From: Corynebacterium lowii
GTDB lineage: Bacteria; Actinomycetota; Actinomycetes; Mycobacteriales; Mycobacteriaceae
Assembly (NCBI RefSeq): GCF_001412085.1
Contig: NZ_LKEV01000004.1
Span: 62,001-126,000 of the forward strand
DNA: 64,000 nucleotides
Direction: 5' to 3'
Below the pieces are notes generated by a model. That model ran no database searches and was not told the origin of the DNA. It was given only the letters and a program-made list of their open reading frames with translations. Each line of letters begins with the position of its first letter. Position 1 is the stretch's first letter. Below, piece by piece: positions 1-64,000 of this stretch. The translations under genes were made by a program, and so were the position numbers.

Positions 1-1631
1 TGAAGCGCCACATCGGTGAAAATGATTGGCACGTGGACATCGACGAGAAGAAGTACACCCCACAGGAAATTTCCGCTCGTACCCTGCAAAAGCTCAAGAG
101 GGACGCGGAGGCTTACTTGGGTGAGGACGTTACCGACGCCGTGATTACCGTCCCGGCTTACTTTGAGGACGCCCAGCGCCAGGCCACTAAGGAAGCTGGC
201 CAGATCGCGGGCCTGAATGTGCTGCGTATCGTCAATGAGCCCACCGCAGCGGCCCTGGCCTACGGACTGGAGAAGAATGACGAGGAGCAGACCATCCTCG
301 TATTTGACCTCGGTGGCGGTACCTTTGACGTTTCCCTGCTGGAGATCGGTGACGGCGTGGTGGAGGTGCGCGCCACCGCCGGTGATAACCAGCTCGGCGG
401 CGATGACTGGGACCAGCGCATCGTGGATTGGCTGGCGGAGAAGTTCAAGGCCAGCAACGGCATTGACCTGACCAAGGATAAGATGGCCCTCCAGCGCCTG
501 CGCGAGGCTGCGGAGAAGGCGAAGATTGAACTTTCCTCTTCCCAGCAGGCCACCATCAACCTGCCCTACATCACCGTGGACGCCGAGAAGAACCCCCTCT
601 TCCTCGACGAGACCCTTTCCCGCGCCGAGTTCCAGCGCATCACCCAGGATCTGCTCGACCGCACCAAGAAGCCCTTTAACCAGGTGCTTGCGGACGCGGA
701 TATGAAGGTCTCCGACATTGACCAGGTGGTGCTCGTGGGTGGTTCCACTCGTATGCCTGCCGTGACCGATTTGGTTAAGGAACTCACCGGCGGCAAGGAG
801 CCGAACAAGGGCGTGAACCCCGATGAGGTCGTGGCCGTGGGTGCCGCTTTGCAGGCCGGCGTGCTGCGCGGCGAGGTCAAGGACGTGCTGCTTCTCGACG
901 TCACTCCGCTCTCCCTTGGCATTGAGACCAAGGGCGGAGTGATGACCAAGCTCATCGAGCGCAACACCACGATCCCCACTAAGCGCTCGGAAACCTTCAC
1001 CACCGCCGAGGACAACCAGCCCTCCGTACAGATTCAGGTGTTCCAGGGTGAGCGTGAGATGGCCGCAGCTAACAAGCTGCTCGGCTCCTTCGAACTCGGT
1101 GGTATCGCTCCCGCCCCGCGCGGAGTGCCGCAGATCGAGGTGACCTTTGACATTGACGCCAACGGCATTGTGCACGTGACTGCCAAGGATAAGGGCACAG
1201 GTAAGGAGAACACCATCACCATCCAGGATGGTTCTGGCCTTTCCCAGGAGGAGATTGACCGCATGGTCAAGGATGCGGAGGCCCACGCCGAGGAGGATAA
1301 GAAGCGCCGCGAGGAGCAGGAGACCCGCAACGCCGCGGAGTCCACCGCCTACCAGACCCGCAAGTTCCTGGAAGATAACGCGGATAAGGTTTCCGAGGAA
1401 ACCAAGACCAAGGTGGAGGCCGCTGCCACTGAGGTGGAAGAAGCCCTCAAGGGCGACGACCTGGAGGCCATCAAGGCCGCTGTGGAGAAGCTGAACACCG
1501 AGTCCCAGGAGATGGGCAAAGCCATCTATGAGGCTGAGGCAGCTAAGCAGGGCGCTGCTGATGCTGAGGGTGCCGCCAACGACGACGTTGTGGACGCCGA
1601 GGTTGTGGACGAAGAGGGTGACAAGAAGTGA
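1..1631 (+). CDS. dnaK: Chaperone protein DnaK (Hsp70), 5' end outside window
   Basis: ATP-dependent Hsp70 chaperone that binds unfolded polypeptides in the cytoplasm and cycles with DnaJ and GrpE. The reading frame is already open at base 3 ([11 protein letters not shown]), so about 70-80 N-terminal residues lie upstream of the window; the GTG at 33 is internal. Hsp70 signatures are visible: [29 protein letters not shown], the substrate-binding domain after [16 protein letters not shown], and a charged helical lid. The tail is acidic and ends in EEGDKK rather than EEVD, as expected for bacterial DnaK. The stop codon overlaps the GTG start of grpE (GTGA), so the two are translationally coupled. 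The promoter and any HAIR operator are upstream of the window. Confidence 0.98.
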
Positions 1632-2137
1632 CCCAGAACGACGACGCAACCGAAGAGCCGGAGAACGTCGAGGAGACCCCTTTGGAAACCGCTGAGGAAG
1701 CTCCCGAGGCGGAGGAACCAGCCGCCGATCCGGTAGCGGAACTCACCGAGGATCTCCAGCGCGTGACGGCAGAGTACGCCAACTATCGACGCCGCTCTAC
1801 CCGCGAGCGCCAGGCAGCCGTGGAGGCCGCTCGCGCCTCCGTGGTCTCTCAGTTGCTGCCCATCATGGATGATCTGGCCCTGGCTAAGCAGCACGGTGAT
1901 CTGGAAGAAGGTCCGCTCAAGGCCTTCTCCGAGAAGTTCCACTCCACCCTTGATTCCCTGGGCCTGGTGGCCTTTGGTGAGGAGGGAGAGGGCTTTGACC
2001 CTGAACTGCATGAAGCCGTGCAGGATAGTTCCTCCGGGGACGAGAAGATTCTGGGTACGGTGCTCCGCCAGGGGTACCGCCTGGGTGATAAGACCATCCG
2101 ACACGCGATGGTGATGATCGCTGATCCCGCAGAATAA
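1628..2137 (+). CDS. grpE: Nucleotide exchange factor GrpE
   Basis: Homodimeric co-chaperone that releases ADP from DnaK. The 169-residue product has an acidic, low-complexity N-terminus (residues 1-40), a long dimerisation helix (about 42-80, [20 protein letters not shown]) and the C-terminal beta domain ending in the family signature ([22 protein letters not shown]). It starts at GTG overlapping the dnaK stop by four bases. The codons for YRR (TAT CGA CGC) contain a copy of the TATCGACGCC word that recurs through the window. A strong hairpin terminator follows the stop, before dnaJ. Confidence 0.97.
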
Positions 2138-2155
2138 TTAGCGCGGAGATTTCTC

Positions 2156-2200
2156 GGCACCGCTGATCGCTTTTATTCGACCAGCGGTGCCGTTTTTCTT
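2156..2200 (+). terminator. Rho-independent terminator between grpE and dnaJ
   Basis: Perfect 10-bp inverted repeat, GGCACCGCTG (2156-2165) and CAGCGGTGCC (2182-2191), followed by GTTTTTCTT. It lies inside the chaperone operon, only about 20 bases before the dnaJ ribosome-binding site (AAAGGAGG). It should reduce read-through into dnaJ-hspR relative to dnaK-grpE. Confidence 0.85.
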
Positions 2201-2226
2201 AAAAGCAAGAAAGGAGGAGATGCCCA

Positions 2227-3381
2227 GTGGCTGAGCGCGAATGGGCAGAAAAGAACTATTACGCGGACCTGGGAGTCTCCTCGTCCGCAAGCCAGGAGGA
2301 TATTAAAAAGGCGTATCGAAAAATCGCCCGCGAGAATCACCCGGATAAAAAGCCGGGGGATAAGGTAGCCGAGGAACGCTTTAAGAAAGCCGCCGAGGCA
2401 TACGACGTCGTAGGCGATGAGGCTAAGCGCAAGGAATACGATGATTTTCGTGCCATGCTCGGCAGTGGCGGGTTAGGAGGCTCCGGTTTTCCGGGCGGGT
2501 TTCGCTCGTCCGGGACGGCGGGGAACTTCCAAGCCTCGGACTTCTTTGGACAAGGCGGAGGTTATTCTCCAGAGGGCGGTCTTGGTGACATCTTCGGTAG
2601 CTTCTTTGGTCGCGGCGGGAATCCTCGCCAATCAGCTCGGCCGACCAGGGGAGCGGACGTCGAAACGGATATCACGCTCGACTTCCGGGAAGCGGCGAAG
2701 GGGGCCACTCTTCCCCTTCAACTAAGCGGCGAGGCCCCTTGCAATACCTGCCACGGCTCGGGCTCTAAGTCCGGCCACCCCACCACTTGCCAGGCATGCC
2801 AGGGCACGGGTTTTACCTCGGAGCAGCGGGGCGCCTTCGGGCTATCCGCTCCCTGTAGCGTCTGCGGTGGCACCGGGGAGATCATTGAGGATCCCTGCCC
2901 CACGTGCCAGGGCAGCGGCACGGTGCATCGGACTCGCTCGATTACGGTGCGTATCCCGGCCGGAGTGATTGACGGGCAAAAAGTGCGCCTGGCAGGCCAA
3001 GGAGAGGCAGGCCCCAATGGCAAGCCCTCCGGCGATCTCTTCGTGACGGTACACGTGCGCCCTGACCCCGTGTTTACCCGCTCTGGGGACGACCTAGAGG
3101 TGACCGTGCCGGTTTCCTTTGCGGAATTGGCCCTGGGTGACACGATTACCGTGCCTACCCTGGATTCGCCGGTGCGGGTGAAAGTTCCTGCTGGTACCCG
3201 TGATGGGCGCACGCTGCGCGTGCGTGGGCGAGGCATTAAGAACGGTGATCTGCGGGTGAAGGTACAGGTTAAGGTGCCCACCAACCTGGATGCCGCGGCC
3301 ACCAGTGCCCTGCGCACCTATGCCCAGGCGGAGCGAGAATCCGGGTTCAACCCCCGCACTGATTGGGAAGGGGCGAAGTAG
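2227..3381 (+). CDS. dnaJ: Chaperone protein DnaJ (Hsp40)
   Basis: J-domain co-chaperone that delivers substrates to DnaK and stimulates its ATPase. The 384-residue protein has a J domain (about 1-75) with the catalytic HPD in [10 protein letters not shown], a Gly/Phe-rich linker (about 80-145), a zinc-binding region with four CxxCxGxG-type repeats (about 165-230: [32 protein letters not shown]) and the C-terminal substrate domain. The start is GTG at 2227 behind AAAGGAGG; the ATG at 2220 is out of frame. hspR begins two bases after the stop, so the pair is cotranscribed. The full set of domains makes this a class A DnaJ, not CbpA. Confidence 0.97.
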
Positions 3382-3382
3382 C

Positions 3383-3817
3383 ATGACTAGTGCGCAGCAA
3401 TCTTCCCAGAGGCAGGGGACGGAGGAGGTTTTTGTGATCTCCGTGGCTGCCGAACTTTCCGGGATGCACGCTCAAACCCTCCGTACTTATGACCGCATGG
3501 GGTTGGTGACTCCGGCGCGTACCAGCGGTGGAGGGCGCCGCTATTCCCGTGCCGATGTAGAAATGCTGCGCCACATTCAAAAGCTCAGCCAGGAAGATGG
3601 CGTGAACCTCGCGGGTATTAAAGCGATAATCGCCTTGACGAGGCAGAACGAGGAACTTAAAGCTGAGGTGGCGCAGTTGCGCGCAGAAAACGAAAACATG
3701 CGGGCACACCATTCCATACGGGGTGGGGAACTCGTGCATGTGCCCCGGTCTACGGCGGTGGTGATGTGGAGCCCGAAGGTTCGGCGTCGCGGCGAACACC
3801 GGGGGAATCGGGGTTAG
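3383..3817 (+). CDS. hspR: Heat-shock transcriptional repressor HspR (MerR family)
   Basis: MerR-type repressor that binds HAIR operators (CTTGAGT-N7-ACTCAAG type) and in actinobacteria uses DnaK as co-repressor. The ATG at 3383, two bases after the dnaJ stop and behind AAGGGG, is preferred over an in-frame start at 3290 inside dnaJ; it gives 144 residues. The winged helix-turn-helix is clear (VISVAAELSGMHAQTLRTYDRMGLV, then SGGGRRYSRADVEML), followed by a coiled coil (about 75-105). The last 68 bases overlap the 3' end of the convergent hydrolase gene. A candidate target lies upstream of clpB at 10181. Confidence 0.95.
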   Translation: MTSAQQSSQRQGTEEVFVISVAAELSGMHAQTLRTYDRMGLVTPARTSGGGRRYSRADVEMLRHIQKLSQEDGVNLAGIKAIIALTRQNEELKAEVAQLRAENENMRAHHSIRGGELVHVPRSTAVVMWSPKVRRRGEHRGNRG

Positions 3818-4964
3818 CTATTTCCCGAAGTGCGCGGTGCACCTGGGGATCATTCCAATAAGAGGAGTGATCCCCAGGAGAAACCGGCCACACCGTAGCT
3901 CCGAATTGCGGGGAGGTGGGGTCTACACCGTGTATTCCGCCGTAATTGGTGGCGGTGAGATCAATGGGGTCACCGGGGGCGGTGAGCGCATGGACGCTGC
4001 CAGGGCCATTGCCGTGTAACCGAAATTGTGAGGCGCGAGGTAGTACAGCACCGGGGGAGCCCACGAGTACCACGGCATCAGTGAGTAACCCTGTGCTTGA
4101 GGCTTGTCCCACTACCACGGAACCGTAGCTGTACCCCAACACCACCCGTCTTTGGGTGGGATTGCGGGCGGCGAGGTCGCGTTGAAAGCGCTGTAGTGCC
4201 TGGGCACCGGCTTGGGCTGGTTGTGTGGCAATGGCATGGGGCACGGTGGAAGGAGCGGAATATCCTAACCACACCACGGAGGCTCCACCCGTGGCGGCGG
4301 CGATGGTGCGTCCTCGTTCTAGATGGGTGGGCCAGCCAGAAGTATCGGAGGAACCGGTACCAGCTACGAAGGTGGTCACGGAGGCCGAAGAATCAAGATC
4401 GCCAAAGGCCACGGCCACGGTGTTGGCGCCAGCCTCGATAAAGCGCGCTTCCGGGTATTTCTCCGCTAGGTCACGCCACTGCGGGGCAGCGAGCAGGGTG
4501 GCTTCGTGAATTGCGTCAAGGGAGAGATCCGCCATGGAACCTAGGCGGTGGAGCGGCGGGGCAGCCACGGGAGTACACAGGCGAGTTATTTCCCTGGCGC
4601 AGTGCCAATCCAATACCGCCCCGAGGGAGGAAATGGCCTGAGTTGCTCCAGTGAGCACGAGGGAATGGTTGGAGAGCGAAAGCAGGCGCTCCGTGGCCTG
4701 CTCTAATTCTTTTTGCAGCCCACTGGTGCGGATGAGCACATGTGCTACCTTTTGCATTTGCTTGGCTCCGATTGCCCAGGGAGAAGAGGCATCGTCAAGG
4801 CGATCTAGCGCAAGGAGAGGTGCCCCGAGAGGATTGGCCCCGCGCAGGGAGATATTTTGAGAGCGCTCTTGGGTAGAAGCGGTGGCGGTGTGCCTGGCCA
4901 GGATGGAGGTATGTGAGGCGGTGCGGTCCATATCGGCGGAATTGAGTGGAGTTAGCGCAGACAT
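3750..4964 (-). CDS. Alpha/beta hydrolase, DUF1023 family
   Basis: Serine hydrolase-fold protein of 404 residues; substrate unknown. The C-terminal half is a DUF1023 domain with a nucleophile elbow GYSYGS, a likely acid in APGDPID and a likely base in GDHSSYW. The N-terminal half is helical, with an insert that is Ser/Ala-rich. The start at 4964 (MSALTPLNSAD) is chosen because it overlaps the upstream small gene by 13 bases, consistent with coupled translation; a longer frame to 5003 exists. No signal peptide is evident. The gene converges on hspR and overlaps its end by 68 bp. In other actinobacteria DUF1023 enzymes are often linked to WXG100-like helical proteins. Confidence 0.8.
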   Translation of the reverse strand: MSALTPLNSADMDRTASHTSILARHTATASTQERSQNISLRGANPLGAPLLALDRLDDASSPWAIGAKQMQKVAHVLIRTSGLQKELEQATERLLSLSNHSLVLTGATQAISSLGAVLDWHCAREITRLCTPVAAPPLHRLGSMADLSLDAIHEATLLAAPQWRDLAEKYPEARFIEAGANTVAVAFGDLDSSASVTTFVAGTGSSDTSGWPTHLERGRTIAAATGGASVVWLGYSAPSTVPHAIATQPAQAGAQALQRFQRDLAARNPTQRRVVLGYSYGSVVVGQASSTGLLTDAVVLVGSPGAVLPRASQFRLHGNGPGSVHALTAPGDPIDLTATNYGGIHGVDPTSPQFGATVWPVSPGDHSSYWNDPQVHRALREIANPDSPGVRRDAEPSGSTSPPP

Positions 4965-5200
4965 TGAGCCATGCTTTCGTCGGTAGCTTGGGCGCGGGAA
5001 CAAAAGAGGGTGAGGTCACCCAGTAAGCGCTGGCGGGCCTCGGCGGCGCGCAACAGGCTGTGTTCCCAGGAGGCCGTGGCGGCGCGAAGAGCCTGAGCGG
5101 TGAGGGAAGAACCGGGTAGGTGTGGCATGGCTCCGGGGAAGTGTGTGGTGGTGGCGCGGAGGCGGTGGAGGAATACCTCGGGAAGGCGTAGTTCGTTCAT
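4952..5200 (-). CDS. Small helical protein paired with DUF1023 hydrolase
   Basis: An 82-residue protein I do not recognise. The start at 5200 (MNELRLPEVFLHRLR) is chosen over a longer frame to 5350 because the extra N-terminus overlaps the divergent amidase gene. The body is predicted helical, with a central Trp (ATASWEHSLLRAAEARQRLLGDL), loosely reminiscent of WXG100 helical-hairpin proteins although no WxG motif is present. It overlaps the start of the DUF1023 hydrolase gene by 13 bases, so the two are probably translated together and may act together. Function is an inference from context only. Confidence 0.6.
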   Translation of the reverse strand: MNELRLPEVFLHRLRATTTHFPGAMPHLPGSSLTAQALRAATASWEHSLLRAAEARQRLLGDLTLFCSRAQATDESMAQCLR

Positions 5201-5291
5201 GCCCACGAGTACAGCGCGAATGATAGTGCTGAGGAAAGGAACCGAGGGCGAAGTTGTGGATAAACGGTAGTTGTCCACATAGGCTGAGTGC

Positions 5292-6080
5292 ATGCGCATC
5301 GCACTGGCCCAAATACAGGCTACGCAGAGCCTGGTGAAAAACCTCCGCATTGTGCAGGACTATGCCCAGCGCGCCGCCGAGCGCGGTGCCCGCATGGTGA
5401 TCTTCCCTGAGGCCACCTCTCAGGCCTTTGGCACTGGCTGCCTGGATACCCAGGCGGAGGATTACGATGGCCCCTTTGCCACGGGAATCAATGACCTTGC
5501 ACGCAGCTTGGGGCTGGTCATCGTGGCCGGAATGTTTCGCCCGGCAGATCGCACTCCGCAGGGGACTAACCGCGTGTGGAATACCGCGCTGATCGCGGAC
5601 GGGGGAGAGCTGCGTGGTTATGACAAAATCCACACCTATGATGCCTTTGACCAGCGGGAATCGGAAACCGTGCGCCCCGGCACTAAGCCGGTGACCTTTG
5701 AGATTGATGGCGTGATGGTGGGTGTAGCCACCTGCTTTGACCTGCGCTTTCCCAGTCTTTTCCAAGACCTTGCGCGCCGGGGTGCAGAGGTGATCGTGGT
5801 ACCGGCTTCCTGGGCGGATGGGCCGGGGAAACTACATCAGTGGCGCACGTTGACCGCCGCGCGAGCCTTGGATACCGGGGCGTTCATCGTGGCGTCGGAT
5901 ATGGCACACCCAGGGGGAAAGCGGGGGGAAAACCGCGGACCCACGGGTTTGGGGCACTCTGCTGTGCTTAGTCCGGTGGGGGAACGTTTGGTGGAGGCGA
6001 GCTATGACGCGGAACTCGTGATTGCAGATATAGCTCCTGAACAGGTGGAAGAGACGCGGCGCGCGCTGCCCATCTTGTAA
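5292..6080 (+). CDS. Carbon-nitrogen hydrolase (nitrilase superfamily amidase)
   Basis: Cytoplasmic amidase of 262 residues. The catalytic Glu-Lys-Cys triad is visible: Glu in VIFPEATS (about 41), Lys in GYDKIHTYD (about 115) and Cys in GVATCFDLRFP (about 150). Length and motifs match the Nit1/NitFhit-like branch, whose characterised members hydrolyse deaminated glutathione or omega-amides; the true substrate cannot be told from sequence. The ATG at 5292 is divergent from the 82-residue gene that starts at 5200. The convergent flavohaemoprotein-like gene ends three bases downstream, so the ends almost touch. Confidence 0.88.
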   Translation: MRIALAQIQATQSLVKNLRIVQDYAQRAAERGARMVIFPEATSQAFGTGCLDTQAEDYDGPFATGINDLARSLGLVIVAGMFRPADRTPQGTNRVWNTALIADGGELRGYDKIHTYDAFDQRESETVRPGTKPVTFEIDGVMVGVATCFDLRFPSLFQDLARRGAEVIVVPASWADGPGKLHQWRTLTAARALDTGAFIVASDMAHPGGKRGENRGPTGLGHSAVLSPVGERLVEASYDAELVIADIAPEQVEETRRALPIL

Positions 6081-6083
6081 AAG

Positions 6084-7271
6084 TTATTCCGCAGGCGCCC
6101 AATCAGCCCCCGGTGTGCGCTGGGGCCAGGCTTCCACCTGAATGTTGTGGGCCCCCGTGGCGCTCAGAGCGGCGGCGCTGTGCAGGGCATTATCCTCCGG
6201 CCCGGCAATGAGAATCTCATGATCCTGCCAATTGCCACGGCTGGCGGCGAGCGCGCCGGGAGATTCGGAAACTGCTATGTAGAGGTCCGGCAGTGTGGTT
6301 TGGGAATTGACCCACCAAGCGTCTTTATTCGTGGTGGCGCAGGGAACCACGGTGAACCACGAGCTCGCCTGCGCGAGCGCCCAGAGGCGGGGGAGTTCGT
6401 AGAGCTCACCGGGGTAATCGGCGCTGAGGAAGAGCGTGACATTGGGCTGGTTTTCCCAGGTGAGCATGTCAAAGAGGAGGGAACGCAGCGGGGCCCAACC
6501 GGTAGAGTGAGCGATGAGGAGAATATCGCGCTCGCCGCTGACCGCCAGGGAACCCTGTGGCTGGCCGAAAACCCAGTGGTCGCCCACCTTGGACTTGGCG
6601 AGGCGTTGGGCGGCGGTATCGTCCTCCCCGAGCACGTGGAACTCGATCTGCCCAAACTCCGTGGGGGGGGTGGCGAGGGACATTGGCAGCCAGATTCCCG
6701 GCAACATGCTCGATGAGGCCAGGACGTGCTGGCCGGGAGCGAAGGGGATGGGCAGGCCGGTATCGAGGGTGACCACGCTAATGCGGCGGCTCATGCGCTG
6801 TACGTCGATCACCTCGCCGGAATATGCGGGGGGAATACCCTGCTGATCAGCCTCTACCGCGGCGGCGGCCATCTCCACGCACACGCCTTCCATCAGGTGT
6901 TCCGCCTGTTGGGCTGCCACGGTGTATTGCTCATCGGCCACTCGCAGCACCTCGCGCAGCCCAAACTTGAGAGCCTGGGCAAAGGAGGCGTAGGCGATGG
7001 CGGGGAAGCCGTGGCGGCGGTGATCGAGTCCGATCTGCTGGACGCGCCACAGTACGTCGGGATCGAGGGCGTCGGGAGTGCTGCGCTCCAAAGCCCACGC
7101 TATTGCCGGGGCGAGATCCATATGGGACTGGCTCATCTTGAGCGGAAAAACAGACCGCGCCTCCAAGTGATCCACGTAGAATCGACCATGCGCGGCGTCA
7201 CGGAAAGTGTCGTGATGGTCGCGGATGAGACGCGCTATCTCGGTGAGGGTGGCGGCGGGCATGGCTTCCAT
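6084..7271 (-). CDS. Flavohaemoprotein-like globin/FAD/NAD(P)H reductase
   Basis: Two-part protein of about 395 residues. The N-terminal 130 residues look like a bacterial flavohaemoglobin globin: a B10-type Tyr in GRFYVDHLEARSVFP and a candidate proximal His in QIGLDHRRHGF. The rest resembles a ferredoxin-reductase module (GEVIDVQRMSRRISVVTLDTG, then FAPGQHVLAS). The FAD-binding R-x-Y-S motif reads WLPMSLA, the NAD loop reads STGWAPLRSL, and the C-terminal Cys-Gly-Pro reads IAGPED, so the flavin module diverges from Hmp. Function is probably NO or oxygen chemistry, but this is inferred. The start at 7271 (MEAMPAATLTEIARLIRDH) fits the globin N-terminus better than the longer frame to 7421; its ribosome-binding site is weak. 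Confidence 0.75.
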   Translation of the reverse strand: MEAMPAATLTEIARLIRDHHDTFRDAAHGRFYVDHLEARSVFPLKMSQSHMDLAPAIAWALERSTPDALDPDVLWRVQQIGLDHRRHGFPAIAYASFAQALKFGLREVLRVADEQYTVAAQQAEHLMEGVCVEMAAAAVEADQQGIPPAYSGEVIDVQRMSRRISVVTLDTGLPIPFAPGQHVLASSSMLPGIWLPMSLATPPTEFGQIEFHVLGEDDTAAQRLAKSKVGDHWVFGQPQGSLAVSGERDILLIAHSTGWAPLRSLLFDMLTWENQPNVTLFLSADYPGELYELPRLWALAQASSWFTVVPCATTNKDAWWVNSQTTLPDLYIAVSESPGALAASRGNWQDHEILIAGPEDNALHSAAALSATGAHNIQVEAWPQRTPGADWAPAE

Positions 7272-7413
7272 ACTAAGGCCCCAGTGCTCTTTTGTAGAGA
7301 GGAGCCTGGGGCAAAGGTTCGCAAGCGGGTGTATTCCTTCGTATATGGGGGTAGGAAAAGGGGAGGAAGGCGTGCGAATCGGACATAGACGGCGCTGGTA
7401 TGGCGGGGGTAGG

Positions 7414-8556
7414 TCAGGCAAAGCGCTGAGCTATGCGACGCCCTGCCAAGCGCCCCGCGCGTGTGGCACCCACGGTGGACGCCGAAGATGCGTACCCCAC
7501 CAACAATATCCGGGAATCGCGCTGCGGGGTTACCTCATCGAGCATGGCGATACCCTGCGACCCCCGGAGATGTAGCGGGCTTAGATGCCGCAGGGCCGCG
7601 CGGAAACCGGTGTTCCAGAAGATAATGTCTACCTCCTCCTCGTGCCCTTCCTCCCAGGGTTGCCAACTCTCCGGCACGACGAGGTGGTCACTATGCGAGG
7701 GGCCTAGCCCGTGGGTGCGCGCTTCCGGAGGCGGGCCGAACTGCACGCCGTGAGGCGTCGCGCTATGCAGGTGCCCTCGAGAGACCAGCACGCCGGAGGC
7801 TACGGCCTCCATGTACTCGGGCCAGAGCGGAATGCCGGTGGTTCGCACTACCGACGCCGGGGCTTTCCCGACGTGGGTGCGCGCCCGCACGGCTTTTTCT
7901 ACGTCTAAACCCCAGGCTTGATCGAAGGTGCGGTCGGTGAAGTTGGGAGGGCGTCGAGTAGACCACAGGGTATCGGTGACTGCGGAAAGTTCCAGTAAGA
8001 ACTGCACGGCAGAAAGACCCCCACCCACCACGAGGGTACGTTTGCCGCGGAAGTCCTCGGCGCGGCGATATTGCACAGTATGGAGTTGTTCACCCTGGAA
8101 CGCAGAGGCGCCGGGAACGAAGGGGATAAAAGGCTGAGTCCACGTGCCGGTGGCGTTGACGACGCTGAGTGCCTGCCAGGAGCGGCCGTCGATAGCCGTG
8201 ACCTGGAGGGGAGAATCCGGCCCGGAGACGGACGTTACCGAGGCGACGGTGACCGGGCGGATAACGCCGAGCCCTAGATACTCCTCGTAGCTTCCGTAAT
8301 AATCCGCCACGAGAGTGGAAGCGGGAACGGAGGGGTCGGGCCGCTTCATGGGCAGCCCTGGGAGATCGGCAATGCCGTGGGCGCGCCCTAGTGTGAGGGA
8401 ATCCCAGCGGTGCCGCCAGGCTCCGCCGGGGCCGGAATTGGCGTCTACCACCACAAAGTCTGTTCCTGGGGTGAGGCCGCGGTGCACGAGCTCATGGGCA
8501 CAAGCCAGCCCTGCTTGACCCGCACCAATGATGATGGTGAGGAGGGGTGTTTTCAT
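7414..8556 (-). CDS. FAD-dependent oxidoreductase, flavin monooxygenase-like
   Basis: A 380-residue flavoprotein with an N-terminal FAD-binding Rossmann motif (IIIGAGQAGLACAHEL), the GGAWRHRWDSLTL segment typical of flavin-containing monooxygenases and CzcO-like proteins, and a second dinucleotide motif (VVGGGLSAVQFLLEL) for NAD(P)H. A late NTGF segment (FWNTGFRAALRHL) also fits. The substrate is unknown. The start at 8556 (MKTPLLTIIIGAG) places the Rossmann strand at the N-terminus; the frame extends to 8631. It sits upstream of, and codirectional with, the flavohaemoprotein-like gene (142 bp gap), so joint expression is possible. Confidence 0.8.
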   Translation of the reverse strand: MKTPLLTIIIGAGQAGLACAHELVHRGLTPGTDFVVVDANSGPGGAWRHRWDSLTLGRAHGIADLPGLPMKRPDPSVPASTLVADYYGSYEEYLGLGVIRPVTVASVTSVSGPDSPLQVTAIDGRSWQALSVVNATGTWTQPFIPFVPGASAFQGEQLHTVQYRRAEDFRGKRTLVVGGGLSAVQFLLELSAVTDTLWSTRRPPNFTDRTFDQAWGLDVEKAVRARTHVGKAPASVVRTTGIPLWPEYMEAVASGVLVSRGHLHSATPHGVQFGPPPEARTHGLGPSHSDHLVVPESWQPWEEGHEEEVDIIFWNTGFRAALRHLSPLHLRGSQGIAMLDEVTPQRDSRILLVGYASSASTVGATRAGRLAGRRIAQRFA

Positions 8557-8643
8557 CACCCCCATTCTCCCACGGGGGAATGCGTAATCGCAGCGCGAGC
8601 CGTTAAGATGAGCCGGTCTTGTACGTCGCATGAAGGAGCCGCT

Positions 8644-9987
8644 GTGGAATACACCCCTTTTTCCCTGCTGGTTGATGTGGGCTGGATTTCTGTCCTGATG
8701 GTGGTGGGTAACGTCCTGCGCCGGAAGGTACCCGCCTTCCAGGCCCTGCTGCTTCCCGCCCCCATTACCGCTGGTCTCTTGGGGCTATTGCTCGGACCGG
8801 GAGCGCTGGGATGGATTGGTTTTTCCGACCAAATGGGGGCTTATACCACGCTGCTCATCGCGGTGGTCTTTGCCGCCATGCCTTATTCCATGCAATTTGA
8901 CCGCTCCGTGCGTTCCGGTGCGCGCACCATGTGGTCCTATTCCACCGGAATGTTCCTGGGGCAGTGGGGCCTTTTTATTCTGCTCGGAATGTTCCTCTTT
9001 GAACCCGTGTGGGGCACGGAGGATTGGTTTGGAATGATGCTGCCCGTGGGCTTCGTGGGCGGTTTTGGCACGGCTGCCGCCGTGGGCTCCTCCCTGGAGG
9101 CCACCGGCGCGACCGCTGCCAGCACCCTGGGCTTTACCTCCGCCACGGTGGGCACGCTCGCCGCCATCGTGGGCGGTGTGATCTTTGCCAACTGGGGTAT
9201 CCGCACCGGACGCACCTCGGAAATGCCCAAGAAGCTCCCGTGGGATATGCGCTCCGGATATATCGACGAGGAAACCGAGCGCCCCTCCATCGGTAAAGCC
9301 ACCACGAACCCCTCCTCCATCGAGCCCGTGGCTTTGCATGTGGGTATGTTGGCGCTGACGGTGATGTTCGCCTATCTGATTAACCAGGCCATTCAGGGAG
9401 TATTCCCCGAGGTCTCCATTCCGCTCTTTATCATGTCCTTTGCCGTGGGTATCGTGGGCAAGCTGCTTTTGAACCTCTTTGGCAAGCCCAATTACGTTGA
9501 CCGGGATACCATCAATTCCCTTTCCGGCGCGGCCACGGATTACCTTATCGCCTTTGGTATCGCGGCCATCGTGCCCGCCGTGGTGGCGGATTACTGGGTG
9601 CCGCTCGTGGTGATGTTCGTGCTGGGCACGATCTACTGCCTGGTGTTTTTCTTCCTGGTGGCGCCCACCTTCTTTGGCGTGAAATGGCTGGAACGCGCGC
9701 TCTTTGGCTGGGGCTGGGCGACGGCGGCGGTAGCTACGGGCATTGCCCTGTTGAAGATGGTGGACCCCAAGCTGAAATCCGGCACGCTCAACGAGTACGG
9801 CGTGGCCTACGTGGGTTTTGCTCCCTTTGAGATTGGCATGACGGTGGTGGCTCCCATCGCGGTGCTCACGGGGTGGACGATGGGGCTGGGCTGGTTGGCC
9901 ACACTCCTGGCGGTGATCGTGCTTGGAATGGCGGTGGTGCTGCGCTGGGTGCCGGGGCGCCATGTGGAGGTGAAGCACGGGGGGTAG
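8644..9987 (+). CDS. gltS: Sodium/glutamate symporter GltS
   Basis: Integral membrane Na+:glutamate symporter of 447 residues, about ten to twelve hydrophobic segments across the length. Two similar glycine-rich halves are seen (around FGTAAAVGSSLEATGATAAS and the later GAATDYLIAFGIAAIVPAVV), as in the GltS family. The start is GTG at 8644 behind AAGGAG; the longer frame from 8410 is antisense to the flavoprotein gene and is rejected. It is divergent from that gene with 87 bp between the starts. Assignment to GltS rests on hydropathy, length and glycine-rich motifs, so glutamate specificity is likely but not proven. Confidence 0.85.
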   Translation: MEYTPFSLLVDVGWISVLMVVGNVLRRKVPAFQALLLPAPITAGLLGLLLGPGALGWIGFSDQMGAYTTLLIAVVFAAMPYSMQFDRSVRSGARTMWSYSTGMFLGQWGLFILLGMFLFEPVWGTEDWFGMMLPVGFVGGFGTAAAVGSSLEATGATAASTLGFTSATVGTLAAIVGGVIFANWGIRTGRTSEMPKKLPWDMRSGYIDEETERPSIGKATTNPSSIEPVALHVGMLALTVMFAYLINQAIQGVFPEVSIPLFIMSFAVGIVGKLLLNLFGKPNYVDRDTINSLSGAATDYLIAFGIAAIVPAVVADYWVPLVVMFVLGTIYCLVFFFLVAPTFFGVKWLERALFGWGWATAAVATGIALLKMVDPKLKSGTLNEYGVAYVGFAPFEIGMTVVAPIAVLTGWTMGLGWLATLLAVIVLGMAVVLRWVPGRHVEVKHGG

Positions 9988-10180
9988 GGGAATTATCGGG
10001 GGCTTGGGGGAGAGGTGCCTGCCTGGGATGTGGTGGATAGCCTCCTAAAAAACAACTATCCAACAACTATTTTTATGGTTTGACCTGCGCTGATGGGTAG
10101 TTGTGGCGGAGAGTTGTTGGGGTAGTTGTTGCTGAGTTGTTGAAACAACTCTGCGTCGCCACGTGTTCCGGCAACTAGAC
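9988..10180. repeat. AGTTGTT/AACAACT repeat cluster upstream of clpB
   Basis: No gene is seen. The segment holds seven copies of a heptamer family in both orientations: AACAACTA at 10051 and 10062, TAGTTGT at 10098, GAGTTGTT at 10111, TAGTTGTT at 10123, GAGTTGTT at 10134 and AACAACTC at 10144. The last two form a perfect 8-bp hairpin (10134-10151). The cluster ends about 30 bp before the HspR-type operator of clpB. It could be a terminator/attenuator of gltS or a multi-site operator. Confidence 0.7.
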
Positions 10181-10201
10181 CTTGACTCTGTCCCGCTCAA
10201 C
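10181..10201 (+). promoter_or_regulatory. HAIR-type HspR operator upstream of clpB
   Basis: Sequence CTTGACT-N7-GCTCAAC, an imperfect inverted repeat matching the HspR HAIR consensus CTTGAGT-N7-ACTCAAG at 11 of 14 arm positions with exact 7-bp spacing. It lies 17 bp upstream of the SigH-type -35 element, a plausible position for repression of clpB by HspR, which is encoded at 3383-3817. Confidence 0.8.
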
Positions 10202-10217
10202 TTTTTTAGCCTTCAGT

Positions 10218-10243
10218 GGAACAAACTCAACTCTTGCTGCGTT
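10218..10243 (+). promoter_or_regulatory. SigH-type (ECF) promoter of clpB
   Basis: GGAAC at 10218-10222 and CGTT at 10240-10243 match the corynebacterial SigH consensus (GGAA-N18/19-GTT) with 19 bases between GGAA and GTT. Transcription would start near 10250, leaving a leader of about 185 nt before the clpB GTG. That leader holds at least one hairpin (GGAAAGC 10273-10279 with GCTTTCC 10294-10300). Confidence 0.75.
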
Positions 10244-10436
10244 GTAGAGATTGTAGGAATTGAATGAAGCAAGGAAAGCTCCCCTGAACGGCGGCTTTCC
10301 CGATAACAACCCGCGTAGTGACGCAGGGGCAACGAGTCCCCCGAGGCGGCCCCGGAACCAAGCCCCAGGGGCTCGGACACGCCCTCCTGCTACAACTATC
10401 GGCACAGGCTCAGAAGAGACCAGAAAGGCAGAAACA

Positions 10437-13010
10437 GTGAACTCTTTTACCCCCACCACCAAGACCAGCGAGGCCTTTCAAACCGCCTTGCAGCAGGCCA
10501 GTAGCAATGGCAACCCCGATATTCGCCCGGCGCACCTCTTGCACGCCATTGTCGAGCAAAGCGAGGGTATTGCCGCCCCCGTCTTGCAGGCCGTGGGGGT
10601 AGACCCCCAGGCGATTGCGCGGGAGGCCGAGGCCCTTGTAGCCAGTTATCCGCAGGCCCAGGGCTCTAATCTGGCTAACCCCAATTTCAACCGCGATACC
10701 CTCAATGCGCTCACCGCCGCGCAGGAATTGGCGGGCGAGTTGGGTGATGAATACGTTTCCACCGAGGTGCTGCTCGCTGGGCTGGCACGCGGTACGAGCG
10801 ACGCCGCTGAGCTATTGAAGTCCAAGGGTGCCACCTATGAGGCGATTAAGCAGGCCTTTCCCTCCGTACGCGGGCACACCAAGGTGACCAGCCAGGACCC
10901 GGAGGGGCAGTTCCAGGCCCTAGAGAAGTACGCCACGGATCTCACTGCACGGGCGCGCGAGGGCAAGATTGATCCGGTGATTGGGCGCGATGCGGAGATT
11001 CGCCGCGTGGTGCAGGTACTTTCGCGCCGCACAAAGAACAATCCGGTGCTCATCGGTGAGCCCGGCGTGGGTAAGACCGCCATTGTGGAGGGCCTGGCCC
11101 GGCGCATTGTGGCGGGTGACGTACCCGAGTCTCTTCAGGGCAAGACGCTCCTTTCCCTCGATCTGGGCTCCCTGGTGGCCGGTGCCAAGTACCGTGGTGA
11201 GTTCGAGGAGCGGCTGAAGGCCGTGCTTGATGAGATTAAGCAGTCCGATGGGCAGATCATCACCTTCATTGATGAGTTGCACACCATCGTGGGTGCGGGT
11301 GCCACGGGTGATTCCGCGATGGACGCTGGCAATATGATTAAGCCCCTGCTGGCGCGCGGCGAGTTGCGCCTGGTGGGTGCCACCACCCTGGACGAGTACC
11401 GCCAGTACATAGAAAAGGACGCCGCCCTGGAACGCCGCTTCCAGCAGGTCTATGTGGGTGAGCCGAGCGTGCCGGATGCCGTGGGTATCCTGCGTGGGCT
11501 CAAGGAGCGCTACGAGGTACACCACGGCGTGCGTATCCAGGACTCCGCCCTGGTGGCCGCCGCCACGCTCTCGGATCGCTACATCACCAACCGATTCCTG
11601 CCGGATAAGGCCATTGATCTGGTGGACGAGGCCGCTTCTCGGCTGCGCATGGAGATTGATTCTTCCCCGCAGGAGATCGACGAGGCCCGGCGCATTGTGC
11701 GTCGCTTGGAAATCGAGGAACTGGCGCTGGAAAAGGAAAAGGATGCCGCCTCCAAGGAGCGCCTAGAGGCGCTGCGCAGCGAATTGGCCGATGAGCGCGA
11801 GAAGCTGGGCGAACTTACCGCCCGGTGGAATAACGAGAAGGGCGCTATCGACGAGGTTCGCGCCGCCAAGGAGGAGCTGGAACGGCTGCGCGGAGAATCG
11901 GAGATTGCCGAGCGCGAGGGTGATTACGAGCGGGTATCCGAGCTGCGCTACGGCAAGATTCCGGCTGCCGAGCAGGCTATGGTCAATGCCGAGGCCAAGG
12001 TGAGCAATGGGGCCAATAACTCCATGCTCACCGAGGAGGTCACCCCGGACACAATCGCGGAGGTGGTCTCTGCGTGGACGGGTATCCCCGCGGGCAAGAT
12101 GTTGCAGGGTGAAACCGAGAAGTTGCTGGAAATGGAAGCCGTGCTGGGCAAGCGGGTCGTCGGCCAGCGCGAGGCGGTGACGGCGGTGTCGGACGCGGTG
12201 CGTCGGGCGCGCGCCGGGGTGGCTGACCCGAATCGGCCCACGGGTTCCTTCCTCTTCCTCGGGCCTACGGGTGTGGGTAAGACGGAGTTGGCCAAGGCCC
12301 TGGCGGAATTCCTCTTTGATGATGAGCGCGCGATGGTGCGCATTGATATGTCCGAGTATGCGGAGAAGCACTCCGTGGCGCGCCTCGTGGGTGCACCTCC
12401 CGGATACGTGGGCTACGACGCCGGCGGTCAGCTCACCGAGGCCGTGCGACGCCGCCCCTACACTGTGGTGCTCTTCGATGAGGTGGAGAAGGCGCACCCG
12501 GATGTATTCGATGTGCTCTTGCAGGTGCTTGACGATGGCCGCCTCACCGATGGTCAGGGTCGTACCGTGGACTTCCGTAATACCCTGCTGATTCTCACCT
12601 CGAACCTCGGTGCCGGTGGTAGCCGTGAGCAGGTGATGGAGGCGGTGAAGCACGCCTTTAAGCCGGAGTTCATCAATCGCTTGGATGATGTGGTGGTCTT
12701 TGAGCCACTTAGCCATGAGCAGTTGACGCACATCGTGGATATTCAGGTGGGGCAGCTGGCTCGCCGCCTGGAGCAGCGCCGTTTGCGCCTGCACGTCTCC
12801 GATTCCGCGCGGGATTGGTTGGGCGATCGTGGGTATGACCCGGCCTATGGTGCGCGCCCGTTGCGTCGCTTGATTCAGCAGGCTATTGGCGATCAGCTGG
12901 CTAAGAAGCTCTTGGCTGGTGAGGTGCGCGATGGGGATAAGGTGAACGTGGATGTGGCAGAGGGTGGAGCACGCTTGGATATTTCTGTGTATTCCATAGA
13001 AAATCAGTAA
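10437..13010 (+). CDS. clpB: ATP-dependent chaperone ClpB (Hsp100)
   Basis: Hexameric AAA+ disaggregase that rescues aggregated proteins with DnaK, DnaJ and GrpE. The 857-residue product has the Clp N-domain (about 1-145), first AAA+ module (Walker [10 protein letters not shown] near 205, Walker B TFIDELH), the coiled-coil middle domain specific to ClpB (about 405-520) and second AAA+ module (Walker [10 protein letters not shown] near 605, [11 protein letters not shown]), then the C-terminal D2-small domain. The GTG at 10437 ([17 protein letters not shown]) is chosen by family start and the AGAAAGG upstream; the ATG at 10260 adds a 59-residue proline-rich tail of non-family sequence inside the leader. 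Regulation is likely by HspR and SigH. Confidence 0.97.
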
Positions 13011-13057
13011 CGCAATATCCCTTTAGGCACTCTTTAGGGGACGAAAGTAGATTGCTA

Positions 13058-13087
13058 TTGAATTGCCTTTGGCGAGGGTCTTACACT
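13058..13087 (+). promoter_or_regulatory. Putative sigma-A promoter of small secreted protein gene
   Basis: TTGAAT (13058-13063) and TACACT (13082-13087) with an 18-bp spacer, upstream of the gene starting at 13129, which has a good AAGGAAG ribosome-binding site. Two CTTTAGG copies just upstream (13020 and 13032 region) may be a protein-binding site or chance. Confidence 0.45.
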
Positions 13088-13128
13088 CAGCATTGTTCGT
13101 TGCATTCGGATACAGAAAGGAAGACACC

Positions 13129-13452
13129 ATGTTTTCTCGTAAGAATCTCGCCGCCGTGGCGGCCTCCGCTGTGATTGCCTCCGGTGCGGTGGCAGCCCCC
13201 GCCTTCGCTGAGGAGCCGGTGGATCCCGACTACAGCGTGGTCAACGTGGAGGGCACCGAGAACACCGACACCACCGCCCCCGAGACCGAGAAGGGTGAGC
13301 AGACCGAGGGGTCCTTCGACTTCTCCGAGCTCTCCTCGGGCCTGTCCAGCAGCGATGAGCAGGCCACGGATCAGGGCTCCACGGGCTCCTCCGAGGATGA
13401 CCTGGGCCTGATCGTCAAGGTGGTTAAGTTCATCATGGGCATCCTGGTCTAA
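13129..13452 (+). CDS. Small acidic secreted protein with hydrophobic C-terminal helix
   Basis: A 107-residue protein I do not recognise. It has a classic Sec signal peptide with cleavage expected after AFA (residue 27). The mature part is very acidic and rich in Ser, Thr, Glu and Asp (no Cys, few Lys), and ends in a 15-residue hydrophobic or amphipathic segment (GLIVKVVKFIMGILV). That layout suggests a cell-envelope protein held in the membrane or mycomembrane by its tail, but this is inference. The ATG at 13129 has a strong ribosome-binding site. It is monocistronic, with its own promoter-like sequence and a strong terminator. The frame from 13063 is rejected. Confidence 0.8.
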   Translation: MFSRKNLAAVAASAVIASGAVAAPAFAEEPVDPDYSVVNVEGTENTDTTAPETEKGEQTEGSFDFSELSSGLSSSDEQATDQGSTGSSEDDLGLIVKVVKFIMGILV

Positions 13453-13470
13453 AGAACCCCTCACCTGAAA

Positions 13471-13506
13471 AAGGAGCGCGGCGAACATCGCGCTCCTTTA
13501 CTTTTA
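13471..13506 (+). terminator. Rho-independent terminator after small secreted protein
   Basis: Perfect 10-bp stem AAGGAGCGCG (13471-13480) with CGCGCTCCTT (13489-13498), followed by TACTTTTATT. Confidence 0.85.
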
Positions 13507-13564
13507 TTCCTGTATTCCTGGGGGCACCTGAGCATGCGGTGCTCCTTACCATTAGAGTAAGAGC

Positions 13565-14665
13565 GTGTCCGTAACACTACTTTTTGCGCTTGCCGCCGTT
13601 GCCCTCGTGATCGCCGCCGTTTTGTGGTGGCTTGATCTCCGGGGGCGCAAAACCCGTTCTGTGGCTGACGGAGCCGCAGGCGAACAGGAGAACTCCGCGG
13701 GGGAGGAACCCGCCGAGGACTCCCCACGGAAGAGCCAGGGGCGCCTGGCGATGCCGGGGCAAACCCGCCGGGAGCGCCGCGCTTGGGCTCAGGAGGCGGG
13801 CTTTGATTTCACCCGCACCGACGATGCCTTGGCACAGGAGTGGCGTCGTGGCGCCGCTTCCGCGGGTTCCGCCGCCCACGATGTAGTGACGGGAATGAGC
13901 GAGGACCACGAGTTTGCTCTCGCGGATCTCGGTTCCACGACGGTGCTGGCGGTGCGCCGCGGAACCTTCTCCGATGTGGTGGTGGATTTCCGCCGCCCCG
14001 ATATGGGGGAGGATTCCTCCGCCGATCTGGTGCAATGCGGCGAGGTCGAGGGGTTCATCCGGTTCAGCACGGACGTCGAGGCCGCAGAGCGGTTCAGCGA
14101 TGAGCGGGTGAGTGCGGCCTTGGAGGTCATGCCGGACTTTGTGCGCGCGGTGTGGTGCGAATCCGATTGGGTACTAGCGCAGCTCGATCGCGGCACTCAC
14201 GGTCACGAGTGGGAGGCAATCATGGCTCCAATGACCTGGCTTGCCGACGCCGCCCACGCCCTCCCCCCGCGCACCGCCGCGCCGTTGAAGATCGACGAGG
14301 CCCTGCCCTCGCGCCTCATGCCCGCCCCGGAACCCGTGGCGCGCAAGGAAGAGGCCGAAGGGGGCGTCGATAAGCAAGAAGAGCAGGAGAAGCCCGCGGT
14401 GATCCGCCCGGAGGAGCCCGTGGAGTTGCCCACCCGGGCGCGCACGCAGTCCCGTGGCGTGGTGGAGCCGCGCCCGCTGGGCGGCGATGAGGTGCCGGGC
14501 ATTGGCGATCGCGCCGAGAAGCCCTCCGATCACCAGGGCACCAGGGTGCTGCGCTCGCAGGACGCCGGCCCCTCCATCTTCGATGATCTGGCGGAACAGC
14601 TCGGCCGCGACCCCCTGGAACACCTGCGCGGCCTTAATCCCCCGAACAACAAGGAAGGTAAATAG
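13565..14665 (+). CDS. Membrane-anchored protein of unknown function
   Basis: A 366-residue protein starting at GTG 13565, with one N-terminal membrane segment (about 4-23, LLFALAAVALVIAAVLWWL) that is probably an uncleaved anchor. The central globular part (about 65-235) includes QTRRERRAWAQEAGFDF and a segment with several Trp/Asp pairs, and the last 120 residues are charged, Pro/Glu-rich and probably disordered. I recognise it only as the kind of conserved corynebacterial gene found between clpB and pyrE. It ends one base before the pyrE ATG, so it is very likely cotranscribed with pyrE. The GGCGTCGATA word occurs in its tail, read as GVDK. Confidence 0.75.
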   Translation: MSVTLLFALAAVALVIAAVLWWLDLRGRKTRSVADGAAGEQENSAGEEPAEDSPRKSQGRLAMPGQTRRERRAWAQEAGFDFTRTDDALAQEWRRGAASAGSAAHDVVTGMSEDHEFALADLGSTTVLAVRRGTFSDVVVDFRRPDMGEDSSADLVQCGEVEGFIRFSTDVEAAERFSDERVSAALEVMPDFVRAVWCESDWVLAQLDRGTHGHEWEAIMAPMTWLADAAHALPPRTAAPLKIDEALPSRLMPAPEPVARKEEAEGGVDKQEEQEKPAVIRPEEPVELPTRARTQSRGVVEPRPLGGDEVPGIGDRAEKPSDHQGTRVLRSQDAGPSIFDDLAEQLGRDPLEHLRGLNPPNNKEGK

Positions 14666-14666
14666 C

Positions 14667-15212
14667 ATGGCTTTGTCTCAGGAGGACCGCGCGGAACTCG
14701 CGGAACTGGTTAAGGAACTGGCCGTGGTGCACGGCCGGGTGACGCTTTCCTCCGGCAAGGAGGCCGATTACTACGTGGACCTGCGCCGGGCCACCCTGCA
14801 CCACCGCGCCTCCCGGCTCATCGGTTCGCTGCTGCGTGAACTCACCGCCGACTGGGATTACGTGGCCGTGGGCGGGCTCACCCTGGGCGCCGACCCCGTG
14901 GCCACCTCCGTCATGCACGCCGAGGGGCGCACTATCGACGCCTTCGTGGTGCGCAAGGAGACCAAGAAGCACGGTATGCAACGCCGCATTGAGGGACCCT
15001 CGGTGGAGGGGAAGAAAGTGCTGGTGGTGGAGGATACGACCACCACGGGTAACTCCCCGCTTACCGCAGTGGAGGCCCTGCGCGAAGCCGGTGCCGAGGT
15101 AGTGGGTGTGGCGACCGTGGTGGATCGCGCCACCGGCGCGGATAAGGTGCTGGCCGAGGCGGGCCTGGAATACCGCTATGTGCTGGGGTTGGAGGATCTG
15201 GGGCTTGCCTGA
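14667..15212 (+). CDS. pyrE: Orotate phosphoribosyltransferase
   Basis: Joins orotate to PRPP to give orotidine 5'-phosphate in de novo pyrimidine synthesis. At 181 residues it is a normal length for the short actinobacterial form. The PRPP-binding loop is clear (VLVVEDTTTTGNS, about 118-130), as are the catalytic flexible loop (VVRKETKKHG) and the N-terminal SSGKEADYYVDLR. ATG at 14667 sits one base after the upstream stop. The downstream SpoU-type methyltransferase probably starts inside the 3' end of pyrE, which suggests translational coupling. Confidence 0.96.
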   Translation: MALSQEDRAELAELVKELAVVHGRVTLSSGKEADYYVDLRRATLHHRASRLIGSLLRELTADWDYVAVGGLTLGADPVATSVMHAEGRTIDAFVVRKETKKHGMQRRIEGPSVEGKKVLVVEDTTTTGNSPLTAVEALREAGAEVVGVATVVDRATGADKVLAEAGLEYRYVLGLEDLGLA

Positions 15213-15858
15213 GCAACAGCACCCAGGCCCTACGGAGTGGGGAGAAGGCCGCCACGGGGTAGGCCCCTGGGAGGGGGATTGGCCGGAGGACGAGCGCCTT
15301 GACCCCACCCTCCTTGCGGAGGGCGACCGCCGCAATGTGGTGGACGCCTACCGCTACTGGAAGCGTGAGGCCATCGTGGCGGATATTGATACCCGCCGCC
15401 ACCCCCTGCACGTGGCGATTGAGAACTTTGAAAACGATGCCAACATTGGCACCGTGGTGCGCACCGCCAACGCCTTTGCCGCCGATACCGTGCACATCGT
15501 GGGACGCCGCCGCTGGAATAGGCGCGGGGCAATGGTTACTGACCGCTACCAGCACCTGCGCCACCACTCCACCGTGGCCGAGCTCATGGCCTGGGCGGCG
15601 AGCGAGGACATCGCGGTGGTGGCTATTGATAACACCCCCGGCAGCGTGCCCCTGGAAACGGCGGAGCTGCCCCGGCGCTGCGTGCTGCTCTTCGGCCAAG
15701 AAGGCCCCGGGGTGACCCCGGAGGCCCAAGAGGCCGCGGTGATGACCTGCTCGATTGCTCAATTTGGCTCCACTCGATCCATCAACGCTGGGGTTGCGGC
15801 CGGTATCGCCATGCACGCTTGGATACGCCAGCACGCGGATCTGCGCCGTGCGTGGTGA
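15205..15858 (+). CDS. SpoU-type (SPOUT) rRNA/tRNA ribose methyltransferase
   Basis: S-adenosylmethionine-dependent 2'-O-methyltransferase; the target RNA nucleotide cannot be told. SPOUT motifs are present: NIGTVVRTANAF (motif 1, catalytic Asn-Arg region), VLLFGQEGPGV (motif 2) and the knot segment FGSTRSINAGVAAGIAMHAW (motif 3). I place the start at TTG 15205 (MPEQQHPGPTEWGEG), eight bases inside pyrE and behind GGAGG; this gives 217 residues. The track-style start at 15106 would read a different frame of pyrE. The next in-frame ATG is far inside the conserved domain. Confidence 0.88.
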   Translation: MPEQQHPGPTEWGEGRHGVGPWEGDWPEDERLDPTLLAEGDRRNVVDAYRYWKREAIVADIDTRRHPLHVAIENFENDANIGTVVRTANAFAADTVHIVGRRRWNRRGAMVTDRYQHLRHHSTVAELMAWAASEDIAVVAIDNTPGSVPLETAELPRRCVLLFGQEGPGVTPEAQEAAVMTCSIAQFGSTRSINAGVAAGIAMHAWIRQHADLRRAW

Positions 15859-15915
15859 TTCTTTATTAGGATCATGGGGAAATACACCACTAATACATCA
15901 GTGTGAGGCGTAACA

Positions 15916-17109
15916 ATGCTGGAAAAATGGTCGCACCGCGCGGATTTGGCAGAAACCGCCATTAATGATCGGCACGCCAGCCGCCTGTGGGGGATTCCCC
16001 GCACGAATCTCGCGGTAGTAGCCTGGCCGCCTACGTCAAAGGAAAAGGTCTTTATCCGCTGGCATTACTGGTGGCAGGCACATTATTTGGATTGCCTTTT
16101 AGATGCCTATTCCCGCCGCAGTACCAATGCGCGGCGCGCACGTATTCAGGAGACCATGCGCGGTATCCGGTGGCGCAACCGCAATAAACTCGTGCATAAC
16201 CGCTATTACGACGATAAAGCGTGGTTGGCTCTAGCTTTGAGGCGGGCGGCAAAACTGAAAAAGATGAAAAAGCCCAAGCAGATCGACGCCCTGGAGTTCA
16301 ATATCCTCAGCGGCATCGACGGGCTGACCAGCGTGCTGCCTTGGCGCACCGGAGAGACCTTTTATAACGTCCCCTCCAATGGGCCCGCCGCCATCATGAT
16401 GGCGCGCACCGGCAGGTTAGAGCAGGCCATGAGCATCGTGGACTGGATTCTGGATAACCTCATCAATGATGACGGCCTCATCATGGACGGCCTGCGCATG
16501 AGGATGCACGGTCCGGAACTGGTGCGTGATATTCACCCCTACTGCCAGGGCGTGACCATTGGAGCCTGCCTGGAAATTGCCCTGCGCCTGCGCGAGCGCG
16601 CGGGCTTTGAGGAAGAAGAGGTGCTGGCCTACGAGGACGCCGAGCGGGTGGATGATTCCATGAAATACATCACCGCCATTCGCTCCATCGTGCAGGCCGT
16701 GGCCCGGAAGATGGCTACCCCCCAAGGCGTGATCGATTGGGATACCGGCGAGGGCGATGGTGGCCTGTTCAAGGGAATCCTGGTGCGCTACCTGGCAGAG
16801 GTGGCGGTGCGCCTGCCCGCGGATTCCCCCACCAACCGCGCTACGAAGAAGGTGGCGGCAAAGCTGGTGCTGGCCTCTGCCGATAGCGTGTGGAATCACC
16901 GCTTGGAAGTGGATGGTCTGCCGATCTTTGCTACCGACTGGACCGACGATGCCCGCCTGCCGCACAACTACGGCCTGGGGCCTAAGACCCTGGCGGAAAC
17001 CGCCGGGGTTATCCGCATCGCGGAGCGCGATCTTTCCGTGCAACTCTCCGGGTGGATGCTCATTGAGGCCGCGGCACGAGTACAGGAGTACGTGGAGGCG
17101 GAAAGCTAG
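15916..17109 (+). CDS. Glycoside hydrolase family 76 (endo-alpha-1,6-mannanase-like)
   Basis: A 397-residue (alpha/alpha)6-barrel-type protein. The adjacent catalytic aspartates of GH76 are visible in NRYYDDKAWLALAL, and DGGLFKGILVRYL is also typical. GH76 enzymes cut alpha-1,6-mannan, which in corynebacteria could be the backbone of lipomannan or lipoarabinomannan, but no signal peptide is evident so a cytoplasmic or other role is open. The ATG at 15916 fits the family N-terminus (LEKWSHRADLAETAINDRHASRLWG). It stands alone, with a 57-bp gap after the methyltransferase gene. Confidence 0.85.
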   Translation: MLEKWSHRADLAETAINDRHASRLWGIPRTNLAVVAWPPTSKEKVFIRWHYWWQAHYLDCLLDAYSRRSTNARRARIQETMRGIRWRNRNKLVHNRYYDDKAWLALALRRAAKLKKMKKPKQIDALEFNILSGIDGLTSVLPWRTGETFYNVPSNGPAAIMMARTGRLEQAMSIVDWILDNLINDDGLIMDGLRMRMHGPELVRDIHPYCQGVTIGACLEIALRLRERAGFEEEEVLAYEDAERVDDSMKYITAIRSIVQAVARKMATPQGVIDWDTGEGDGGLFKGILVRYLAEVAVRLPADSPTNRATKKVAAKLVLASADSVWNHRLEVDGLPIFATDWTDDARLPHNYGLGPKTLAETAGVIRIAERDLSVQLSGWMLIEAAARVQEYVEAES

Positions 17110-17115
17110 GGTGCT

Positions 17116-17149
17116 GTAGGGGTAAGGGGGCGTCGATAAGCGCCCCTAC
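17116..17149. terminator. Hairpin between convergent GH76 and DedA genes
   Basis: GTAGGGG (17116-17122) can pair with CCCCTAC (17143-17149), or GGGGCG (17127-17132) with CGCCCC (17141-17146). There is no strong T run. The loop carries a GGCGTCGATA copy (17129-17138), the only copy of that word outside genes. Confidence 0.5.
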
Positions 17150-17152
17150 CTG

Positions 17153-17812
17153 CTACTGCGAGCGGCGCGAGGCCAGGAATTGCTTGGTGGCCCCGATGAT
17201 GCCCGGCAGTACGGAGAGGAACACGATGAGCAGGAAGATGGCCTCGATGTTCTCCCGGATAAAGGTGTATTGGCCCAGCCAGGCGCCCAGGAGGGTCACG
17301 CCGCCGCCCCAGAGTAGGCCGCCGATGATGTTATAGGTGATGAAAACGCGGTAACGCATTCCCGACATCCCCGCCACCAGCGGCGCATAGGTGCGCACGA
17401 TAGGCACGAATCGGCAGATGATAACCGTGATGGGGCCGTGCTTTTCAAAGAAGTCGTGGGAGCGGCTGAGGTATTCCTGCTTGAAAAAGCGGCCATCGGG
17501 GCGATTATGCAGGGCGTGGCCGAAGCGCGAGCCGATGAAGTAACCTACCTGATCGCCCGCGATGGCGGCCAGCACGCACACCACGATGACCAGCCAGAGG
17601 GGGGCGAAGGGGTCGGGCTGCACGGAGAGCATGCCCGCGGTGAAAAGCAGGGAATCGCCAGGCAGGAGGGGGAAGAGCAGGCCGGATTCGATGAAAACGA
17701 TGAGGGCCACGCCGGGGAGAATGAGGGAGCCGAAGGGGCCGGAGCCGCTGAGGAGGTACATGGGGTCCATCCAGTCCGGGCCCAGCGCCAGGGTGCTCAC
17801 TGTATCTATCAT
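17153..17812 (-). CDS. DedA family membrane protein
   Basis: Polytopic membrane protein of 219 residues in the DedA/VTT superfamily, members of which are linked to undecaprenyl-phosphate or phospholipid flipping and membrane homeostasis. Characteristic features seen are FIESGLLFPLLPGDSLLFTAG near the N-terminus and CRFVPIVRTYAPLVAGMSGM with the conserved Arg and Pro residues in the middle. About five hydrophobic segments are present. Start at ATG 17812, with a second in-frame Met at residue 15. It converges on the GH76 gene. The substrate is not predictable. Confidence 0.9.
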   Translation of the reverse strand: MIDTVSTLALGPDWMDPMYLLSGSGPFGSLILPGVALIVFIESGLLFPLLPGDSLLFTAGMLSVQPDPFAPLWLVIVVCVLAAIAGDQVGYFIGSRFGHALHNRPDGRFFKQEYLSRSHDFFEKHGPITVIICRFVPIVRTYAPLVAGMSGMRYRVFITYNIIGGLLWGGGVTLLGAWLGQYTFIRENIEAIFLLIVFLSVLPGIIGATKQFLASRRSQ

Positions 17813-18020
17813 GCTCCTTAGCGTAGGCGGGGCAAGGGTGAAGTGGGGAATGGCTGGGGAGCGGTGCCCGTATATTTTTGATTCTTTTTGCTTTGTGGGT
17901 TTTCTGTGGAGAATCCGTGGGCTTTTCGGTGGCGGCGGAGTAGGCTCGATATTGGCATAATCGGTAGGTAGGTCACGCGCCAGCGGCGTGTGCGACGATC
18001 ACGACATCTGAGGAGTATTC

Positions 18021-19055
18021 ATGCCTATTGCAACCCCTGAGGTTTATAACGAAATGCTCGATCGCGCAAAGAAGGAAGGCTTTGCCTACCCCGCGATCAA
18101 CTGCACCTCGTCAGAAACGATCAACGCTGCGCTCAAGGGCTTTGCCGAGGCGGAGTCCGACGGCATCATTCAGTTCTCCACCGGCGGCGCGGAGTTCGGC
18201 TCCGGCCTGGGTGTGAAGAACAAGGTGGCCGGTGCCTGCGCCCTGGCTGCCTTTGCCCACGAGGCCGCCAAGCACTACGGCATCAACGTGGCCCTGCACA
18301 CCGACCACTGCCAGAAGGAAGTGCTTGACGAGTACGTGCGTCCCCTGCTGGCTATCTCTCAGGAGCGCGTGGACCGCGGCGAGCTGCCGCTTTTCCAGTC
18401 CCACATGTGGGACGGCTCCGCCATTCAGATCGACGAGAACCTAGAGATCGCCCAGGAACTGCTGGCCAAGGCCAAGGCCGCCAACATCATCCTTGAGGTG
18501 GAGATCGGCGTCGTCGGCGGCGAGGAGGACGGCGTGCAGGCCAAGGCCGGCGCGAACCTCTACACCACGCCCGAGGACTTTGAAAAGACTATCGACGCCC
18601 TGGGCACCGGCGAGAACGGCCGCTACCTGCTCGCCGCCACCTTCGGCAACGTCCACGGCGTGTACAAGCCCGGCAACGTGAAGCTGCGCCCCGAGGTGCT
18701 GCTGGAGGGCCAGCAGGTGGCCCGCAAGAAGCTCGGCCTGGCGGACGACGCCCTGGCTTTCGACTTCGTGTTCCACGGCGGCTCCGGCTCCGAGAAGGAG
18801 AAGATCGAGGAGGCCCTGCGCTACGGCGTCATCAAGATGAACGTGGACACCGATACCCAGTACGCCTTCACCCGACCCGTGGCCGGCCACATGTTCTCCA
18901 ACTACGACGGCGTGTTCAAGATCGACGGCGAGGTGGGCAACAAGAAGGTGTACGATCCCCGCTCCTACATGAAGAAGGCCGAGCAGTCCATGAGCGAGCG
19001 CGTGGTGGAGGCCTGCCAGGACCTTCACTCCGTGGGCACCTCCGTGACCAAGTAA
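18021..19055 (+). CDS. fba: Fructose-bisphosphate aldolase class II
   Basis: Zinc-dependent glycolytic/gluconeogenic enzyme that splits fructose 1,6-bisphosphate to dihydroxyacetone phosphate and glyceraldehyde 3-phosphate. The 344-residue protein has the class II signatures: ALHTDHCQKE (zinc His and catalytic Asp), LEVEIGVVGGEEDGV, and FVFHGGSGSEKEKI with the late zinc ligand. ATG at 18021 lies behind TGAGGAG. Codon use is strongly biased towards C-ending codons and denser in GC than its neighbours, as expected for a highly expressed gene. It is transcribed alone from a 200-bp upstream gap. Confidence 0.98.
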   Translation: MPIATPEVYNEMLDRAKKEGFAYPAINCTSSETINAALKGFAEAESDGIIQFSTGGAEFGSGLGVKNKVAGACALAAFAHEAAKHYGINVALHTDHCQKEVLDEYVRPLLAISQERVDRGELPLFQSHMWDGSAIQIDENLEIAQELLAKAKAANIILEVEIGVVGGEEDGVQAKAGANLYTTPEDFEKTIDALGTGENGRYLLAATFGNVHGVYKPGNVKLRPEVLLEGQQVARKKLGLADDALAFDFVFHGGSGSEKEKIEEALRYGVIKMNVDTDTQYAFTRPVAGHMFSNYDGVFKIDGEVGNKKVYDPRSYMKKAEQSMSERVVEACQDLHSVGTSVTK

Positions 19056-19101
19056 TACGCGGGGACTAAGTAACTCGCGGGCGCGCCTTGGGCGCGCGGC
19101 T

Positions 19102-20298
19102 ATGGTAGAGGTCATGCCCAAGCAAAGAATGAGCACGCTAGCTCGGCTGCGGGTGGTGGATACATCACTCCACAGCCGGGCGCTGCGCGTGCGCAAGCGC
19201 GCATGGTTCATCGTGCAGTCCGCCGTGGCGGCGGGCCTGGCCTTCCTGGTGGCTCAGAAAGTATTTGGCCACCCGGTTCCCTTTTTCGCCCCCATCGCGG
19301 CGGTGATTATCCTCGGCCTCGAAGGCGGGGATCGCATGAAGCGCGCGGTGGAAATGTCGCTCGGCTGTATCGTCGGCGTGGCCCTGGGTGACCTCCTCTT
19401 TTATTACCTCGGTCCCGGAGCCTGGCAAATCTCTATTGCCGTGGCCACCTCTTTGCTGCTGGCTTCCTTTATCTCCAAATCGCAATTGGTGAATAACCAA
19501 GCCGCCATCGGCTCCATCCTCATTGCCACGATCATGCCGCCAGGCACGGTATCGGCCATGACGGGAACCGGCGGCACCGGCCGTGTGATCGACGCGATGG
19601 TGGGTTCCGCCGTGGGCCTCCTCGTGGTGGCCTTCATCCCCAACGATCCCCTCCAATCCGGGCGTCAAGAAGTATCCAACGTATTGGGTATCGCCTCCTC
19701 GGTGCTTCAAGACGTCTCTCAGGCCCTTAGAGAAGGGGACGTGGACAAGATTAAAACCGCGCTTTCCGCCGTGCGCGGCACTCAAAGCAACATCAACACC
19801 ATGCTCTCCGCCGCCAAAGTAGGCCGCGAATCCACCACGCTTTCCCCGCTGCTGTGGAGCAACTGGCGCCGCGTGCGCAGCCTAGAGCGCCTACTTATTC
19901 CCGTGGACAACTCCATCCGCAACGTGCGCGTGCTCGCGCGCCGGGCGCAGGTGCTCACCGAGGACGGCGACGAGGTATCCCCCGAGCAGATCGAGATTAT
20001 TGATGAGCTTTCCGACGTCGCCCTCCAACTCTGCGAGGTTTACGAGCGGCGCACGGCGGTGAACGAGGCCACGGAGATTCCCGTGCTGGTGAACCAACTG
20101 CGCCGCCTGGGCGGGCGGGCCACGATGGAGGTGGTAGAAGGGCGCGTGCTCTCTGCTTATGTAGTGCTTGCGCAATCGCGCTCTCTCATTGTGGACTTCT
20201 TGCAGATATGCGGTATGTCCCGTGAATCGGCGTTGGCGGTGCTGGCGCCCACCTCCTCCACTCCGGCGTATCCGCCGGAGGTGTGGGAGGAAGAATAG
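19102..20298 (+). CDS. FUSC/aromatic acid exporter-like membrane protein
   Basis: Membrane protein of 398 residues. Four to six hydrophobic segments fill residues 30-175 (FIVQSAVAAGLAFLVAQKVF, FFAPIAAVIILGLEGGDRMKRAVEMSLGCIVGV), then a long soluble helical domain runs to the end. This N-terminal bundle with the conserved FFAPIAAVI and later FIPNDPL is typical of FUSC or aromatic acid exporter families (YhfK/ArAE-like). The substrate is unknown. Start is uncertain: ATG at 19102, 19114 or 19129 are all in frame. It lies 46 bp after fba and ends in a hairpin terminator. Confidence 0.75.
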   Translation: MVEVMPKQRMSTLARLRVVDTSLHSRALRVRKRAWFIVQSAVAAGLAFLVAQKVFGHPVPFFAPIAAVIILGLEGGDRMKRAVEMSLGCIVGVALGDLLFYYLGPGAWQISIAVATSLLLASFISKSQLVNNQAAIGSILIATIMPPGTVSAMTGTGGTGRVIDAMVGSAVGLLVVAFIPNDPLQSGRQEVSNVLGIASSVLQDVSQALREGDVDKIKTALSAVRGTQSNINTMLSAAKVGRESTTLSPLLWSNWRRVRSLERLLIPVDNSIRNVRVLARRAQVLTEDGDEVSPEQIEIIDELSDVALQLCEVYERRTAVNEATEIPVLVNQLRRLGGRATMEVVEGRVLSAYVVLAQSRSLIVDFLQICGMSRESALAVLAPTSSTPAYPPEVWEEE

Positions 20299-20315
20299 AG
20301 AACCAACCCTGCCGC

Positions 20316-20350
20316 AGCCCCTACCGATATTGGTGGGGGCTGACCTGCTT
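20316..20350 (+). terminator. Hairpin terminator after FUSC-like gene
   Basis: AGCCCCTACC (20316-20325) pairs with GGTGGGGGCT (20332-20341), 10 bp with one G-U pair, followed by a pyrimidine-rich stretch (CTTTCTTTG). Confidence 0.65.
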
Positions 20351-20399
20351 TCTTTGTAGAATCATGCGGGTATCTAAGAGATGGGTACCCTAGAAGAAT

Positions 20400-20636
20400 A
20401 TGACTCCCCTACTCATCACCCTCATCATCTCCCTCCCCCTCTGGCTCATCTTCGTGTTCTGGTATCAGCGCTACCGTCTCAATAAAAAGAAGAAGTACAA
20501 GGGCATGGGTGCAGATTGGCCGAATGAGTGGCTAGGCGGCAAGGGCACCCAGGAGATTCTGCGGGAGGATTCCACTTCTCAGGACTACGGCTCGCCCCTC
20601 CCACAACCGAGCAAAGGCGAAAGCAAAGAGAACTAA
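20400..20636 (+). CDS. Short single-pass membrane protein, unknown function
   Basis: A 78-residue protein with one N-terminal membrane segment (about 3-22, LLITLIISLPLWLIFVFWY) and a basic patch directly after it (RLNKKKKYKG), which predicts a cytoplasmic C-terminal tail. The tail is polar and rich in Gly/Ser. I do not recognise a family. The stop overlaps the last four bases of the convergent kinase-like gene. Initiation at ATG 20400 has no strong ribosome-binding site. Confidence 0.65.
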   Translation: MTPLLITLIISLPLWLIFVFWYQRYRLNKKKKYKGMGADWPNEWLGGKGTQEILREDSTSQDYGSPLPQPSKGESKEN

Positions 20637-21553
20637 GGCCGCACAATCTGCATATCGCGCAGGTGCCGGTAAAAGGTCACGCGCTTCACGGGCCGCTTGG
20701 CACTAATCCCGTCCACGGTCACGCGGATATTCTCGCCGCCGGATTGCACGGCCCGCCCGGTGGTCAGCGTTTCCGGTGCTACTACGGCCTCGGGCTGCGG
20801 GGCGCGGCGTACAAGCCAGCGGGTGCCGGGGGAGTTCCATAGTCGTTCTACTCCGCGCGGTCCTACGCGGCGAGCTACCGCCGCGCCCAGGCCGGAGCCT
20901 TCTTGGGTGGCGGAAAGCGGGGTGCGCAGTTCCACGGCGGCCAGGCCTGGGGCGGTGGTCATGGGCACCAGTCGCGCTCCATAGTGCCCAAAGAGGGGGC
21001 GATTTTCCTCCCCGTGGAGGAGCAGGCGGTGATCGTCCACGATGATCTCCCCGGTGTATTCCGTATTTTCCCAGTGGCTCAGTGTGGCGGAACCGGCTAC
21101 TACCAGGGCGGAATCGTTGCGAATGGTGGGGGTGGGCAGCGCCGGGGCTTCGGCGGCGAGGGCGAGGGCTTGGGCGGTGTCGTGAGGTAGCCCCCAGTTG
21201 GTCGCGGCGGTGGAGGTTCCCAGGGGCAAAAAGCCGAACTCTGCCCAGAGATAATCGGCGCGCATGGCGCGGGTGAGTACGGCGGAAAGGGCGGCGTCGG
21301 AACCGATCACCACGATGCGCAGGCGCTCGCTCAGGGCCTCAGCCTGTGGGGCGGGGCGGGGGGGGGGGGGGGGGGCGACGTCGGGTTGCGCGGCGATCTC
21401 GTCGAGCGTGGGGGTGGGATCGTGGGGGAGTGCTTGCTTAGCGGCGGCGTCGATAAGCTTTAATTCCTGGCGAGTGGGCACCTCGGAGAGTTGGTGAGCG
21501 CCCGCGCCGAGGGGCAGGCCGGTGGTGCCGCAGTGCAGGAAAAGGGTCCGCAT
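20633..21553 (-). CDS. Diacylglycerol kinase-like protein carrying a C18 tract
   Basis: A 306-residue protein with partial resemblance to the diacylglycerol kinase catalytic (DAGK_cat) fold: RIVVIGSDAALSAVLTRAM followed by FGFLPLGTSTAATNWGLP, parallel to the GGDGT and PLGTGN-type segments. The GGDGT core reads IGSDA, so kinase activity is doubtful. The Asp/Pro-rich linker before the domain contains 18 consecutive C residues on the coding strand (G run at 21358-21375), encoding five prolines in a row. A change of one or two bases there would truncate the protein. The start at 21553 is ATG. It is divergent from purA. Confidence 0.7.
   Translation of the reverse strand: MRTLFLHCGTTGLPLGAGAHQLSEVPTRQELKLIDAAAKQALPHDPTPTLDEIAAQPDVAPPPPPRPAPQAEALSERLRIVVIGSDAALSAVLTRAMRADYLWAEFGFLPLGTSTAATNWGLPHDTAQALALAAEAPALPTPTIRNDSALVVAGSATLSHWENTEYTGEIIVDDHRLLLHGEENRPLFGHYGARLVPMTTAPGLAAVELRTPLSATQEGSGLGAAVARRVGPRGVERLWNSPGTRWLVRRAPQPEAVVAPETLTTGRAVQSGGENIRVTVDGISAKRPVKRVTFYRHLRDMQIVRP
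21358..21375. repeat. 18-bp poly-G/poly-C homopolymer in coding sequence
   Basis: Uninterrupted run of 18 G on the plus strand, flanked by a short CG-rich tract (GCGGGGC at 21351-21357). It is by far the longest homopolymer I saw in the window. Such tracts mutate by slipped-strand mispairing and are a classic phase-variation substrate; they are also prone to sequencing error. Confidence 0.9.
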
Positions 21554-21658
21554 GATTGCTTATCTTAGGATTGCGCCGGGCGGGTGGGTAGAATCTGGTT
21601 GTTATATGCGCGCCCAGGTGGTGCGCAGGAGTCTAATCTGCGGAAGTGTGATGCCAGT

Positions 21659-22948
21659 ATGGCTGCGATTGTGATTGTCGGGGCTCAGTGGGGCGATGAG
21701 GGCAAGGGTAAAGCCACCGATATTTTGGGCGGCCGGGTGGATTATGTGGTCAAGCCCAACGGCGGCAATAACGCCGGGCACACCGTGGTGGTGGGCGGCG
21801 AAAAGTACGAGCTGAAACTGTTGCCCGCGGGTCTGCTCTCCGAGAACGCCGTGCCGGTGCTGGGCAACGGCGTGGTGATTAACCTTGAGGCCCTGTTTAG
21901 CGAGATTGATGGCCTGGAAGCGCGCGGTGCCGACGCCTCCCGCCTACGCATTTCCTCCAACGCACACCTGGTGGCCCCATACCACCAGGTGCTTGACCGC
22001 GTGCAGGAACGCTTCTTGGGCAAGCGCGCCATCGGCACCACCGGGCGTGGCATCGGGCCGACCTATGCGGACAAGGTATCCCGCGTGGGTATCCGCGTGC
22101 AGGACATCTTCGATGAATCCATCCTGCGCCAGAAGATCGAATCCGCGCTGGACGTGAAGAATCAGATTCTGGTGAAGATGTACAACCGCAGGGCTATCGA
22201 CGCCGAGGAGATCGCCCAGTACTTCCTCTCCTACGCCGACCGGCTGCGCCCGATGGTGATTGAGGCGGAATATGAACTGAATAAGGCCCTCGACGAGGGC
22301 AAGCACGTGCTCATGGAGGGCGGTCAGGCCACCATGCTCGACGTGGACCACGGCACCTATCCCTTCGTGACCTCCTCGAACCCCACCGCGGGCGGGGCCT
22401 GCGTGGGTGCGGGCATTGGCCCCACCCGCATTACCTCCTCCCTGGGCATCATCAAGGCGTATACCACCCGCGTGGGTGCGGGTCCCTTCCCCACGGAGCT
22501 CTTCGATAAGTGGGGGGAGTACTTGCAGGTCACCGGCGGTGAGGTGGGGGTGAACACCGGCCGCAAGCGACGCTGCGGGTGGTACGACTCCGTGATCGCC
22601 CGCTACTCCGCGCGGGTGAATGGTTTTACTGATCTCTTCCTCACCAAGCTGGACGTGCTCACCGGCATCGGGGAGATTCCGCTGTGCGTGGCCTATGACG
22701 TGGACGGGGTGCGCTACGACGAAATGCCGCTGAGCCAATCTCAGTTCCACCACGCCGAGCCGATCTTTGAGACCATGCCCGCCTGGGATGAGGACATCTC
22801 CGAGTGCCGCACCTTTGAGGAGCTGCCGCAGCGCGCTCAGGATTACGTGAAGCGCCTAGAAGAGCTCTCCGGTGCCCGTATTTCCTACATCGGTGTGGGG
22901 CCGGGGCGCGATCAGACCATCGTGGTCCATGACGTACTAGAGGGGTAG
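21659..22948 (+). CDS. purA: Adenylosuccinate synthetase
   Basis: Converts IMP and aspartate to adenylosuccinate with GTP, the first committed step to AMP. The 429-residue protein has the GTP-binding WGDEGKGK (catalytic Asp13 and His region), [14 protein letters not shown], the [19 protein letters not shown] loop, and [12 protein letters not shown]. The ATG at 21659 ([17 protein letters not shown]) matches the usual start; an in-frame ATG at 21584 adds 25 unrelated residues. It is divergent from the kinase-like gene, with 105 bp between the starts. Confidence 0.98.
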
Positions 22949-23080
22949 ATGGGGGTGATGGGGCTGGTGTGAAAACCTGGGAGGAGGGTGGGGATCCTGG
23001 GTTTCTGGTAGGTTCTGTGGAGAAAAGGCTCTATATACCAGCCCCTAATCCAGCTCAATATTCTCCTGAGAGGTACCACG

Positions 23081-24685
23081 GTGAATCTCCGCAGAATCGT
23101 TGCCGCCATCACGGCGGTTAGTACCCTTCCCCTCGCCCTCGTATCCATTCCAGCTCAGGCCGATGAGGCCCGGGCTGGTGGGGCCCTACCTGATGGGGCC
23201 GCGCAGCAAGTGGAATGGGGGCCGTGCCCCATCGGCGCCGTTGCCGATTCCGCCGCGCAATGCGCCACCTTCGAGGCGCCCAAGGATTATGCGCACCCGG
23301 AGGGCGAGAAAATCAGTCTCACCATGAGCAAAATCCCGGCCAAGGGACAATCGCGCGGTGTGATCGCGGGTAACCCCGGTGGGCCGGGCGGCTCCGCCCT
23401 GGGCATGTTCCGCGGGGACGATAACCTTCCGAACACCGTGAAACTCCCCGATTCTGTGCGCGAACACTACGACCTCGTGGCCGTGCAGCCGCGCGGGTTG
23501 CCCTGGGGCACGCCGTTGGAATGTATGCCGCCTGGGATGGGGGAGTTAGGGCTTGCGGAGGTCTCCTACGAACTCTGCGAGGTGCAGCAGCCGGGCTACG
23601 CGCGCACCGTGAACACGGAAAACACCGCGCGCGACCTCGAAGAAGCCCGCAAGATTCTGGGACAAGACCGCCTGAACCTCTATGGCGTTTCCTATGGCAC
23701 CGTGCTCATGTCCACCTACGCCACCTTGTTCCCGCAGCACACGGGAAAGACGATGCTCGATTCCTCCATGAACCCCGATGACGTGTGGTTCCAGTTGGGT
23801 GCCAGCCGCAAGCAGGGGCGTATCGACGCCCTCAATGCCATGTTTGCCTGGATCGCCGAGCGTAACGGGGAGTACGGCCTGGGCGATACGCCGCTCAAGG
23901 TGTACAAGGCCTGGGTGGCGCGGGTTAATGAGCACACTGGGCTTTCTGCCGCTCCTCTTACCCCGCCTCCTGCTACCGAGGCGGATATTCCGGCAGGCAG
24001 CTCCGTGGGGGAGCTAGCGCTGAGCGGGGTAAATCTGAGTGAGCAGGTGCGCTGGCGTCTCCACCGGCTTCTGGCGCCGCTTGAAAGTACGAAACGCCTG
24101 GCGGAAGGGGAAGCGCTGGGGTTGGCATGGATACTCTTGGTGACTGACGGTGCCCTGTATAACCAGAACTCTTGGCCGCGCGTGGCGGAATCTCTGAAAC
24201 AGAACGCCATCGTGGCCGACCCCTTGGAGCAGAATCTCATTGCTCGGGTGCAGGGCCTTGACGGAGAACAGCAAGCGGAGTTTGCGCAGGGAGTTTCGGA
24301 GCAAGGGAAGGGGACAAAGCACGTTGATAAAGCGGTGACATGCAATGAGAACCGCACCCCACTTGATGCCTCGCGCACGATTCCGGCGCTGGTAGAGACA
24401 GCGGCAGGAGACGTGATAAGGGCCAATGAGGACAACATTGCCTCGGGCCTGCACTGCGCCGGTTGGCCCGAACCCACCCCGCTGCTCTGGGCTAATGGAG
24501 ACGCTCTGGAAACCAAGCCGCTCTTGGTGGGCTATGACCATGACAGCGCCACGACGGGTGAGGGAAACTACGCCATGCAGCGTGCGATGGGAGGCGAATT
24601 ACACGTACTTCCCGGCTACAGTCACGGCGTGATGATCCGCAATCCCGAGGCGGTAGAAGAGCAGGTAGCCGCCTATTTCTCCTAG
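23081..24685 (+). CDS. Secreted alpha/beta hydrolase, S33 tripeptidyl aminopeptidase-like
   Basis: Exported serine peptidase or esterase of 534 residues. A Sec signal peptide covers about 1-28 (ALVSIPAQADE). The mature part has the oxyanion segment NPGGPGGSALG, the nucleophile in LYGVSYGTVLMSTYA (Ser about 206), and the catalytic His in LPGYSHGVMI near the C-terminus, followed by a TAP-like C-terminal domain. Family members release tripeptides from protein N-termini or act as proline iminopeptidases; specificity cannot be assigned. Start is GTG at 23081, 16 bases after AGGTACCACG. It is monocistronic and followed by a hairpin. Confidence 0.85.
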   Translation: MNLRRIVAAITAVSTLPLALVSIPAQADEARAGGALPDGAAQQVEWGPCPIGAVADSAAQCATFEAPKDYAHPEGEKISLTMSKIPAKGQSRGVIAGNPGGPGGSALGMFRGDDNLPNTVKLPDSVREHYDLVAVQPRGLPWGTPLECMPPGMGELGLAEVSYELCEVQQPGYARTVNTENTARDLEEARKILGQDRLNLYGVSYGTVLMSTYATLFPQHTGKTMLDSSMNPDDVWFQLGASRKQGRIDALNAMFAWIAERNGEYGLGDTPLKVYKAWVARVNEHTGLSAAPLTPPPATEADIPAGSSVGELALSGVNLSEQVRWRLHRLLAPLESTKRLAEGEALGLAWILLVTDGALYNQNSWPRVAESLKQNAIVADPLEQNLIARVQGLDGEQQAEFAQGVSEQGKGTKHVDKAVTCNENRTPLDASRTIPALVETAAGDVIRANEDNIASGLHCAGWPEPTPLLWANGDALETKPLLVGYDHDSATTGEGNYAMQRAMGGELHVLPGYSHGVMIRNPEAVEEQVAAYFS

Positions 24686-24695
24686 ATGGCGTGCA

Positions 24696-24729
24696 GGCTG
24701 AGAGGTTCTATTTTTTAGAATCCTCAGCC
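24696..24729 (+). terminator. Imperfect hairpin terminator after S33 hydrolase gene
   Basis: GGCTGAGAGGTTCTA (24696-24710) can pair with TAGAATCCTCAGCC (24716-24729) with one mismatch or bulge. The intervening loop is TTTTT, and no T run follows the stem, so strength is uncertain. Confidence 0.5.
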
Positions 24730-24846
24730 CGCTATGAGCTATCGTGTAACGAATTACCTCCAAAAGTAGATACAGACTGTGAATGAGCCCCGGCGTGTGG
24801 TGCGCCTATAGGGGGTTAGGTTCACCCACGAAGATTGGATACCCGT

Positions 24847-25737
24847 ATGAAGAAGAACATTGCTGCCCTGCGCGCGGCCGTCGTTGGTGCTGTTACGGCT
24901 CTGGGTATGGGCCTGGCAGCGGTTCCCGCAAGCGCAGCCCCGCTCGTTCCGCTGCCGGAATTGCCGGAACTGCCGGGCACCGTTGCTCAGACCACTCCCA
25001 ACGGCAAGCAGATCGTTACTTTTGGCGATTCCTTCACCGCTCACGCCGGTAAGGGCGGGGCTCGTGGCGTGGAGCCGGCGCAGACCCCGTGGGCTGGTAA
25101 GTGCGCCACGGACCGCGAGAACTGGCCGAAGGTAGCTGGTGAGCACCTGGGCAAGACCGTGGGCGATTGGTCCTGCAATGGCATGAGCGTGGATATGGCC
25201 CTGTACTTGGAAATGGCGATCCAGTACGGTGACCTCGGCCCGGATACCGAGGAGGTCGTGATTATGTACGGCGGCCTGGACCCCTTCTACTGGGTAGATG
25301 GCGCTGTGCAGATGGTGAACCCCAGTGCGGTGAATAACGCCTCCGTGTTCCGCCAGTTCCTGATTCGCGTGCAGGATCGCATCAAGGAAGTGGCGCCGAA
25401 GGCTCGTCTCACCCTGTCCAGCTACCCGGAGTACATCTCCGGCGATACGTACTGCCCGGTGAACTTTGGCCCCGTGGCTACTCCGATCCCGGCTCCGGGT
25501 GCCACGGCGGTGCAAAACACCATGCGTGACACCGTGCGGGACGCCGCCGCAGGTATCGGCGCGAACTTCATTGACGTCTACGCGCAGTCCCTCGGCCACG
25601 GCACCTGCAACCCCGATCCCGAGCAGCGCTGGACCGTGGGCTTCATTGATAGCACCGCGCACACCATGCCCTCCCACCCCTCGAACGTGGGGCAGCGGGC
25701 GATGGGTGGCATCATCGCTCAGGGGCTGCGGGGCTAA
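24847..25737 (+). CDS. Secreted SGNH/GDSL esterase (paralogue 1)
   Basis: Exported serine esterase or lipase of 296 residues. A Sec signal peptide spans 1-31 (cleavage after ASA). SGNH blocks are seen: the nucleophile Ser62 in VTFGDSFTAHAG, the Asn block WSCNGMS, and the catalytic Asp-His pair in IDSTAHTMPSHPSN. Four Cys suggest disulfides in the exported form. The ATG at 24847 (MKKNIAALRAAVV) has a normal signal-peptide start; the frame from 24835 adds four residues. It has a damaged tandem paralogue 281 bp downstream. The natural substrate is unknown; corynebacterial homologues are annotated as lipases or mycolate esterases, a role I infer only by analogy. Confidence 0.88.
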   Translation: MKKNIAALRAAVVGAVTALGMGLAAVPASAAPLVPLPELPELPGTVAQTTPNGKQIVTFGDSFTAHAGKGGARGVEPAQTPWAGKCATDRENWPKVAGEHLGKTVGDWSCNGMSVDMALYLEMAIQYGDLGPDTEEVVIMYGGLDPFYWVDGAVQMVNPSAVNNASVFRQFLIRVQDRIKEVAPKARLTLSSYPEYISGDTYCPVNFGPVATPIPAPGATAVQNTMRDTVRDAAAGIGANFIDVYAQSLGHGTCNPDPEQRWTVGFIDSTAHTMPSHPSNVGQRAMGGIIAQGLRG

Positions 25738-25756
25738 AACCTCACGCTCTTAGTAC

Positions 25757-25793
25757 GAGGCGCGTGCCGCAAGAGGCGGTGCGTGCCTCTTTT
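25757..25793 (+). terminator. Hairpin terminator after SGNH paralogue 1
   Basis: 14-bp stem between 25757-25770 and 25776-25789, all positions paired with three G-U wobbles, loop AAGAG, followed by TTTT. The rest of 25794-26017 contains no gene; it must hold the promoter of the second paralogue, but no clear -35/-10 pair stands out. Confidence 0.8.
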
Positions 25794-26017
25794 GTTGGCG
25801 GAGCACTGTTGAGGTTGTCGTGGCAAACTTCTTGGCTGGTTCCTCGCCGGGCACGAACGTGGTAAGCGCAGACCTCTTACGCAACATCTGCCACAAAAAT
25901 CAACAAAAACCTCACTTGTGCGGTAATGTATACCCAGATTTAAGCGATACGTCTGCCCAAACCAGACAACGCTAGGCAACGGACAAGCATGTTTTCAGAA
26001 ATGAGAATCCCGGTAGC

Positions 26018-26898
26018 ATGAAGAAACTTTCCAGCAGCATGAAGGCAGCGGCGCTCACGGCGGCGTCGATAATGGCTCTTTCCCTGGGCACCCCGGCAGC
26101 GGGCGCGGCCCCCGTGCCCCCGCTATCCTCCTCCCCCTCCGCGCAGGACAATCACGGGCATGAGCTCGTGGTATTTGGTGATTCCTTTACGGCTCACGCG
26201 GGCAAGAATGGGGATCGCTGGCTGGAACCGGCGCGTGCCCCGCATATCCCTTCCTGCGCCACGGACAAGGAGAACTGGCCCAAACTGATCGGCCAGCAGA
26301 CGGGTAAGAGCGTGGCGGATTGGTCCTGCAACGGCACCGGGCGTATCCCCGTGGTGGACCTGGTGAATTACGTGGAATCTGCCATTAGCCGCGGAGATTT
26401 GGGGCCGGGTACCCAGGACGTAGCCATCATGTACGGCGGCATGACTCCGCTGCAATGGGCGGACGTGCCCGTCGAGGCCGTCACCCCGCACGGCGTAGAC
26501 TTCACGGCCTTCCGCACGGAGATGCGCGCGATCAAGGAACGCATCCGCGCGGTGGCACCGAACGCGCGAGTCACGATGTTGAGCTACCCGGAAATGCTCA
26601 GCGGTGATTTCTTCTGCCCCGCCAACATGGGCTCCGCGCAGGCTTCCTACCCCATTCCCGGTGGAAAGCTCCTTCAGGAGACCATGCGCGATAACATCCG
26701 CAGCACCGCGGGCTCCATTGGCGCGAACTTCATTGACGTTTACAGGCCTCCCTGGGGCATGGCATGTGCAACCCGGACCCCGCGCAGCGCTGGGTGGTGG
26801 GTTTCGTGGATGATTCCACGCACACCATGCCCATGCACCCCTCCAATGAGGGACAGCGCGGCATGGCTAACATCATTTCCTCCGCGCTGTACGGATAG
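26018..26898 (+). pseudogene. Secreted SGNH/GDSL esterase (paralogue 2), frameshifted
   Basis: A second copy of the SGNH esterase, with signal peptide (about 1-31), nucleophile in VVFGDSFTAHAG and Asn block WSCNGTG, matching paralogue 1 at every step up to FIDVY. After TAC at 26741-26743 the frame is shifted by one base: frame 1 continues with ASLGHGMCNPDPAQRW and the catalytic DDSTHTMPMHPSN, ending in TAG at 26896-26898. A one-base deletion at about 26744 explains it. As written the protein loses the Asp-His pair and reads a 70-residue false tail to 26983. The gene's end is also duplicated (13-bp direct repeat at 26886 and 26901). It may be a real pseudogene or a base-calling error. Confidence 0.85.
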
Positions 26899-27190
26899 GT
26901 GCTGTACGGATAGACAACAAGGGGTAAACAGCAAGGTTAAGTGGCAGGGGATACGCAGTTTCGCGGGCCAAGAGGTTGCGTGAATAGCGGCTGCACGTGC
27001 TAAGCGTCTCCCCGCTGCTCCAGAATGAGCAGCCGCGCAGGCTAAACAGCCGCGCAAGCCAAGCGGGTAGATAGAGCAGATAAGAGGCCCCCGCAGCAGG
27101 AGCGGAATCACACGCAAAAACCCCGTTATAGATACAGCAATGACGGTGAATAATTCTGCTCCCCTGCATAAGCGCCCTATCATGGAGCGC
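26899..27190. other. Intergenic region between frameshifted esterase and purT
   Basis: No gene is seen on either strand. It starts with the second copy of a 13-bp repeat, GCTGTACGGATAG (26901-26913, first copy 26886-26898), which duplicates the end of the esterase gene. A degenerate CAGCCGCGC repeat (27031-27055) follows. A start at 27140 for purT is possible but is not preferred. Confidence 0.6.
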
Positions 27191-28456
27191 ATGGTTAATC
27201 CGGAAAAAATCGGAACTCCGCATACCGCCTCGGCCACCAAGGTGATGTTGCTGGGCTCGGGCTATCTCAGCCGCGAACTCGCTATGTCCTTTCAACGCTT
27301 GGGGGTGGAGGTTCACGCGGTAGACCGGGTGCGCAACGCCCCGGCACAGCAGGTGGCGCACGTGGCTCACGCGGTGGACGTAACGGACGCCAAGGCCGTG
27401 ACCGATCTCATCGCGCAGGTGCGCCCGGATTTCATCGTGCCCGAGGTGGAGCGGATCGCGGCGAACGTGCTCACCGCCGTGGAGGCCACGGAGCAGGCCA
27501 CCGTGGTACCCAATGCCGCGGCGGTAGAGCTTTCCCTCAACCGCGAGGGCGTGCGCAAGCTCGCCGCCGAGGAATTGGGTCTGCCCACCACGAGCTATCA
27601 ATTCGTTTCCGAGTTCACGGAGTTCGAGGTGGCCGTGGGGTCCATCGGCTACCCCTGCGTGGCTAAGCCGGATATTGGCGGCCCGGGGGCGCGTGACCAC
27701 CGCATGATTCGCAGCGAGGAGGAGGTGGAGGAGGCCTGGCGCCACCTCACCGCCGAGGCTTCTTCCGCACCAGATACCGTCGACGCCGCCCATACCGCAG
27801 CCCCCGCCGATCGGGAGGGCCACCGCATCGTGGTGGAGCGGGTGATTGACTTTGATTACGAGGTCACCCTGGTGGCGGTGCGCTCCATCGACCCCGCCAC
27901 GGGCAAACTCGCCACCTGGTTCTGCGAGCCCATCGGGTGCACGTACCAGGGCGGGGAATACACCGAGGCCTGGCAGCCCGCGCACCTGCCCGCTGCGGCA
28001 TTGGATAATGCCCGTTCCGTGGCGGCGCGAGTATCCAACGCCCTGGGCGGACGCGGTGTTTTCAGTGTCAAGATGTTCGTGGCGGGGGAGGACGTCTACT
28101 TTTCCGAGGTGCTACCTCGCCCGCATTGCACCGGCCTGGTCACGCTGTGCTCCCAGCGTTTCTCCCAGTTCGATCTGCACGCCCGCGCGGTGTTGGGCTT
28201 GCCTATCGACGCCACCGTGGTTTCCCCCGGTGCCGCCGCCATGATTCTCAGCCCTGGGGAGATGGATTCTCCTCAGTATGGGGGCCTCGATCAGGCTTGC
28301 GCCGTGCCGGAGGCTACCGTGGAGTTCTTTGGTAAGCAGCGAGCCCGGAAGGGGCGCGTCATGGGGGTGGCTCTCGCCAGCGGAGAGACCACGGAGGCCG
28401 CGCGGGAAGCCGCGGCTCGGGCGGCGGGGGTAATCACTATTAGCTCAGTAGATTAG
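27191..28456 (+). CDS. purT: Formate-dependent phosphoribosylglycinamide formyltransferase
   Basis: ATP-grasp enzyme that makes formyl-GAR from GAR, formate and ATP in purine synthesis. The N-terminal preATP-grasp domain has VMLLGSGYLSRELAMSFQRLGVEVHAVDR, and EVLPRPHCTGLVTL is a strong PurT signature. The glycine-rich ATP loop, usually KPVMSSSGKGQS, here reads AKPDIGGPGARDHRMI, so the GKG is missing, and a 20-residue Ala/Pro-rich insert (about TAEASSAPDTVDAAHTAAPA) follows. The start at 27191 (MVNPEKIGTP) matches the family; ATG at 27140 or 27182 are longer alternatives. The 421-residue length is slightly above the norm because of the insert. Confidence 0.85.
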   Translation: MVNPEKIGTPHTASATKVMLLGSGYLSRELAMSFQRLGVEVHAVDRVRNAPAQQVAHVAHAVDVTDAKAVTDLIAQVRPDFIVPEVERIAANVLTAVEATEQATVVPNAAAVELSLNREGVRKLAAEELGLPTTSYQFVSEFTEFEVAVGSIGYPCVAKPDIGGPGARDHRMIRSEEEVEEAWRHLTAEASSAPDTVDAAHTAAPADREGHRIVVERVIDFDYEVTLVAVRSIDPATGKLATWFCEPIGCTYQGGEYTEAWQPAHLPAAALDNARSVAARVSNALGGRGVFSVKMFVAGEDVYFSEVLPRPHCTGLVTLCSQRFSQFDLHARAVLGLPIDATVVSPGAAAMILSPGEMDSPQYGGLDQACAVPEATVEFFGKQRARKGRVMGVALASGETTEAAREAAARAAGVITISSVD

Positions 28457-28474
28457 AGGCTTAATCTAAGGGGC

Positions 28475-30394
28475 ATGAACGCACAGGATGCCCCGCTTGT
28501 TCTTGCGATTACCGCGTGCCCCACCGGTATTGCTCACACCTATATGGCGGCGGAAAAACTCCAAGAAGCCGCCGGTGAAGCCGGAATACGGATCAAAGTG
28601 GAAACGCACGGTTCCATTGGCGTGGAGGGTACTTTTACCCCCGCCGATATTGCCGCGGCCAGCGCCGTGCTCATCGCGGCGGACGTGGCAATTTCCAAGG
28701 ACCGATTTGCCGGGAAGCGCGTACTTTCCACGGGGGTAGATGAGGCCATTAAGAGGCCCGGGGAATTATTAGATCGAGCCCAAGAGGTGCCGGTATTGGA
28801 GGGCGCCGCCCGCTCTGCTGATTCCCGCGAGGTGGCACAACCACGCTCCGGTGGGAAGGCTCATCTCCACACGATGTATCAGGCCTTGATGAATGGGGTA
28901 TCGCACATGATCCCCTTCGTGGTCACCGGCGGGTTATTGCTGGCTGTGGCGCTTTCCGTGGGCGGCCAACCCACGGCGGAGGGCTTGGTGATCCCCGAGG
29001 GTTCTTTCTGGGCCACGGTGGAGCAATTGGGGGTACTGGCCTTTGGGCTCATGGTGCCGGTGCTTTCTGCTTATATCGCGGCGGGTATTGCGGATAGGCC
29101 GGGGCTCGCGCCGGGTTTTATCACGGGCATGGTGGCCGTGACGGGTTCGCTGTATGGCTCTGAGGCGGGGGCGGGCTTCATCGGCGGTATCATCACCGGC
29201 ATTCTTTCCGGCTACGTGGCCCTGGGGATTAGGCGTATTCCGGTGAATAGGTTTGTGGCTCCTATTTGGCCCATTATCGTTATTCCTATTCTCACCAGTT
29301 TGATCGTGGGGTTGCTGTTTATTTATGTCATTGGGCATCCGGTGGCGGCGCTCTTTGAGGCTCTCACGGGCGCTCTGCAAGGTCTCGATGGTGGCTCCGC
29401 CATTGTGTTGGGTGCCGTCTTGGGTGCCATGATCGCTTTTGATATGGGCGGCCCTTTTAATAAGACGGCCTTCCTCTTTGGCGGCGGCCTTATCGCGGCG
29501 GGAAATCCCTACCCGATGGGTATGGTGGCCGCCGCCATCGCCGTGCCACCGCTGGCGGTGGGGGTGGCTACCTTGGTGCGGCGCAGCCGCTTTAGTGCCA
29601 CCGAGCGGGAGGCCGGGGCGGCCTCCCTGGTGATGGGTTTCTTCGGCATCACCGAGGGCGCGATTCCCCTGGCTTCGGCCCGGCCCTTCCAGGTGATTCC
29701 CGCCAACGTATTGGGTGGTGCCGTGGCCGGAGCGCTGGCGGGCTGGTGGGCGGTGGCCGATCACGTCATGCACGGCGGCCCCATCGTGGCCCTGCTGGGC
29801 GCGGTGGACGGCGTGCCCTGGTTCTTCCTCGCCCTGGCGGCGGGTGTGGCGGTCACGGCCTGCACCATCGTCTTGGCCGTGGGGTGGAAGCAACCCCGCG
29901 AAGAAGGACTACTGAGCGAGCGGGCCGTGCTCGTGGACGCGCAGGCAGGCAGCCGCGAGCAGGTGATGGAATTGCTTATCGACGCCGCCGGTGATCGCAT
30001 TAGCTCCCCCGAAGAGGTGATGCGCGCGGCGCAAGAGCGTGAGGAGAAAAGCACCACGGCGGTGGGGGATGGGGTGGCTATCCCGCATGCGCGTTGCGTC
30101 GGGGTGAGTGAACCCGTGCTGGCGATTGCTCGGTTGCGCGAGGGCGTGGAATGGGACGCCCCGGATGAAAAGCCCGTGCGCTTGGTCTTTTTGATCGCCG
30201 TCCCAGGCAATGCAGGCAAGCAGCATTTGAAGATTTTGGCGAGCATCGCTCGCACTCTGACCACCTCGGACTTCCGGGATCGTCTCTTTGCGGCGAAGAG
30301 TGCCAAGGAGATCGTGGAGCAGGTGGAGGGTGTTCTGCCCCCGAAAGAGGGGAGTACGACCACGGCCCTTGTGGACTCTTCTAGGCGGCCTTAA
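28475..30394 (+). CDS. Fructose-type PTS permease, fused EIIB-EIIC-EIIA
   Basis: Membrane sugar permease that imports and phosphorylates a hexose, probably fructose. The 639-residue protein has EIIB first (Cys15 in AITACPTGIAHTYMAAEKL), then EIIC (about 130-460, ten hydrophobic segments, FDMGGPFNKTAFLFGGGLI), then EIIA (about 470-620, phospho-His 538 in VAIPHARCVGV). Fructose permeases with this domain set often occur as EIIABC; here the order is B-C-A. No fruK or regulator is adjacent; purT ends 18 bp upstream, so it may be cotranscribed with purT. Sugar specificity (fructose, mannose or another hexose) is inferred from family only. Confidence 0.9.
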   Translation: MNAQDAPLVLAITACPTGIAHTYMAAEKLQEAAGEAGIRIKVETHGSIGVEGTFTPADIAAASAVLIAADVAISKDRFAGKRVLSTGVDEAIKRPGELLDRAQEVPVLEGAARSADSREVAQPRSGGKAHLHTMYQALMNGVSHMIPFVVTGGLLLAVALSVGGQPTAEGLVIPEGSFWATVEQLGVLAFGLMVPVLSAYIAAGIADRPGLAPGFITGMVAVTGSLYGSEAGAGFIGGIITGILSGYVALGIRRIPVNRFVAPIWPIIVIPILTSLIVGLLFIYVIGHPVAALFEALTGALQGLDGGSAIVLGAVLGAMIAFDMGGPFNKTAFLFGGGLIAAGNPYPMGMVAAAIAVPPLAVGVATLVRRSRFSATEREAGAASLVMGFFGITEGAIPLASARPFQVIPANVLGGAVAGALAGWWAVADHVMHGGPIVALLGAVDGVPWFFLALAAGVAVTACTIVLAVGWKQPREEGLLSERAVLVDAQAGSREQVMELLIDAAGDRISSPEEVMRAAQEREEKSTTAVGDGVAIPHARCVGVSEPVLAIARLREGVEWDAPDEKPVRLVFLIAVPGNAGKQHLKILASIARTLTTSDFRDRLFAAKSAKEIVEQVEGVLPPKEGSTTTALVDSSRRP

Positions 30395-30446
30395 TGTGAT
30401 GTGTGATTCGCATGAATTTCATCGCATAGAGAGAAAGAGCGCATAT

Positions 30447-31607
30447 ATGAGAATACGCCGCACCGCGTTGGCTCTTCTAGCCTCCCTGACCTGCATACCT
30501 ACCGTGGCCGTAGCGACGTCGAGTGCCGCCGAGGTGGCTCCGGGCGCCCCCATGCACCTCTTCCCCGAGGTGGCTCAGGAGATTCCCGAGGATATGCCGG
30601 CGGGCCTCTTCACCCAGTACTGCTCCCAGGGCGTGCCCGGTACGGTGACGCTGCCGGATGGTTCGCAGAAGGACGTGATGGTCACCGCCGGGCATTGCCT
30701 GTGGGGAATCGAAGGCATGGGCGAAATGACCCCCGAGGTGTACGCTCCGCTGCGCGAGGGGGACGAACTGATCGCCGTGCGGGAGCAGGGAAAGCAGGTT
30801 CACCCGGCTCTGGATGAGAACGACCCGGAGGAACTTCGCCTGATGTATGACGGCGAGGATTGGGCCACCGCTGAAATCGTGGATGGTGTGACGGCAACGC
30901 GCGTGGCGGATTCCATTGATGCGGATGGTAATTCTCAGGGCGAGCCCGTGGTGCTCACTGGTGTGCGCGATTACCGCGATCTGGGCCCGTGGGAGGTGGC
31001 CTTTGATAACTTCGGCCAGCCCATCTGCAAGGACGGCCAAACCACCGGCCGTACCTGCGGAGTGCAGGTGCTGCGCTCTAGCAATGGGCTCTGGTACGTG
31101 GGCTTTGTTCAAGGGGGCGATTCCGGTGGCGTGAACTTTGACCCCATCACCGGCGAGGCCTTGGGCGTGACCTCCATGAGCTTCTATGGGGTGGTGGAGC
31201 GCGCGCAGCCCATAGATGTGGCGCTGGAAGAGGCCTACGGTATCCCGGATGGCCAGGTCAACGACTACTTTGCCCTGCCGGAATCCACGGAAGCTCATTC
31301 TGAGATGCGGTCCATGAATGAGGACAGCGCGGAGGTCCAAGAGTGGGCCGTGGACATGCTGAGCGAGGAGCTGCCGGATACCCAGGAGGCTATCGACGTC
31401 GCTCAGGGCAATGCGCAGGCCGCAGTAGAAGAGGTGGGCACCGCCGTGGAAACCTCCACTGAGCAGCTGATCCATAATCCTTCTGATATTGAGGCGATTT
31501 CCCAGAATCTGAGTACCACTGCTGATAATCTGGCAGGGTTAGCGGAGGAAACCGTGGATACCGCTGTACAAGCAGGGCTGGGCTTGGCTCTTCAAGAGCT
31601 TGTTTAG
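30447..31607 (+). CDS. Secreted trypsin-like serine protease (tandem copy 1)
   Basis: Exported chymotrypsin-fold protease of 386 residues with a Sec signal peptide (about 1-28, cleavage near SSAAE). Catalytic residues: His in VTAGHCLW, Asp in EDWATAEI and Ser in VQGGDSGGVNF. Two Cys pairs are likely (CSQ...GHC and CKD...TCGVQ). The C-terminal 110 residues are a helical, acidic, coiled-coil-like tail (EEVGTAVETSTEQLIHNP...), absent from simple trypsins, that may hold the enzyme in the envelope. The ATG at 30447 follows AGAAAGAGC; the longer frame from 30288 lies in the PTS gene. It is 27 bp upstream of a close paralogue. Confidence 0.88.
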   Translation: MRIRRTALALLASLTCIPTVAVATSSAAEVAPGAPMHLFPEVAQEIPEDMPAGLFTQYCSQGVPGTVTLPDGSQKDVMVTAGHCLWGIEGMGEMTPEVYAPLREGDELIAVREQGKQVHPALDENDPEELRLMYDGEDWATAEIVDGVTATRVADSIDADGNSQGEPVVLTGVRDYRDLGPWEVAFDNFGQPICKDGQTTGRTCGVQVLRSSNGLWYVGFVQGGDSGGVNFDPITGEALGVTSMSFYGVVERAQPIDVALEEAYGIPDGQVNDYFALPESTEAHSEMRSMNEDSAEVQEWAVDMLSEELPDTQEAIDVAQGNAQAAVEEVGTAVETSTEQLIHNPSDIEAISQNLSTTADNLAGLAEETVDTAVQAGLGLALQELV

Positions 31608-31634
31608 CCCCCGATCATAAGAGGATTGAGGAAC

Positions 31635-32660
31635 ATGAAGATTCGTAGTTCTGCCGTGGCTTTGTGCGCGGCCGCGATTGCCACCCCGGTGCTGGTGCCT
31701 GTTGCCAATGCCGCCGAGGTCGCCCCCGGCTCCCCCATGCGTTCCGATGACCTCACGGAAAGCACGGCCTCGATGCTGCCGGAGAACGTGCCCGATGAGT
31801 ACAAGCGTGGCGCCTGCTCCCAGGGCGTCCCGGGCACCGTGACGCTTGCCGACGGCACTCAGAAGGATGTTCTCATCAGCGCGGGTCACTGCGTGTACGG
31901 CATTGACGGCTACCTGACGATGGGCGATGCCGTGTACGTGCCCACCCCGGAGGGGGACAAGGTAGTGGGCTACACCGATCAGGGTGGGCCGATCGTGGTG
32001 AATGAGCAAGAGGCCTTGGCCAGCCCGCTGGGGTACTTTAACCAGTCCTTCAACACCCCTGACTGGGGCACCGTGGAGCTGGAGCCCGGCGTCACCACCA
32101 CTCGCATGGCCGATTCCGTGGATTCCAACGGAAACTCCTACGGCGAGCCGGTGGAACTCACCGGAGTGCGCGATTACCGCAATCTGGAGTTCTGGGAGGT
32201 TTCCCTGGATAACCTGGGGCAGCCCATCTGCAAGGACGGCAACACCAGCGGGCGCAGCTGCGGCACGCAGATCTTCCGCACTCAGAATGGTCTGTGGAGC
32301 GTGGGGCTGAACTACGATAACGGCGATTCCGGCGGAGTGAACTTTGACCCGGAGACCGGCGAGGCCCTGGGCGTGACCTCGATGGGCTTTGGCCCCATTG
32401 GCCGCGCTCAACCGATTGACGTAGCCATCGAGGATGGTTATGGCATCGAGGACGGCCAGGTCAACGAGCACTTCTCCCTCCCGGAGTCCACCGAGGCCGC
32501 CGATCCCACCCGCACCCAGGCGGAGGACGCCCAGGGTGTTTCCGATTGGTTCGAGGCGAACCCGGAGGCAATGGAGGAGATGGAACTGGTCAATCCTCTG
32601 GACGCGCTGAGCGAGGAGCTTCAGAGCAGCCTGGATGAGGCCCTGGGCGGTCTGTTCTAG
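31635..32660 (+). CDS. Secreted trypsin-like serine protease (tandem copy 2)
   Basis: Exported protease of 341 residues, a tandem paralogue of the upstream gene. It shares signal peptide, AAEVAPGSPMR start of the mature protein, GACSQGVPGTVTLADG, His in ISAGHCVYG, Ser in DNGDSGGVNF, and VTSMGFGPIGRAQPIDVAIEDGYG. The catalytic Asp is in PDWGTVEL. It has a shorter, less helical tail than copy 1 (about 55 residues). The ATG at 31635 is chosen; the in-frame TTG at 31626 has no added support. The two genes are 27 bp apart and are probably one operon. Confidence 0.88.
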   Translation: MKIRSSAVALCAAAIATPVLVPVANAAEVAPGSPMRSDDLTESTASMLPENVPDEYKRGACSQGVPGTVTLADGTQKDVLISAGHCVYGIDGYLTMGDAVYVPTPEGDKVVGYTDQGGPIVVNEQEALASPLGYFNQSFNTPDWGTVELEPGVTTTRMADSVDSNGNSYGEPVELTGVRDYRNLEFWEVSLDNLGQPICKDGNTSGRSCGTQIFRTQNGLWSVGLNYDNGDSGGVNFDPETGEALGVTSMGFGPIGRAQPIDVAIEDGYGIEDGQVNEHFSLPESTEAADPTRTQAEDAQGVSDWFEANPEAMEEMELVNPLDALSEELQSSLDEALGGLF

Positions 32661-32685
32661 ATCAACCCTTGGACCATCTGAATAA

Positions 32686-32730
32686 GTAAAGGGGCGGGCG
32701 CAGTTCATAGAATCGCGCCCGCCCCTTTAC
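32686..32730. terminator. Bidirectional terminator between protease 2 and recR
   Basis: Perfect 16-bp stem, GTAAAGGGGCGGGCGC (32686-32701) with its complement at 32715-32730, loop of 13. TTTTTAT follows on the plus strand and the flanking ATTCAGAT on the minus side, so it can terminate both convergent transcripts, most strongly the protease operon. Confidence 0.9.
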
Positions 32731-32733
32731 TTT

Positions 32734-33390
32734 TTATACGGTGAGCCTCCCGCTCAATGCGCGGGAAAGCGTGAGTTCATCCACGAACTCTAGATCGCCG
32801 CCCAGGGGCATGCCGGAGGCGAGCTTGGAGATGATCAGCCCTGGGAAATCGCGCAGCAGCCGCGCGAGATAGGAAGCCGTGGCCTCGCCCTCGGTGTTGG
32901 GGTCGGTGGCGAGGATTACCTCGGTGACCTCGGGGGCGGAATCGTAGAGAGGTTTCTCCGGGGTGGAATCCGCCAGCTGGCGGTCCGGCAGTGCCCCGCC
33001 GATGCGCTGCAAGAGCGTGGAGATATTCAACTCGCGCGGGCCGATATTAGCCAAGGGGTCGAGCGCCCCGCCTAAGACGTGGTAGCGCCCGGAGTATTCC
33101 CCGGTGCGCTCGATCACCTGAATATCCTTGGGCTCTTCTACCACGCAGATAATCGAGCGGTCGCGCCCGGAATCGGCGCAAATGCGGCAGAGTTCCGCAG
33201 AAGCGATATTGCAGCAAATGCGGCAGAAGGTCACTCCATCGCGCACCTCCCCCAGTGCCTTTTGGAGGCGGTTGATGTCCTCGGGTTCCACGTGGAGGAG
33301 GTGGAAGGCGATGCGCTGAGCGCTCTTGGGGCCTACACCCGGCAGGCGTGATAGCTCGTCGATGAGGTCTTGCAGAGGTCCTTCAAACAC
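32734..33390 (-). CDS. recR: Recombination mediator protein RecR
   Basis: RecFOR-pathway protein that helps load RecA on gapped DNA. The 218-residue product has the helix-hairpin-helix [22 protein letters not shown], a zinc finger with four Cys ([16 protein letters not shown]), and the Toprim domain ([20 protein letters not shown]...[16 protein letters not shown]). The start is GTG at 33390 ([13 protein letters not shown]), the usual family N-terminus, rather than an in-frame start at 33432 that adds 14 residues. The gene follows ybaB by 10 bp on the same strand, after dnaX; this dnaX-ybaB-recR order is widely conserved in bacteria. Confidence 0.97.
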
Positions 33391-33400
33391 CGCTGTTACG

Positions 33401-33727
33401 TTACCCGAGCATTCCGCCCAGGCCACCGCCAAGCCCCTGGGAAAGGGGGCCCATCTTGGTTTCTGCCAATTCGCCTACCTTCTTGTGGGCGTCGGCAAAG
33501 GCGCCGGTGATGAGGTCTTGCAGGGTATCGACGTCCTCGGGGTCTACGACCTCGGGGGAGATCTGCACGTCCTTGACCTCGCCGCCGCCGGTCATAGTGA
33601 TGGTCACCAGTCCATTACCGGCGCTGCCGGAGACCTCGGAGGCCAGCAATTCCTTCTGGGCCTGCTGTAATTGGAGCTGCATCTGCTGGGCTTGCTGGAG
33701 GATGGACTGCATATCGGGCTGAGACAT
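33401..33727 (-). CDS. YbaB/EbfC family nucleoid-associated protein
   Basis: Small DNA-binding protein of 108 residues that forms a tweezer-like dimer. The sequence has a long N-terminal helix ([26 protein letters not shown]), the [35 protein letters not shown] core and a Gly-rich tail ([10 protein letters not shown]). It is placed between dnaX and recR and on the same strand, the classic YbaB/EbfC context. It is 10 bp before recR. Its exact role in replication restart or nucleoid structure is unsettled in all bacteria. Confidence 0.95.
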
Positions 33728-33781
33728 TAATCGCGCCTTTCTTTTATCGTTTCGCGTTTCGGCCTCCCGATTCTACGCGCC

Positions 33782-35908
33782 TTAGAGAGGCTTGGCTCCG
33801 AGCTCTTGGGCCAGCAAATCCATCACCACGGTCATGGCGTCGCGCCGGTCGGGGCTTCCCGGTTCGCTGGCGGCGGCCCGGATCATCTCCTCTTCCTCGG
33901 AATCGGCTTCCTCCTGCGCCGTGGGTTCGGCGGGTGCGGGCTTGGCCGGTGTTGGCTCGGCGGAAGGCGGTGCCGGGATCGCCTCTTCTGGTGGTGCGTA
34001 GGGGTCCTCGGGTTCCGGGGGGAGCGGAATATCATCGTGGGGGGCCGGGCTGGGCGCCGCCGTCCTGGTGGGCACCGTGATCTTGGGTGCCGCGTTTTTA
34101 GGAGCGGGAGGAGTGGGAGCAGGGGGCGGGGTTTGCGCGGGCGGCTGCTCGCCTCCCAGCGAGGCTGGTTTTCCCCACACCGGCGTGGGTTTCGCGGGTT
34201 CCTCGGGCTCCTTGGTTTCCGCAGGCGCGGGGGCTTTGTGCTCGCGGGGGGAACGCTCGGTGGGGTTCCAGGGGCGCGCTGCCGGGGCGGCGGGTTGGAA
34301 CCCCTGGGCCGAGGGATCGGTGCCCACCACGCAGTGCACCTTGAGGGGGCGGCCCGCCACCTTCTCCACGGCGGTGGCGACGTCCTTGTTATTTTTCTCC
34401 GCGTTAAGCCGCGCGGCCAGGGCACCCGTGTTGTGCCCCAGGATCAGCGTGTCCTCGCGGATACCCAGCACGGTGGCCTCCGTGAGCATGATCTGAGCCA
34501 CGCGATTGCGCTCGCCCACGGCCTCGCGCAGGGCCGCCCAACCAGAGCGAATGGCCTCCAGGGGGTCGGTGACCTGGGACTTGGGCTTTTCGACGTCCCC
34601 CGCAGGGGCGGGCTTATCCTGCTGAGGCTCAGGCTGTGGTTCTGGTGTGGGCTTAGGGTCAGGAGCAGGTGCCGCTTCTTGTTGCGCGGCGCGCTGTGAG
34701 GGGCGCTGGTAGACCCGCCCACCGGCTCCCGTAATTTTCCCAGAGGTACCAGAGGTAGAGGGCGCGGTGGACTGCTGCGGTGCAGTACTCAGGGAAGCAA
34801 CCGGTTGCTCGGCGGGAAGGAGAAGGTGCGCGGCCAAAATCTCTAGGAGTAACCGCGGCGAGGTGGCCCCGCGCATATCGGTGATACGACTATTAACCTG
34901 ATCGGCCAGGCGCGTGATCTGCGGGCCGCTAAAGCGCGCGGCCTGGGCGCGCAGCACCTCGGCGCGGTCGGCGGGGGCGTCCACGAGCCCCATTTCCAGG
35001 GCCTCGGGTACGGCTTCGAGCACCATGAGATCACGCAGGCGGTCGAGGAGATCGCTGACGAATCGGCGCGGCTCGATGCCGGTCTCGATCACATCGTCGA
35101 TGGTGCTAAAAAGCTGGGGCTTGTTGCCCTCCGCGAGGGCGTCCACGGTGGCGTCGAGAAGCGAAAGATCGGTGACCCCCAGCAGCGGTAGGGCCTCCTG
35201 ATAGCTCAAGCCGCCGGGACCGGCCCCGGCGAGGAGTTGATCGAGGATGGACAGCGAATCGCGCGGGCTGCCCCCACCGGCGCGGATCACCAGCGGGTAC
35301 ACGGAATCCTCCACGGAGACGCCCTCGGCCTCCACGGTGCGGGCCAGCAGCCCCTTCATGGCCTGCGGGGTGAGCAGGCGGAAGGGGTAGTGGTGGGTAC
35401 GCGAGCGGATGGTGCCAATCACCTTCTCCGGCTCCGTGGTGGCGAAGATGAAGATGAGGTGTTCCGGGGGCTCCTCCACGATCTTGAGCAGGGCATTGGA
35501 GCCCGCGTTGGAGATCATGTGGGCCTCGTCGATGATGAACACCCGGTAGCGCGAATCCGCGGGGGCATAGTAGGCGCGGTCGCGCAGCTCGCGCATGTCC
35601 TCCACGCCGTTGTGGCTGGCGGCGTCAAGCTCCGTGACGTCGAGGTTGCCCGGCCCGCCAGGGGCCAGGGAGCGGCAGGAAGCGCACGTACCGCAGGGCT
35701 GGGAGGTGGGGCCTTGCTCGCAGTTGAGCGAGCGAGCCAGGATGCGCGCGGAAGAGGTCTTGCCGCAACCGCGCGGCCCTGAAAACAGGTAGGCGTGATT
35801 AATGCGGCCAGAATCCAGGGCGGCAGAAAGGGGCTTGGTCACCTGCTCCTGGCCGACGACCTCCGCGAAGGAGGCTGGGCGATACTTCCGGTAAAGCGAC
35901 ACTCCCAC
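33782..35908 (-). CDS. dnaX: DNA polymerase III gamma/tau subunit
   Basis: Clamp-loader ATPase of the replisome, 708 residues. The N-terminal AAA+ domain holds Walker A (GPRGCGKTSSARIL), a zinc module with four Cys (CEQGPTSQPCGTCASC), Walker B (VFIIDEAHM) and the sensor-1 segment (TTEPEKVIGTIRSR). Residues about 225-370 are the gamma domain III; the following 340 residues are Pro/Ala/Glu-rich tau-specific linker with a structured part (about 440-535), ending in MDLLAQELGAKPL. The start is GTG at 35908; a second GTG six bases later is possible. I saw no A-rich slippery site, so a frameshifted gamma form is not predicted. It overlaps neither neighbour. Confidence 0.96.
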   Translation of the reverse strand: MGVSLYRKYRPASFAEVVGQEQVTKPLSAALDSGRINHAYLFSGPRGCGKTSSARILARSLNCEQGPTSQPCGTCASCRSLAPGGPGNLDVTELDAASHNGVEDMRELRDRAYYAPADSRYRVFIIDEAHMISNAGSNALLKIVEEPPEHLIFIFATTEPEKVIGTIRSRTHHYPFRLLTPQAMKGLLARTVEAEGVSVEDSVYPLVIRAGGGSPRDSLSILDQLLAGAGPGGLSYQEALPLLGVTDLSLLDATVDALAEGNKPQLFSTIDDVIETGIEPRRFVSDLLDRLRDLMVLEAVPEALEMGLVDAPADRAEVLRAQAARFSGPQITRLADQVNSRITDMRGATSPRLLLEILAAHLLLPAEQPVASLSTAPQQSTAPSTSGTSGKITGAGGRVYQRPSQRAAQQEAAPAPDPKPTPEPQPEPQQDKPAPAGDVEKPKSQVTDPLEAIRSGWAALREAVGERNRVAQIMLTEATVLGIREDTLILGHNTGALAARLNAEKNNKDVATAVEKVAGRPLKVHCVVGTDPSAQGFQPAAPAARPWNPTERSPREHKAPAPAETKEPEEPAKPTPVWGKPASLGGEQPPAQTPPPAPTPPAPKNAAPKITVPTRTAAPSPAPHDDIPLPPEPEDPYAPPEEAIPAPPSAEPTPAKPAPAEPTAQEEADSEEEEMIRAAASEPGSPDRRDAMTVVMDLLAQELGAKPL

Positions 35909-35933
35909 AGCCTACCTGGGTTGCGGCCCGCGC

Positions 35934-36545
35934 TTATCGACGCCAGTTGTGTACCGCAATGCGTTCCGCCTGCACCTCGTTGAGGAAGCGGCTCATGCCC
36001 TCGCGCATGATGCGATCGCGTTCTTTATCGGTGAGCATGATGAGCTGGAGCATGACGGTGAGGCGTCCGGCTCCGGGGGTGATGCCCTCTCCGTGCACGT
36101 CCCCGGCTTCCTCGGTGAACTGCGGCACCGGGCCACCCCACATGAAGGGAGGAACGAGGAGGCCGTGCAGGACGGAGATACCGGAATCAAAGCCAAACTG
36201 ATCCACCAGCACACCCGAGCGGCTAGCCAGATCCGGGAGCATGGTGCCCGGTTCCGCAGGAAGGACGGCGGCGTTCTTACGCAGCACGTCCACCGCCGAG
36301 CCGAGTACGCGCACCGCCGGAACTACCGAGCCGTCAATCACGGTAAAGAGCTCACTGCGCACGTCGGTGGGGGTGCTTTCCCCATCCACCTGGAGGCCCG
36401 TATCCACGCGAGCGAAGTCCGTGGTGCAAGCGATGGACTGCCCGCTGAACTCCGCTACGCCGATGTGCACACCACCGGCAGGGTGGACGCTCAACTTGGC
36501 GGGCATGAAATCGTCGAGCCAGTATTCCGTCTCCGATCTATTCAC
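35934..36545 (-). CDS. Conserved protein of unknown function between aspT and dnaX
   Basis: A 203-residue soluble protein without signal peptide or membrane segment. It has a mixed alpha/beta composition with a distinctive FMWGGPVPQF, PGAGRLTVMLQLIMLTDKERD and a C-terminal helix. The position, between an aspartate aminotransferase gene and dnaX on one strand, is as I recall from C. glutamicum (cg0295 region), where the homologue is uncharacterised. It starts 33 bp downstream of aspT and ends 25 bp before dnaX, which suggests a transcript with dnaX-ybaB-recR. Its stop codon overlaps a TATCGACGCC word (35935-35944). No function is assigned. Confidence 0.75.
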   Translation of the reverse strand: MNRSETEYWLDDFMPAKLSVHPAGGVHIGVAEFSGQSIACTTDFARVDTGLQVDGESTPTDVRSELFTVIDGSVVPAVRVLGSAVDVLRKNAAVLPAEPGTMLPDLASRSGVLVDQFGFDSGISVLHGLLVPPFMWGGPVPQFTEEAGDVHGEGITPGAGRLTVMLQLIMLTDKERDRIMREGMSRFLNEVQAERIAVHNWRR

Positions 36546-36578
36546 TGTCCCGTCGTGCTCCTTCCACTGCCTTCATAC

Positions 36579-37847
36579 CTATACGCCCAACTTCTCCACC
36601 GCAGCCAGCAGCACACAGGTAGCCACCCCATCCATCGCCTCGGCCACCTCTTCCACGGGGGGAAGGGAGGGCGCAAGGCGAATATTGCGGTCATTGGGGT
36701 CCTGGTGCAGCGGGAACGACGACCCCGCTCCTGTGAGCGCGATGCCCGCCGCGCGCGCCAATTCCACTACGCGCGCCGCCGTGCCATCGAGCACATCCAA
36801 AGAGATGAAGTAGCCGCCCTCCGGGGAGGTCCAACGGGCTATATCATACGTGCCCAAGCGCTCCTGAAGAATCGCCAGGACACGCTCGAACTTTGGGGCA
36901 AGAGACTGCGCGTGCTTGAGCATTAAGGTACGCACTCCCTCGGCATCGCGGAAGAAGAGGGAATGGGCCAGCTGATTGACCTTGTTGGGGCCGATGCCGC
37001 GCACCCCGGCGATGGAGGCGTACCACGCCAGATTCTCCTCCGAGGAGGCGAAGAAACTCACTCCGGACCCGGCATGAGTGATCTTGGAGGTAGAGGACAT
37101 CCACCAGAAGCGGTGAGGATTGCCGGCCTGGGCAGCGAAGTCCAAGACGTTGTGCACCGTGGGGAAATCCTGAGTGAGGGTGTGTACGGCGTAGGCGTTA
37201 TCCCACACAATGCGGAAATCAGGGGCGGCGGCCTCCATCTCCGCCAGCGCGCGCGTCTTTTCCTCGGAGTAGGTGGTGCCCGTGGGGTTGCTAAAGATCG
37301 GTACCGCCCACATGCCCTTGACCTGAGGGTCTTGGAGAAGTTCACGAATGGCATCCACATCGGGGCCATCTTCCAGCATGGGCACGGAGATCATCTCAAA
37401 GCCGAATTTCTCCGTGATAGTGAAGTGGCGGTCATAACCCGGCACCGGGCAGATCCACTTGACCTTTTCCTCCTGTGACCACGGGCGCGGGGAATCCTGC
37501 GTGCCCCAGGTGTAGGCGAAGCTGATGAGATCAAACGCGATGTTGAGGCTGGACGCATCGCCCGCGATGATGTTGGCGTGATCAATGCCCAGCAGCTCGC
37601 CCCAGATGCGGCGAATATCGGTGATGCCGCGCAGGTTGCCGTAGTTGCGGACGTCGGCCCCGGAGGCGTCGATATGCTCGGCGCTGGGGAGGCTGAGCAG
37701 GGAGTTGGAGAAGTCCAACTGCTCGGAGGAGGGCTTGCCACGAGTGAGATCAAGGTTGAGCCCCTTGGCCTTGAGCTCTTGGTATTGGGTGCGTACTTGG
37801 GCGGCCAGTTCCTTGCGTTGCTCGGGACTCAGATCGAGGAGAGACAA
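36579..37847 (-). CDS. aspT: Class I aspartate aminotransferase (AspT, subgroup 1c)
   Basis: PLP enzyme that moves the amino group between aspartate and 2-oxoglutarate. The 422-residue protein carries the PLP-lysine in SSTSKITHAGSGVSFF, IVWDNAYAVHTL (Asp/Tyr cofactor contacts), IFSNPTGTTYSE and the substrate-carboxylate Arg in RNIRLAPSLPP. The insertion pattern and LDLTRGKPSSEQLDF start place it in the subgroup 1c enzymes described for C. glutamicum, which differ from the E. coli type. The start at 37847 (MSLLDLSPEQRKEL) is ATG. The gene faces away from the SRP RNA, which lies 133 bp upstream of its start on the same strand. Confidence 0.93.
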   Translation of the reverse strand: MSLLDLSPEQRKELAAQVRTQYQELKAKGLNLDLTRGKPSSEQLDFSNSLLSLPSAEHIDASGADVRNYGNLRGITDIRRIWGELLGIDHANIIAGDASSLNIAFDLISFAYTWGTQDSPRPWSQEEKVKWICPVPGYDRHFTITEKFGFEMISVPMLEDGPDVDAIRELLQDPQVKGMWAVPIFSNPTGTTYSEEKTRALAEMEAAAPDFRIVWDNAYAVHTLTQDFPTVHNVLDFAAQAGNPHRFWWMSSTSKITHAGSGVSFFASSEENLAWYASIAGVRGIGPNKVNQLAHSLFFRDAEGVRTLMLKHAQSLAPKFERVLAILQERLGTYDIARWTSPEGGYFISLDVLDGTAARVVELARAAGIALTGAGSSFPLHQDPNDRNIRLAPSLPPVEEVAEAMDGVATCVLLAAVEKLGV

Positions 37848-37980
37848 CAGGGGCTCCTTCCGTGGATAAGTAACGGCATAAAAATGCTATCCACATACTA
37901 CCCGTTGACGCTGTGCCCTGGTTCGCACGAAGTGAGCCGCCCCTTGTGCATTGGCTAGGAGAACCCTAGAAAAGTAAAGG

Positions 37981-38066
37981 GGACCCCGCGCACCCGCGAG
38001 AGCTCGTTGACCCTTGCTGCATTCCTGCCCTGGGGGAGTTCACAAGATACACGCCGCGCGAGATCC
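37981..38066 (-). ncRNA. ffs: Signal recognition particle RNA, small bacterial type
   Basis: The minus strand holds the SRP RNA core: GTGAACTCCCCCAGGGC, then AGGAATGCAGCAAGGGTCAAC, matching the symmetric loop and tetraloop of domain IV. The ends pair as a 10-bp helix (37982-37991 with 38056-38065, two G-U pairs), giving a product of about 86 nt. TTTACTTTT follows at the 3' side and probably terminates it. The exact ends are estimated. The RNA binds Ffh and targets membrane proteins. Confidence 0.9.
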
Positions 38067-38197
38067 AGTGAGTGATTGTAGCTCATCGCAGGGATGGGGC
38101 CAAAGGAGATCGGGTAAAGTGGCGTGTCCAGCGGATTTGTTCGCTCTGGGCTGCGCGTGTACTGTGATTCCGGTACGCAGCGCTCATGCTGCGCGCT

Positions 38198-38286
38198 GGA
38201 GGATTCGACTAGCGGCCTATGTCACACGCCTGGAACGCGTGCGGGGTTCACGCCCCTCGTGGGTTCAAATCCCACATCCTCCGCCA
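38198..38286 (+). tRNA. tRNA-Ser (anticodon GGA)
   Basis: Complete 89-nt type II tRNA. The acceptor stem pairs GGAGGAT with ATCCTCC; the anticodon arm CACGCCTGGAACGCGTG shows the GGA anticodon (reads UCC/UCU). A long variable arm (CGGGGTTCACGCCCCTCG) and the T arm GTGGGTTCAAATCCCAC follow, and CCA is encoded. It is followed by a strong terminator. Confidence 0.97.
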
Positions 38287-38288
38287 TG

Positions 38289-38325
38289 AAACCCCCTGGC
38301 TCCGTAAAGCCAGGGGGTTTGTTGC
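38289..38325 (+). terminator. Rho-independent terminator after tRNA-Ser
   Basis: 13-bp perfect stem AAACCCCCTGGCT (38289-38301) with AGCCAGGGGGTTT (38308-38320), loop CCGTAA, then GTTGCG; the arm itself ends in TTT. Confidence 0.9.
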
Positions 38326-38380
38326 GTGTGTGGCTTGTTTCCGTGGCTCCCGACGCCGAGGGTGCCGCGAAACCGTGACC

Positions 38381-39283
38381 CTACGGCGCCTGCGTCACGG
38401 GCTGTACATCGGTGGGGAAGCAACCCAGCGGGGACTGTCCGCTTTCGGCCACGATGTCGAGGCACTTGGAGGTAAGAACCTCGGGGCTGAGCGCGCCTTC
38501 CAGGGCGCGGTTGGCGCGGGCCTCCGCCTCGTTGGTGGCTCGCTTCTGTTCTGCCACGCGGGTGCGGGCGATCTCCGATTGCAGCTCGTCAATGCGGGCC
38601 TGGGTGGCCTCATCGAAGTTGATAATCGGGATGGTCACGGAGTGCACCTCAATCTGCCCACCCACCTTGGAGCGCATGCGGTCCAAGGTTTGCTGGGAGA
38701 GCACGGCCAGGGTGTCATCATCGGATTCCACGTTTTCCTGGGCGAGGGGATCATATCCGCTCATCACCTCATTGAGGGCGGCCCGGAAATTGCGGTCTAC
38801 CAAGTTGGATTGGATTCCCTCAAAAGTGCGGTAATCCATGAATAGTTCCTCGGAGCGATCCACTTTGAGCTGCCATTGCAGGGAGGCGTCCACGCTGGCC
38901 TTGGCGTCATTTCCCAGGCGTACTTCAATGCTGCCTCGGGTATCTTCTCCGCCATCGCGGTAAATGTCATTTTGCTTGGCGCCATCGAGTTTTGTCACCG
39001 ATTCCCAGGGGGCCTTGATATGGAGTCCATTGGAAAGGGAGCCGGTGGGTTTACCGAAGGCAGTTTTGATTCCCACGGTGCGGGGCTGCACCACGGTAAT
39101 GGAGGAAAGCGCCAGGATGAGCACGGCGAGGAGTATGGAGATCCAGCCCAGAGCTTTGCCGGTGACGGTGGAAAGGGAGTTTTTGTTTTCCTCGTCGTGG
39201 CTCTTTGTGGATTTTCCAGAGCCGAAAACGATGGATAATATTCCGATGACGAGGAGGGCGATGGACAAGATGAATAAGAACAT
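38381..39283 (-). CDS. SPFH/prohibitin-domain membrane protein
   Basis: A 300-residue membrane-anchored protein with two N-terminal hydrophobic segments (about 2-22 and 45-66), followed by an SPFH/band-7 domain (PRTVGIKTAFGKPTGSLSNGLHIKAPWESVTKLD) and a charged coiled-coil helix (about 225-275, ARIDELQSEIARTRVAEQKRATNEAEARANRALEG). Such proteins form membrane microdomain scaffolds, related to flotillin, HflK or prohibitin. The final Cys-rich tail (SKCLDIV, GCFPTD) is less typical. The start at 39283 is ATG. It is monocistronic, facing the tRNA-Ser terminator. Confidence 0.88.
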   Translation of the reverse strand: MFLFILSIALLVIGILSIVFGSGKSTKSHDEENKNSLSTVTGKALGWISILLAVLILALSSITVVQPRTVGIKTAFGKPTGSLSNGLHIKAPWESVTKLDGAKQNDIYRDGGEDTRGSIEVRLGNDAKASVDASLQWQLKVDRSEELFMDYRTFEGIQSNLVDRNFRAALNEVMSGYDPLAQENVESDDDTLAVLSQQTLDRMRSKVGGQIEVHSVTIPIINFDEATQARIDELQSEIARTRVAEQKRATNEAEARANRALEGALSPEVLTSKCLDIVAESGQSPLGCFPTDVQPVTQAP

Positions 39284-39425
39284 AAAAGATACTCCTGCCT
39301 ATGCGTAAAAGTACTGGGCTAGGGGCCGTGGTTACGGTGTCTAATGGCGTTTCCCCGAGAATCCGTAACCACTATTAATTATAGCACATAATACGCTGAT
39401 AGGCAGATAAGATGTTCCTATCTTT

Positions 39426-40526
39426 TTAGGATGAGGTCGAGACCGCCTCCGCGACCGATTGCCGTATCTCCGGCAACATCCCCCACAAATGTGCCCCTGG
39501 GCAGTCCTTGCGTTCCGAGGTGGGTACCCAGTCCCGGTGTCCGCTGATGGCCTGCTGCATGCGGTGCACGGAGGAGGCGGGGTTGTCGTATTGCACCTGG
39601 CTCAGGGGGTCGAGATTCATCGCGGTGCATAGCGAGCTGAGCACGGTAACGAGGGAATCCAGGGCGGCGGGGGTGGGGTGGTAAGTATCAAAGTCTCCGA
39701 TCACGCACACCCCGATGTTGCCGGTATTGGCCTGGTAGACGTGCCCCGCCGTGACCGTCTGGGTGGTGTCGGGGGCGTCGATACCTGCAAATACCGCACG
39801 CCCGGCAATGCCGGTGCTGCGTCCCTGGTAGACGGCTCCCGTGGGGTCAATGAGGAGGTGATAGCCAATATCGCCCCAGCCTCGGCCGCCATTATCCGTG
39901 GTGGAGTGGAAGCGGTAGATTCCGCGGACGGCAGCAGCCCAGTCGTGCTGATACTCGGGTTCCTGCCCGGAGGGAATGTAGGTGTGGTGCACGGTGAGGC
40001 ATACGGGGGCGCTGAACTCCTGCTCCCACGTCATGAGGGATTCATCGGCTCCCCATTGCTCGCGGGAAATAACGTGAAGGTCCTCGGTGACTTCTGCTTC
40101 CGGGGTGCGAATGGGTTGGGCGGGGGTGAGGGGTGTCCAGGCCATCTCGCGGGGGTGATGCAGGTGAACATCAAGATCCGTCTCGATGGAGGTTGTTCCC
40201 TCGGGCAGGGCGATGAGTTCGGAGCAGAGGGGGAAATCGCCGTCGCGGCAGTGGGCTGAGGGAGAGATGAGTTGGGTGATCGGTGCCCCACTATCGCGGT
40301 GGAATACCACGGAGGTCGGCTGCGCTGCTGGGTGCTCGGTGCTTCCAGGAAAGCGCAGGCTGAGGGCGGTTTCTTTGGGCTTATCGACGGCCGTCGCGGC
40401 CGTCGCAGCCGTTGCTGCTAGGGCGCGCGGCTGCGAGGCAAAGCGTGAGGCGAGGAAAAGGGAACTGGTGGCAAAGGCTGCGTGTCCCAGCTGTCTGCGG
40501 CTGAGGGGGATATGGGAAAAGTGCAT
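39426..40526 (-). CDS. Tat-exported N-acetylmuramoyl-L-alanine amidase (PGRP/amidase_2 fold)
   Basis: Peptidoglycan-recognition-type amidase of 366 residues. A Tat signal is visible ([19 protein letters not shown]), cleaving near ALAATAA, so the enzyme is likely exported folded. Zinc ligands of the fold are seen: the first His in VHHTYI, His in SGHRDWV, and the Asp/Cys of [29 protein letters not shown] is the usual central segment. A 100-residue N-terminal part is of unknown function. It probably cleaves the bond between MurNAc and the stem peptide in the cell wall. The ATG at 40526 is divergent from bioB. Confidence 0.9.
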
Positions 40527-40620
40527 GGAGAGAATCTACGGCGCGCTGCGGCGATATGAGTGTGGCGTGGGAGATAGAAAGAGTGTGAGGAGCAACGTCA
40601 CAGTGAGGAGTAGCGAGGAA

Positions 40621-40650
40621 TTGAACAGTGTTCAAGGGTGGGGATATGAT
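40621..40650 (+). promoter_or_regulatory. BioQ-type operator overlapping the bioB promoter
   Basis: TTGAACAGTGTTCAA (40621-40635) is a perfect palindrome with the TGAAC-N3-GTT core of the corynebacterial BioQ box. Its left arm is also a -35 element (TTGAAC), and TATGAT at 40645-40650 is a -10 with an 18-bp spacer. Transcription would begin near 40657 and run into the TTG start of bioB at 40684. Confidence 0.8.
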
Positions 40651-40683
40651 TGGCTCGAGATTCGACCAGGACGGAGCCCCACC

Positions 40684-41679
40684 TTGACCGCTATCCTCGC
40701 CACCGCTCGATCAAAGGCCCTCAACGAGGGGGTGGGCCTAGGCCACGAAGAACTGGTGCAGGTGCTGAGCCTCCCGGAGGAAGAGATACCCGCGCTTCTG
40801 GAACTCGCGCACGAAACGCGCGTGCGGTGGTGCGGGGAAGAAGTAGAGGTGGAGGGGATCGTCTCGCTAAAAACGGGAGGCTGCCCCGAGGATTGCCACT
40901 TTTGCTCGCAATCCGGGCTCTTTGAATCCCCCGTGCGCTCCGTGTGGCTGGACATTGAGAAGTTGGTGGAGGCCGCTAAGCACACCGCCAAGACCGGCGC
41001 CACGGAGTTTTGCATCGTGGCCGCGGTAAAAGGCCCCGATGAGCGCTTGATGAAGCAACTAGAAAGCGCGGTGGCGGCCATCCACGCGGACGTGGATATT
41101 CAGGTGGCGGCCTCGGTGGGCACCCTCAACGCGGAGCAGGCCCACCGCTTAGCCAAGGCGGGAATACACCGGTATAACCACAACCTAGAAACCGCCCGGA
41201 GTTTCTTTCCCCAGGTGGTCACCACCCATACCTGGGAGGAAAGGCGTGAGACCCTAGAGCGGGTGAGAGAAGAAGGAATGGAGGTGTGCTCCGGCGGCAT
41301 CGTGGGCATGGGGGAATCCCTGGAGCAAAGGGCGGAGTTTGCCGTTCAGCTCGCGGAGGTGGAGCCAAAGGAGGTTCCCATGAACTTCCTCGACCCCCGC
41401 CCCGGAACCCCCTTTGAGGGGTACCCCCTCATGGATTCCCGCGATGCGCTCCGCGCGGTGGGTGCTTTTCGGCTGGCAATGCCGCATACGACGCTGCGCT
41501 TTGCCGGAGGAAGGGAACTCACCCTGGGCGCACAGGGCACCGAGCAGGGGCTTTTGGGCGGAATTAACGCCATGATCGTGGGGAATTACCTCACCACCCT
41601 GGGCCGCCCGATGGAGGAGGATATTGACATGATGGGGCGCCTCTCCCTGCCCATCAAGGCCCTGAACTCGGCGGTATAA
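40684..41679 (+). CDS. bioB: Biotin synthase
   Basis: Radical-SAM enzyme that inserts sulfur into dethiobiotin to make biotin. The 331-residue protein has the radical-SAM Cys67, Cys71 and Cys74 ([10 protein letters not shown]), [32 protein letters not shown] and [20 protein letters not shown] place the start at TTG 40684, 7 bases after GGAG and 27 bases after the predicted transcription start; the in-frame alternative at 40186 runs across the divergent amidase gene and is rejected. It is followed at 10 bp by the bsaP gene, which is consistent with the need of actinobacterial BioB for a partner protein. Confidence 0.95.
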
Positions 41680-41689
41680 GGGGCATAAC

Positions 41690-41932
41690 GTGGGAGAACT
41701 CGCGGCGGCGGTGCTGGCCGGGGACGAGCCGCTCTTTAATCCCTATACCGGGCAAGAGCAGGGCCTCACGGTTGAGCCCTCCCTAGGGACTCGGGCGGGC
41801 TATGAGGCTCCCCGCTATTGCCAGATATGTGGGCGCAAAATGGTGGTGTGTATCGTGCCCCACGGCTGGACGGCGCGGTGCTCCCGGCACGGGGAGCTGG
41901 ATTCCGCCTGCCTAGACCACTGGGAGCACTGA
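41690..41932 (+). CDS. bsaP: Biotin synthase auxiliary protein BsaP
   Basis: An 80-residue protein. The C-terminal half has a CxxC plus CSxHGxxxSxC pattern (CQICGRKMVVCIVPHGWTARCSRHGELDSACLDH), with several Cys and His that could bind iron-sulfur or zinc. Small proteins with this arrangement directly after bioB in actinobacteria were recently shown to be required for biotin synthase activity (mycobacterial BsaP). Here it starts at GTG 41690, 10 bp after bioB, in the same operon. It is convergent with the ferredoxin reductase gene, 12 bp away. Confidence 0.85.
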   Translation: MGELAAAVLAGDEPLFNPYTGQEQGLTVEPSLGTRAGYEAPRYCQICGRKMVVCIVPHGWTARCSRHGELDSACLDHWEH

Positions 41933-41944
41933 GGACTCTGCGAC

Positions 41945-43312
41945 TCAGGCCTGCGGCCCCGCGTGGCGCACCATGTCCTCCCACTCCACGATCTTCTTGC
42001 GCTCGCGGCCCTCGGGCTCGCCCAGGGCGCGCTCGGCCTCGTCCAGGCGGTGCCACCCCTCCCAGGTGGTTACCGCAATGCCCTTGCCTTCGAGGAAGGC
42101 CAGGGCGGCGTCGGCAGTGGCTTTCTCCTCTGCGGGGGCGGTGAGGTTCCCGGCGGTGTAATCGGCCAGGAGCATTTCGATGGTCTCCTTGGCATCGGAT
42201 TTCGTGTTGCCGATCAGCCCCACGGGGCCGCGCTTGATCCAGCCGGTGGCGTACAGGCCGGGCACGATCTCACCCTCGGCGGCGTCGAGCACGTGGCCGC
42301 CGTCGTTGGGGATTACGGCCTTGGCGGCGTCGAAAGGCACGCCTACTACCTCGTCGGAGCGGTAGCCCACGGCGCGGTAGACGGCTTGGACGGGCCAGGT
42401 GGTGAACTTGCCGGTGCCGCGCACCCCTCCATTGCCATCGAGCTCCGTGCGCTCGGTCTTGATGGCGGCCACGTGGCCGTCCTCTCCGATGATCTCCACG
42501 GGGGACTCAAAGAAGTGAATGAAGAGCTTGTGTGGGGCACCTTTCGGGTCGCGCATGGCGTACTGTTCGAGGGTCTGGCACACCAGGTCTACGGACTTGG
42601 AGGCGCGCCGGGCCTCCTCAGATGCGGCGTCATAGTCGATATCCTCGGGATTTACCACTACCTCGATGGTGGGGGAGTGATCGAGTTCCTTGAGCTCCAT
42701 CGGGGTGAACTTGGCCTGGGCGGGGCCACGGCGGCCAAAAATATGTACTTCCTTGGCAGCGTTGGCGGCAAGGCCCTCGTAGACGTTATCGGGAATCTCG
42801 GTGACGTGAAGTTCGTCGCCGGTCTTGGCGAGTACGCGGGCAATATCGAGCCCCACATTGCCCACACCCACCACGGCTACAGATTCTGCGCTGAGGTTCC
42901 AATCGCGGGTGAAGTCTGGGTTGCCGTCATAAAAGCCCACGAACTCGCCCGCACCGTAGGATTCCGGCAGATCGGAGCCGGGAATTGGCAGGTCGCGGTC
43001 GCCGGTGGCTCCGGTGGAGAACACCACGGCGTCGTAAAAGCTCTGTAGTTCCTCCACGGTGACGTCCTTGCCCACGTCGATATTGCCCAGCAGGCGAATC
43101 TCGGGCTTATCCAGCACGTTGTGCAGGGACTTCACGATTCCCTTGATGCGGGGGTGATCCGGGGCCACGCCGTAGCGGATGAGTCCGAAGGGAGCGGGCA
43201 TGCGCTCGTAGAGGTCCACCTGCACCTCCTGATCGGACTTCACCAGGAGATCGGAGGCATAAATGCCGGCGGGGCCGGCACCCACAACGGCAACGCGGAG
43301 GGGACGGGACAT
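41945..43312 (-). CDS. fprA: Ferredoxin/adrenodoxin-type NADP+ reductase FprA
   Basis: A 455-residue FAD enzyme of the adrenodoxin reductase family that passes electrons from NADPH to ferredoxins. FAD motif: VAVVGAGPAGIYASDLLVKSD at residues 6-26; substrate/NADP part: VAVVGVGNVGLDIARVLA (about 150-167) and HIFGRRGPAQAKFTPMELKEL, then IKRGPVGLIGNTKSDAKET. Family FprA proteins reduce ferredoxin in Mycobacterium; the partner here is unknown. Start at ATG 43312 behind AAGGAAACC. It is divergent from pta with 219 bp between starts; this fprA-pta-ackA order is as I recall from C. glutamicum. Confidence 0.92.
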   Translation of the reverse strand: MSRPLRVAVVGAGPAGIYASDLLVKSDQEVQVDLYERMPAPFGLIRYGVAPDHPRIKGIVKSLHNVLDKPEIRLLGNIDVGKDVTVEELQSFYDAVVFSTGATGDRDLPIPGSDLPESYGAGEFVGFYDGNPDFTRDWNLSAESVAVVGVGNVGLDIARVLAKTGDELHVTEIPDNVYEGLAANAAKEVHIFGRRGPAQAKFTPMELKELDHSPTIEVVVNPEDIDYDAASEEARRASKSVDLVCQTLEQYAMRDPKGAPHKLFIHFFESPVEIIGEDGHVAAIKTERTELDGNGGVRGTGKFTTWPVQAVYRAVGYRSDEVVGVPFDAAKAVIPNDGGHVLDAAEGEIVPGLYATGWIKRGPVGLIGNTKSDAKETIEMLLADYTAGNLTAPAEEKATADAALAFLEGKGIAVTTWEGWHRLDEAERALGEPEGRERKKIVEWEDMVRHAGPQA

Positions 43313-43531
43313 GGCGGGTTTCCTTATCTATTCCGAGTACAGGGGATTAACTGGCAACAGTCTACTGAGGGGGCGTGGCGGCGGGAAGGCGATGGTGTTT
43401 CTCCGACGGGGGTGCGCGGGAGAATTGTGCTTCCAATTCCTCGTATCGCAGGTGGCAAGCCGGTAAAATTGTGTGGGTCATCGCTGTTTGTGCGCGGGTG
43501 AAAATAATCCGCTCCGCCAGAAAGGTTGTCT

Positions 43532-44902
43532 ATGACGCATCCTCGTTCTTTCCTGTTCACTGCCATCAACTGCCCCACCGAGGGGATAGACGTTCACACC
43601 TGGGCCACCGACCTCGGGGTGAGCGTGTACCCCCTGACGGGGGAGGCGGAAACTAACCCCACGGTGGCACGGATACTCAGTGCCGCTCCGCTTGCTCAGG
43701 GAGCGGCACTGCTGCGCGGTACGGGAAACTACCTCTTTGATGCCCAGGTGGCGGCAGCCCTCGGGGTACCGGTGGTGGCGCTTGTCGACGCCCCCGGCCC
43801 CCACGTTGACCTCGCCGTGTCCCAGATGGAGACCGCAGGCGCGGTGGTAGAGACGGCGGCCACGGCCGCAGAACTGCGCGAACTCAAGGAGATTAGCTCC
43901 TCGGCGGAGCCCTTCATGTCCGCCGAGGTCTTCGAATCCTGGTTGCTCGATAAGGCCGCGGCCACGAAGGCCCACATCGTGCTCCCGGAGGGTGAGGACG
44001 ACCGTATTCTGCGCGCCGCCGATGCGCTGCTGGCCAAGCAGGTGGCGGAACTGACGATCCTGGGGAAGCCCAAGCAGATCACCGCCCGCGCCCAGGAACT
44101 CGGTCTGGACATTTCCCAGGCTACCTTGGTGGATCACGAGGACGATCCGCGTGCAGAAGAGTTCGCCCAGGAGTTTGCGCAGTTGCGCAAGGATAAGGGC
44201 GTGACGCTGGAACAGGCGCGGGAAACCATGCGCGATATTTCCTACTTTGGCACCATGATGGTGCACACCGGCCAGGCCGATGGCATGGTTTCCGGCGCCG
44301 CACACACCACGGCGCACACCATCAAGCCGGCCTTCCAGATCATCAAGACCACCCCCGAGGCCTCGGTGGTCTCCTCGATCTTCCTCATGGTGATGCCGGG
44401 CCGCCTGTGGGCCTTTGGCGATTGCGCGGTGAACCTCAACCCCACGGCGGAACAACTCGCGGAGATCGCCGTGGTCTCGGCGCGCACCGCCGCGCAATTT
44501 GGCATTGACCCCAAGGTAGCCGTGCTCTCCTACTCCACCGGCTCCTCCGGCAGCGGCCCCGACGTGGATCGCGCCGTGGCCGCCACCGAGCAGGCCCGAA
44601 CCAGCGCCCCGGAGATCAAGGTGGATGGCCCGCTGCAATTCGACGCCGCCGTGGACCCCTCCGTGGCAGAGAAGAAGATGCCGGATTCCCCGGTGGCGGG
44701 CCAGGCCAACGTGTTCATCTTCCCCGACCTAGAGGCCGGAAACATCGCCTATAAGACGGCGCAGCGCACCGCCGACGCGCTGGCCGTGGGGCCGATTCTC
44801 CAGGGGCTCAATAAGCCGATCAACGACCTCTCCCGAGGGGCCACGGTGGCGGACATCGTCAACACCGTGGCTATCACCGCTATCCAAGCAGGAGGAAAAT
44901 AA
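43532..44902 (+). CDS. pta: Phosphate acetyltransferase
   Basis: Transfers acetyl from CoA to phosphate; with AckA it makes or consumes acetate. The 456-residue product has an N-terminal DRTGG-like region (about 1-110) and a C-terminal PTA domain (about 125-456) with [30 protein letters not shown] and [14 protein letters not shown]. The ATG at 43532 ([11 protein letters not shown]) lies 7 bases after AGAAAGG; the TTG at 43526 adds two residues. It ends in TAATG overlapping ackA by one base, so the pair is coupled. The promoter region (43313-43531) is shared with fprA. Confidence 0.97.
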
Positions 44903-46095
44903 TGTCCTTTGCCCTCGTCGTGAACTCCGGTTCCTCCTCCATCAAGTTCCAGTTGGTTGATCCCACCAAGGACGCCACCGAGGATCCCTTTGTGAGCGGC
45001 CTGGTGGAGCAGATTGGTGAGGAATCCGGCAGGATTACCCTCAAACACCAGGGAGAAAAACATGTGGTGGAAGAGGAGATCCCCGACCACGCCGCGGGAT
45101 TAAAGCACGTCTTTGAACTCATGGAGGAGCACGGCTGCGGGCCGAAGCAAGTGGATGTGGTGGCCGTGGGGCACCGCGTGGTGCACGGCGGAATCCTCTT
45201 TTCCGGCCCCGAGCTGATTAACGATGAGGTGGTGGAGATGATCCGCGACCTCATCCCCCTGGCTCCGCTGCACAACGGCGCCCACGTGGCAGGCATGGAG
45301 GTGGCCCGCGACCTCCTGCCGGATATTCCACACGTGGCGGTATTCGATACCGGCTTCTTCCACACCCTGCCCCCGGCGGCCGCGCTCTATGCCATCAATA
45401 AAGACGTGGCTATGGAGAACGGCGTGCGCCGCTATGGCTTCCACGGCACGAGCCACGAGTACGTATCCCAGCAGGTGCCCGAACTCCTGGGGCTGCCCGC
45501 CGAGGCCGTCAACCAGATCACGCTGCACCTGGGCAACGGAGCCTCCGCGGCGGCGATCGAGGGGGGCCGCGCGGTGGATACCTCGATGGGCCTGACCCCG
45601 CTGGCGGGCCTGGCGATGGGCACCCGTTCCGGTGATATTGACCCCAGTATCGTGTTCCACCTACACCGCCAGGCGGGCATGAGCATTGATGAGCTCGATG
45701 AACTGCTCAATAAGAAGTCCGGAATCAAGGGCCTGGCGGGGGTCAATGACTTCCGCGCCCTGCGGAAGATGATTGAGGATGAGGACGAGGACGCCTGGCT
45801 GGCCTATAACATCTACATCCACCAGCTGCGTAAGTTCATCGGGGCCTACATGATCGCCCTCGGGCGCGTGAATGCCATCACGTTCACTGCGGGCGTGGGA
45901 GAGAACGACGCCGCCGTGCGTGCCGACGCCCTCGCCGGGCTAGAGGCATATGGTATTAAGGTCGATCCAGAGAAGAACACCCAGCCCAGCGAGGTTGCCC
46001 GCGAGATTTCCACGGATGATTCCGCCGTGAAGGTCTTTGTGGTGCCCACCAATGAGGAGTTGGCCATCGCTCGCTATGCGGTAGCTTTCGCTTGA
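44902..46095 (+). CDS. ackA: Acetate kinase
   Basis: Phosphorylates acetate or makes ATP from acetyl phosphate. The 397-residue protein has [55 protein letters not shown] and [17 protein letters not shown], all acetokinase signatures. The ATG shares one base with the pta stop and lies behind AGGAGG. Downstream, a 76-bp gap precedes a group of accessory genes; in C. glutamicum, from memory, ackA is followed by pknG. Confidence 0.98.
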
Positions 46096-46171
46096 TCTGT
46101 AGAGGTAGCCTTGGCCCCGGCGAGGCGTTATCCTGAGCCGGAAAATGTTTCCCATCTCAGGAGCCCCCGCT

Positions 46172-47530
46172 GTGGCAGAGTTCCCCTACACTCCGCAAAC
46201 GTCCGTGCACTTGGCCGCCCCCGGCATGGCCACCATGCACTCAGATGCTCAATCCTCCGACGCTACTCCGCTGCCCGGTCCAGGCGCTCGACCGTGGAAT
46301 GTGTCCACCGTGGATCTTGGAGGGTCTTGTCCGACCGTGCTTTGTGGTAGTGATGGCTTTGTGCAAGTTCTGGTTACGCAGCGGATTGGTTCGGAATTGA
46401 CCTTCCTGCGCCCCAAGATCGTGGTGCTCGACCCCGCTACCGGGGCCGTGCTCGGGGAATTAGAGATAGCTAAGGGAGCGTTGCTAGGCGGAGTCTATGC
46501 CTTCCTCGATGCCGCTGACCGCATGGTGCTGGTAGACGGTACCAATACTCTCATGCGCGTTGCCCACGACCCCACAGGCTCTCGCCTGTGGGTGGAGGAG
46601 CGCCTGGATCTCACCCGCTTTTTGAACCGCCGGGAGGGCGATCAAGTGGTGGGGTTGGTGCCCGATTGGAGTGGGCGTGTATGGGTGGCCTCTGGCCAGG
46701 GGCAGGTGGCGGTGGTGGAGGAATCCACCCGCACCCTGCATGCCCTTTCTTTAGGGGAGGGGGAGCGCATTGATAACTCCATCTCCGCGGCCCCTGAGGG
46801 AGTGTGCGTGATTACCTCCCGGGCCATTTACCTGCTTGATGCTGAGCCGGGCCAGGCACCCGAGGTGAAGTGGCGTCGGGAGTATGACGCCGGCTCCGCG
46901 CGCAAGCCAGGTCAGCTTTCCTGGGGTTCCGGAGCCTCCCCCACTTTCTTTGGCCCCCAGGGCAGTGATTATGTGATGCTCAGCGATAACGCCGATGAGC
47001 AGGAAAAAGTGCAGGTGCACCGCACCGCTACCGGCGAGCTGGTGGGTGAGGCCGGGCTCTTTACCCCCGGTGCTTCTGGCACGGAAAACTCCATGATCGG
47101 TGTGGGGAACATGATTATCGGGGCGTCGAGCTATGGCTACCCCTACCCGCGCTACCCGGAAAACGCCGGGGAATCCGTGCCCAAGGAAGCCCCCTTCGCA
47201 CCGGGCATGGAGCGCTGGGACGTGGTGGACGGAGGCCTGCGCAATATCTGGAAGCGCGACGATCTCTACTCCTCCGCCGTACCCCGCCTTTCCTGCCCGG
47301 ACGGCCTGGTGTACACCTGCGAGCGACGCCCCGGAGCACTCGGCAATGGCGTGAAGATTCACGCCGTGGCTATCGACGCCGCCACGGGCGACACCGTGCA
47401 TGAACAGCAACTACCCGGCCTGGTGACCTTCTTTGGCGTGGACACCTTGCAGATGGTGGGCACTATTAGCCCCGGTGGGGTGTGGTGGCAGGGAACTATC
47501 GGCGGCGTTATCCGAATCGCTGCGGCATAG
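46172..47530 (+). CDS. Beta-propeller-like protein, unknown function
   Basis: A 452-residue protein, probably a six- or seven-bladed beta-propeller: repeated blade-type strands (VVGLVPDWSGRVWVASGQGQVAVVEEST, GLVYTCERRPG) with Trp, Gly and Asp. It resembles SMP-30 or quinoprotein-type propellers in style only. No catalytic motif is recognised, and there is no clear signal peptide. The start at GTG 46172 (MAEFPYTPQTSV) is chosen for AGGAG eight bases upstream; ATG 46145 adds nine residues. It is followed 13 bp later by a Tat-exported protein gene; both may be an accessory operon inserted between ackA and pknG. Confidence 0.7.
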   Translation: MAEFPYTPQTSVHLAAPGMATMHSDAQSSDATPLPGPGARPWNVSTVDLGGSCPTVLCGSDGFVQVLVTQRIGSELTFLRPKIVVLDPATGAVLGELEIAKGALLGGVYAFLDAADRMVLVDGTNTLMRVAHDPTGSRLWVEERLDLTRFLNRREGDQVVGLVPDWSGRVWVASGQGQVAVVEESTRTLHALSLGEGERIDNSISAAPEGVCVITSRAIYLLDAEPGQAPEVKWRREYDAGSARKPGQLSWGSGASPTFFGPQGSDYVMLSDNADEQEKVQVHRTATGELVGEAGLFTPGASGTENSMIGVGNMIIGASSYGYPYPRYPENAGESVPKEAPFAPGMERWDVVDGGLRNIWKRDDLYSSAVPRLSCPDGLVYTCERRPGALGNGVKIHAVAIDAATGDTVHEQQLPGLVTFFGVDTLQMVGTISPGGVWWQGTIGGVIRIAAA

Positions 47531-47543
47531 AGAGGAAAGAAAC

Positions 47544-48059
47544 ATGGATCGCAGAAACTTTCTGAAACTCGGTGCCGTGGCGGTAGCGGTGGGGGCGATG
47601 AGCACCCTGCCAGCCATGAGCGCGGCGGCGCGGGAGAATAGTGCTGGCATTGCTGGCACCCGCTTGGACCTGGTGGCCGAACCTACCTCCGAGGGTGGGG
47701 TGCTCACCCTGCTGCGCCTGAGCAACGGCGGGCAGCGCACCCTGGAACAGGGAGAAACCCTGCACGTGGTGGCGCGCAGCCTCGACGGAGCGGGCCTGGT
47801 GGACCGGCACGGGGTGATCGCTCCCACCGACATGCAGGGGCAGGTGAGCGAGGGGCGCTGGGAGATCGCGTTGCCACAGGCAGTGGCACCGGGCGAAGCG
47901 GTGGAGGTGCCGCTGACCTGGACGCGCGCAGCGCTGCCGCCCCTGAGCAGTTCGGCCGGTGCAGACGGGCCGCTGCGGGTGCAGGTCTTTGCCAGCCTCG
48001 TGCTGAGCGACGAGCCCTTCCACGAGGTGCAGTCCCCCGAGGTGCTGGTGGAGATTTAG
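47544..48059 (+). CDS. Tat-exported small protein, unknown function
   Basis: A 171-residue protein with a Tat signal (MDRRNFLKLGAVAVAVGAM, likely cleaved near SAAARE). The mature 140 residues are a beta-rich domain (LDLVAEPTSEGGVLTLLRLSNGG, GETLHVVARSLDG) without cysteine; I do not recognise a family, although an Ig-like beta sandwich is plausible. Start ATG 47544 has AGAGGAAAG in front; the 47433 start runs across the previous gene. It is 13 bp after the propeller gene, which suggests one operon, perhaps a folded enzyme-plus-partner exported set. Confidence 0.75.
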   Translation: MDRRNFLKLGAVAVAVGAMSTLPAMSAAARENSAGIAGTRLDLVAEPTSEGGVLTLLRLSNGGQRTLEQGETLHVVARSLDGAGLVDRHGVIAPTDMQGQVSEGRWEIALPQAVAPGEAVEVPLTWTRAALPPLSSSAGADGPLRVQVFASLVLSDEPFHEVQSPEVLVEI

Positions 48060-48325
48060 AAGGGGCTGGTCTAGGGGGCATCCTTGTGCTCCACGATTCT
48101 CCGCGTTCCATGAGGAAAAGACGGTTATGGAGCATGTGAGGGTGAAGCGGTTTCTTGGTTTTGGGTTTTCACCTGTCTATATAAGGTGTGTCTACAGTAA
48201 GCAACTTGACATGCTCGAACCTAGGTTTCGAGATTCTTGAGCGTATCTGGCTTGAAGCAGGGGGATCTTTCAAAATTTTTTCTTTTCCGCTTGACAGAGT
48301 TGGAATGTCAGGTATGTTGAGAGTC
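48060..48325 (+). promoter_or_regulatory. Intergenic region and putative promoter of the AT-rich cassette
   Basis: No gene is seen. Base composition falls abruptly after about 48170. TTGACA (48291-48296) and TATGTT (48313-48318) with a 16-bp spacer form a promoter candidate; a start near 48325 would make the following ATG (48326) leaderless, which agrees with the absence of a ribosome-binding site there. A start for this frame at 48188 is rejected. Confidence 0.5.
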
Positions 48326-48730
48326 ATGAGGAAGACATTCTTGTTTCTATCCGTACTAGGACTTCTTGGATTTGCCTCACCGGCCCTAACGGCAAGTGCC
48401 GAACCGGAATATAGTGAAGATGGAGACTTTTCTTATGATGAGACCATCTCAGCCGGGGAATCCTTGAAAATTGAAGAGAATAATTGGGATTCTATTTCTG
48501 TAGAACGGGAAGGTGTTTCTTTTAGAAGTGCCGGAACTCTTGCCCCTGCATGTGTAAATGCTGTGGCGGAGAAGGGGTTCGTTCAAGTTTATAACAATTG
48601 CGGATTTGACGTTAGGGTCAAAGTTGCTTTTGCCTATGTTCCGGACACCTCTTGTCACCTTGTTGTTGATGGGACTCGCCATAATATATCTACGGCTCGC
48701 GGACGTATCGACAGGGTTGAATTATGTTGA
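48326..48730 (+). CDS. Secreted protein resembling tendamistat-type alpha-amylase inhibitors
   Basis: A 134-residue protein with a Sec signal peptide (cleavage expected near ASAEPE). The mature part has an acidic N-terminal stretch and a C-terminal 65-residue domain with four Cys. Their spacing is 16, 18 and 24 residues (CVNAV...NNC, CGFDVRVKV...SC, CHLVV...LC), against 16, 18 and 28 in tendamistat (C11-C27 and C45-C73). NNC followed by VRVKV fits too. The Trp-Arg-Tyr amylase-contact motif is absent (EKGFVQ at that place), so inhibition of amylase is not predicted. Base composition is far more AT-rich than flanking genes, which suggests transfer. The start at 48326 is leaderless. Confidence 0.7.
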   Translation: MRKTFLFLSVLGLLGFASPALTASAEPEYSEDGDFSYDETISAGESLKIEENNWDSISVEREGVSFRSAGTLAPACVNAVAEKGFVQVYNNCGFDVRVKVAFAYVPDTSCHLVVDGTRHNISTARGRIDRVELC

Positions 48731-48984
48731 ATGGTATTAAAATGGGGAAACGGATAATTTTTCCGCGATTGGCATTTTTGTCTATGCTGATGTTATTGGT
48801 TACTATCGGTATAGATCCACCAGGTGCACATGCTCTAGATAATAATTTATTCGAATATGAGCATTCTTGTCGTGCTGCTTTGAGTGAGCATAGAAAAAAT
48901 CCTAAGCTCAAACAATGGGCTATGGGGGCAGATTGTCACTGGCATCCTGAACTTGGTAGAAATGGGATGTGGTACTTGTACTGA
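48724..48984 (+). CDS. Small secreted two-cysteine protein, unknown function
   Basis: An 86-residue protein (or 80 from ATG 48742) with a signal peptide (FLSMLMLLVTIGIDPPGAHALD, cleavage near AHA). The mature product is about 48 residues, with two Cys (HSCRAAL, ADCHWH), rich in His/Trp/Tyr, and ends abruptly in GMWYLY. The start overlaps the previous stop by seven bases. It is AT-rich like its neighbours. The abrupt end suggests either a small secreted peptide or a truncated larger gene. No family is recognised. Confidence in expression is moderate. Confidence 0.55.
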   Translation: MLNGIKMGKRIIFPRLAFLSMLMLLVTIGIDPPGAHALDNNLFEYEHSCRAALSEHRKNPKLKQWAMGADCHWHPELGRNGMWYLY

Positions 48985-49005
48985 TTGAGTAATATATAAG
49001 GGGAC

Positions 49006-49458
49006 ATGATGGAAGAGTTTCCTGATGGCTACTACTCTAGGATAGAGGAGTTTGTGGTTAAATATAGGAGCGTTCTTGATGATCTGAAAATATCCACCTT
49101 TCCCTTGACCGCAAAAGGGTTCAAATCTGGCGATTTGAAAAACATAGATTTTCCTTCAGACCTTCTTCTTGAAATTAAAGACCTAAAGGAATTTAACGGA
49201 GCTAAAAAGCAATCGCTAATGGCCTATGTGATCGGCTCATGGTTTTTGGAAAATGTTTCAGGCCATTGGTGTTTTGCGCCTATGATGAATGAAAACCCGG
49301 AAATATATTTTAAATTCGGAATAGGGGTGGCATTTTGCGATGGTAAAAATATAGTAAACGTATCCGGCATCTCTTCTGATGTAATGCAAGGGGAGGATAT
49401 TGAATTTATTGGGGAATTGCTAAAATCCAATGTTAAATTGGCCAATGATTGCAAATAG
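49006..49458 (+). CDS. Cytosolic protein of the AT-rich cassette, unknown function
   Basis: A 150-residue protein without signal peptide or membrane segment, mildly acidic, with mixed alpha/beta pattern (SRIEEFVVKYRSVLDDLKIS, IKDLKEFNGAKKQSLMAYVIGSWFLE, WCFAPMM). Start ATG at 49006 or 49009 follows AAGGGG. It is 21 bp after the two-cysteine protein and shares its AT-rich composition, so the three form one unit. Cytosolic partner proteins next to small secreted proteins are often immunity proteins; that is an inference from layout only. No domain is recognised. Confidence 0.65.
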   Translation: MMEEFPDGYYSRIEEFVVKYRSVLDDLKISTFPLTAKGFKSGDLKNIDFPSDLLLEIKDLKEFNGAKKQSLMAYVIGSWFLENVSGHWCFAPMMNENPEIYFKFGIGVAFCDGKNIVNVSGISSDVMQGEDIEFIGELLKSNVKLANDCK

Positions 49459-49532
49459 GGCATTTGTGCAATCATTTATTGTTTTTCATATCTGCATGAT
49501 AAATTTTCTGTAAAATCAGTAAACCCCTTGCC

Positions 49533-53030
<3,498 letters not shown>

Positions 53031-53034
<4 letters not shown>

Positions 53035-54542
53035 AGGTACTCCTGCAAACGCGGCCGAATACCCAGCACCACCGCCACAATAGAACCGAGCGAGAGCAGC
53101 AACACCGATACGGAGACCAGCGTGGTGGCCCCCAAACCATCGCGGATAAAGGAACGCATGGTGGTACGCGATTGGCCGATGAGCTCGCCGAGGGCTTCAT
53201 CCAGATCGTTAAAGGCACCCGCCGTGGTGGGGGATTGATCGCTGTGCTCCGAAGTGTTCGTGGTCAGGCGCAGGGCCTCGGAAAACTCCCCGGAGCGCAG
53301 ATCGCTCACGAGGTGGGCGTGGGCCTCCTCCCATTGGCTGAGCGCGGTGCGCGCGGAGTCCAGTGCCTCCTGGGAGTGTTCCTTTTTCCGGTGCTGCGCG
53401 TTTTCCACGTCATCGAGGGCGGAGCTCAGTGCGCGGGCGGTTTCCTCGAAGGAGGAGTTCGTATCCTCAATGCTCTGGCGGCGCACCAGGGCCAGGGTTT
53501 CCGTGGTGCGCGCCTGCTGCGCGGAAATCCGGGAGGTGGTGAGCGAATCCCAGGGCAGCGCCGCCTGCTCAAAGCTGCGGTTACCGGCCTGCCAGGTGGC
53601 AAAGTTTGAGCCGGAGACCCACAGGATAGCCAGGAACATCATGGCGGTGGCGGCCAAGAATCCCTTGTTGAGGCGGCGTCGAGTAATGCGCCACAGCCAC
53701 CACTGCGCGATGAGCAGGAAGATCACGGCGGCGATCAAGCCGGAAAGCGGCACCCATTGCGGGCGCATGGCCTGATACTGCTGGGCGGAAACGTTATGGC
53801 TGGCGCGATCAAAGATCGCGGAGGCGTCCTCCAAAATCTCATCGCGCATGAGCGCGGAGGCCTCCGCCATATAAGAAACGCTCACGGGATTGCCCTGGCG
53901 ATTATTGGACCGCGAGGTTTCCACCAGGCCTGCGTACACGGGGAGTTGGCGCTGCACCCTGGCGATGAGTTCTGCCGCCTGGGCGTCCTCGCCAATGCCG
54001 GCCGCCACCTCGGAGGCGGCGGTGGAGGCGCGGTCGAGCGCCTGGTAATACGTGCTGAGGGATTCCTCCGGCATCACCCCGGATTGCACCATGCCCGTGG
54101 TGGCCATCGTATCGGCCAGGGAAAGGGAGGTGTAGAGGTTATGCGCCGCGGAGCTCGTGGGCTCGGTGGTATCGAGCATTTCTGTGAGGGATTGCTGCCG
54201 GGCGGCGGAGTAATCGCTCATGGAATATCCGGCGGCAAAGATGGCGGCGGCCAGAATGATGGTGAGGGTGACCATTTTTCCCGGCGTGGTGGAGATGAAC
54301 CGCCAGATCACCCGCGCCCGGTAGAGCGGCCCGGAGGAGGCGGTAATCCACCACGTTTTGAGGGAGTTGCGCGGGGTGGATTCGGTATCGTCCACTCGAT
54401 CCAGCCAGTGATCCTCGGTATCGTGAGGCAGTTCCGAGGAGTTGAACAGGGGAGCCTTGCGCTTGGCTAAGGCTCGTTCCCAGGGTCCGCGCAGCCGCTG
54501 GCGCAGGTATCCCTTGGGGGAGTGTCCCGCATCACCAGTCAT
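53031..54542 (-). CDS. glnX: Transmembrane signalling protein GlnX
   Basis: Membrane protein of 503 residues that links GlnH to PknG. Four hydrophobic segments are seen: about 85-105 (MVTLTIILAAAIFAAGY), 262-280 (LSGLIAAVIFLLIAQWWLW), 293-312 (LAATAMMFLAILWVS) and 478-500 (TTLVSVSVLLLSLGSIVAVV). Two large helical extracytoplasmic loops lie between them, each suitable for contact with GlnH. The basic, polar N-terminus is cytoplasmic. It is the first gene of the glnX-glnH-pknG operon and overlaps glnH by four bases. It starts 54 bp from the divergent Nudix gene. Confidence 0.92.
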
Positions 54543-54596
54543 TTCTTTAGGATAACGCCTGAGCCCACGGTCTGGCTAGCACTAGGCTGGTGAGGC

Positions 54597-55106
54597 ATGA
54601 AGGGCGATGGCAACGGATGGGCGGCGGGACCGCACGGCAGCACGTTATGGGGGCGCTTCGGGGCGGCGGGCCTGATGCTCGTGGCGCGCCGGGAACGCAC
54701 CGTGCTCATGCAGCATCGCGCCCTATGGACTCACCACGGTGGAACCTGGGCGCTGCCGGGAGGAGCGCGGGATTCCCACGAGACGGCTACCGACGCCGCC
54801 CTGCGCGAGGCTCACGAGGAAACGGCTATCGACGCCACCTCGCTCCGCGTGGTTGGAGAATACCTCACCGCTGGCCCCTTCCCCGGCGATCCCGAGCGCC
54901 CGGATTTAGCGGAGCAGTGGAGTTATACCACCGTGCTTGCGGAAACCCACAGCGGTTGTTCCCTGTCCAGCCAGCCCAACGAGGAATCCGCGGAGCTGCG
55001 GTGGGTGCACGTTGATGAGGTGGAGAACCTTTCTCTGCTGCCAGCCTTTGCTTCCGCGTGGCCGCGCCTGCGCCGGGAAATTGTGGCACGCTTGTGGCGT
55101 GATTGA
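54597..55106 (+). CDS. Nudix hydrolase
   Basis: A 169-residue cytosolic hydrolase of nucleoside diphosphates linked to X. The Nudix box is complete: GGARDSHETATDAALREAHEETAID, with the REAHEE metal ligands, at about residues 56-80. The N-terminus (AGLMLVARRERTVLMQHRALWTHHGGTWALPGG) is typical of MutT-like enzymes that could act on oxidised nucleotides; the substrate is not predictable. ATG at 54597. The stop overlaps the GTG start of the ABC ATPase gene by eight bases, so these are coupled. Confidence 0.88.
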   Translation: MKGDGNGWAAGPHGSTLWGRFGAAGLMLVARRERTVLMQHRALWTHHGGTWALPGGARDSHETATDAALREAHEETAIDATSLRVVGEYLTAGPFPGDPERPDLAEQWSYTTVLAETHSGCSLSSQPNEESAELRWVHVDEVENLSLLPAFASAWPRLRREIVARLWRD

Positions 55107-56031
55107 GGCAAAGGGACTAACTAAGCGCTATGGCGGCACTCTCGCCGTGGACGATCTCAGCTTCTCCGTGCGCCCTGGGGTGATTACGGGATTCCTCGGC
55201 CCAAATGGGGCGGGGAAATCCACCACCATGCGCATGATCGTGGGCCTGGATCGACCCAGCGCGGGCAGCGCCACCATCGGCGGAAAAAACTACACGGAAC
55301 TCACCCACCCGCTACGAGAAGTAGGGGCGCTGCTCGACGCCAAGGCGGTGCACCCTAACCGCTCCGCGATCAACCACCTGCGCTGGATCGCCGCTGCCAA
55401 TGGCATCCCTCGCTCCCGCGCCGAGGAGGTGCTGGCTACGGTGGGGCTTAGTGACGTCGCTAGTAAAAAGGCCGGGGGATTCTCCCTGGGCATGGGGCAG
55501 CGCCTGGGCCTGGCCGCCGCGCTGCTGGGCGACCCGCACACGTTGATCCTCGACGAGCCGGTGAATGGCCTTGACCCCGAGGGAATCCGCTGGGTGCGTA
55601 ACTTCCTGCGCGCCTTTGCCGCGCAGGGGCGCAGCGTGCTGGTGAGCTCCCACCTGCTCTCCGAGATGGCTCTGACCGCCGATCACCTGGTGGTAATTGG
55701 CCGCGGAAAGTTGATCGCGGATACCTCCACCACGGACTTTGTGCGCCAGTACTCGGGCACTAACGTGCGGGTGCGCGTGGCCTCCGAGGACCTTGAGGCC
55801 CTGGCGGGTGCGCTGCGAGCCCAGGGCTACCAGGTAGAGGGTGGGCGCGATGAGGAACAGCGCGCCTATCTTGCGGTGCAGGGGGCAGAAACCGATGAGG
55901 TGGGGCGGCTGGCCTTTGACCACGGCATTGCGCTGAGCGAACTCACAGCCCAGCAAGCCTCCCTGGAGGATGCCTTTATGGAAATCACCGGCAATGCCGT
56001 GCAATACCGCACCGGCGGGGAAGGGGAATAG
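55099..56031 (+). CDS. ABC transporter ATP-binding protein (drug/lantibiotic-type export)
   Basis: A 310-residue ATPase: Walker A GPNGAGKSTTM (about 38-48), Q loop, ABC signature FSLGMGQRLGLA, Walker B LILDEPVNGLDPEGI and the H loop SSHLLSE. After residue 215 is a C-terminal domain of the CcmA/DrrA type. Start is GTG at 55099 (MIEAKGLTKRYGGTLAVDDL), overlapping the Nudix stop; the track-style start at 54937 runs across the Nudix gene. It forms an exporter with the permease that starts three bases after its stop. The substrate is unknown. Confidence 0.9.
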   Translation: MIEAKGLTKRYGGTLAVDDLSFSVRPGVITGFLGPNGAGKSTTMRMIVGLDRPSAGSATIGGKNYTELTHPLREVGALLDAKAVHPNRSAINHLRWIAAANGIPRSRAEEVLATVGLSDVASKKAGGFSLGMGQRLGLAAALLGDPHTLILDEPVNGLDPEGIRWVRNFLRAFAAQGRSVLVSSHLLSEMALTADHLVVIGRGKLIADTSTTDFVRQYSGTNVRVRVASEDLEALAGALRAQGYQVEGGRDEEQRAYLAVQGAETDEVGRLAFDHGIALSELTAQQASLEDAFMEITGNAVQYRTGGEGE

Positions 56032-56033
56032 TA

Positions 56034-56801
56034 ATGGAAACAATGCTCAATGCCTGCCGGGCGGAATACTTGAAGCTGCGCACCACGGCCTCGCTGTGGT
56101 GGACCAGTGGCATTTTCCTGTTGCTTGCCCTCTCGGTGCCCACCCTTCTCGGTCTAACGATCTCTCCGGCGGAGACGGATGCTGAATACCTTACGTCCGT
56201 GGCGAACCCGGAGATGATGCTGGGCACTATTCCCTTCATATGCCTACCCGTGGTGGTGGTTCAGGCCGCCATGACGGTGAGCACGGAGTACCGCTACGGT
56301 ATCCAGGCCACGACCTTGCTGGCCACCCCGCGCCGGGGTGTGGTGGCCGCCGCAAAATGGCTGGTGTACTCGGCGCACGTCGCCGTGCTCACCCTGATCG
56401 CGGTGTTTCTCACTTACGTGATCTTTGGGGCACTCACCACCGGTATCTCCCCCTCTACCTTCCTAAGCGATGGCCACGCGCTGAGTTACCTTCTGGTGAT
56501 GCCGCTCGGCATGATTCTCATTGTGACCTTCACCCAGGGAATCGCCATGTTGGTGCGCAATACTGCGGGGGCCGTGGTGCTCGTGCTTGCCTGGAAGTTG
56601 GTCATTGAGTCCGCCCTGGAGTTCCTTCCGAAGATCGGTCACGTGGTGGCGGACTACCTGCCTTTCAAGCACTTTGATCTGTTTATCGCGCAGAGCGAGC
56701 TGAGTGAGTGGGGAATGTGGGGTGATGGCGCGTACTTCACCCTCTGGGCCGTGGTGGTGTGGGCCGTGGGTTTTGCGTCCTTTGCCCGCCGCGACGCCTA
56801 G
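56034..56801 (+). CDS. ABC transporter permease (ABC-2 type)
   Basis: A 255-residue membrane protein with six hydrophobic segments: about 21-42, 66-84, 106-131, 148-170, 178-200 and 230-250. The early EYLKLRTTASLWW and STEYRYGIQATTLLATPRRG are typical of ABC-2 permeases of bacitracin/multidrug type, with ATP-hydrolysis partner just upstream (two-base gap). The half-transporter pair could export a peptide, lipid or drug. The start at ATG 56034 is chosen because of the spacing to the ATPase stop. The Na/Pi gene converges on it, 12 bp away. Confidence 0.85.
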   Translation: METMLNACRAEYLKLRTTASLWWTSGIFLLLALSVPTLLGLTISPAETDAEYLTSVANPEMMLGTIPFICLPVVVVQAAMTVSTEYRYGIQATTLLATPRRGVVAAAKWLVYSAHVAVLTLIAVFLTYVIFGALTTGISPSTFLSDGHALSYLLVMPLGMILIVTFTQGIAMLVRNTAGAVVLVLAWKLVIESALEFLPKIGHVVADYLPFKHFDLFIAQSELSEWGMWGDGAYFTLWAVVVWAVGFASFARRDA

Positions 56802-56813
56802 CGGGTAGCGGTT

Positions 56814-57974
56814 TCAGGAAAGCGTAACCCATACCCCCAGGATGAGCGCGGGAACCGCGAGGTAAGCCGCGATGAGAAACCCCAGCGTGGCTAAGGCGCT
56901 GCGCTGGGCCAGCCGGGCGCTCAGCGAAGCTAGAACGATAAGGCCGCGGTAAGCCCCGGGGACGATGAGGACGAGCGCCACCCCGAGGACATTAAAGAAA
57001 ATGTGAATGAGCGCCGCCTGAATAGCAAAGGCATTGAGCTGGCTTTCCGGGAGGGCGAAGGAAGCCAGCAAGGCCCCCACCGTTGTACCCGCATTGGCTC
57101 CCAGGACCAGGGATAGAGCCTCGCGCCGTTTGAGCGTGTGCGTGGCGGAAAAGGGCAGCAGGGAAACAATGGTGATGGTGGAGGATTGAATAACCGCCGT
57201 GCCCAATGCACCCGTGGTGATTCCCACTGCGGTAGAGCCACCAAACATATTCTCTAAGGCGCTTAGCGTGGTGGCGGCAAAAAGGGAGCGCAGCAGGAGG
57301 CGCATGGCGCGCAATCCCAGAAACATCAGCAGCGTGCCGATGATAAAACAGCTCAGGCCCGTGGTGGAAGAGTTCATCCAGCCAATGAATCCCTGCCGCC
57401 CAATGGCCTCCACGAGGGGCTGGAAAAGCAACTCTATGGGCAGGAGCAGGGCCACCATGAGGGTGTTAAACCAGAAGTGGAGAAAAGCCGTGGTTAAGGT
57501 GCTGCGCAGCGCCCGAGGATCGCGGGCATAGCCCAAAGCGTCGGCGAGGGCGGTGAGCGTGGTGCCGATATTGGAGCCCATGATGAGAGGGATGGCCACG
57601 GGAACGGTAATGACCCCGGTGCCCACGGCGGTGACGGTCAGGGCCGTGGTGGCGGTGGAGGATTGTAGCAGGGCGGTGGCGAGAATCCCGATGACGAGCC
57701 CCAGGATGGGGTGGGTGGCGGCCTCAAAGATGCGTTGGGTGTAATGAGCGTTCATCCCGTACATGCCATCGACGATCAAATAGAGGCCCAGGAAGATGGC
57801 GAAGATGCACGCGATGACCCCGGCACATCGCAGGAGTTTTCCCGCGGTGGAGAGCATGACCATGTCCTCACGCTCGGGGATTTTCTTGGGATTCATAAAG
57901 TGCTGGGTACCCAAGAGAGAGGAGAGGCTGTGGTGGCGCTTACGGTCGTGGGATAAGGGGGATTGGGATACCAC
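56814..57974 (-). CDS. Sodium/phosphate cotransporter, NptA family
   Basis: Membrane transporter of 386 residues with two inverted repeats, each containing a QSSTA-type motif (LLQSSTATTALTVTAVGTG and VIQSSTITIVSLLPFSA), which is the Na/Pi cotransporter II hallmark. Both halves also have GxNIGTT or GANAGTT motifs. It imports phosphate with sodium. I prefer GTG 57974 (GGAGG four bases upstream, VVSQSPLSHDRKRHH), giving a short cytoplasmic N-terminus; ATG 57896 (MNPKKIPERED) is an alternative with weaker ribosome-binding. The frame to 58085 is rejected. Confidence 0.85.
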   Translation of the reverse strand: MVSQSPLSHDRKRHHSLSSLLGTQHFMNPKKIPEREDMVMLSTAGKLLRCAGVIACIFAIFLGLYLIVDGMYGMNAHYTQRIFEAATHPILGLVIGILATALLQSSTATTALTVTAVGTGVITVPVAIPLIMGSNIGTTLTALADALGYARDPRALRSTLTTAFLHFWFNTLMVALLLPIELLFQPLVEAIGRQGFIGWMNSSTTGLSCFIIGTLLMFLGLRAMRLLLRSLFAATTLSALENMFGGSTAVGITTGALGTAVIQSSTITIVSLLPFSATHTLKRREALSLVLGANAGTTVGALLASFALPESQLNAFAIQAALIHIFFNVLGVALVLIVPGAYRGLIVLASLSARLAQRSALATLGFLIAAYLAVPALILGVWVTLS

Positions 57975-58069
57975 GACACCTCCGGAAAAGCAGACCAACC
58001 AGCAAAAGTTTGCGCACTGTTTTCTTAAAAGTAACCTAGCAGTTACTTGGGGGGAGAACGTAATCAAAA

Positions 58070-58107
58070 AAGTCTTACGCCCCACTTTTGTGTGGGGCGT
58101 AAGACTT
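58070..58107 (-). terminator. Rho-independent terminator of the CAP-domain gene
   Basis: Perfect 16-bp stem, AAGTCTTACGCCCCAC (58070-58085) with its complement (58092-58107), loop TTTTGT. On the minus strand TTTTTGATT follows, right after the CAP gene end. Confidence 0.88.
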
Positions 58108-58129
58108 AAAGAATGATATAGGCAGTTAA

Positions 58130-58567
58130 TTACCAGAAACGCTGAACAGCGTAGGTGCCCTTCTCGGGGTCCTGGCTCCAGCCCACGCCGATGATGGAGA
58201 CGTCGGAATCCAGCATGTTCGCGCGGTGACCAGGAGATTCGATCCAGTCATTGACCACCTGGTTCGGGGTGGCTTTGCCGCCGCGCCAGTCGATATTCTC
58301 GGAGAAGTTTCCGCCGTTGTAGTGCTCAAATTCGCCGGTTTTGCGCATGTGATCGGCCCATTTCTGGGAGTCCCTGGTCATGCTTTCATCGCACTCTACG
58401 GCGCTCAGGCCGTTGGTGGCTCGGTATTCGTTAGTGAGGCGCACAACATCGGAGATGTTACTGTCGGAGCAGCTAGCGGCTGAAGCGGCGTGTGCGGGGG
58501 TGGCTATGAGGGCGGCGGTAAGGGCGGTAATGGAGAGGGTCTTGGTGGCGGTGCGCAGGGAGAACAT
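58130..58567 (-). CDS. Secreted CAP (SCP/PR1-like) domain protein
   Basis: Exported protein of 145 residues with a Sec signal peptide (about 1-28, ATPAHAASA) and a CAP domain. Typical motifs are seen: EFEHYNGGNFSENIDW, and NDWIESPGHRANMLDSDVSIIGVG, with the His/Glu pairs. Bacterial CAP proteins of this short form are common in corynebacteria; the biochemical role is unknown. The start at 58567 (MFSLRTATKTLSITALTAAL) is chosen as the signal-peptide start; a longer frame to 58666 adds a non-signal sequence. Confidence 0.9.
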   Translation of the reverse strand: MFSLRTATKTLSITALTAALIATPAHAASAASCSDSNISDVVRLTNEYRATNGLSAVECDESMTRDSQKWADHMRKTGEFEHYNGGNFSENIDWRGGKATPNQVVNDWIESPGHRANMLDSDVSIIGVGWSQDPEKGTYAVQRFW

Positions 58568-59034
58568 GGGGCGGCCTTTCGGTATGGGGTGTTGTCGCTT
58601 TGTTGTCCCCAACGTTATGGGGTGAAGGGGGAGTGCGCGAGTTGTGCTGCTTTGGTGCGAGATCATACATATTGCTGAAATTAGTAAAAGTTATAAAAAA
58701 CCGTTCACTCACCTTACGTCGGAGGTGAGACCTCCCATGAAAAAAGGTCTCACATGTGGCAAATTGTGCACATCGTACGTCGGCTAACCGGCAAAAAGTG
58801 CGGAGGTAGGTCAACTGACGTGGGGTCAAAGGTATATTTTAGTGATACTAGACACATTTTATGGTGAACTAAAATCCTATACCTTTTTCTGTCCGCTCAC
58901 CTTAGTTTTGCCCTCTGGCCTGCTATTTGTTGGTGGTACGTCTGAGGTGCTACGTCTGAACCTATTGGGGGTCAAAGGTTACCGCTGGTGGTATGGCTGA
59001 TCGGATGTCTGCACAGCCTGTGATAAGGGAGGTT
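58568..59034. other. Repeat-containing intergenic region upstream of CAP gene
   Basis: No gene is seen. The region holds an inverted repeat GTGAGACCT (58725-58733) with AGGTCTCAC (58745-58753), four TACGTC copies (58715, 58776, 58937, 58951) and two GGGGTCAAAGGT copies (58822 and 58968). It is AT-richer than its surroundings. It must carry the CAP promoter (transcribed leftwards); cls (minus) ends at 59035, so cls read-through would pass into this region only from the other side. Confidence 0.6.
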
Positions 59035-60531
59035 TTATTGCAGCGCGGAGGTCAAACGCATGACGTTATCCACGTAGCGCCTCATAAAACCGCGCTGATT
59101 CCAGTGGCGTAGCGTGAGCTCCGTAGAAACGGATTGGTAGGCCGTGGTGAGCTCGCCCAGTTGCGTGATGAGATCACCGCGCACCACCATGAGGGAGACC
59201 TCATAATTTAGGCCAAAGCTGCGCATATCCATGTTGGAGGAGCCGAGAACGGCGATGGGATCGCCGTCTGTGGCATCGGGATCGGCCAGCAAATACTTGG
59301 TGTGCATGACGTAGGGGGCGGGGAACTGGTAGATATGCACCCCGGCCTCTAAAAGAGCCTGGTAATAGCTGGATTGGGCGTGGTGCACCATGAACTGATC
59401 TGCTTCCTCGGAAACCAGCAGTTCCACCCGCACCCCTCGGTAGCAGGCCGTGGTTACGGCGGAAAGCAACGATTCATCGGGGATGAAGTAGGGGCTGCAC
59501 AGCACCAGTCTTTCCTTGGCGTGATGCACGATGGAGGTGAACATGCGCAGATTGGGCTCGGTGGTATACCCCGGCCCCGAGGGGAGTACCTGGGCCACAT
59601 TGGTGGAGGAGGAAGGCAAAGCGGAAAGGGGTGCGGGGTGCGTGGTGTTATGAAGCTCCAGGTCCTCGCCCGATTCTAAGTACCAATCCACCGCAAAAAT
59701 CATCTCTAGGGAGTCCACAATGGGGCCTTCGAGCTCCACCATTGCATCGATCCACTGGCGCCCCTTCTTGATATTGGCGGGCATGAGATAAGAGCGGTCG
59801 ATGGCGTTCATCGAACCCATGAAACCGATCTTGCCGTCCACCACCAGAATCTTGCGGTGATTGCGCAGATCGGGGCGTCGGAAGCGGCCCTTCCAGGGCT
59901 GCAAGGGCAGCATGAGCTGCCACTCCACGCCGATCTCGGTGAGCCTCTTACCTAGCTTGCGGTAACCGGGATATTTGTGGCTGCCCACGTGGTCAAAGAG
60001 CAGGCGCACCTGCACCCCGCGCTGGACGGCCCGCTCGAAGGCGCGGAAGAGCACGTCGGTGGTGTCATCCCAGGCCATGATGTAGATTTCCACGTTCACG
60101 TGTTCCTGGGCCTGATCCACCACCTCGGCCATGCGGCGCAGCGTGGCATCGTAATCCGTGTGCAGCCCGGCATTGACGGCGGGCACGGCGGGGAAGTTCG
60201 TGAGGCTGCGGTTGAGGCGGATGAGCGAGGTGATCTCGGGGGAAAGCGTCGCGTTCGGGGGATAATCGGGGGCGCTTTCCTGAATATCCTCGATCATCGC
60301 GTTGGCCTCCTGCTGAATACGGTGGCGGCGGCGATTGATATAGGGGCTGCCCATGAGCAGGAAGAGCGGCAGGCCCACCACCGGGAGGAGGAGAATAACG
60401 AGCAGCCAGGCCGTAGAGGAACTGGGTCGGCGGCCCTCGGGAACGTAACCGATGGCGATGAACTTGATGGTGTAATCCACCACCAGGCCGATGAACTGCC
60501 AGGTATCCAGGTTGAAGTTAAAAGAAAGCAC
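59035..60531 (-). CDS. cls: Cardiolipin synthase
   Basis: Phospholipase-D-type enzyme of 498 residues that joins two phosphatidylglycerols to cardiolipin. Two N-terminal membrane segments (about 10-30 and 40-62), then two HKD motifs: RNHRKILVVDGKIGFMGSMN (about 225) and MHTKYLLADPDATDGDPIAVLGSSNMD (about 415). The start is GTG at 60531 (MLSFNFNLDTWQFIG). It is the last gene of the operon def-NAGS-xthA-cls (17 bp after xthA). Confidence 0.95.
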   Translation of the reverse strand: MLSFNFNLDTWQFIGLVVDYTIKFIAIGYVPEGRRPSSSTAWLLVILLLPVVGLPLFLLMGSPYINRRRHRIQQEANAMIEDIQESAPDYPPNATLSPEITSLIRLNRSLTNFPAVPAVNAGLHTDYDATLRRMAEVVDQAQEHVNVEIYIMAWDDTTDVLFRAFERAVQRGVQVRLLFDHVGSHKYPGYRKLGKRLTEIGVEWQLMLPLQPWKGRFRRPDLRNHRKILVVDGKIGFMGSMNAIDRSYLMPANIKKGRQWIDAMVELEGPIVDSLEMIFAVDWYLESGEDLELHNTTHPAPLSALPSSSTNVAQVLPSGPGYTTEPNLRMFTSIVHHAKERLVLCSPYFIPDESLLSAVTTACYRGVRVELLVSEEADQFMVHHAQSSYYQALLEAGVHIYQFPAPYVMHTKYLLADPDATDGDPIAVLGSSNMDMRSFGLNYEVSLMVVRGDLITQLGELTTAYQSVSTELTLRHWNQRGFMRRYVDNVMRLTSALQ

Positions 60532-60548
60532 GTTGTTCTGCCGGGGGT

Positions 60549-61373
60549 TTAGCGCACGCTGTCAAAATCTGGTCCGAGGGAGTAATCCACCACCACGGGG
60601 GCGTGGTCGGAAGCTCCCTTGCCGGAGCGTTCCTCCACGTCCACGAAGCCCGCCGTGGCGGTTTCAGCCAGCGCGGTGCTCGCCAGCTGAAAATCAATCC
60701 TCATGCCCTCGTTCTTGCCAAAGCGCCCGGAGGTGTAATCCCAGTAGGTATAGCGGGTATCCTCCGTGAATTGGCGGGTGACCTCGGTAAGTCCCGCCTC
60801 CTCTAAGCCCTGGAAGGCGGCGCGCTCCGGCTCGGTCACGTGGGTGCGGCCCTCAAAGAACCCCATATCCCACACGTCCTCATCGCGCGGGGCGATATTG
60901 AAGTCCCCCATGAGCAGCAACTTTTCCGCCGGGTGGGCGGCGAGGTGTTCGCTGACCTGGTTGCGCAGCGTCCACAACCAGCGCAGCTTGTAGTCATAGT
61001 GCCGATCGGCAATCTCGCGGCCATTGGGTACGTACAGGCTCCACACCCGCACCCCGCCGCAGGTGGCTCCCACGGCGCGGGCCTCGCGTTGCTGCTCAGC
61101 AGAGGGGTCCTTATCAAAGCCCGGTTGGTGCTCAAAGTGCGTGGATACGTCCTCTAGACCCACGCGGGAAAGGATCGCCACGCCATTCCACTGGTGATAG
61201 CCCACGTGGGCCACCTCGTAGCCGATCTCCTCAAAACGGGAGTAGGGGAACTTATCGTCGGAGCATTTAGTTTCCTGCACAGCCAGCACGTCTACCTCGT
61301 GGCGGAGGAGGAAGTCCGCCATCCGATCCGCGCGGGTGCGCGCGGAGTTTACGTTCCAGGTGGCTATGCGCAT
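60549..61373 (-). CDS. xthA: Exodeoxyribonuclease III
   Basis: Apurinic/apyrimidinic endonuclease and 3'-exonuclease of 274 residues in base excision repair. Endonuclease/exonuclease/phosphatase motifs: RIATWNVNSARTRAD, VDVLAVQETK, SLYVPNGR, LMGDFNIAPRDEDVW, YTYWDYTSGRFGKNEGMRIDF and GASDHAPVVVDY. It begins with ATG at 61373, two bases after the NAGS stop, and precedes cls by 17 bp. Confidence 0.96.
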   Translation of the reverse strand: MRIATWNVNSARTRADRMADFLLRHEVDVLAVQETKCSDDKFPYSRFEEIGYEVAHVGYHQWNGVAILSRVGLEDVSTHFEHQPGFDKDPSAEQQREARAVGATCGGVRVWSLYVPNGREIADRHYDYKLRWLWTLRNQVSEHLAAHPAEKLLLMGDFNIAPRDEDVWDMGFFEGRTHVTEPERAAFQGLEEAGLTEVTRQFTEDTRYTYWDYTSGRFGKNEGMRIDFQLASTALAETATAGFVDVEERSGKGASDHAPVVVDYSLGPDFDSVR

Positions 61374-61375
61374 GG

Positions 61376-62395
61376 CTACGAGGATAGCCGGTAGCGCGCG
61401 TATCGGTGCCGATGGTGCTCGATGAAGCCCTGGGAGGCGTAGAGCCCCACCCCGGCGTCGTTGCTTTCGAGTACTTGAAGATAGGCCTGCTTCGCGCCCT
61501 GGGCGGCACCCCAGCGCAGCATTTCCCGGCCCAGCCAGGTGGCCAGCCCGCGGCGTCGATAAGCGGGAGCGACCTCCACGGCGGAATACCCCAGCCAGGT
61601 GCGCCCATCGGGGGAGGAGGTGATGGTGCCCCTGGTCACGGCCACGGTGCGCCCCGCGGTATCGAGCAGGCGCCCAAAGCCCAGGGTGCCCTCGATGGTG
61701 GCGCTGAGCAGGCGCAGCGCGCGCGGGGGCAGGGGAGTGCCCCGGAAGTGATACATGGCCAGCCAGGCATCATCGGGGCGATCATCCACGCGGAAGGAGA
61801 ATCCGGGCACGGGGCTATCGACGCCCTGGGAGTCCTCTACGGAGGGAATATCCCTGGTCATCACCAGAATCTCCGGGCCACGTTCCCACTGCGGGCCGGT
61901 ACACAGGGCCTCGGCGGGGCGGCCGATGCGCTCGGGTATGTGCAGCCGCACCGGCATGTGGTGGGCGGCATAAAAGGCGGCGATCTCTTCCAGAGGCACG
62001 GCACCAAGCCCCGCGCTGGCACCCAGCGGGGTGGCGGAGTTGGAGCGTTCCGTGATCCCATCGCCGGCGCGTAGCAGCCATTGGCCGTCCTCGCTCCACC
62101 GGTGCTCCAAACCGGGAAAGGCGGCGGCGGTGGCGTATTCAATGGCGCGAATATCGGAGTTGAGCACGCGCCGGGGGGAGAGTTTGCGCACCACCTTGAT
62201 CTGGGCGGCGGGAATCTCCACGGCGGGGGCCTGGGAGGGCAGCCCGCCTACTTTTTGCGGGCGCACCGTCAGGGGGTCAAGGTGGAGCACATGGCCCACC
62301 ACGTCGCTGAGGTGGCCGGGGGTATCCGGCAGGGTGCGGCGCACCACCACGCGGTCGCCCACCGCAATCTGCTGGCTGCGGAACCACCTGCTCAT
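61376..62395 (-). CDS. N-acetylglutamate synthase, CG3035 type (GNAT)
   Basis: GNAT acetyltransferase of 339 residues. The C-terminal 120 residues hold the GNAT fold with the acetyl-CoA loop in VEVAPAYRRRGLATWLGREMLRWG (R/Q-x-x-G-x-G/A pattern) and LQVLESNDAGVGLYASQGF. The N-terminal part starts with a short beta-barrel-like segment (VGDRVVVRRTLPDTPGHLSDVVGHVL). From memory, cg3035 of C. glutamicum, with the same neighbours (def, xthA, cls), was shown to be the N-acetylglutamate synthase for arginine synthesis, unrelated to E. coli ArgA in architecture. It lies 8 bp after def and 2 bp before xthA. Confidence 0.85.
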   Translation of the reverse strand: MSRWFRSQQIAVGDRVVVRRTLPDTPGHLSDVVGHVLHLDPLTVRPQKVGGLPSQAPAVEIPAAQIKVVRKLSPRRVLNSDIRAIEYATAAAFPGLEHRWSEDGQWLLRAGDGITERSNSATPLGASAGLGAVPLEEIAAFYAAHHMPVRLHIPERIGRPAEALCTGPQWERGPEILVMTRDIPSVEDSQGVDSPVPGFSFRVDDRPDDAWLAMYHFRGTPLPPRALRLLSATIEGTLGFGRLLDTAGRTVAVTRGTITSSPDGRTWLGYSAVEVAPAYRRRGLATWLGREMLRWGAAQGAKQAYLQVLESNDAGVGLYASQGFIEHHRHRYARYRLSS

Positions 62396-62403
62396 GGTGG
62401 GTG

Positions 62404-63018
62404 CTACTCGGTGTCGCCAGCCGGGGCGTCGGCAGAGGCATCATCGTGACCGAAGGGGTCCGGGTCCACGCCGGGCATCCAGGTATTGCCCGCGGTATTC
62501 CATTCGTGGGCCTTGATGGCCTTCTTGGCCTGGCGCTTGTAGCGCCCGATGAGGGTATCGGTGTACACGTAACCGTCCAGGTGCCCCACCTCGTGTTGCA
62601 GGCAGCGGGCAAAGAAGCCGGTGCCCTCCACCTCGATGGGGTTCCCGTCCAGGTCCACCCCGGTGACCTTGGCCCAGTGGGCGCGTCCGGTGGGGAAGCC
62701 CTCGCCGGGCACGGAGAGGCAGCCCTCGTCGTCGCTGCCGTCGTCGGCGGGCATGGTGGTGGGAATCTCGGAGGTTTCCAGCTGCGGGTTAATCACGTAG
62801 CCGCGGTGCCAGTGGCCCTCATCGTCGGGGCAGTTATATACAAAGAGGCGTAAACCCAGGCCGATCTGATTGGCGGCCAGCCCCACACCGTGAGCCACCT
62901 CCATCGTCTCAAACATGTCCTCGATGAGGGCTTCGTGCTCGCGGTAGGGGGCGGGTACGGGCTGCGTGGGGTTATGCAGCACCGGGTCGCCGTAGATCAT
63001 AATGGGGCGCACAGTCAT
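62404..63018 (-). CDS. def: Peptide deformylase
   Basis: Iron or zinc enzyme of 204 residues that removes the formyl group from new proteins. Motifs 1-3: [18 protein letters not shown] and QHEVGHLDG. The C-terminal tail (about 175-204) is longer than in E. coli and is Asp/Ala-rich, as in actinobacterial type I enzymes. The start at 63018 ([14 protein letters not shown]) fits the family; a longer frame to 63036 exists. It is the first gene of the def-NAGS-xthA-cls operon and is divergent from a DUF3263 gene with only 16 bp between the starts. Confidence 0.95.
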
Positions 63019-63034
63019 GAAATACAGTGTAGGC

Positions 63035-63256
63035 ATGAGCCTGAGTGACTTCGACGCCCGCCTGCTGAACTTCGCAGAACGGGCCCCGCGCTCCCTCGGC
63101 GCGCGGGAGGAGGCTATTCGGGCGGAGCTGGGGATCAGCCCCGTGCGCTACTACCAGCGCCTCAACCTGCTTATCGACGCCCCCGAGGCCCTGGCCGAGC
63201 ACCCCTTGCTGGTGCGCAGATTGAGCAGAATCCGGGAGACCCACGGGAAATTGTAA
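63035..63256 (+). CDS. DUF3263 family small protein
   Basis: A 73-residue protein of the DUF3263 family: [58 protein letters not shown]. The pattern suggests a compact helical, HTH-like fold, possibly DNA- or protein-binding; no function is known. Start at ATG 63035, which nearly abuts the def start (63018) on the other strand. It contains one TATCGACGCC copy (63172-63181). Confidence 0.85.
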
Positions 63257-63271
63257 TTTTTGATATGTAAA

Positions 63272-64000
63272 GTGGCTAGTGTGTCTGATGTGAATAAAGA
63301 TCAAGATAGCTACTCCTCCTACGACGAAGAGCCTTATGAGGACTCCTACGACGACGCTTATGCCGCGGGTGCGGCTGGCGCCGCCGGTGGCGCGGAGATA
63401 GAAGCCGCCGAGGATTCCGAAGAAGGCAGCGGTATCCCCCTGCGCGGCCTGGCTATGGTGCTGGTAGCCGTGGCTATTCTGCTGGCTATATGGGGCGTGT
63501 GGGCCCTGGTGGGTGGCAGCGATGATGATTCCTCCTCCAACTCCGAGGCCTCCACCGAGGCGAGCGCGCCGATGACCCAGCCCGCCGTGCCCAATGCCCC
63601 GGCGCAGCAGGGCCAGCAGCCCGCCGTCACGGGTGCCCCGCAGCAGGTACCCACCGAGCAGCGGCCCAATGAGGTCAACGGCGTCGTGGGCGATAACCAG
63701 GCCACCACGCCTGCGGCTCCGGCCCCGAACGATCCGGCGGCCGCTCCCAGTGCTGCGGCCCCGGCCTCCGGTGAGGCCGCGCGCCCCGCCGGCGATAACG
63801 CGGCGGCCAATACCGCTGCGAACAATGCGGATAATGCCAACGGCGCTAACAACGCGAACAACGCCCAGGCGGGCCGCGTGAACGTGCTGAATAACTCCAC
63901 CGTGCAGGACCTCGCGGCCAATACTTCCCGCCAGCTCGAAGGCCAGGGCAACCAGATCGGCCAGGTGGGCAACCTCCCCGAGGAGCAGTACAAGGTCGAT
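63272..64000 (+). CDS. LytR_C-domain membrane-anchored protein, 3' end outside window
   Basis: Open reading frame running past the window end. A cytoplasmic acidic, Tyr/Asp/Ala-rich N-terminus (SYSSYDEEPYEDSYDDAY), one membrane segment (LAMVLVAVAILLAIWGVWALV, about residues 65-85), a long Ala/Pro/Asn-rich linker (TAANNADNANGANNANNAQ), then the LytR_C domain (VNVLNNSTVQDLAANTSRQLEGQG...). Such proteins help link glycopolymers to the wall or act in the LCP system. Start is one of GTG 63272, 63281 or 63290; 63272 is given. It is 15 bp after the DUF3263 stop. Confidence 0.85.
   Translation, partial: MASVSDVNKDQDSYSSYDEEPYEDSYDDAYAAGAAGAAGGAEIEAAEDSEEGSGIPLRGLAMVLVAVAILLAIWGVWALVGGSDDDSSSNSEASTEASAPMTQPAVPNAPAQQGQQPAVTGAPQQVPTEQRPNEVNGVVGDNQATTPAAPAPNDPAAAPSAAAPASGEAARPAGDNAAANTAANNADNANGANNANNAQAGRVNVLNNSTVQDLAANTSRQLEGQGNQIGQVGNLPEEQYKVD

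Follow-up and report, generated by a model that had tools for sequence, protein, structure and literature searches.

The 7-base homopolymer of glpK in Mycobacterium tuberculosis is described as phase-variable in the available parts of two studies (PMC9346131, PMC11898584). In Propionibacterium (Cutibacterium) acnes, 54 variable tracts were reported, 96% of them of G/C, which mostly follow the clades, with eight that do not, and this pattern was read by the authors, in the portion of the text at hand, as slow accumulation and not as active modification (PMC4746626). A study available in excerpt reports that NucS of Mycobacterium smegmatis does not repair indels of one or two bases, and its authors connect this blindness to indels with mycobacterial phase variation (PMC11551767). 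Homopolymer frameshifts in Corynebacterium are already in print: frameshifts and sequencer errors at homopolymers are mentioned in a text whose accessible part does not use the term 'phase variation' (PMC5406005), and a frameshift in one C. silvaticum gene was located to a short homopolymer, where a minority of the reads differ (PMC7751848; the term is also absent from the accessible part of this text). Among the papers listed by a literature search, judged by titles and abstract openings and with most subscription papers outside its reach, none dealt with phase variation by homopolymers in Corynebacterium, and the genus is not named in the main text, as far as it was available, of a survey of homopolymers in 99 prokaryotic chromosomes (PMC2831843).

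As regards the repair setting, NucS was found and MutS was not found in the genome of Corynebacterium lowii (G000), and the control genome of C. glutamicum gave the same result, with NucS detected and MutS not. Taking the M. smegmatis enzyme as a guide to the escape of indels, this setting probably favours homopolymer instability.

The DNA analysed here, called the window, is a stretch of 64 kb from C. lowii, in which a first-pass annotation had pointed to 18 consecutive C near codon 60 of a diacylglycerol-kinase-like gene as a possible phase-variation switch. The features concerned are the following:

20633 to 21553, minus strand: gene for a 306-aa protein with a predicted YegS/DgkB lipid-kinase-like fold, near-universal in Corynebacterium and in frame at C18.

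21358 to 21375, minus strand: the C18 homopolymer (G18 on the plus strand), read off the window sequence.

21356 to 21376, minus strand: codons 60-66, A-P-P-P-P-P-R, where relatives in the alignment mostly have x-H-L-G-x-P-x in an equal number of codons.

The tract was found as described, with G18 on the plus strand at exactly 21358-21375 corresponding to C18 on the coding strand of an ORF with an ATG start, in which it makes up bases 179-196 of the CDS. The frame is open at C18; changes of one or two bases in either direction result in a product of 70-74 aa, from which the entire kinase-like core is lost, as had also been claimed, and changes of three bases preserve the frame. These frames also bear on a programmed slippage or frameshift site, by which mixed products would be made from a single DNA length. 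Long homopolymers can make polymerases slip, but here the complete conserved protein is read in frame 0, both other frames meet a stop a few residues past the tract and the run was present in no aligned relative, so that this explanation is very improbable.

To estimate how rare such a run is, a first-order chain built from the window's own composition (base-to-base frequencies) was used as the chance model. Runs of at least 18 were expected 0.00016 times in the window and 0.006 times in the genome of 2.35 Mb, and one was found, the second-longest C/G run of the window being of 8 (6663-6670). Over the whole genome, 122 runs of at least 9 were expected against 10 observed, C18 included. Therefore, long C/G runs are avoided in the C. 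lowii genome and C18 stands out among them. Provided that the assembly is correct, C18 is far outside chance, and a chance origin was ruled out by this expectation. The next longest runs of the genome, neither of them covered by an ORF of at least 100 aa, were a C13 directly after a MarR-like gene (G000:C7:86245-86257, L053) and a G12 upstream of a GntR-like regulator gene (G000:C4:181645-181656, L046), both genes being named by eye, without a family search.

The likeness to diacylglycerol kinases was sustained by the fold but not by sequence families. No Pfam family was detected for the 306-aa protein at E up to 10, the NCBIfam lipid kinase YegS gave a weak match of 19.4 bits, far below the cut-off of 284 for that curated family, and the family profile found no match among the sequences of solved structures. 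In contrast, the structure prediction, built on 40 rows and with a mean pLDDT of 94, showed a two-domain kinase fold that matched YegS (2jgr) with a VIA-align Z of 17.9 (rmsd 2.7 over 211 residues, 14% identity) and DgkB (2qv7) with a Z of 15.9; the top Foldseek match of the model was 2qvl (E 1.9e-9). Residues 55-68, where C18 falls, were modelled as a loop, with a pLDDT of 81-90 for the block.

YegS and DgkB lipid kinases carry a GGDGT nucleotide-binding motif. At this site the window protein has G-S-D-A-A (residues 84-88) and the eight rows shown have G-x-D-A-A, with G84 and D86 invariant and A87 and A88 nearly so over 40 rows. Because of this different motif, catalysis by the window protein is uncertain, and the protein family conserved near purA may correspond to a pseudo-kinase. 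A literature search on Rv0358, a tentative mycobacterial counterpart, gave nothing that helped.

The gene was present in 240 of the 242 Corynebacterium genomes, including all 235 near-complete ones, and no internal stop was seen among the matches listed for them, many of which cover the gene only in part. At the level of the order, a match was obtained in 34 of 81 genomes, its own genome counted. In the other 33, the best match started at profile positions 65-84 (26 genomes), 39-55 (6) or 135 (1), and since most of them start at 65-84, the segment bearing C18 is mostly unaligned outside the genus. The gene neighbourhood is stable: of the 33 named loci fetched, 32 include purA and 28 a FUSC-family gene. 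Against four relatives, dN/dS was 0.20-0.25 for the gene without the tract and 0.20-0.24 for the part downstream of the tract, similar to the 0.17-0.26 between relatives (four of the six possible pairs computed), pointing to purifying selection on the gene (dN/dS about 0.2). A decaying gene was ruled out by these values, also downstream of the tract; therefore, either the tract arose recently or the gene is on for most of the time.

Such a distribution is unlike that of a dispensable gene, and it goes against the first-pass argument that runs of this length are rarely tolerated in coding sequence unless they act as contingency loci. It also weighs, together with the stable neighbourhood, against an evolved contingency locus, in which slipped-strand mispairing at C18 would toggle the lipid-kinase-like gene, with each state favoured at times. 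This explanation draws on a tract length far beyond chance, on a position early in the gene, where any slip of one or two bases would produce a null, on the presence of NucS with MutS not found, and on the phase-variable glpK tract of M. tuberculosis, of only 7 bases, as given in the available text (PMC9346131, PMC11898584). With the evidence on both sides taken into account, it is somewhat unlikely.

The comparison of the tract with relatives, proposed in the first-pass annotation for related strains and carried out here with other species, did not favour a switch either. The alignment contained 62 other rows with 56 distinct sequences, which are the best-scoring relatives and not all 240; the rows exceed the distinct sequences as several genomes entered from two collections (e.g. 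L060 and L002). The C18 run was absent from all 62 rows. The stretch from PDV to APQ had an identical length in the 62 rows, with H at position 61 in 61 of them, L at position 62 in 51, G at position 63 in 50 and P at position 65 in all, whereas the window protein shows PPPPP over the same length where relatives carry the near-invariant H-L-G-x. As this motif is encoded by an equal number of codons in the relatives, C18 has taken the place of conserved sequence without a change of length. A free linker that simply varies was ruled out by the same length in 62 of 62 rows and by the near-invariance of HLGx, and the overwriting of a conserved motif is a further point against a contingency locus. 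However, the absence of the tract from relatives does not by itself exclude a switch, because the nearest aligned ones share 79-82% protein identity with the window protein and all of them are at or below about 82%, which leaves room for a young switch.

At the DNA level, seven changes within 11 bases and no indel separated the tract from the corresponding sequence of C. mastitidis (L061). Compared to relatives, 7-9 of the 18 positions of the tract differed, against a divergence of 15-21% in the flanks (P 0.005-0.023), an excess that is modest as a count, and every difference was a change to C. From this alignment, point mutation alone looks an unlikely route to C18, and there are two real candidate routes: slippage that cost the gene its motif, or a mistake in the sequencing or the assembly. 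The nearest named relatives of the window's genome were Corynebacterium sp. zg-331, C. oculi and C. mastitidis; a relative-rate comparison was uninformative because the four nearest relatives group together, with the window sequence as their outgroup.

Under the second route, the true sequence would hold ordinary HLGx-like codons, or a real C run of another length would have been miscounted. The length equal to that of relatives, with substitutions only, is what would be seen if bases had been miscalled in place, the plus strand is G-rich at this point (GGGGCGGGGC followed by G18), and the genome is a draft of 11 contigs, in which a long homopolymer may be wrong in length; spurious indels in tracts of over 14 bases have been reported in a paper available in part (PMC8808543). 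When other genomes of the genus were searched, runs of at least 14 C/G were detected in 16 of 151, and no run of at least 12 was found in the three that were searched of the four nearest relatives. The long runs of the drafts G119, G129 and G124, often near contig ends, were set aside as likely assembly junk in our judgement, and such apparent junk in the genus also speaks for an error. On the other hand, C18 lies far inside a contig of 217 kb, its flanks look unique and the frame is open. The assembly holds only three runs of at least 12, without clustered runs as in G119 and G129, and the genomes G050, G066, G098 and G138, each assembled into one or two contigs, also contain runs of 14 to 17. 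Furthermore, dark-cycle G artefacts would not normally be expected to recover into correct sequence after 18 bases. An error is thus unlikely as the source of C18.

Another coding poly-C was detected in the genus, in a Type ISP restriction-modification gene (Pfam Type_ISP_C and ISP_coupler), where a C run occupies one place in six related species:

L126 to L131 (genomes G050, G022, G202, G211, G060 and G025), around locus base 1801: Type ISP poly-C gene.

The run lengths in the five readable species were 14, 10, 11, 9 and 10, and both C10 copies were open, whereas the C9, C11 and C14 copies were interrupted; the sixth copy has one C11 on each side of an N gap and is unreadable for frame. Six more distant copies had ordinary codons at this place and no C run, L132 and L135 being cut by the end of the stretch. 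Interruption alone is no proof of a role of the tract in this gene, because L136, one of the copies without a run, was also interrupted near the site. The comparison covers 12 loci, fetched from the 89 of 242 genomes in which the Type ISP query gave a match; no match was obtained in the genome of C. lowii. Thus, the genus does have a coding poly-C with a length-dependent frame, a point in favour of a contingency locus at C18, although the Type ISP gene, unlike the gene studied here, is of patchy presence, and its tract varies in length between near relatives. On these sequences, the Type ISP gene looks like a better contingency candidate than C18 and constitutes a candidate phase-variable restriction system in Corynebacterium.

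Three other runs were observed in this survey. In L120 (G138:C1:2824232), the frame of an ATP-grasp-like gene seems to change at a 12-base C/G run (locus 1502-1513), and in L098 (G050:C1:379953), a G12 (locus 1501-1512) lies a short distance before the point where a SpaA-type pilin gene likely starts, as a possible expression tract. A G9 in an Abi-like ORF (L035, named by eye) was rejected, the frames nearby showing no clear break at the tract.

Considering all of the above, we hold with about even confidence that C18 is a genuine, recent and hypermutable poly-C run, which stays in frame because the conserved gene is under selection. Strand slippage would have started from a small deletion or substitution joining neighbouring C blocks, followed by an expansion that would overwrite about 11 bases encoding HLGx, in the loop just before the kinase-like core. 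Selection for the conserved gene would then keep in-frame lengths only, while single-base slips would arise often and give null variants, reverting by slipping back, so that on/off variation would be a by-product of an unrepaired homopolymer and not a selected switch. Such a passive origin is in agreement with a run that is private among the aligned relatives, in frame and of ancestral length, in a gene under purifying selection and a genome with NucS and without detectable MutS, and it has a precedent in the Type ISP gene, with its C tract where relatives have ordinary codons. The slow accumulation that was read from the P. acnes tracts points the same way (PMC4746626).

Some observations do not fit a passive origin so well. 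The destroyed motif is otherwise nearly invariant, which is odd for a passively tolerated change, and an exactly ancestral length would also be expected from a sequence error of the substitution type. In addition, so long a run is expected to slip often, and a strictly needed gene should select against it; therefore, on that point a switch or an error fits better. It is nevertheless doubtful that a single Corynebacterium lineage acquired C18 as a true, reversible switch, by which a core and not an accessory gene would be phase-variable through a tract that overwrites its own motif. Of the switch first proposed, the parts that stood are the tract in the assembly, its length beyond chance and the truncating slips, the presence of NucS without detectable MutS adds to them, and what told against it are the conservation of the gene and the private nature of the tract. 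Overall, a recent, slippage-prone mutation or an error of sequencing describes C18 better than a proven on/off switch does. Should the run be real, a core gene is expected to mutate at a very high rate, in a genus with seemingly few descriptions of phase variation, and a confirmed C18 would offer a simple test of how organisms of the NucS type live with long homopolymers.

Compared to the known systems, the encoded protein resembles the YegS and DgkB lipid kinases in its fold, but shares only 14% identity, belongs to no Pfam family and has G-S-D-A-A instead of GGDGT. With glpK of M. tuberculosis, as presented in the parts available of its two sources, the locus has in common a C/G homopolymer inside the coding sequence of a kinase or kinase-like gene, whose reversible inactivation by slips is predicted for C18, and an actinobacterial host that has NucS but no detectable MutS; it differs in that glpK variation comes from clinical isolates and with a phenotype, whereas C18 is far longer and known from the sequence of one genome. 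The tracts of P. acnes are also long G/C runs in a high-GC actinobacterium, in that case of the skin, and some are intragenic and produce frameshifts, but the text at hand describes for them a comparison of 90 genomes, with Sanger checks in six (PMC4746626), whereas C18 is known from one assembly. The Type ISP poly-C belongs to the same genus and likewise stands as a long C run in place of ordinary codons inside coding sequence. However, it is common to six related species, with different lengths and some copies interrupted, in a gene of patchy distribution in the genus, whereas C18 is private among the genomes compared, in frame and located in a near-universal gene.
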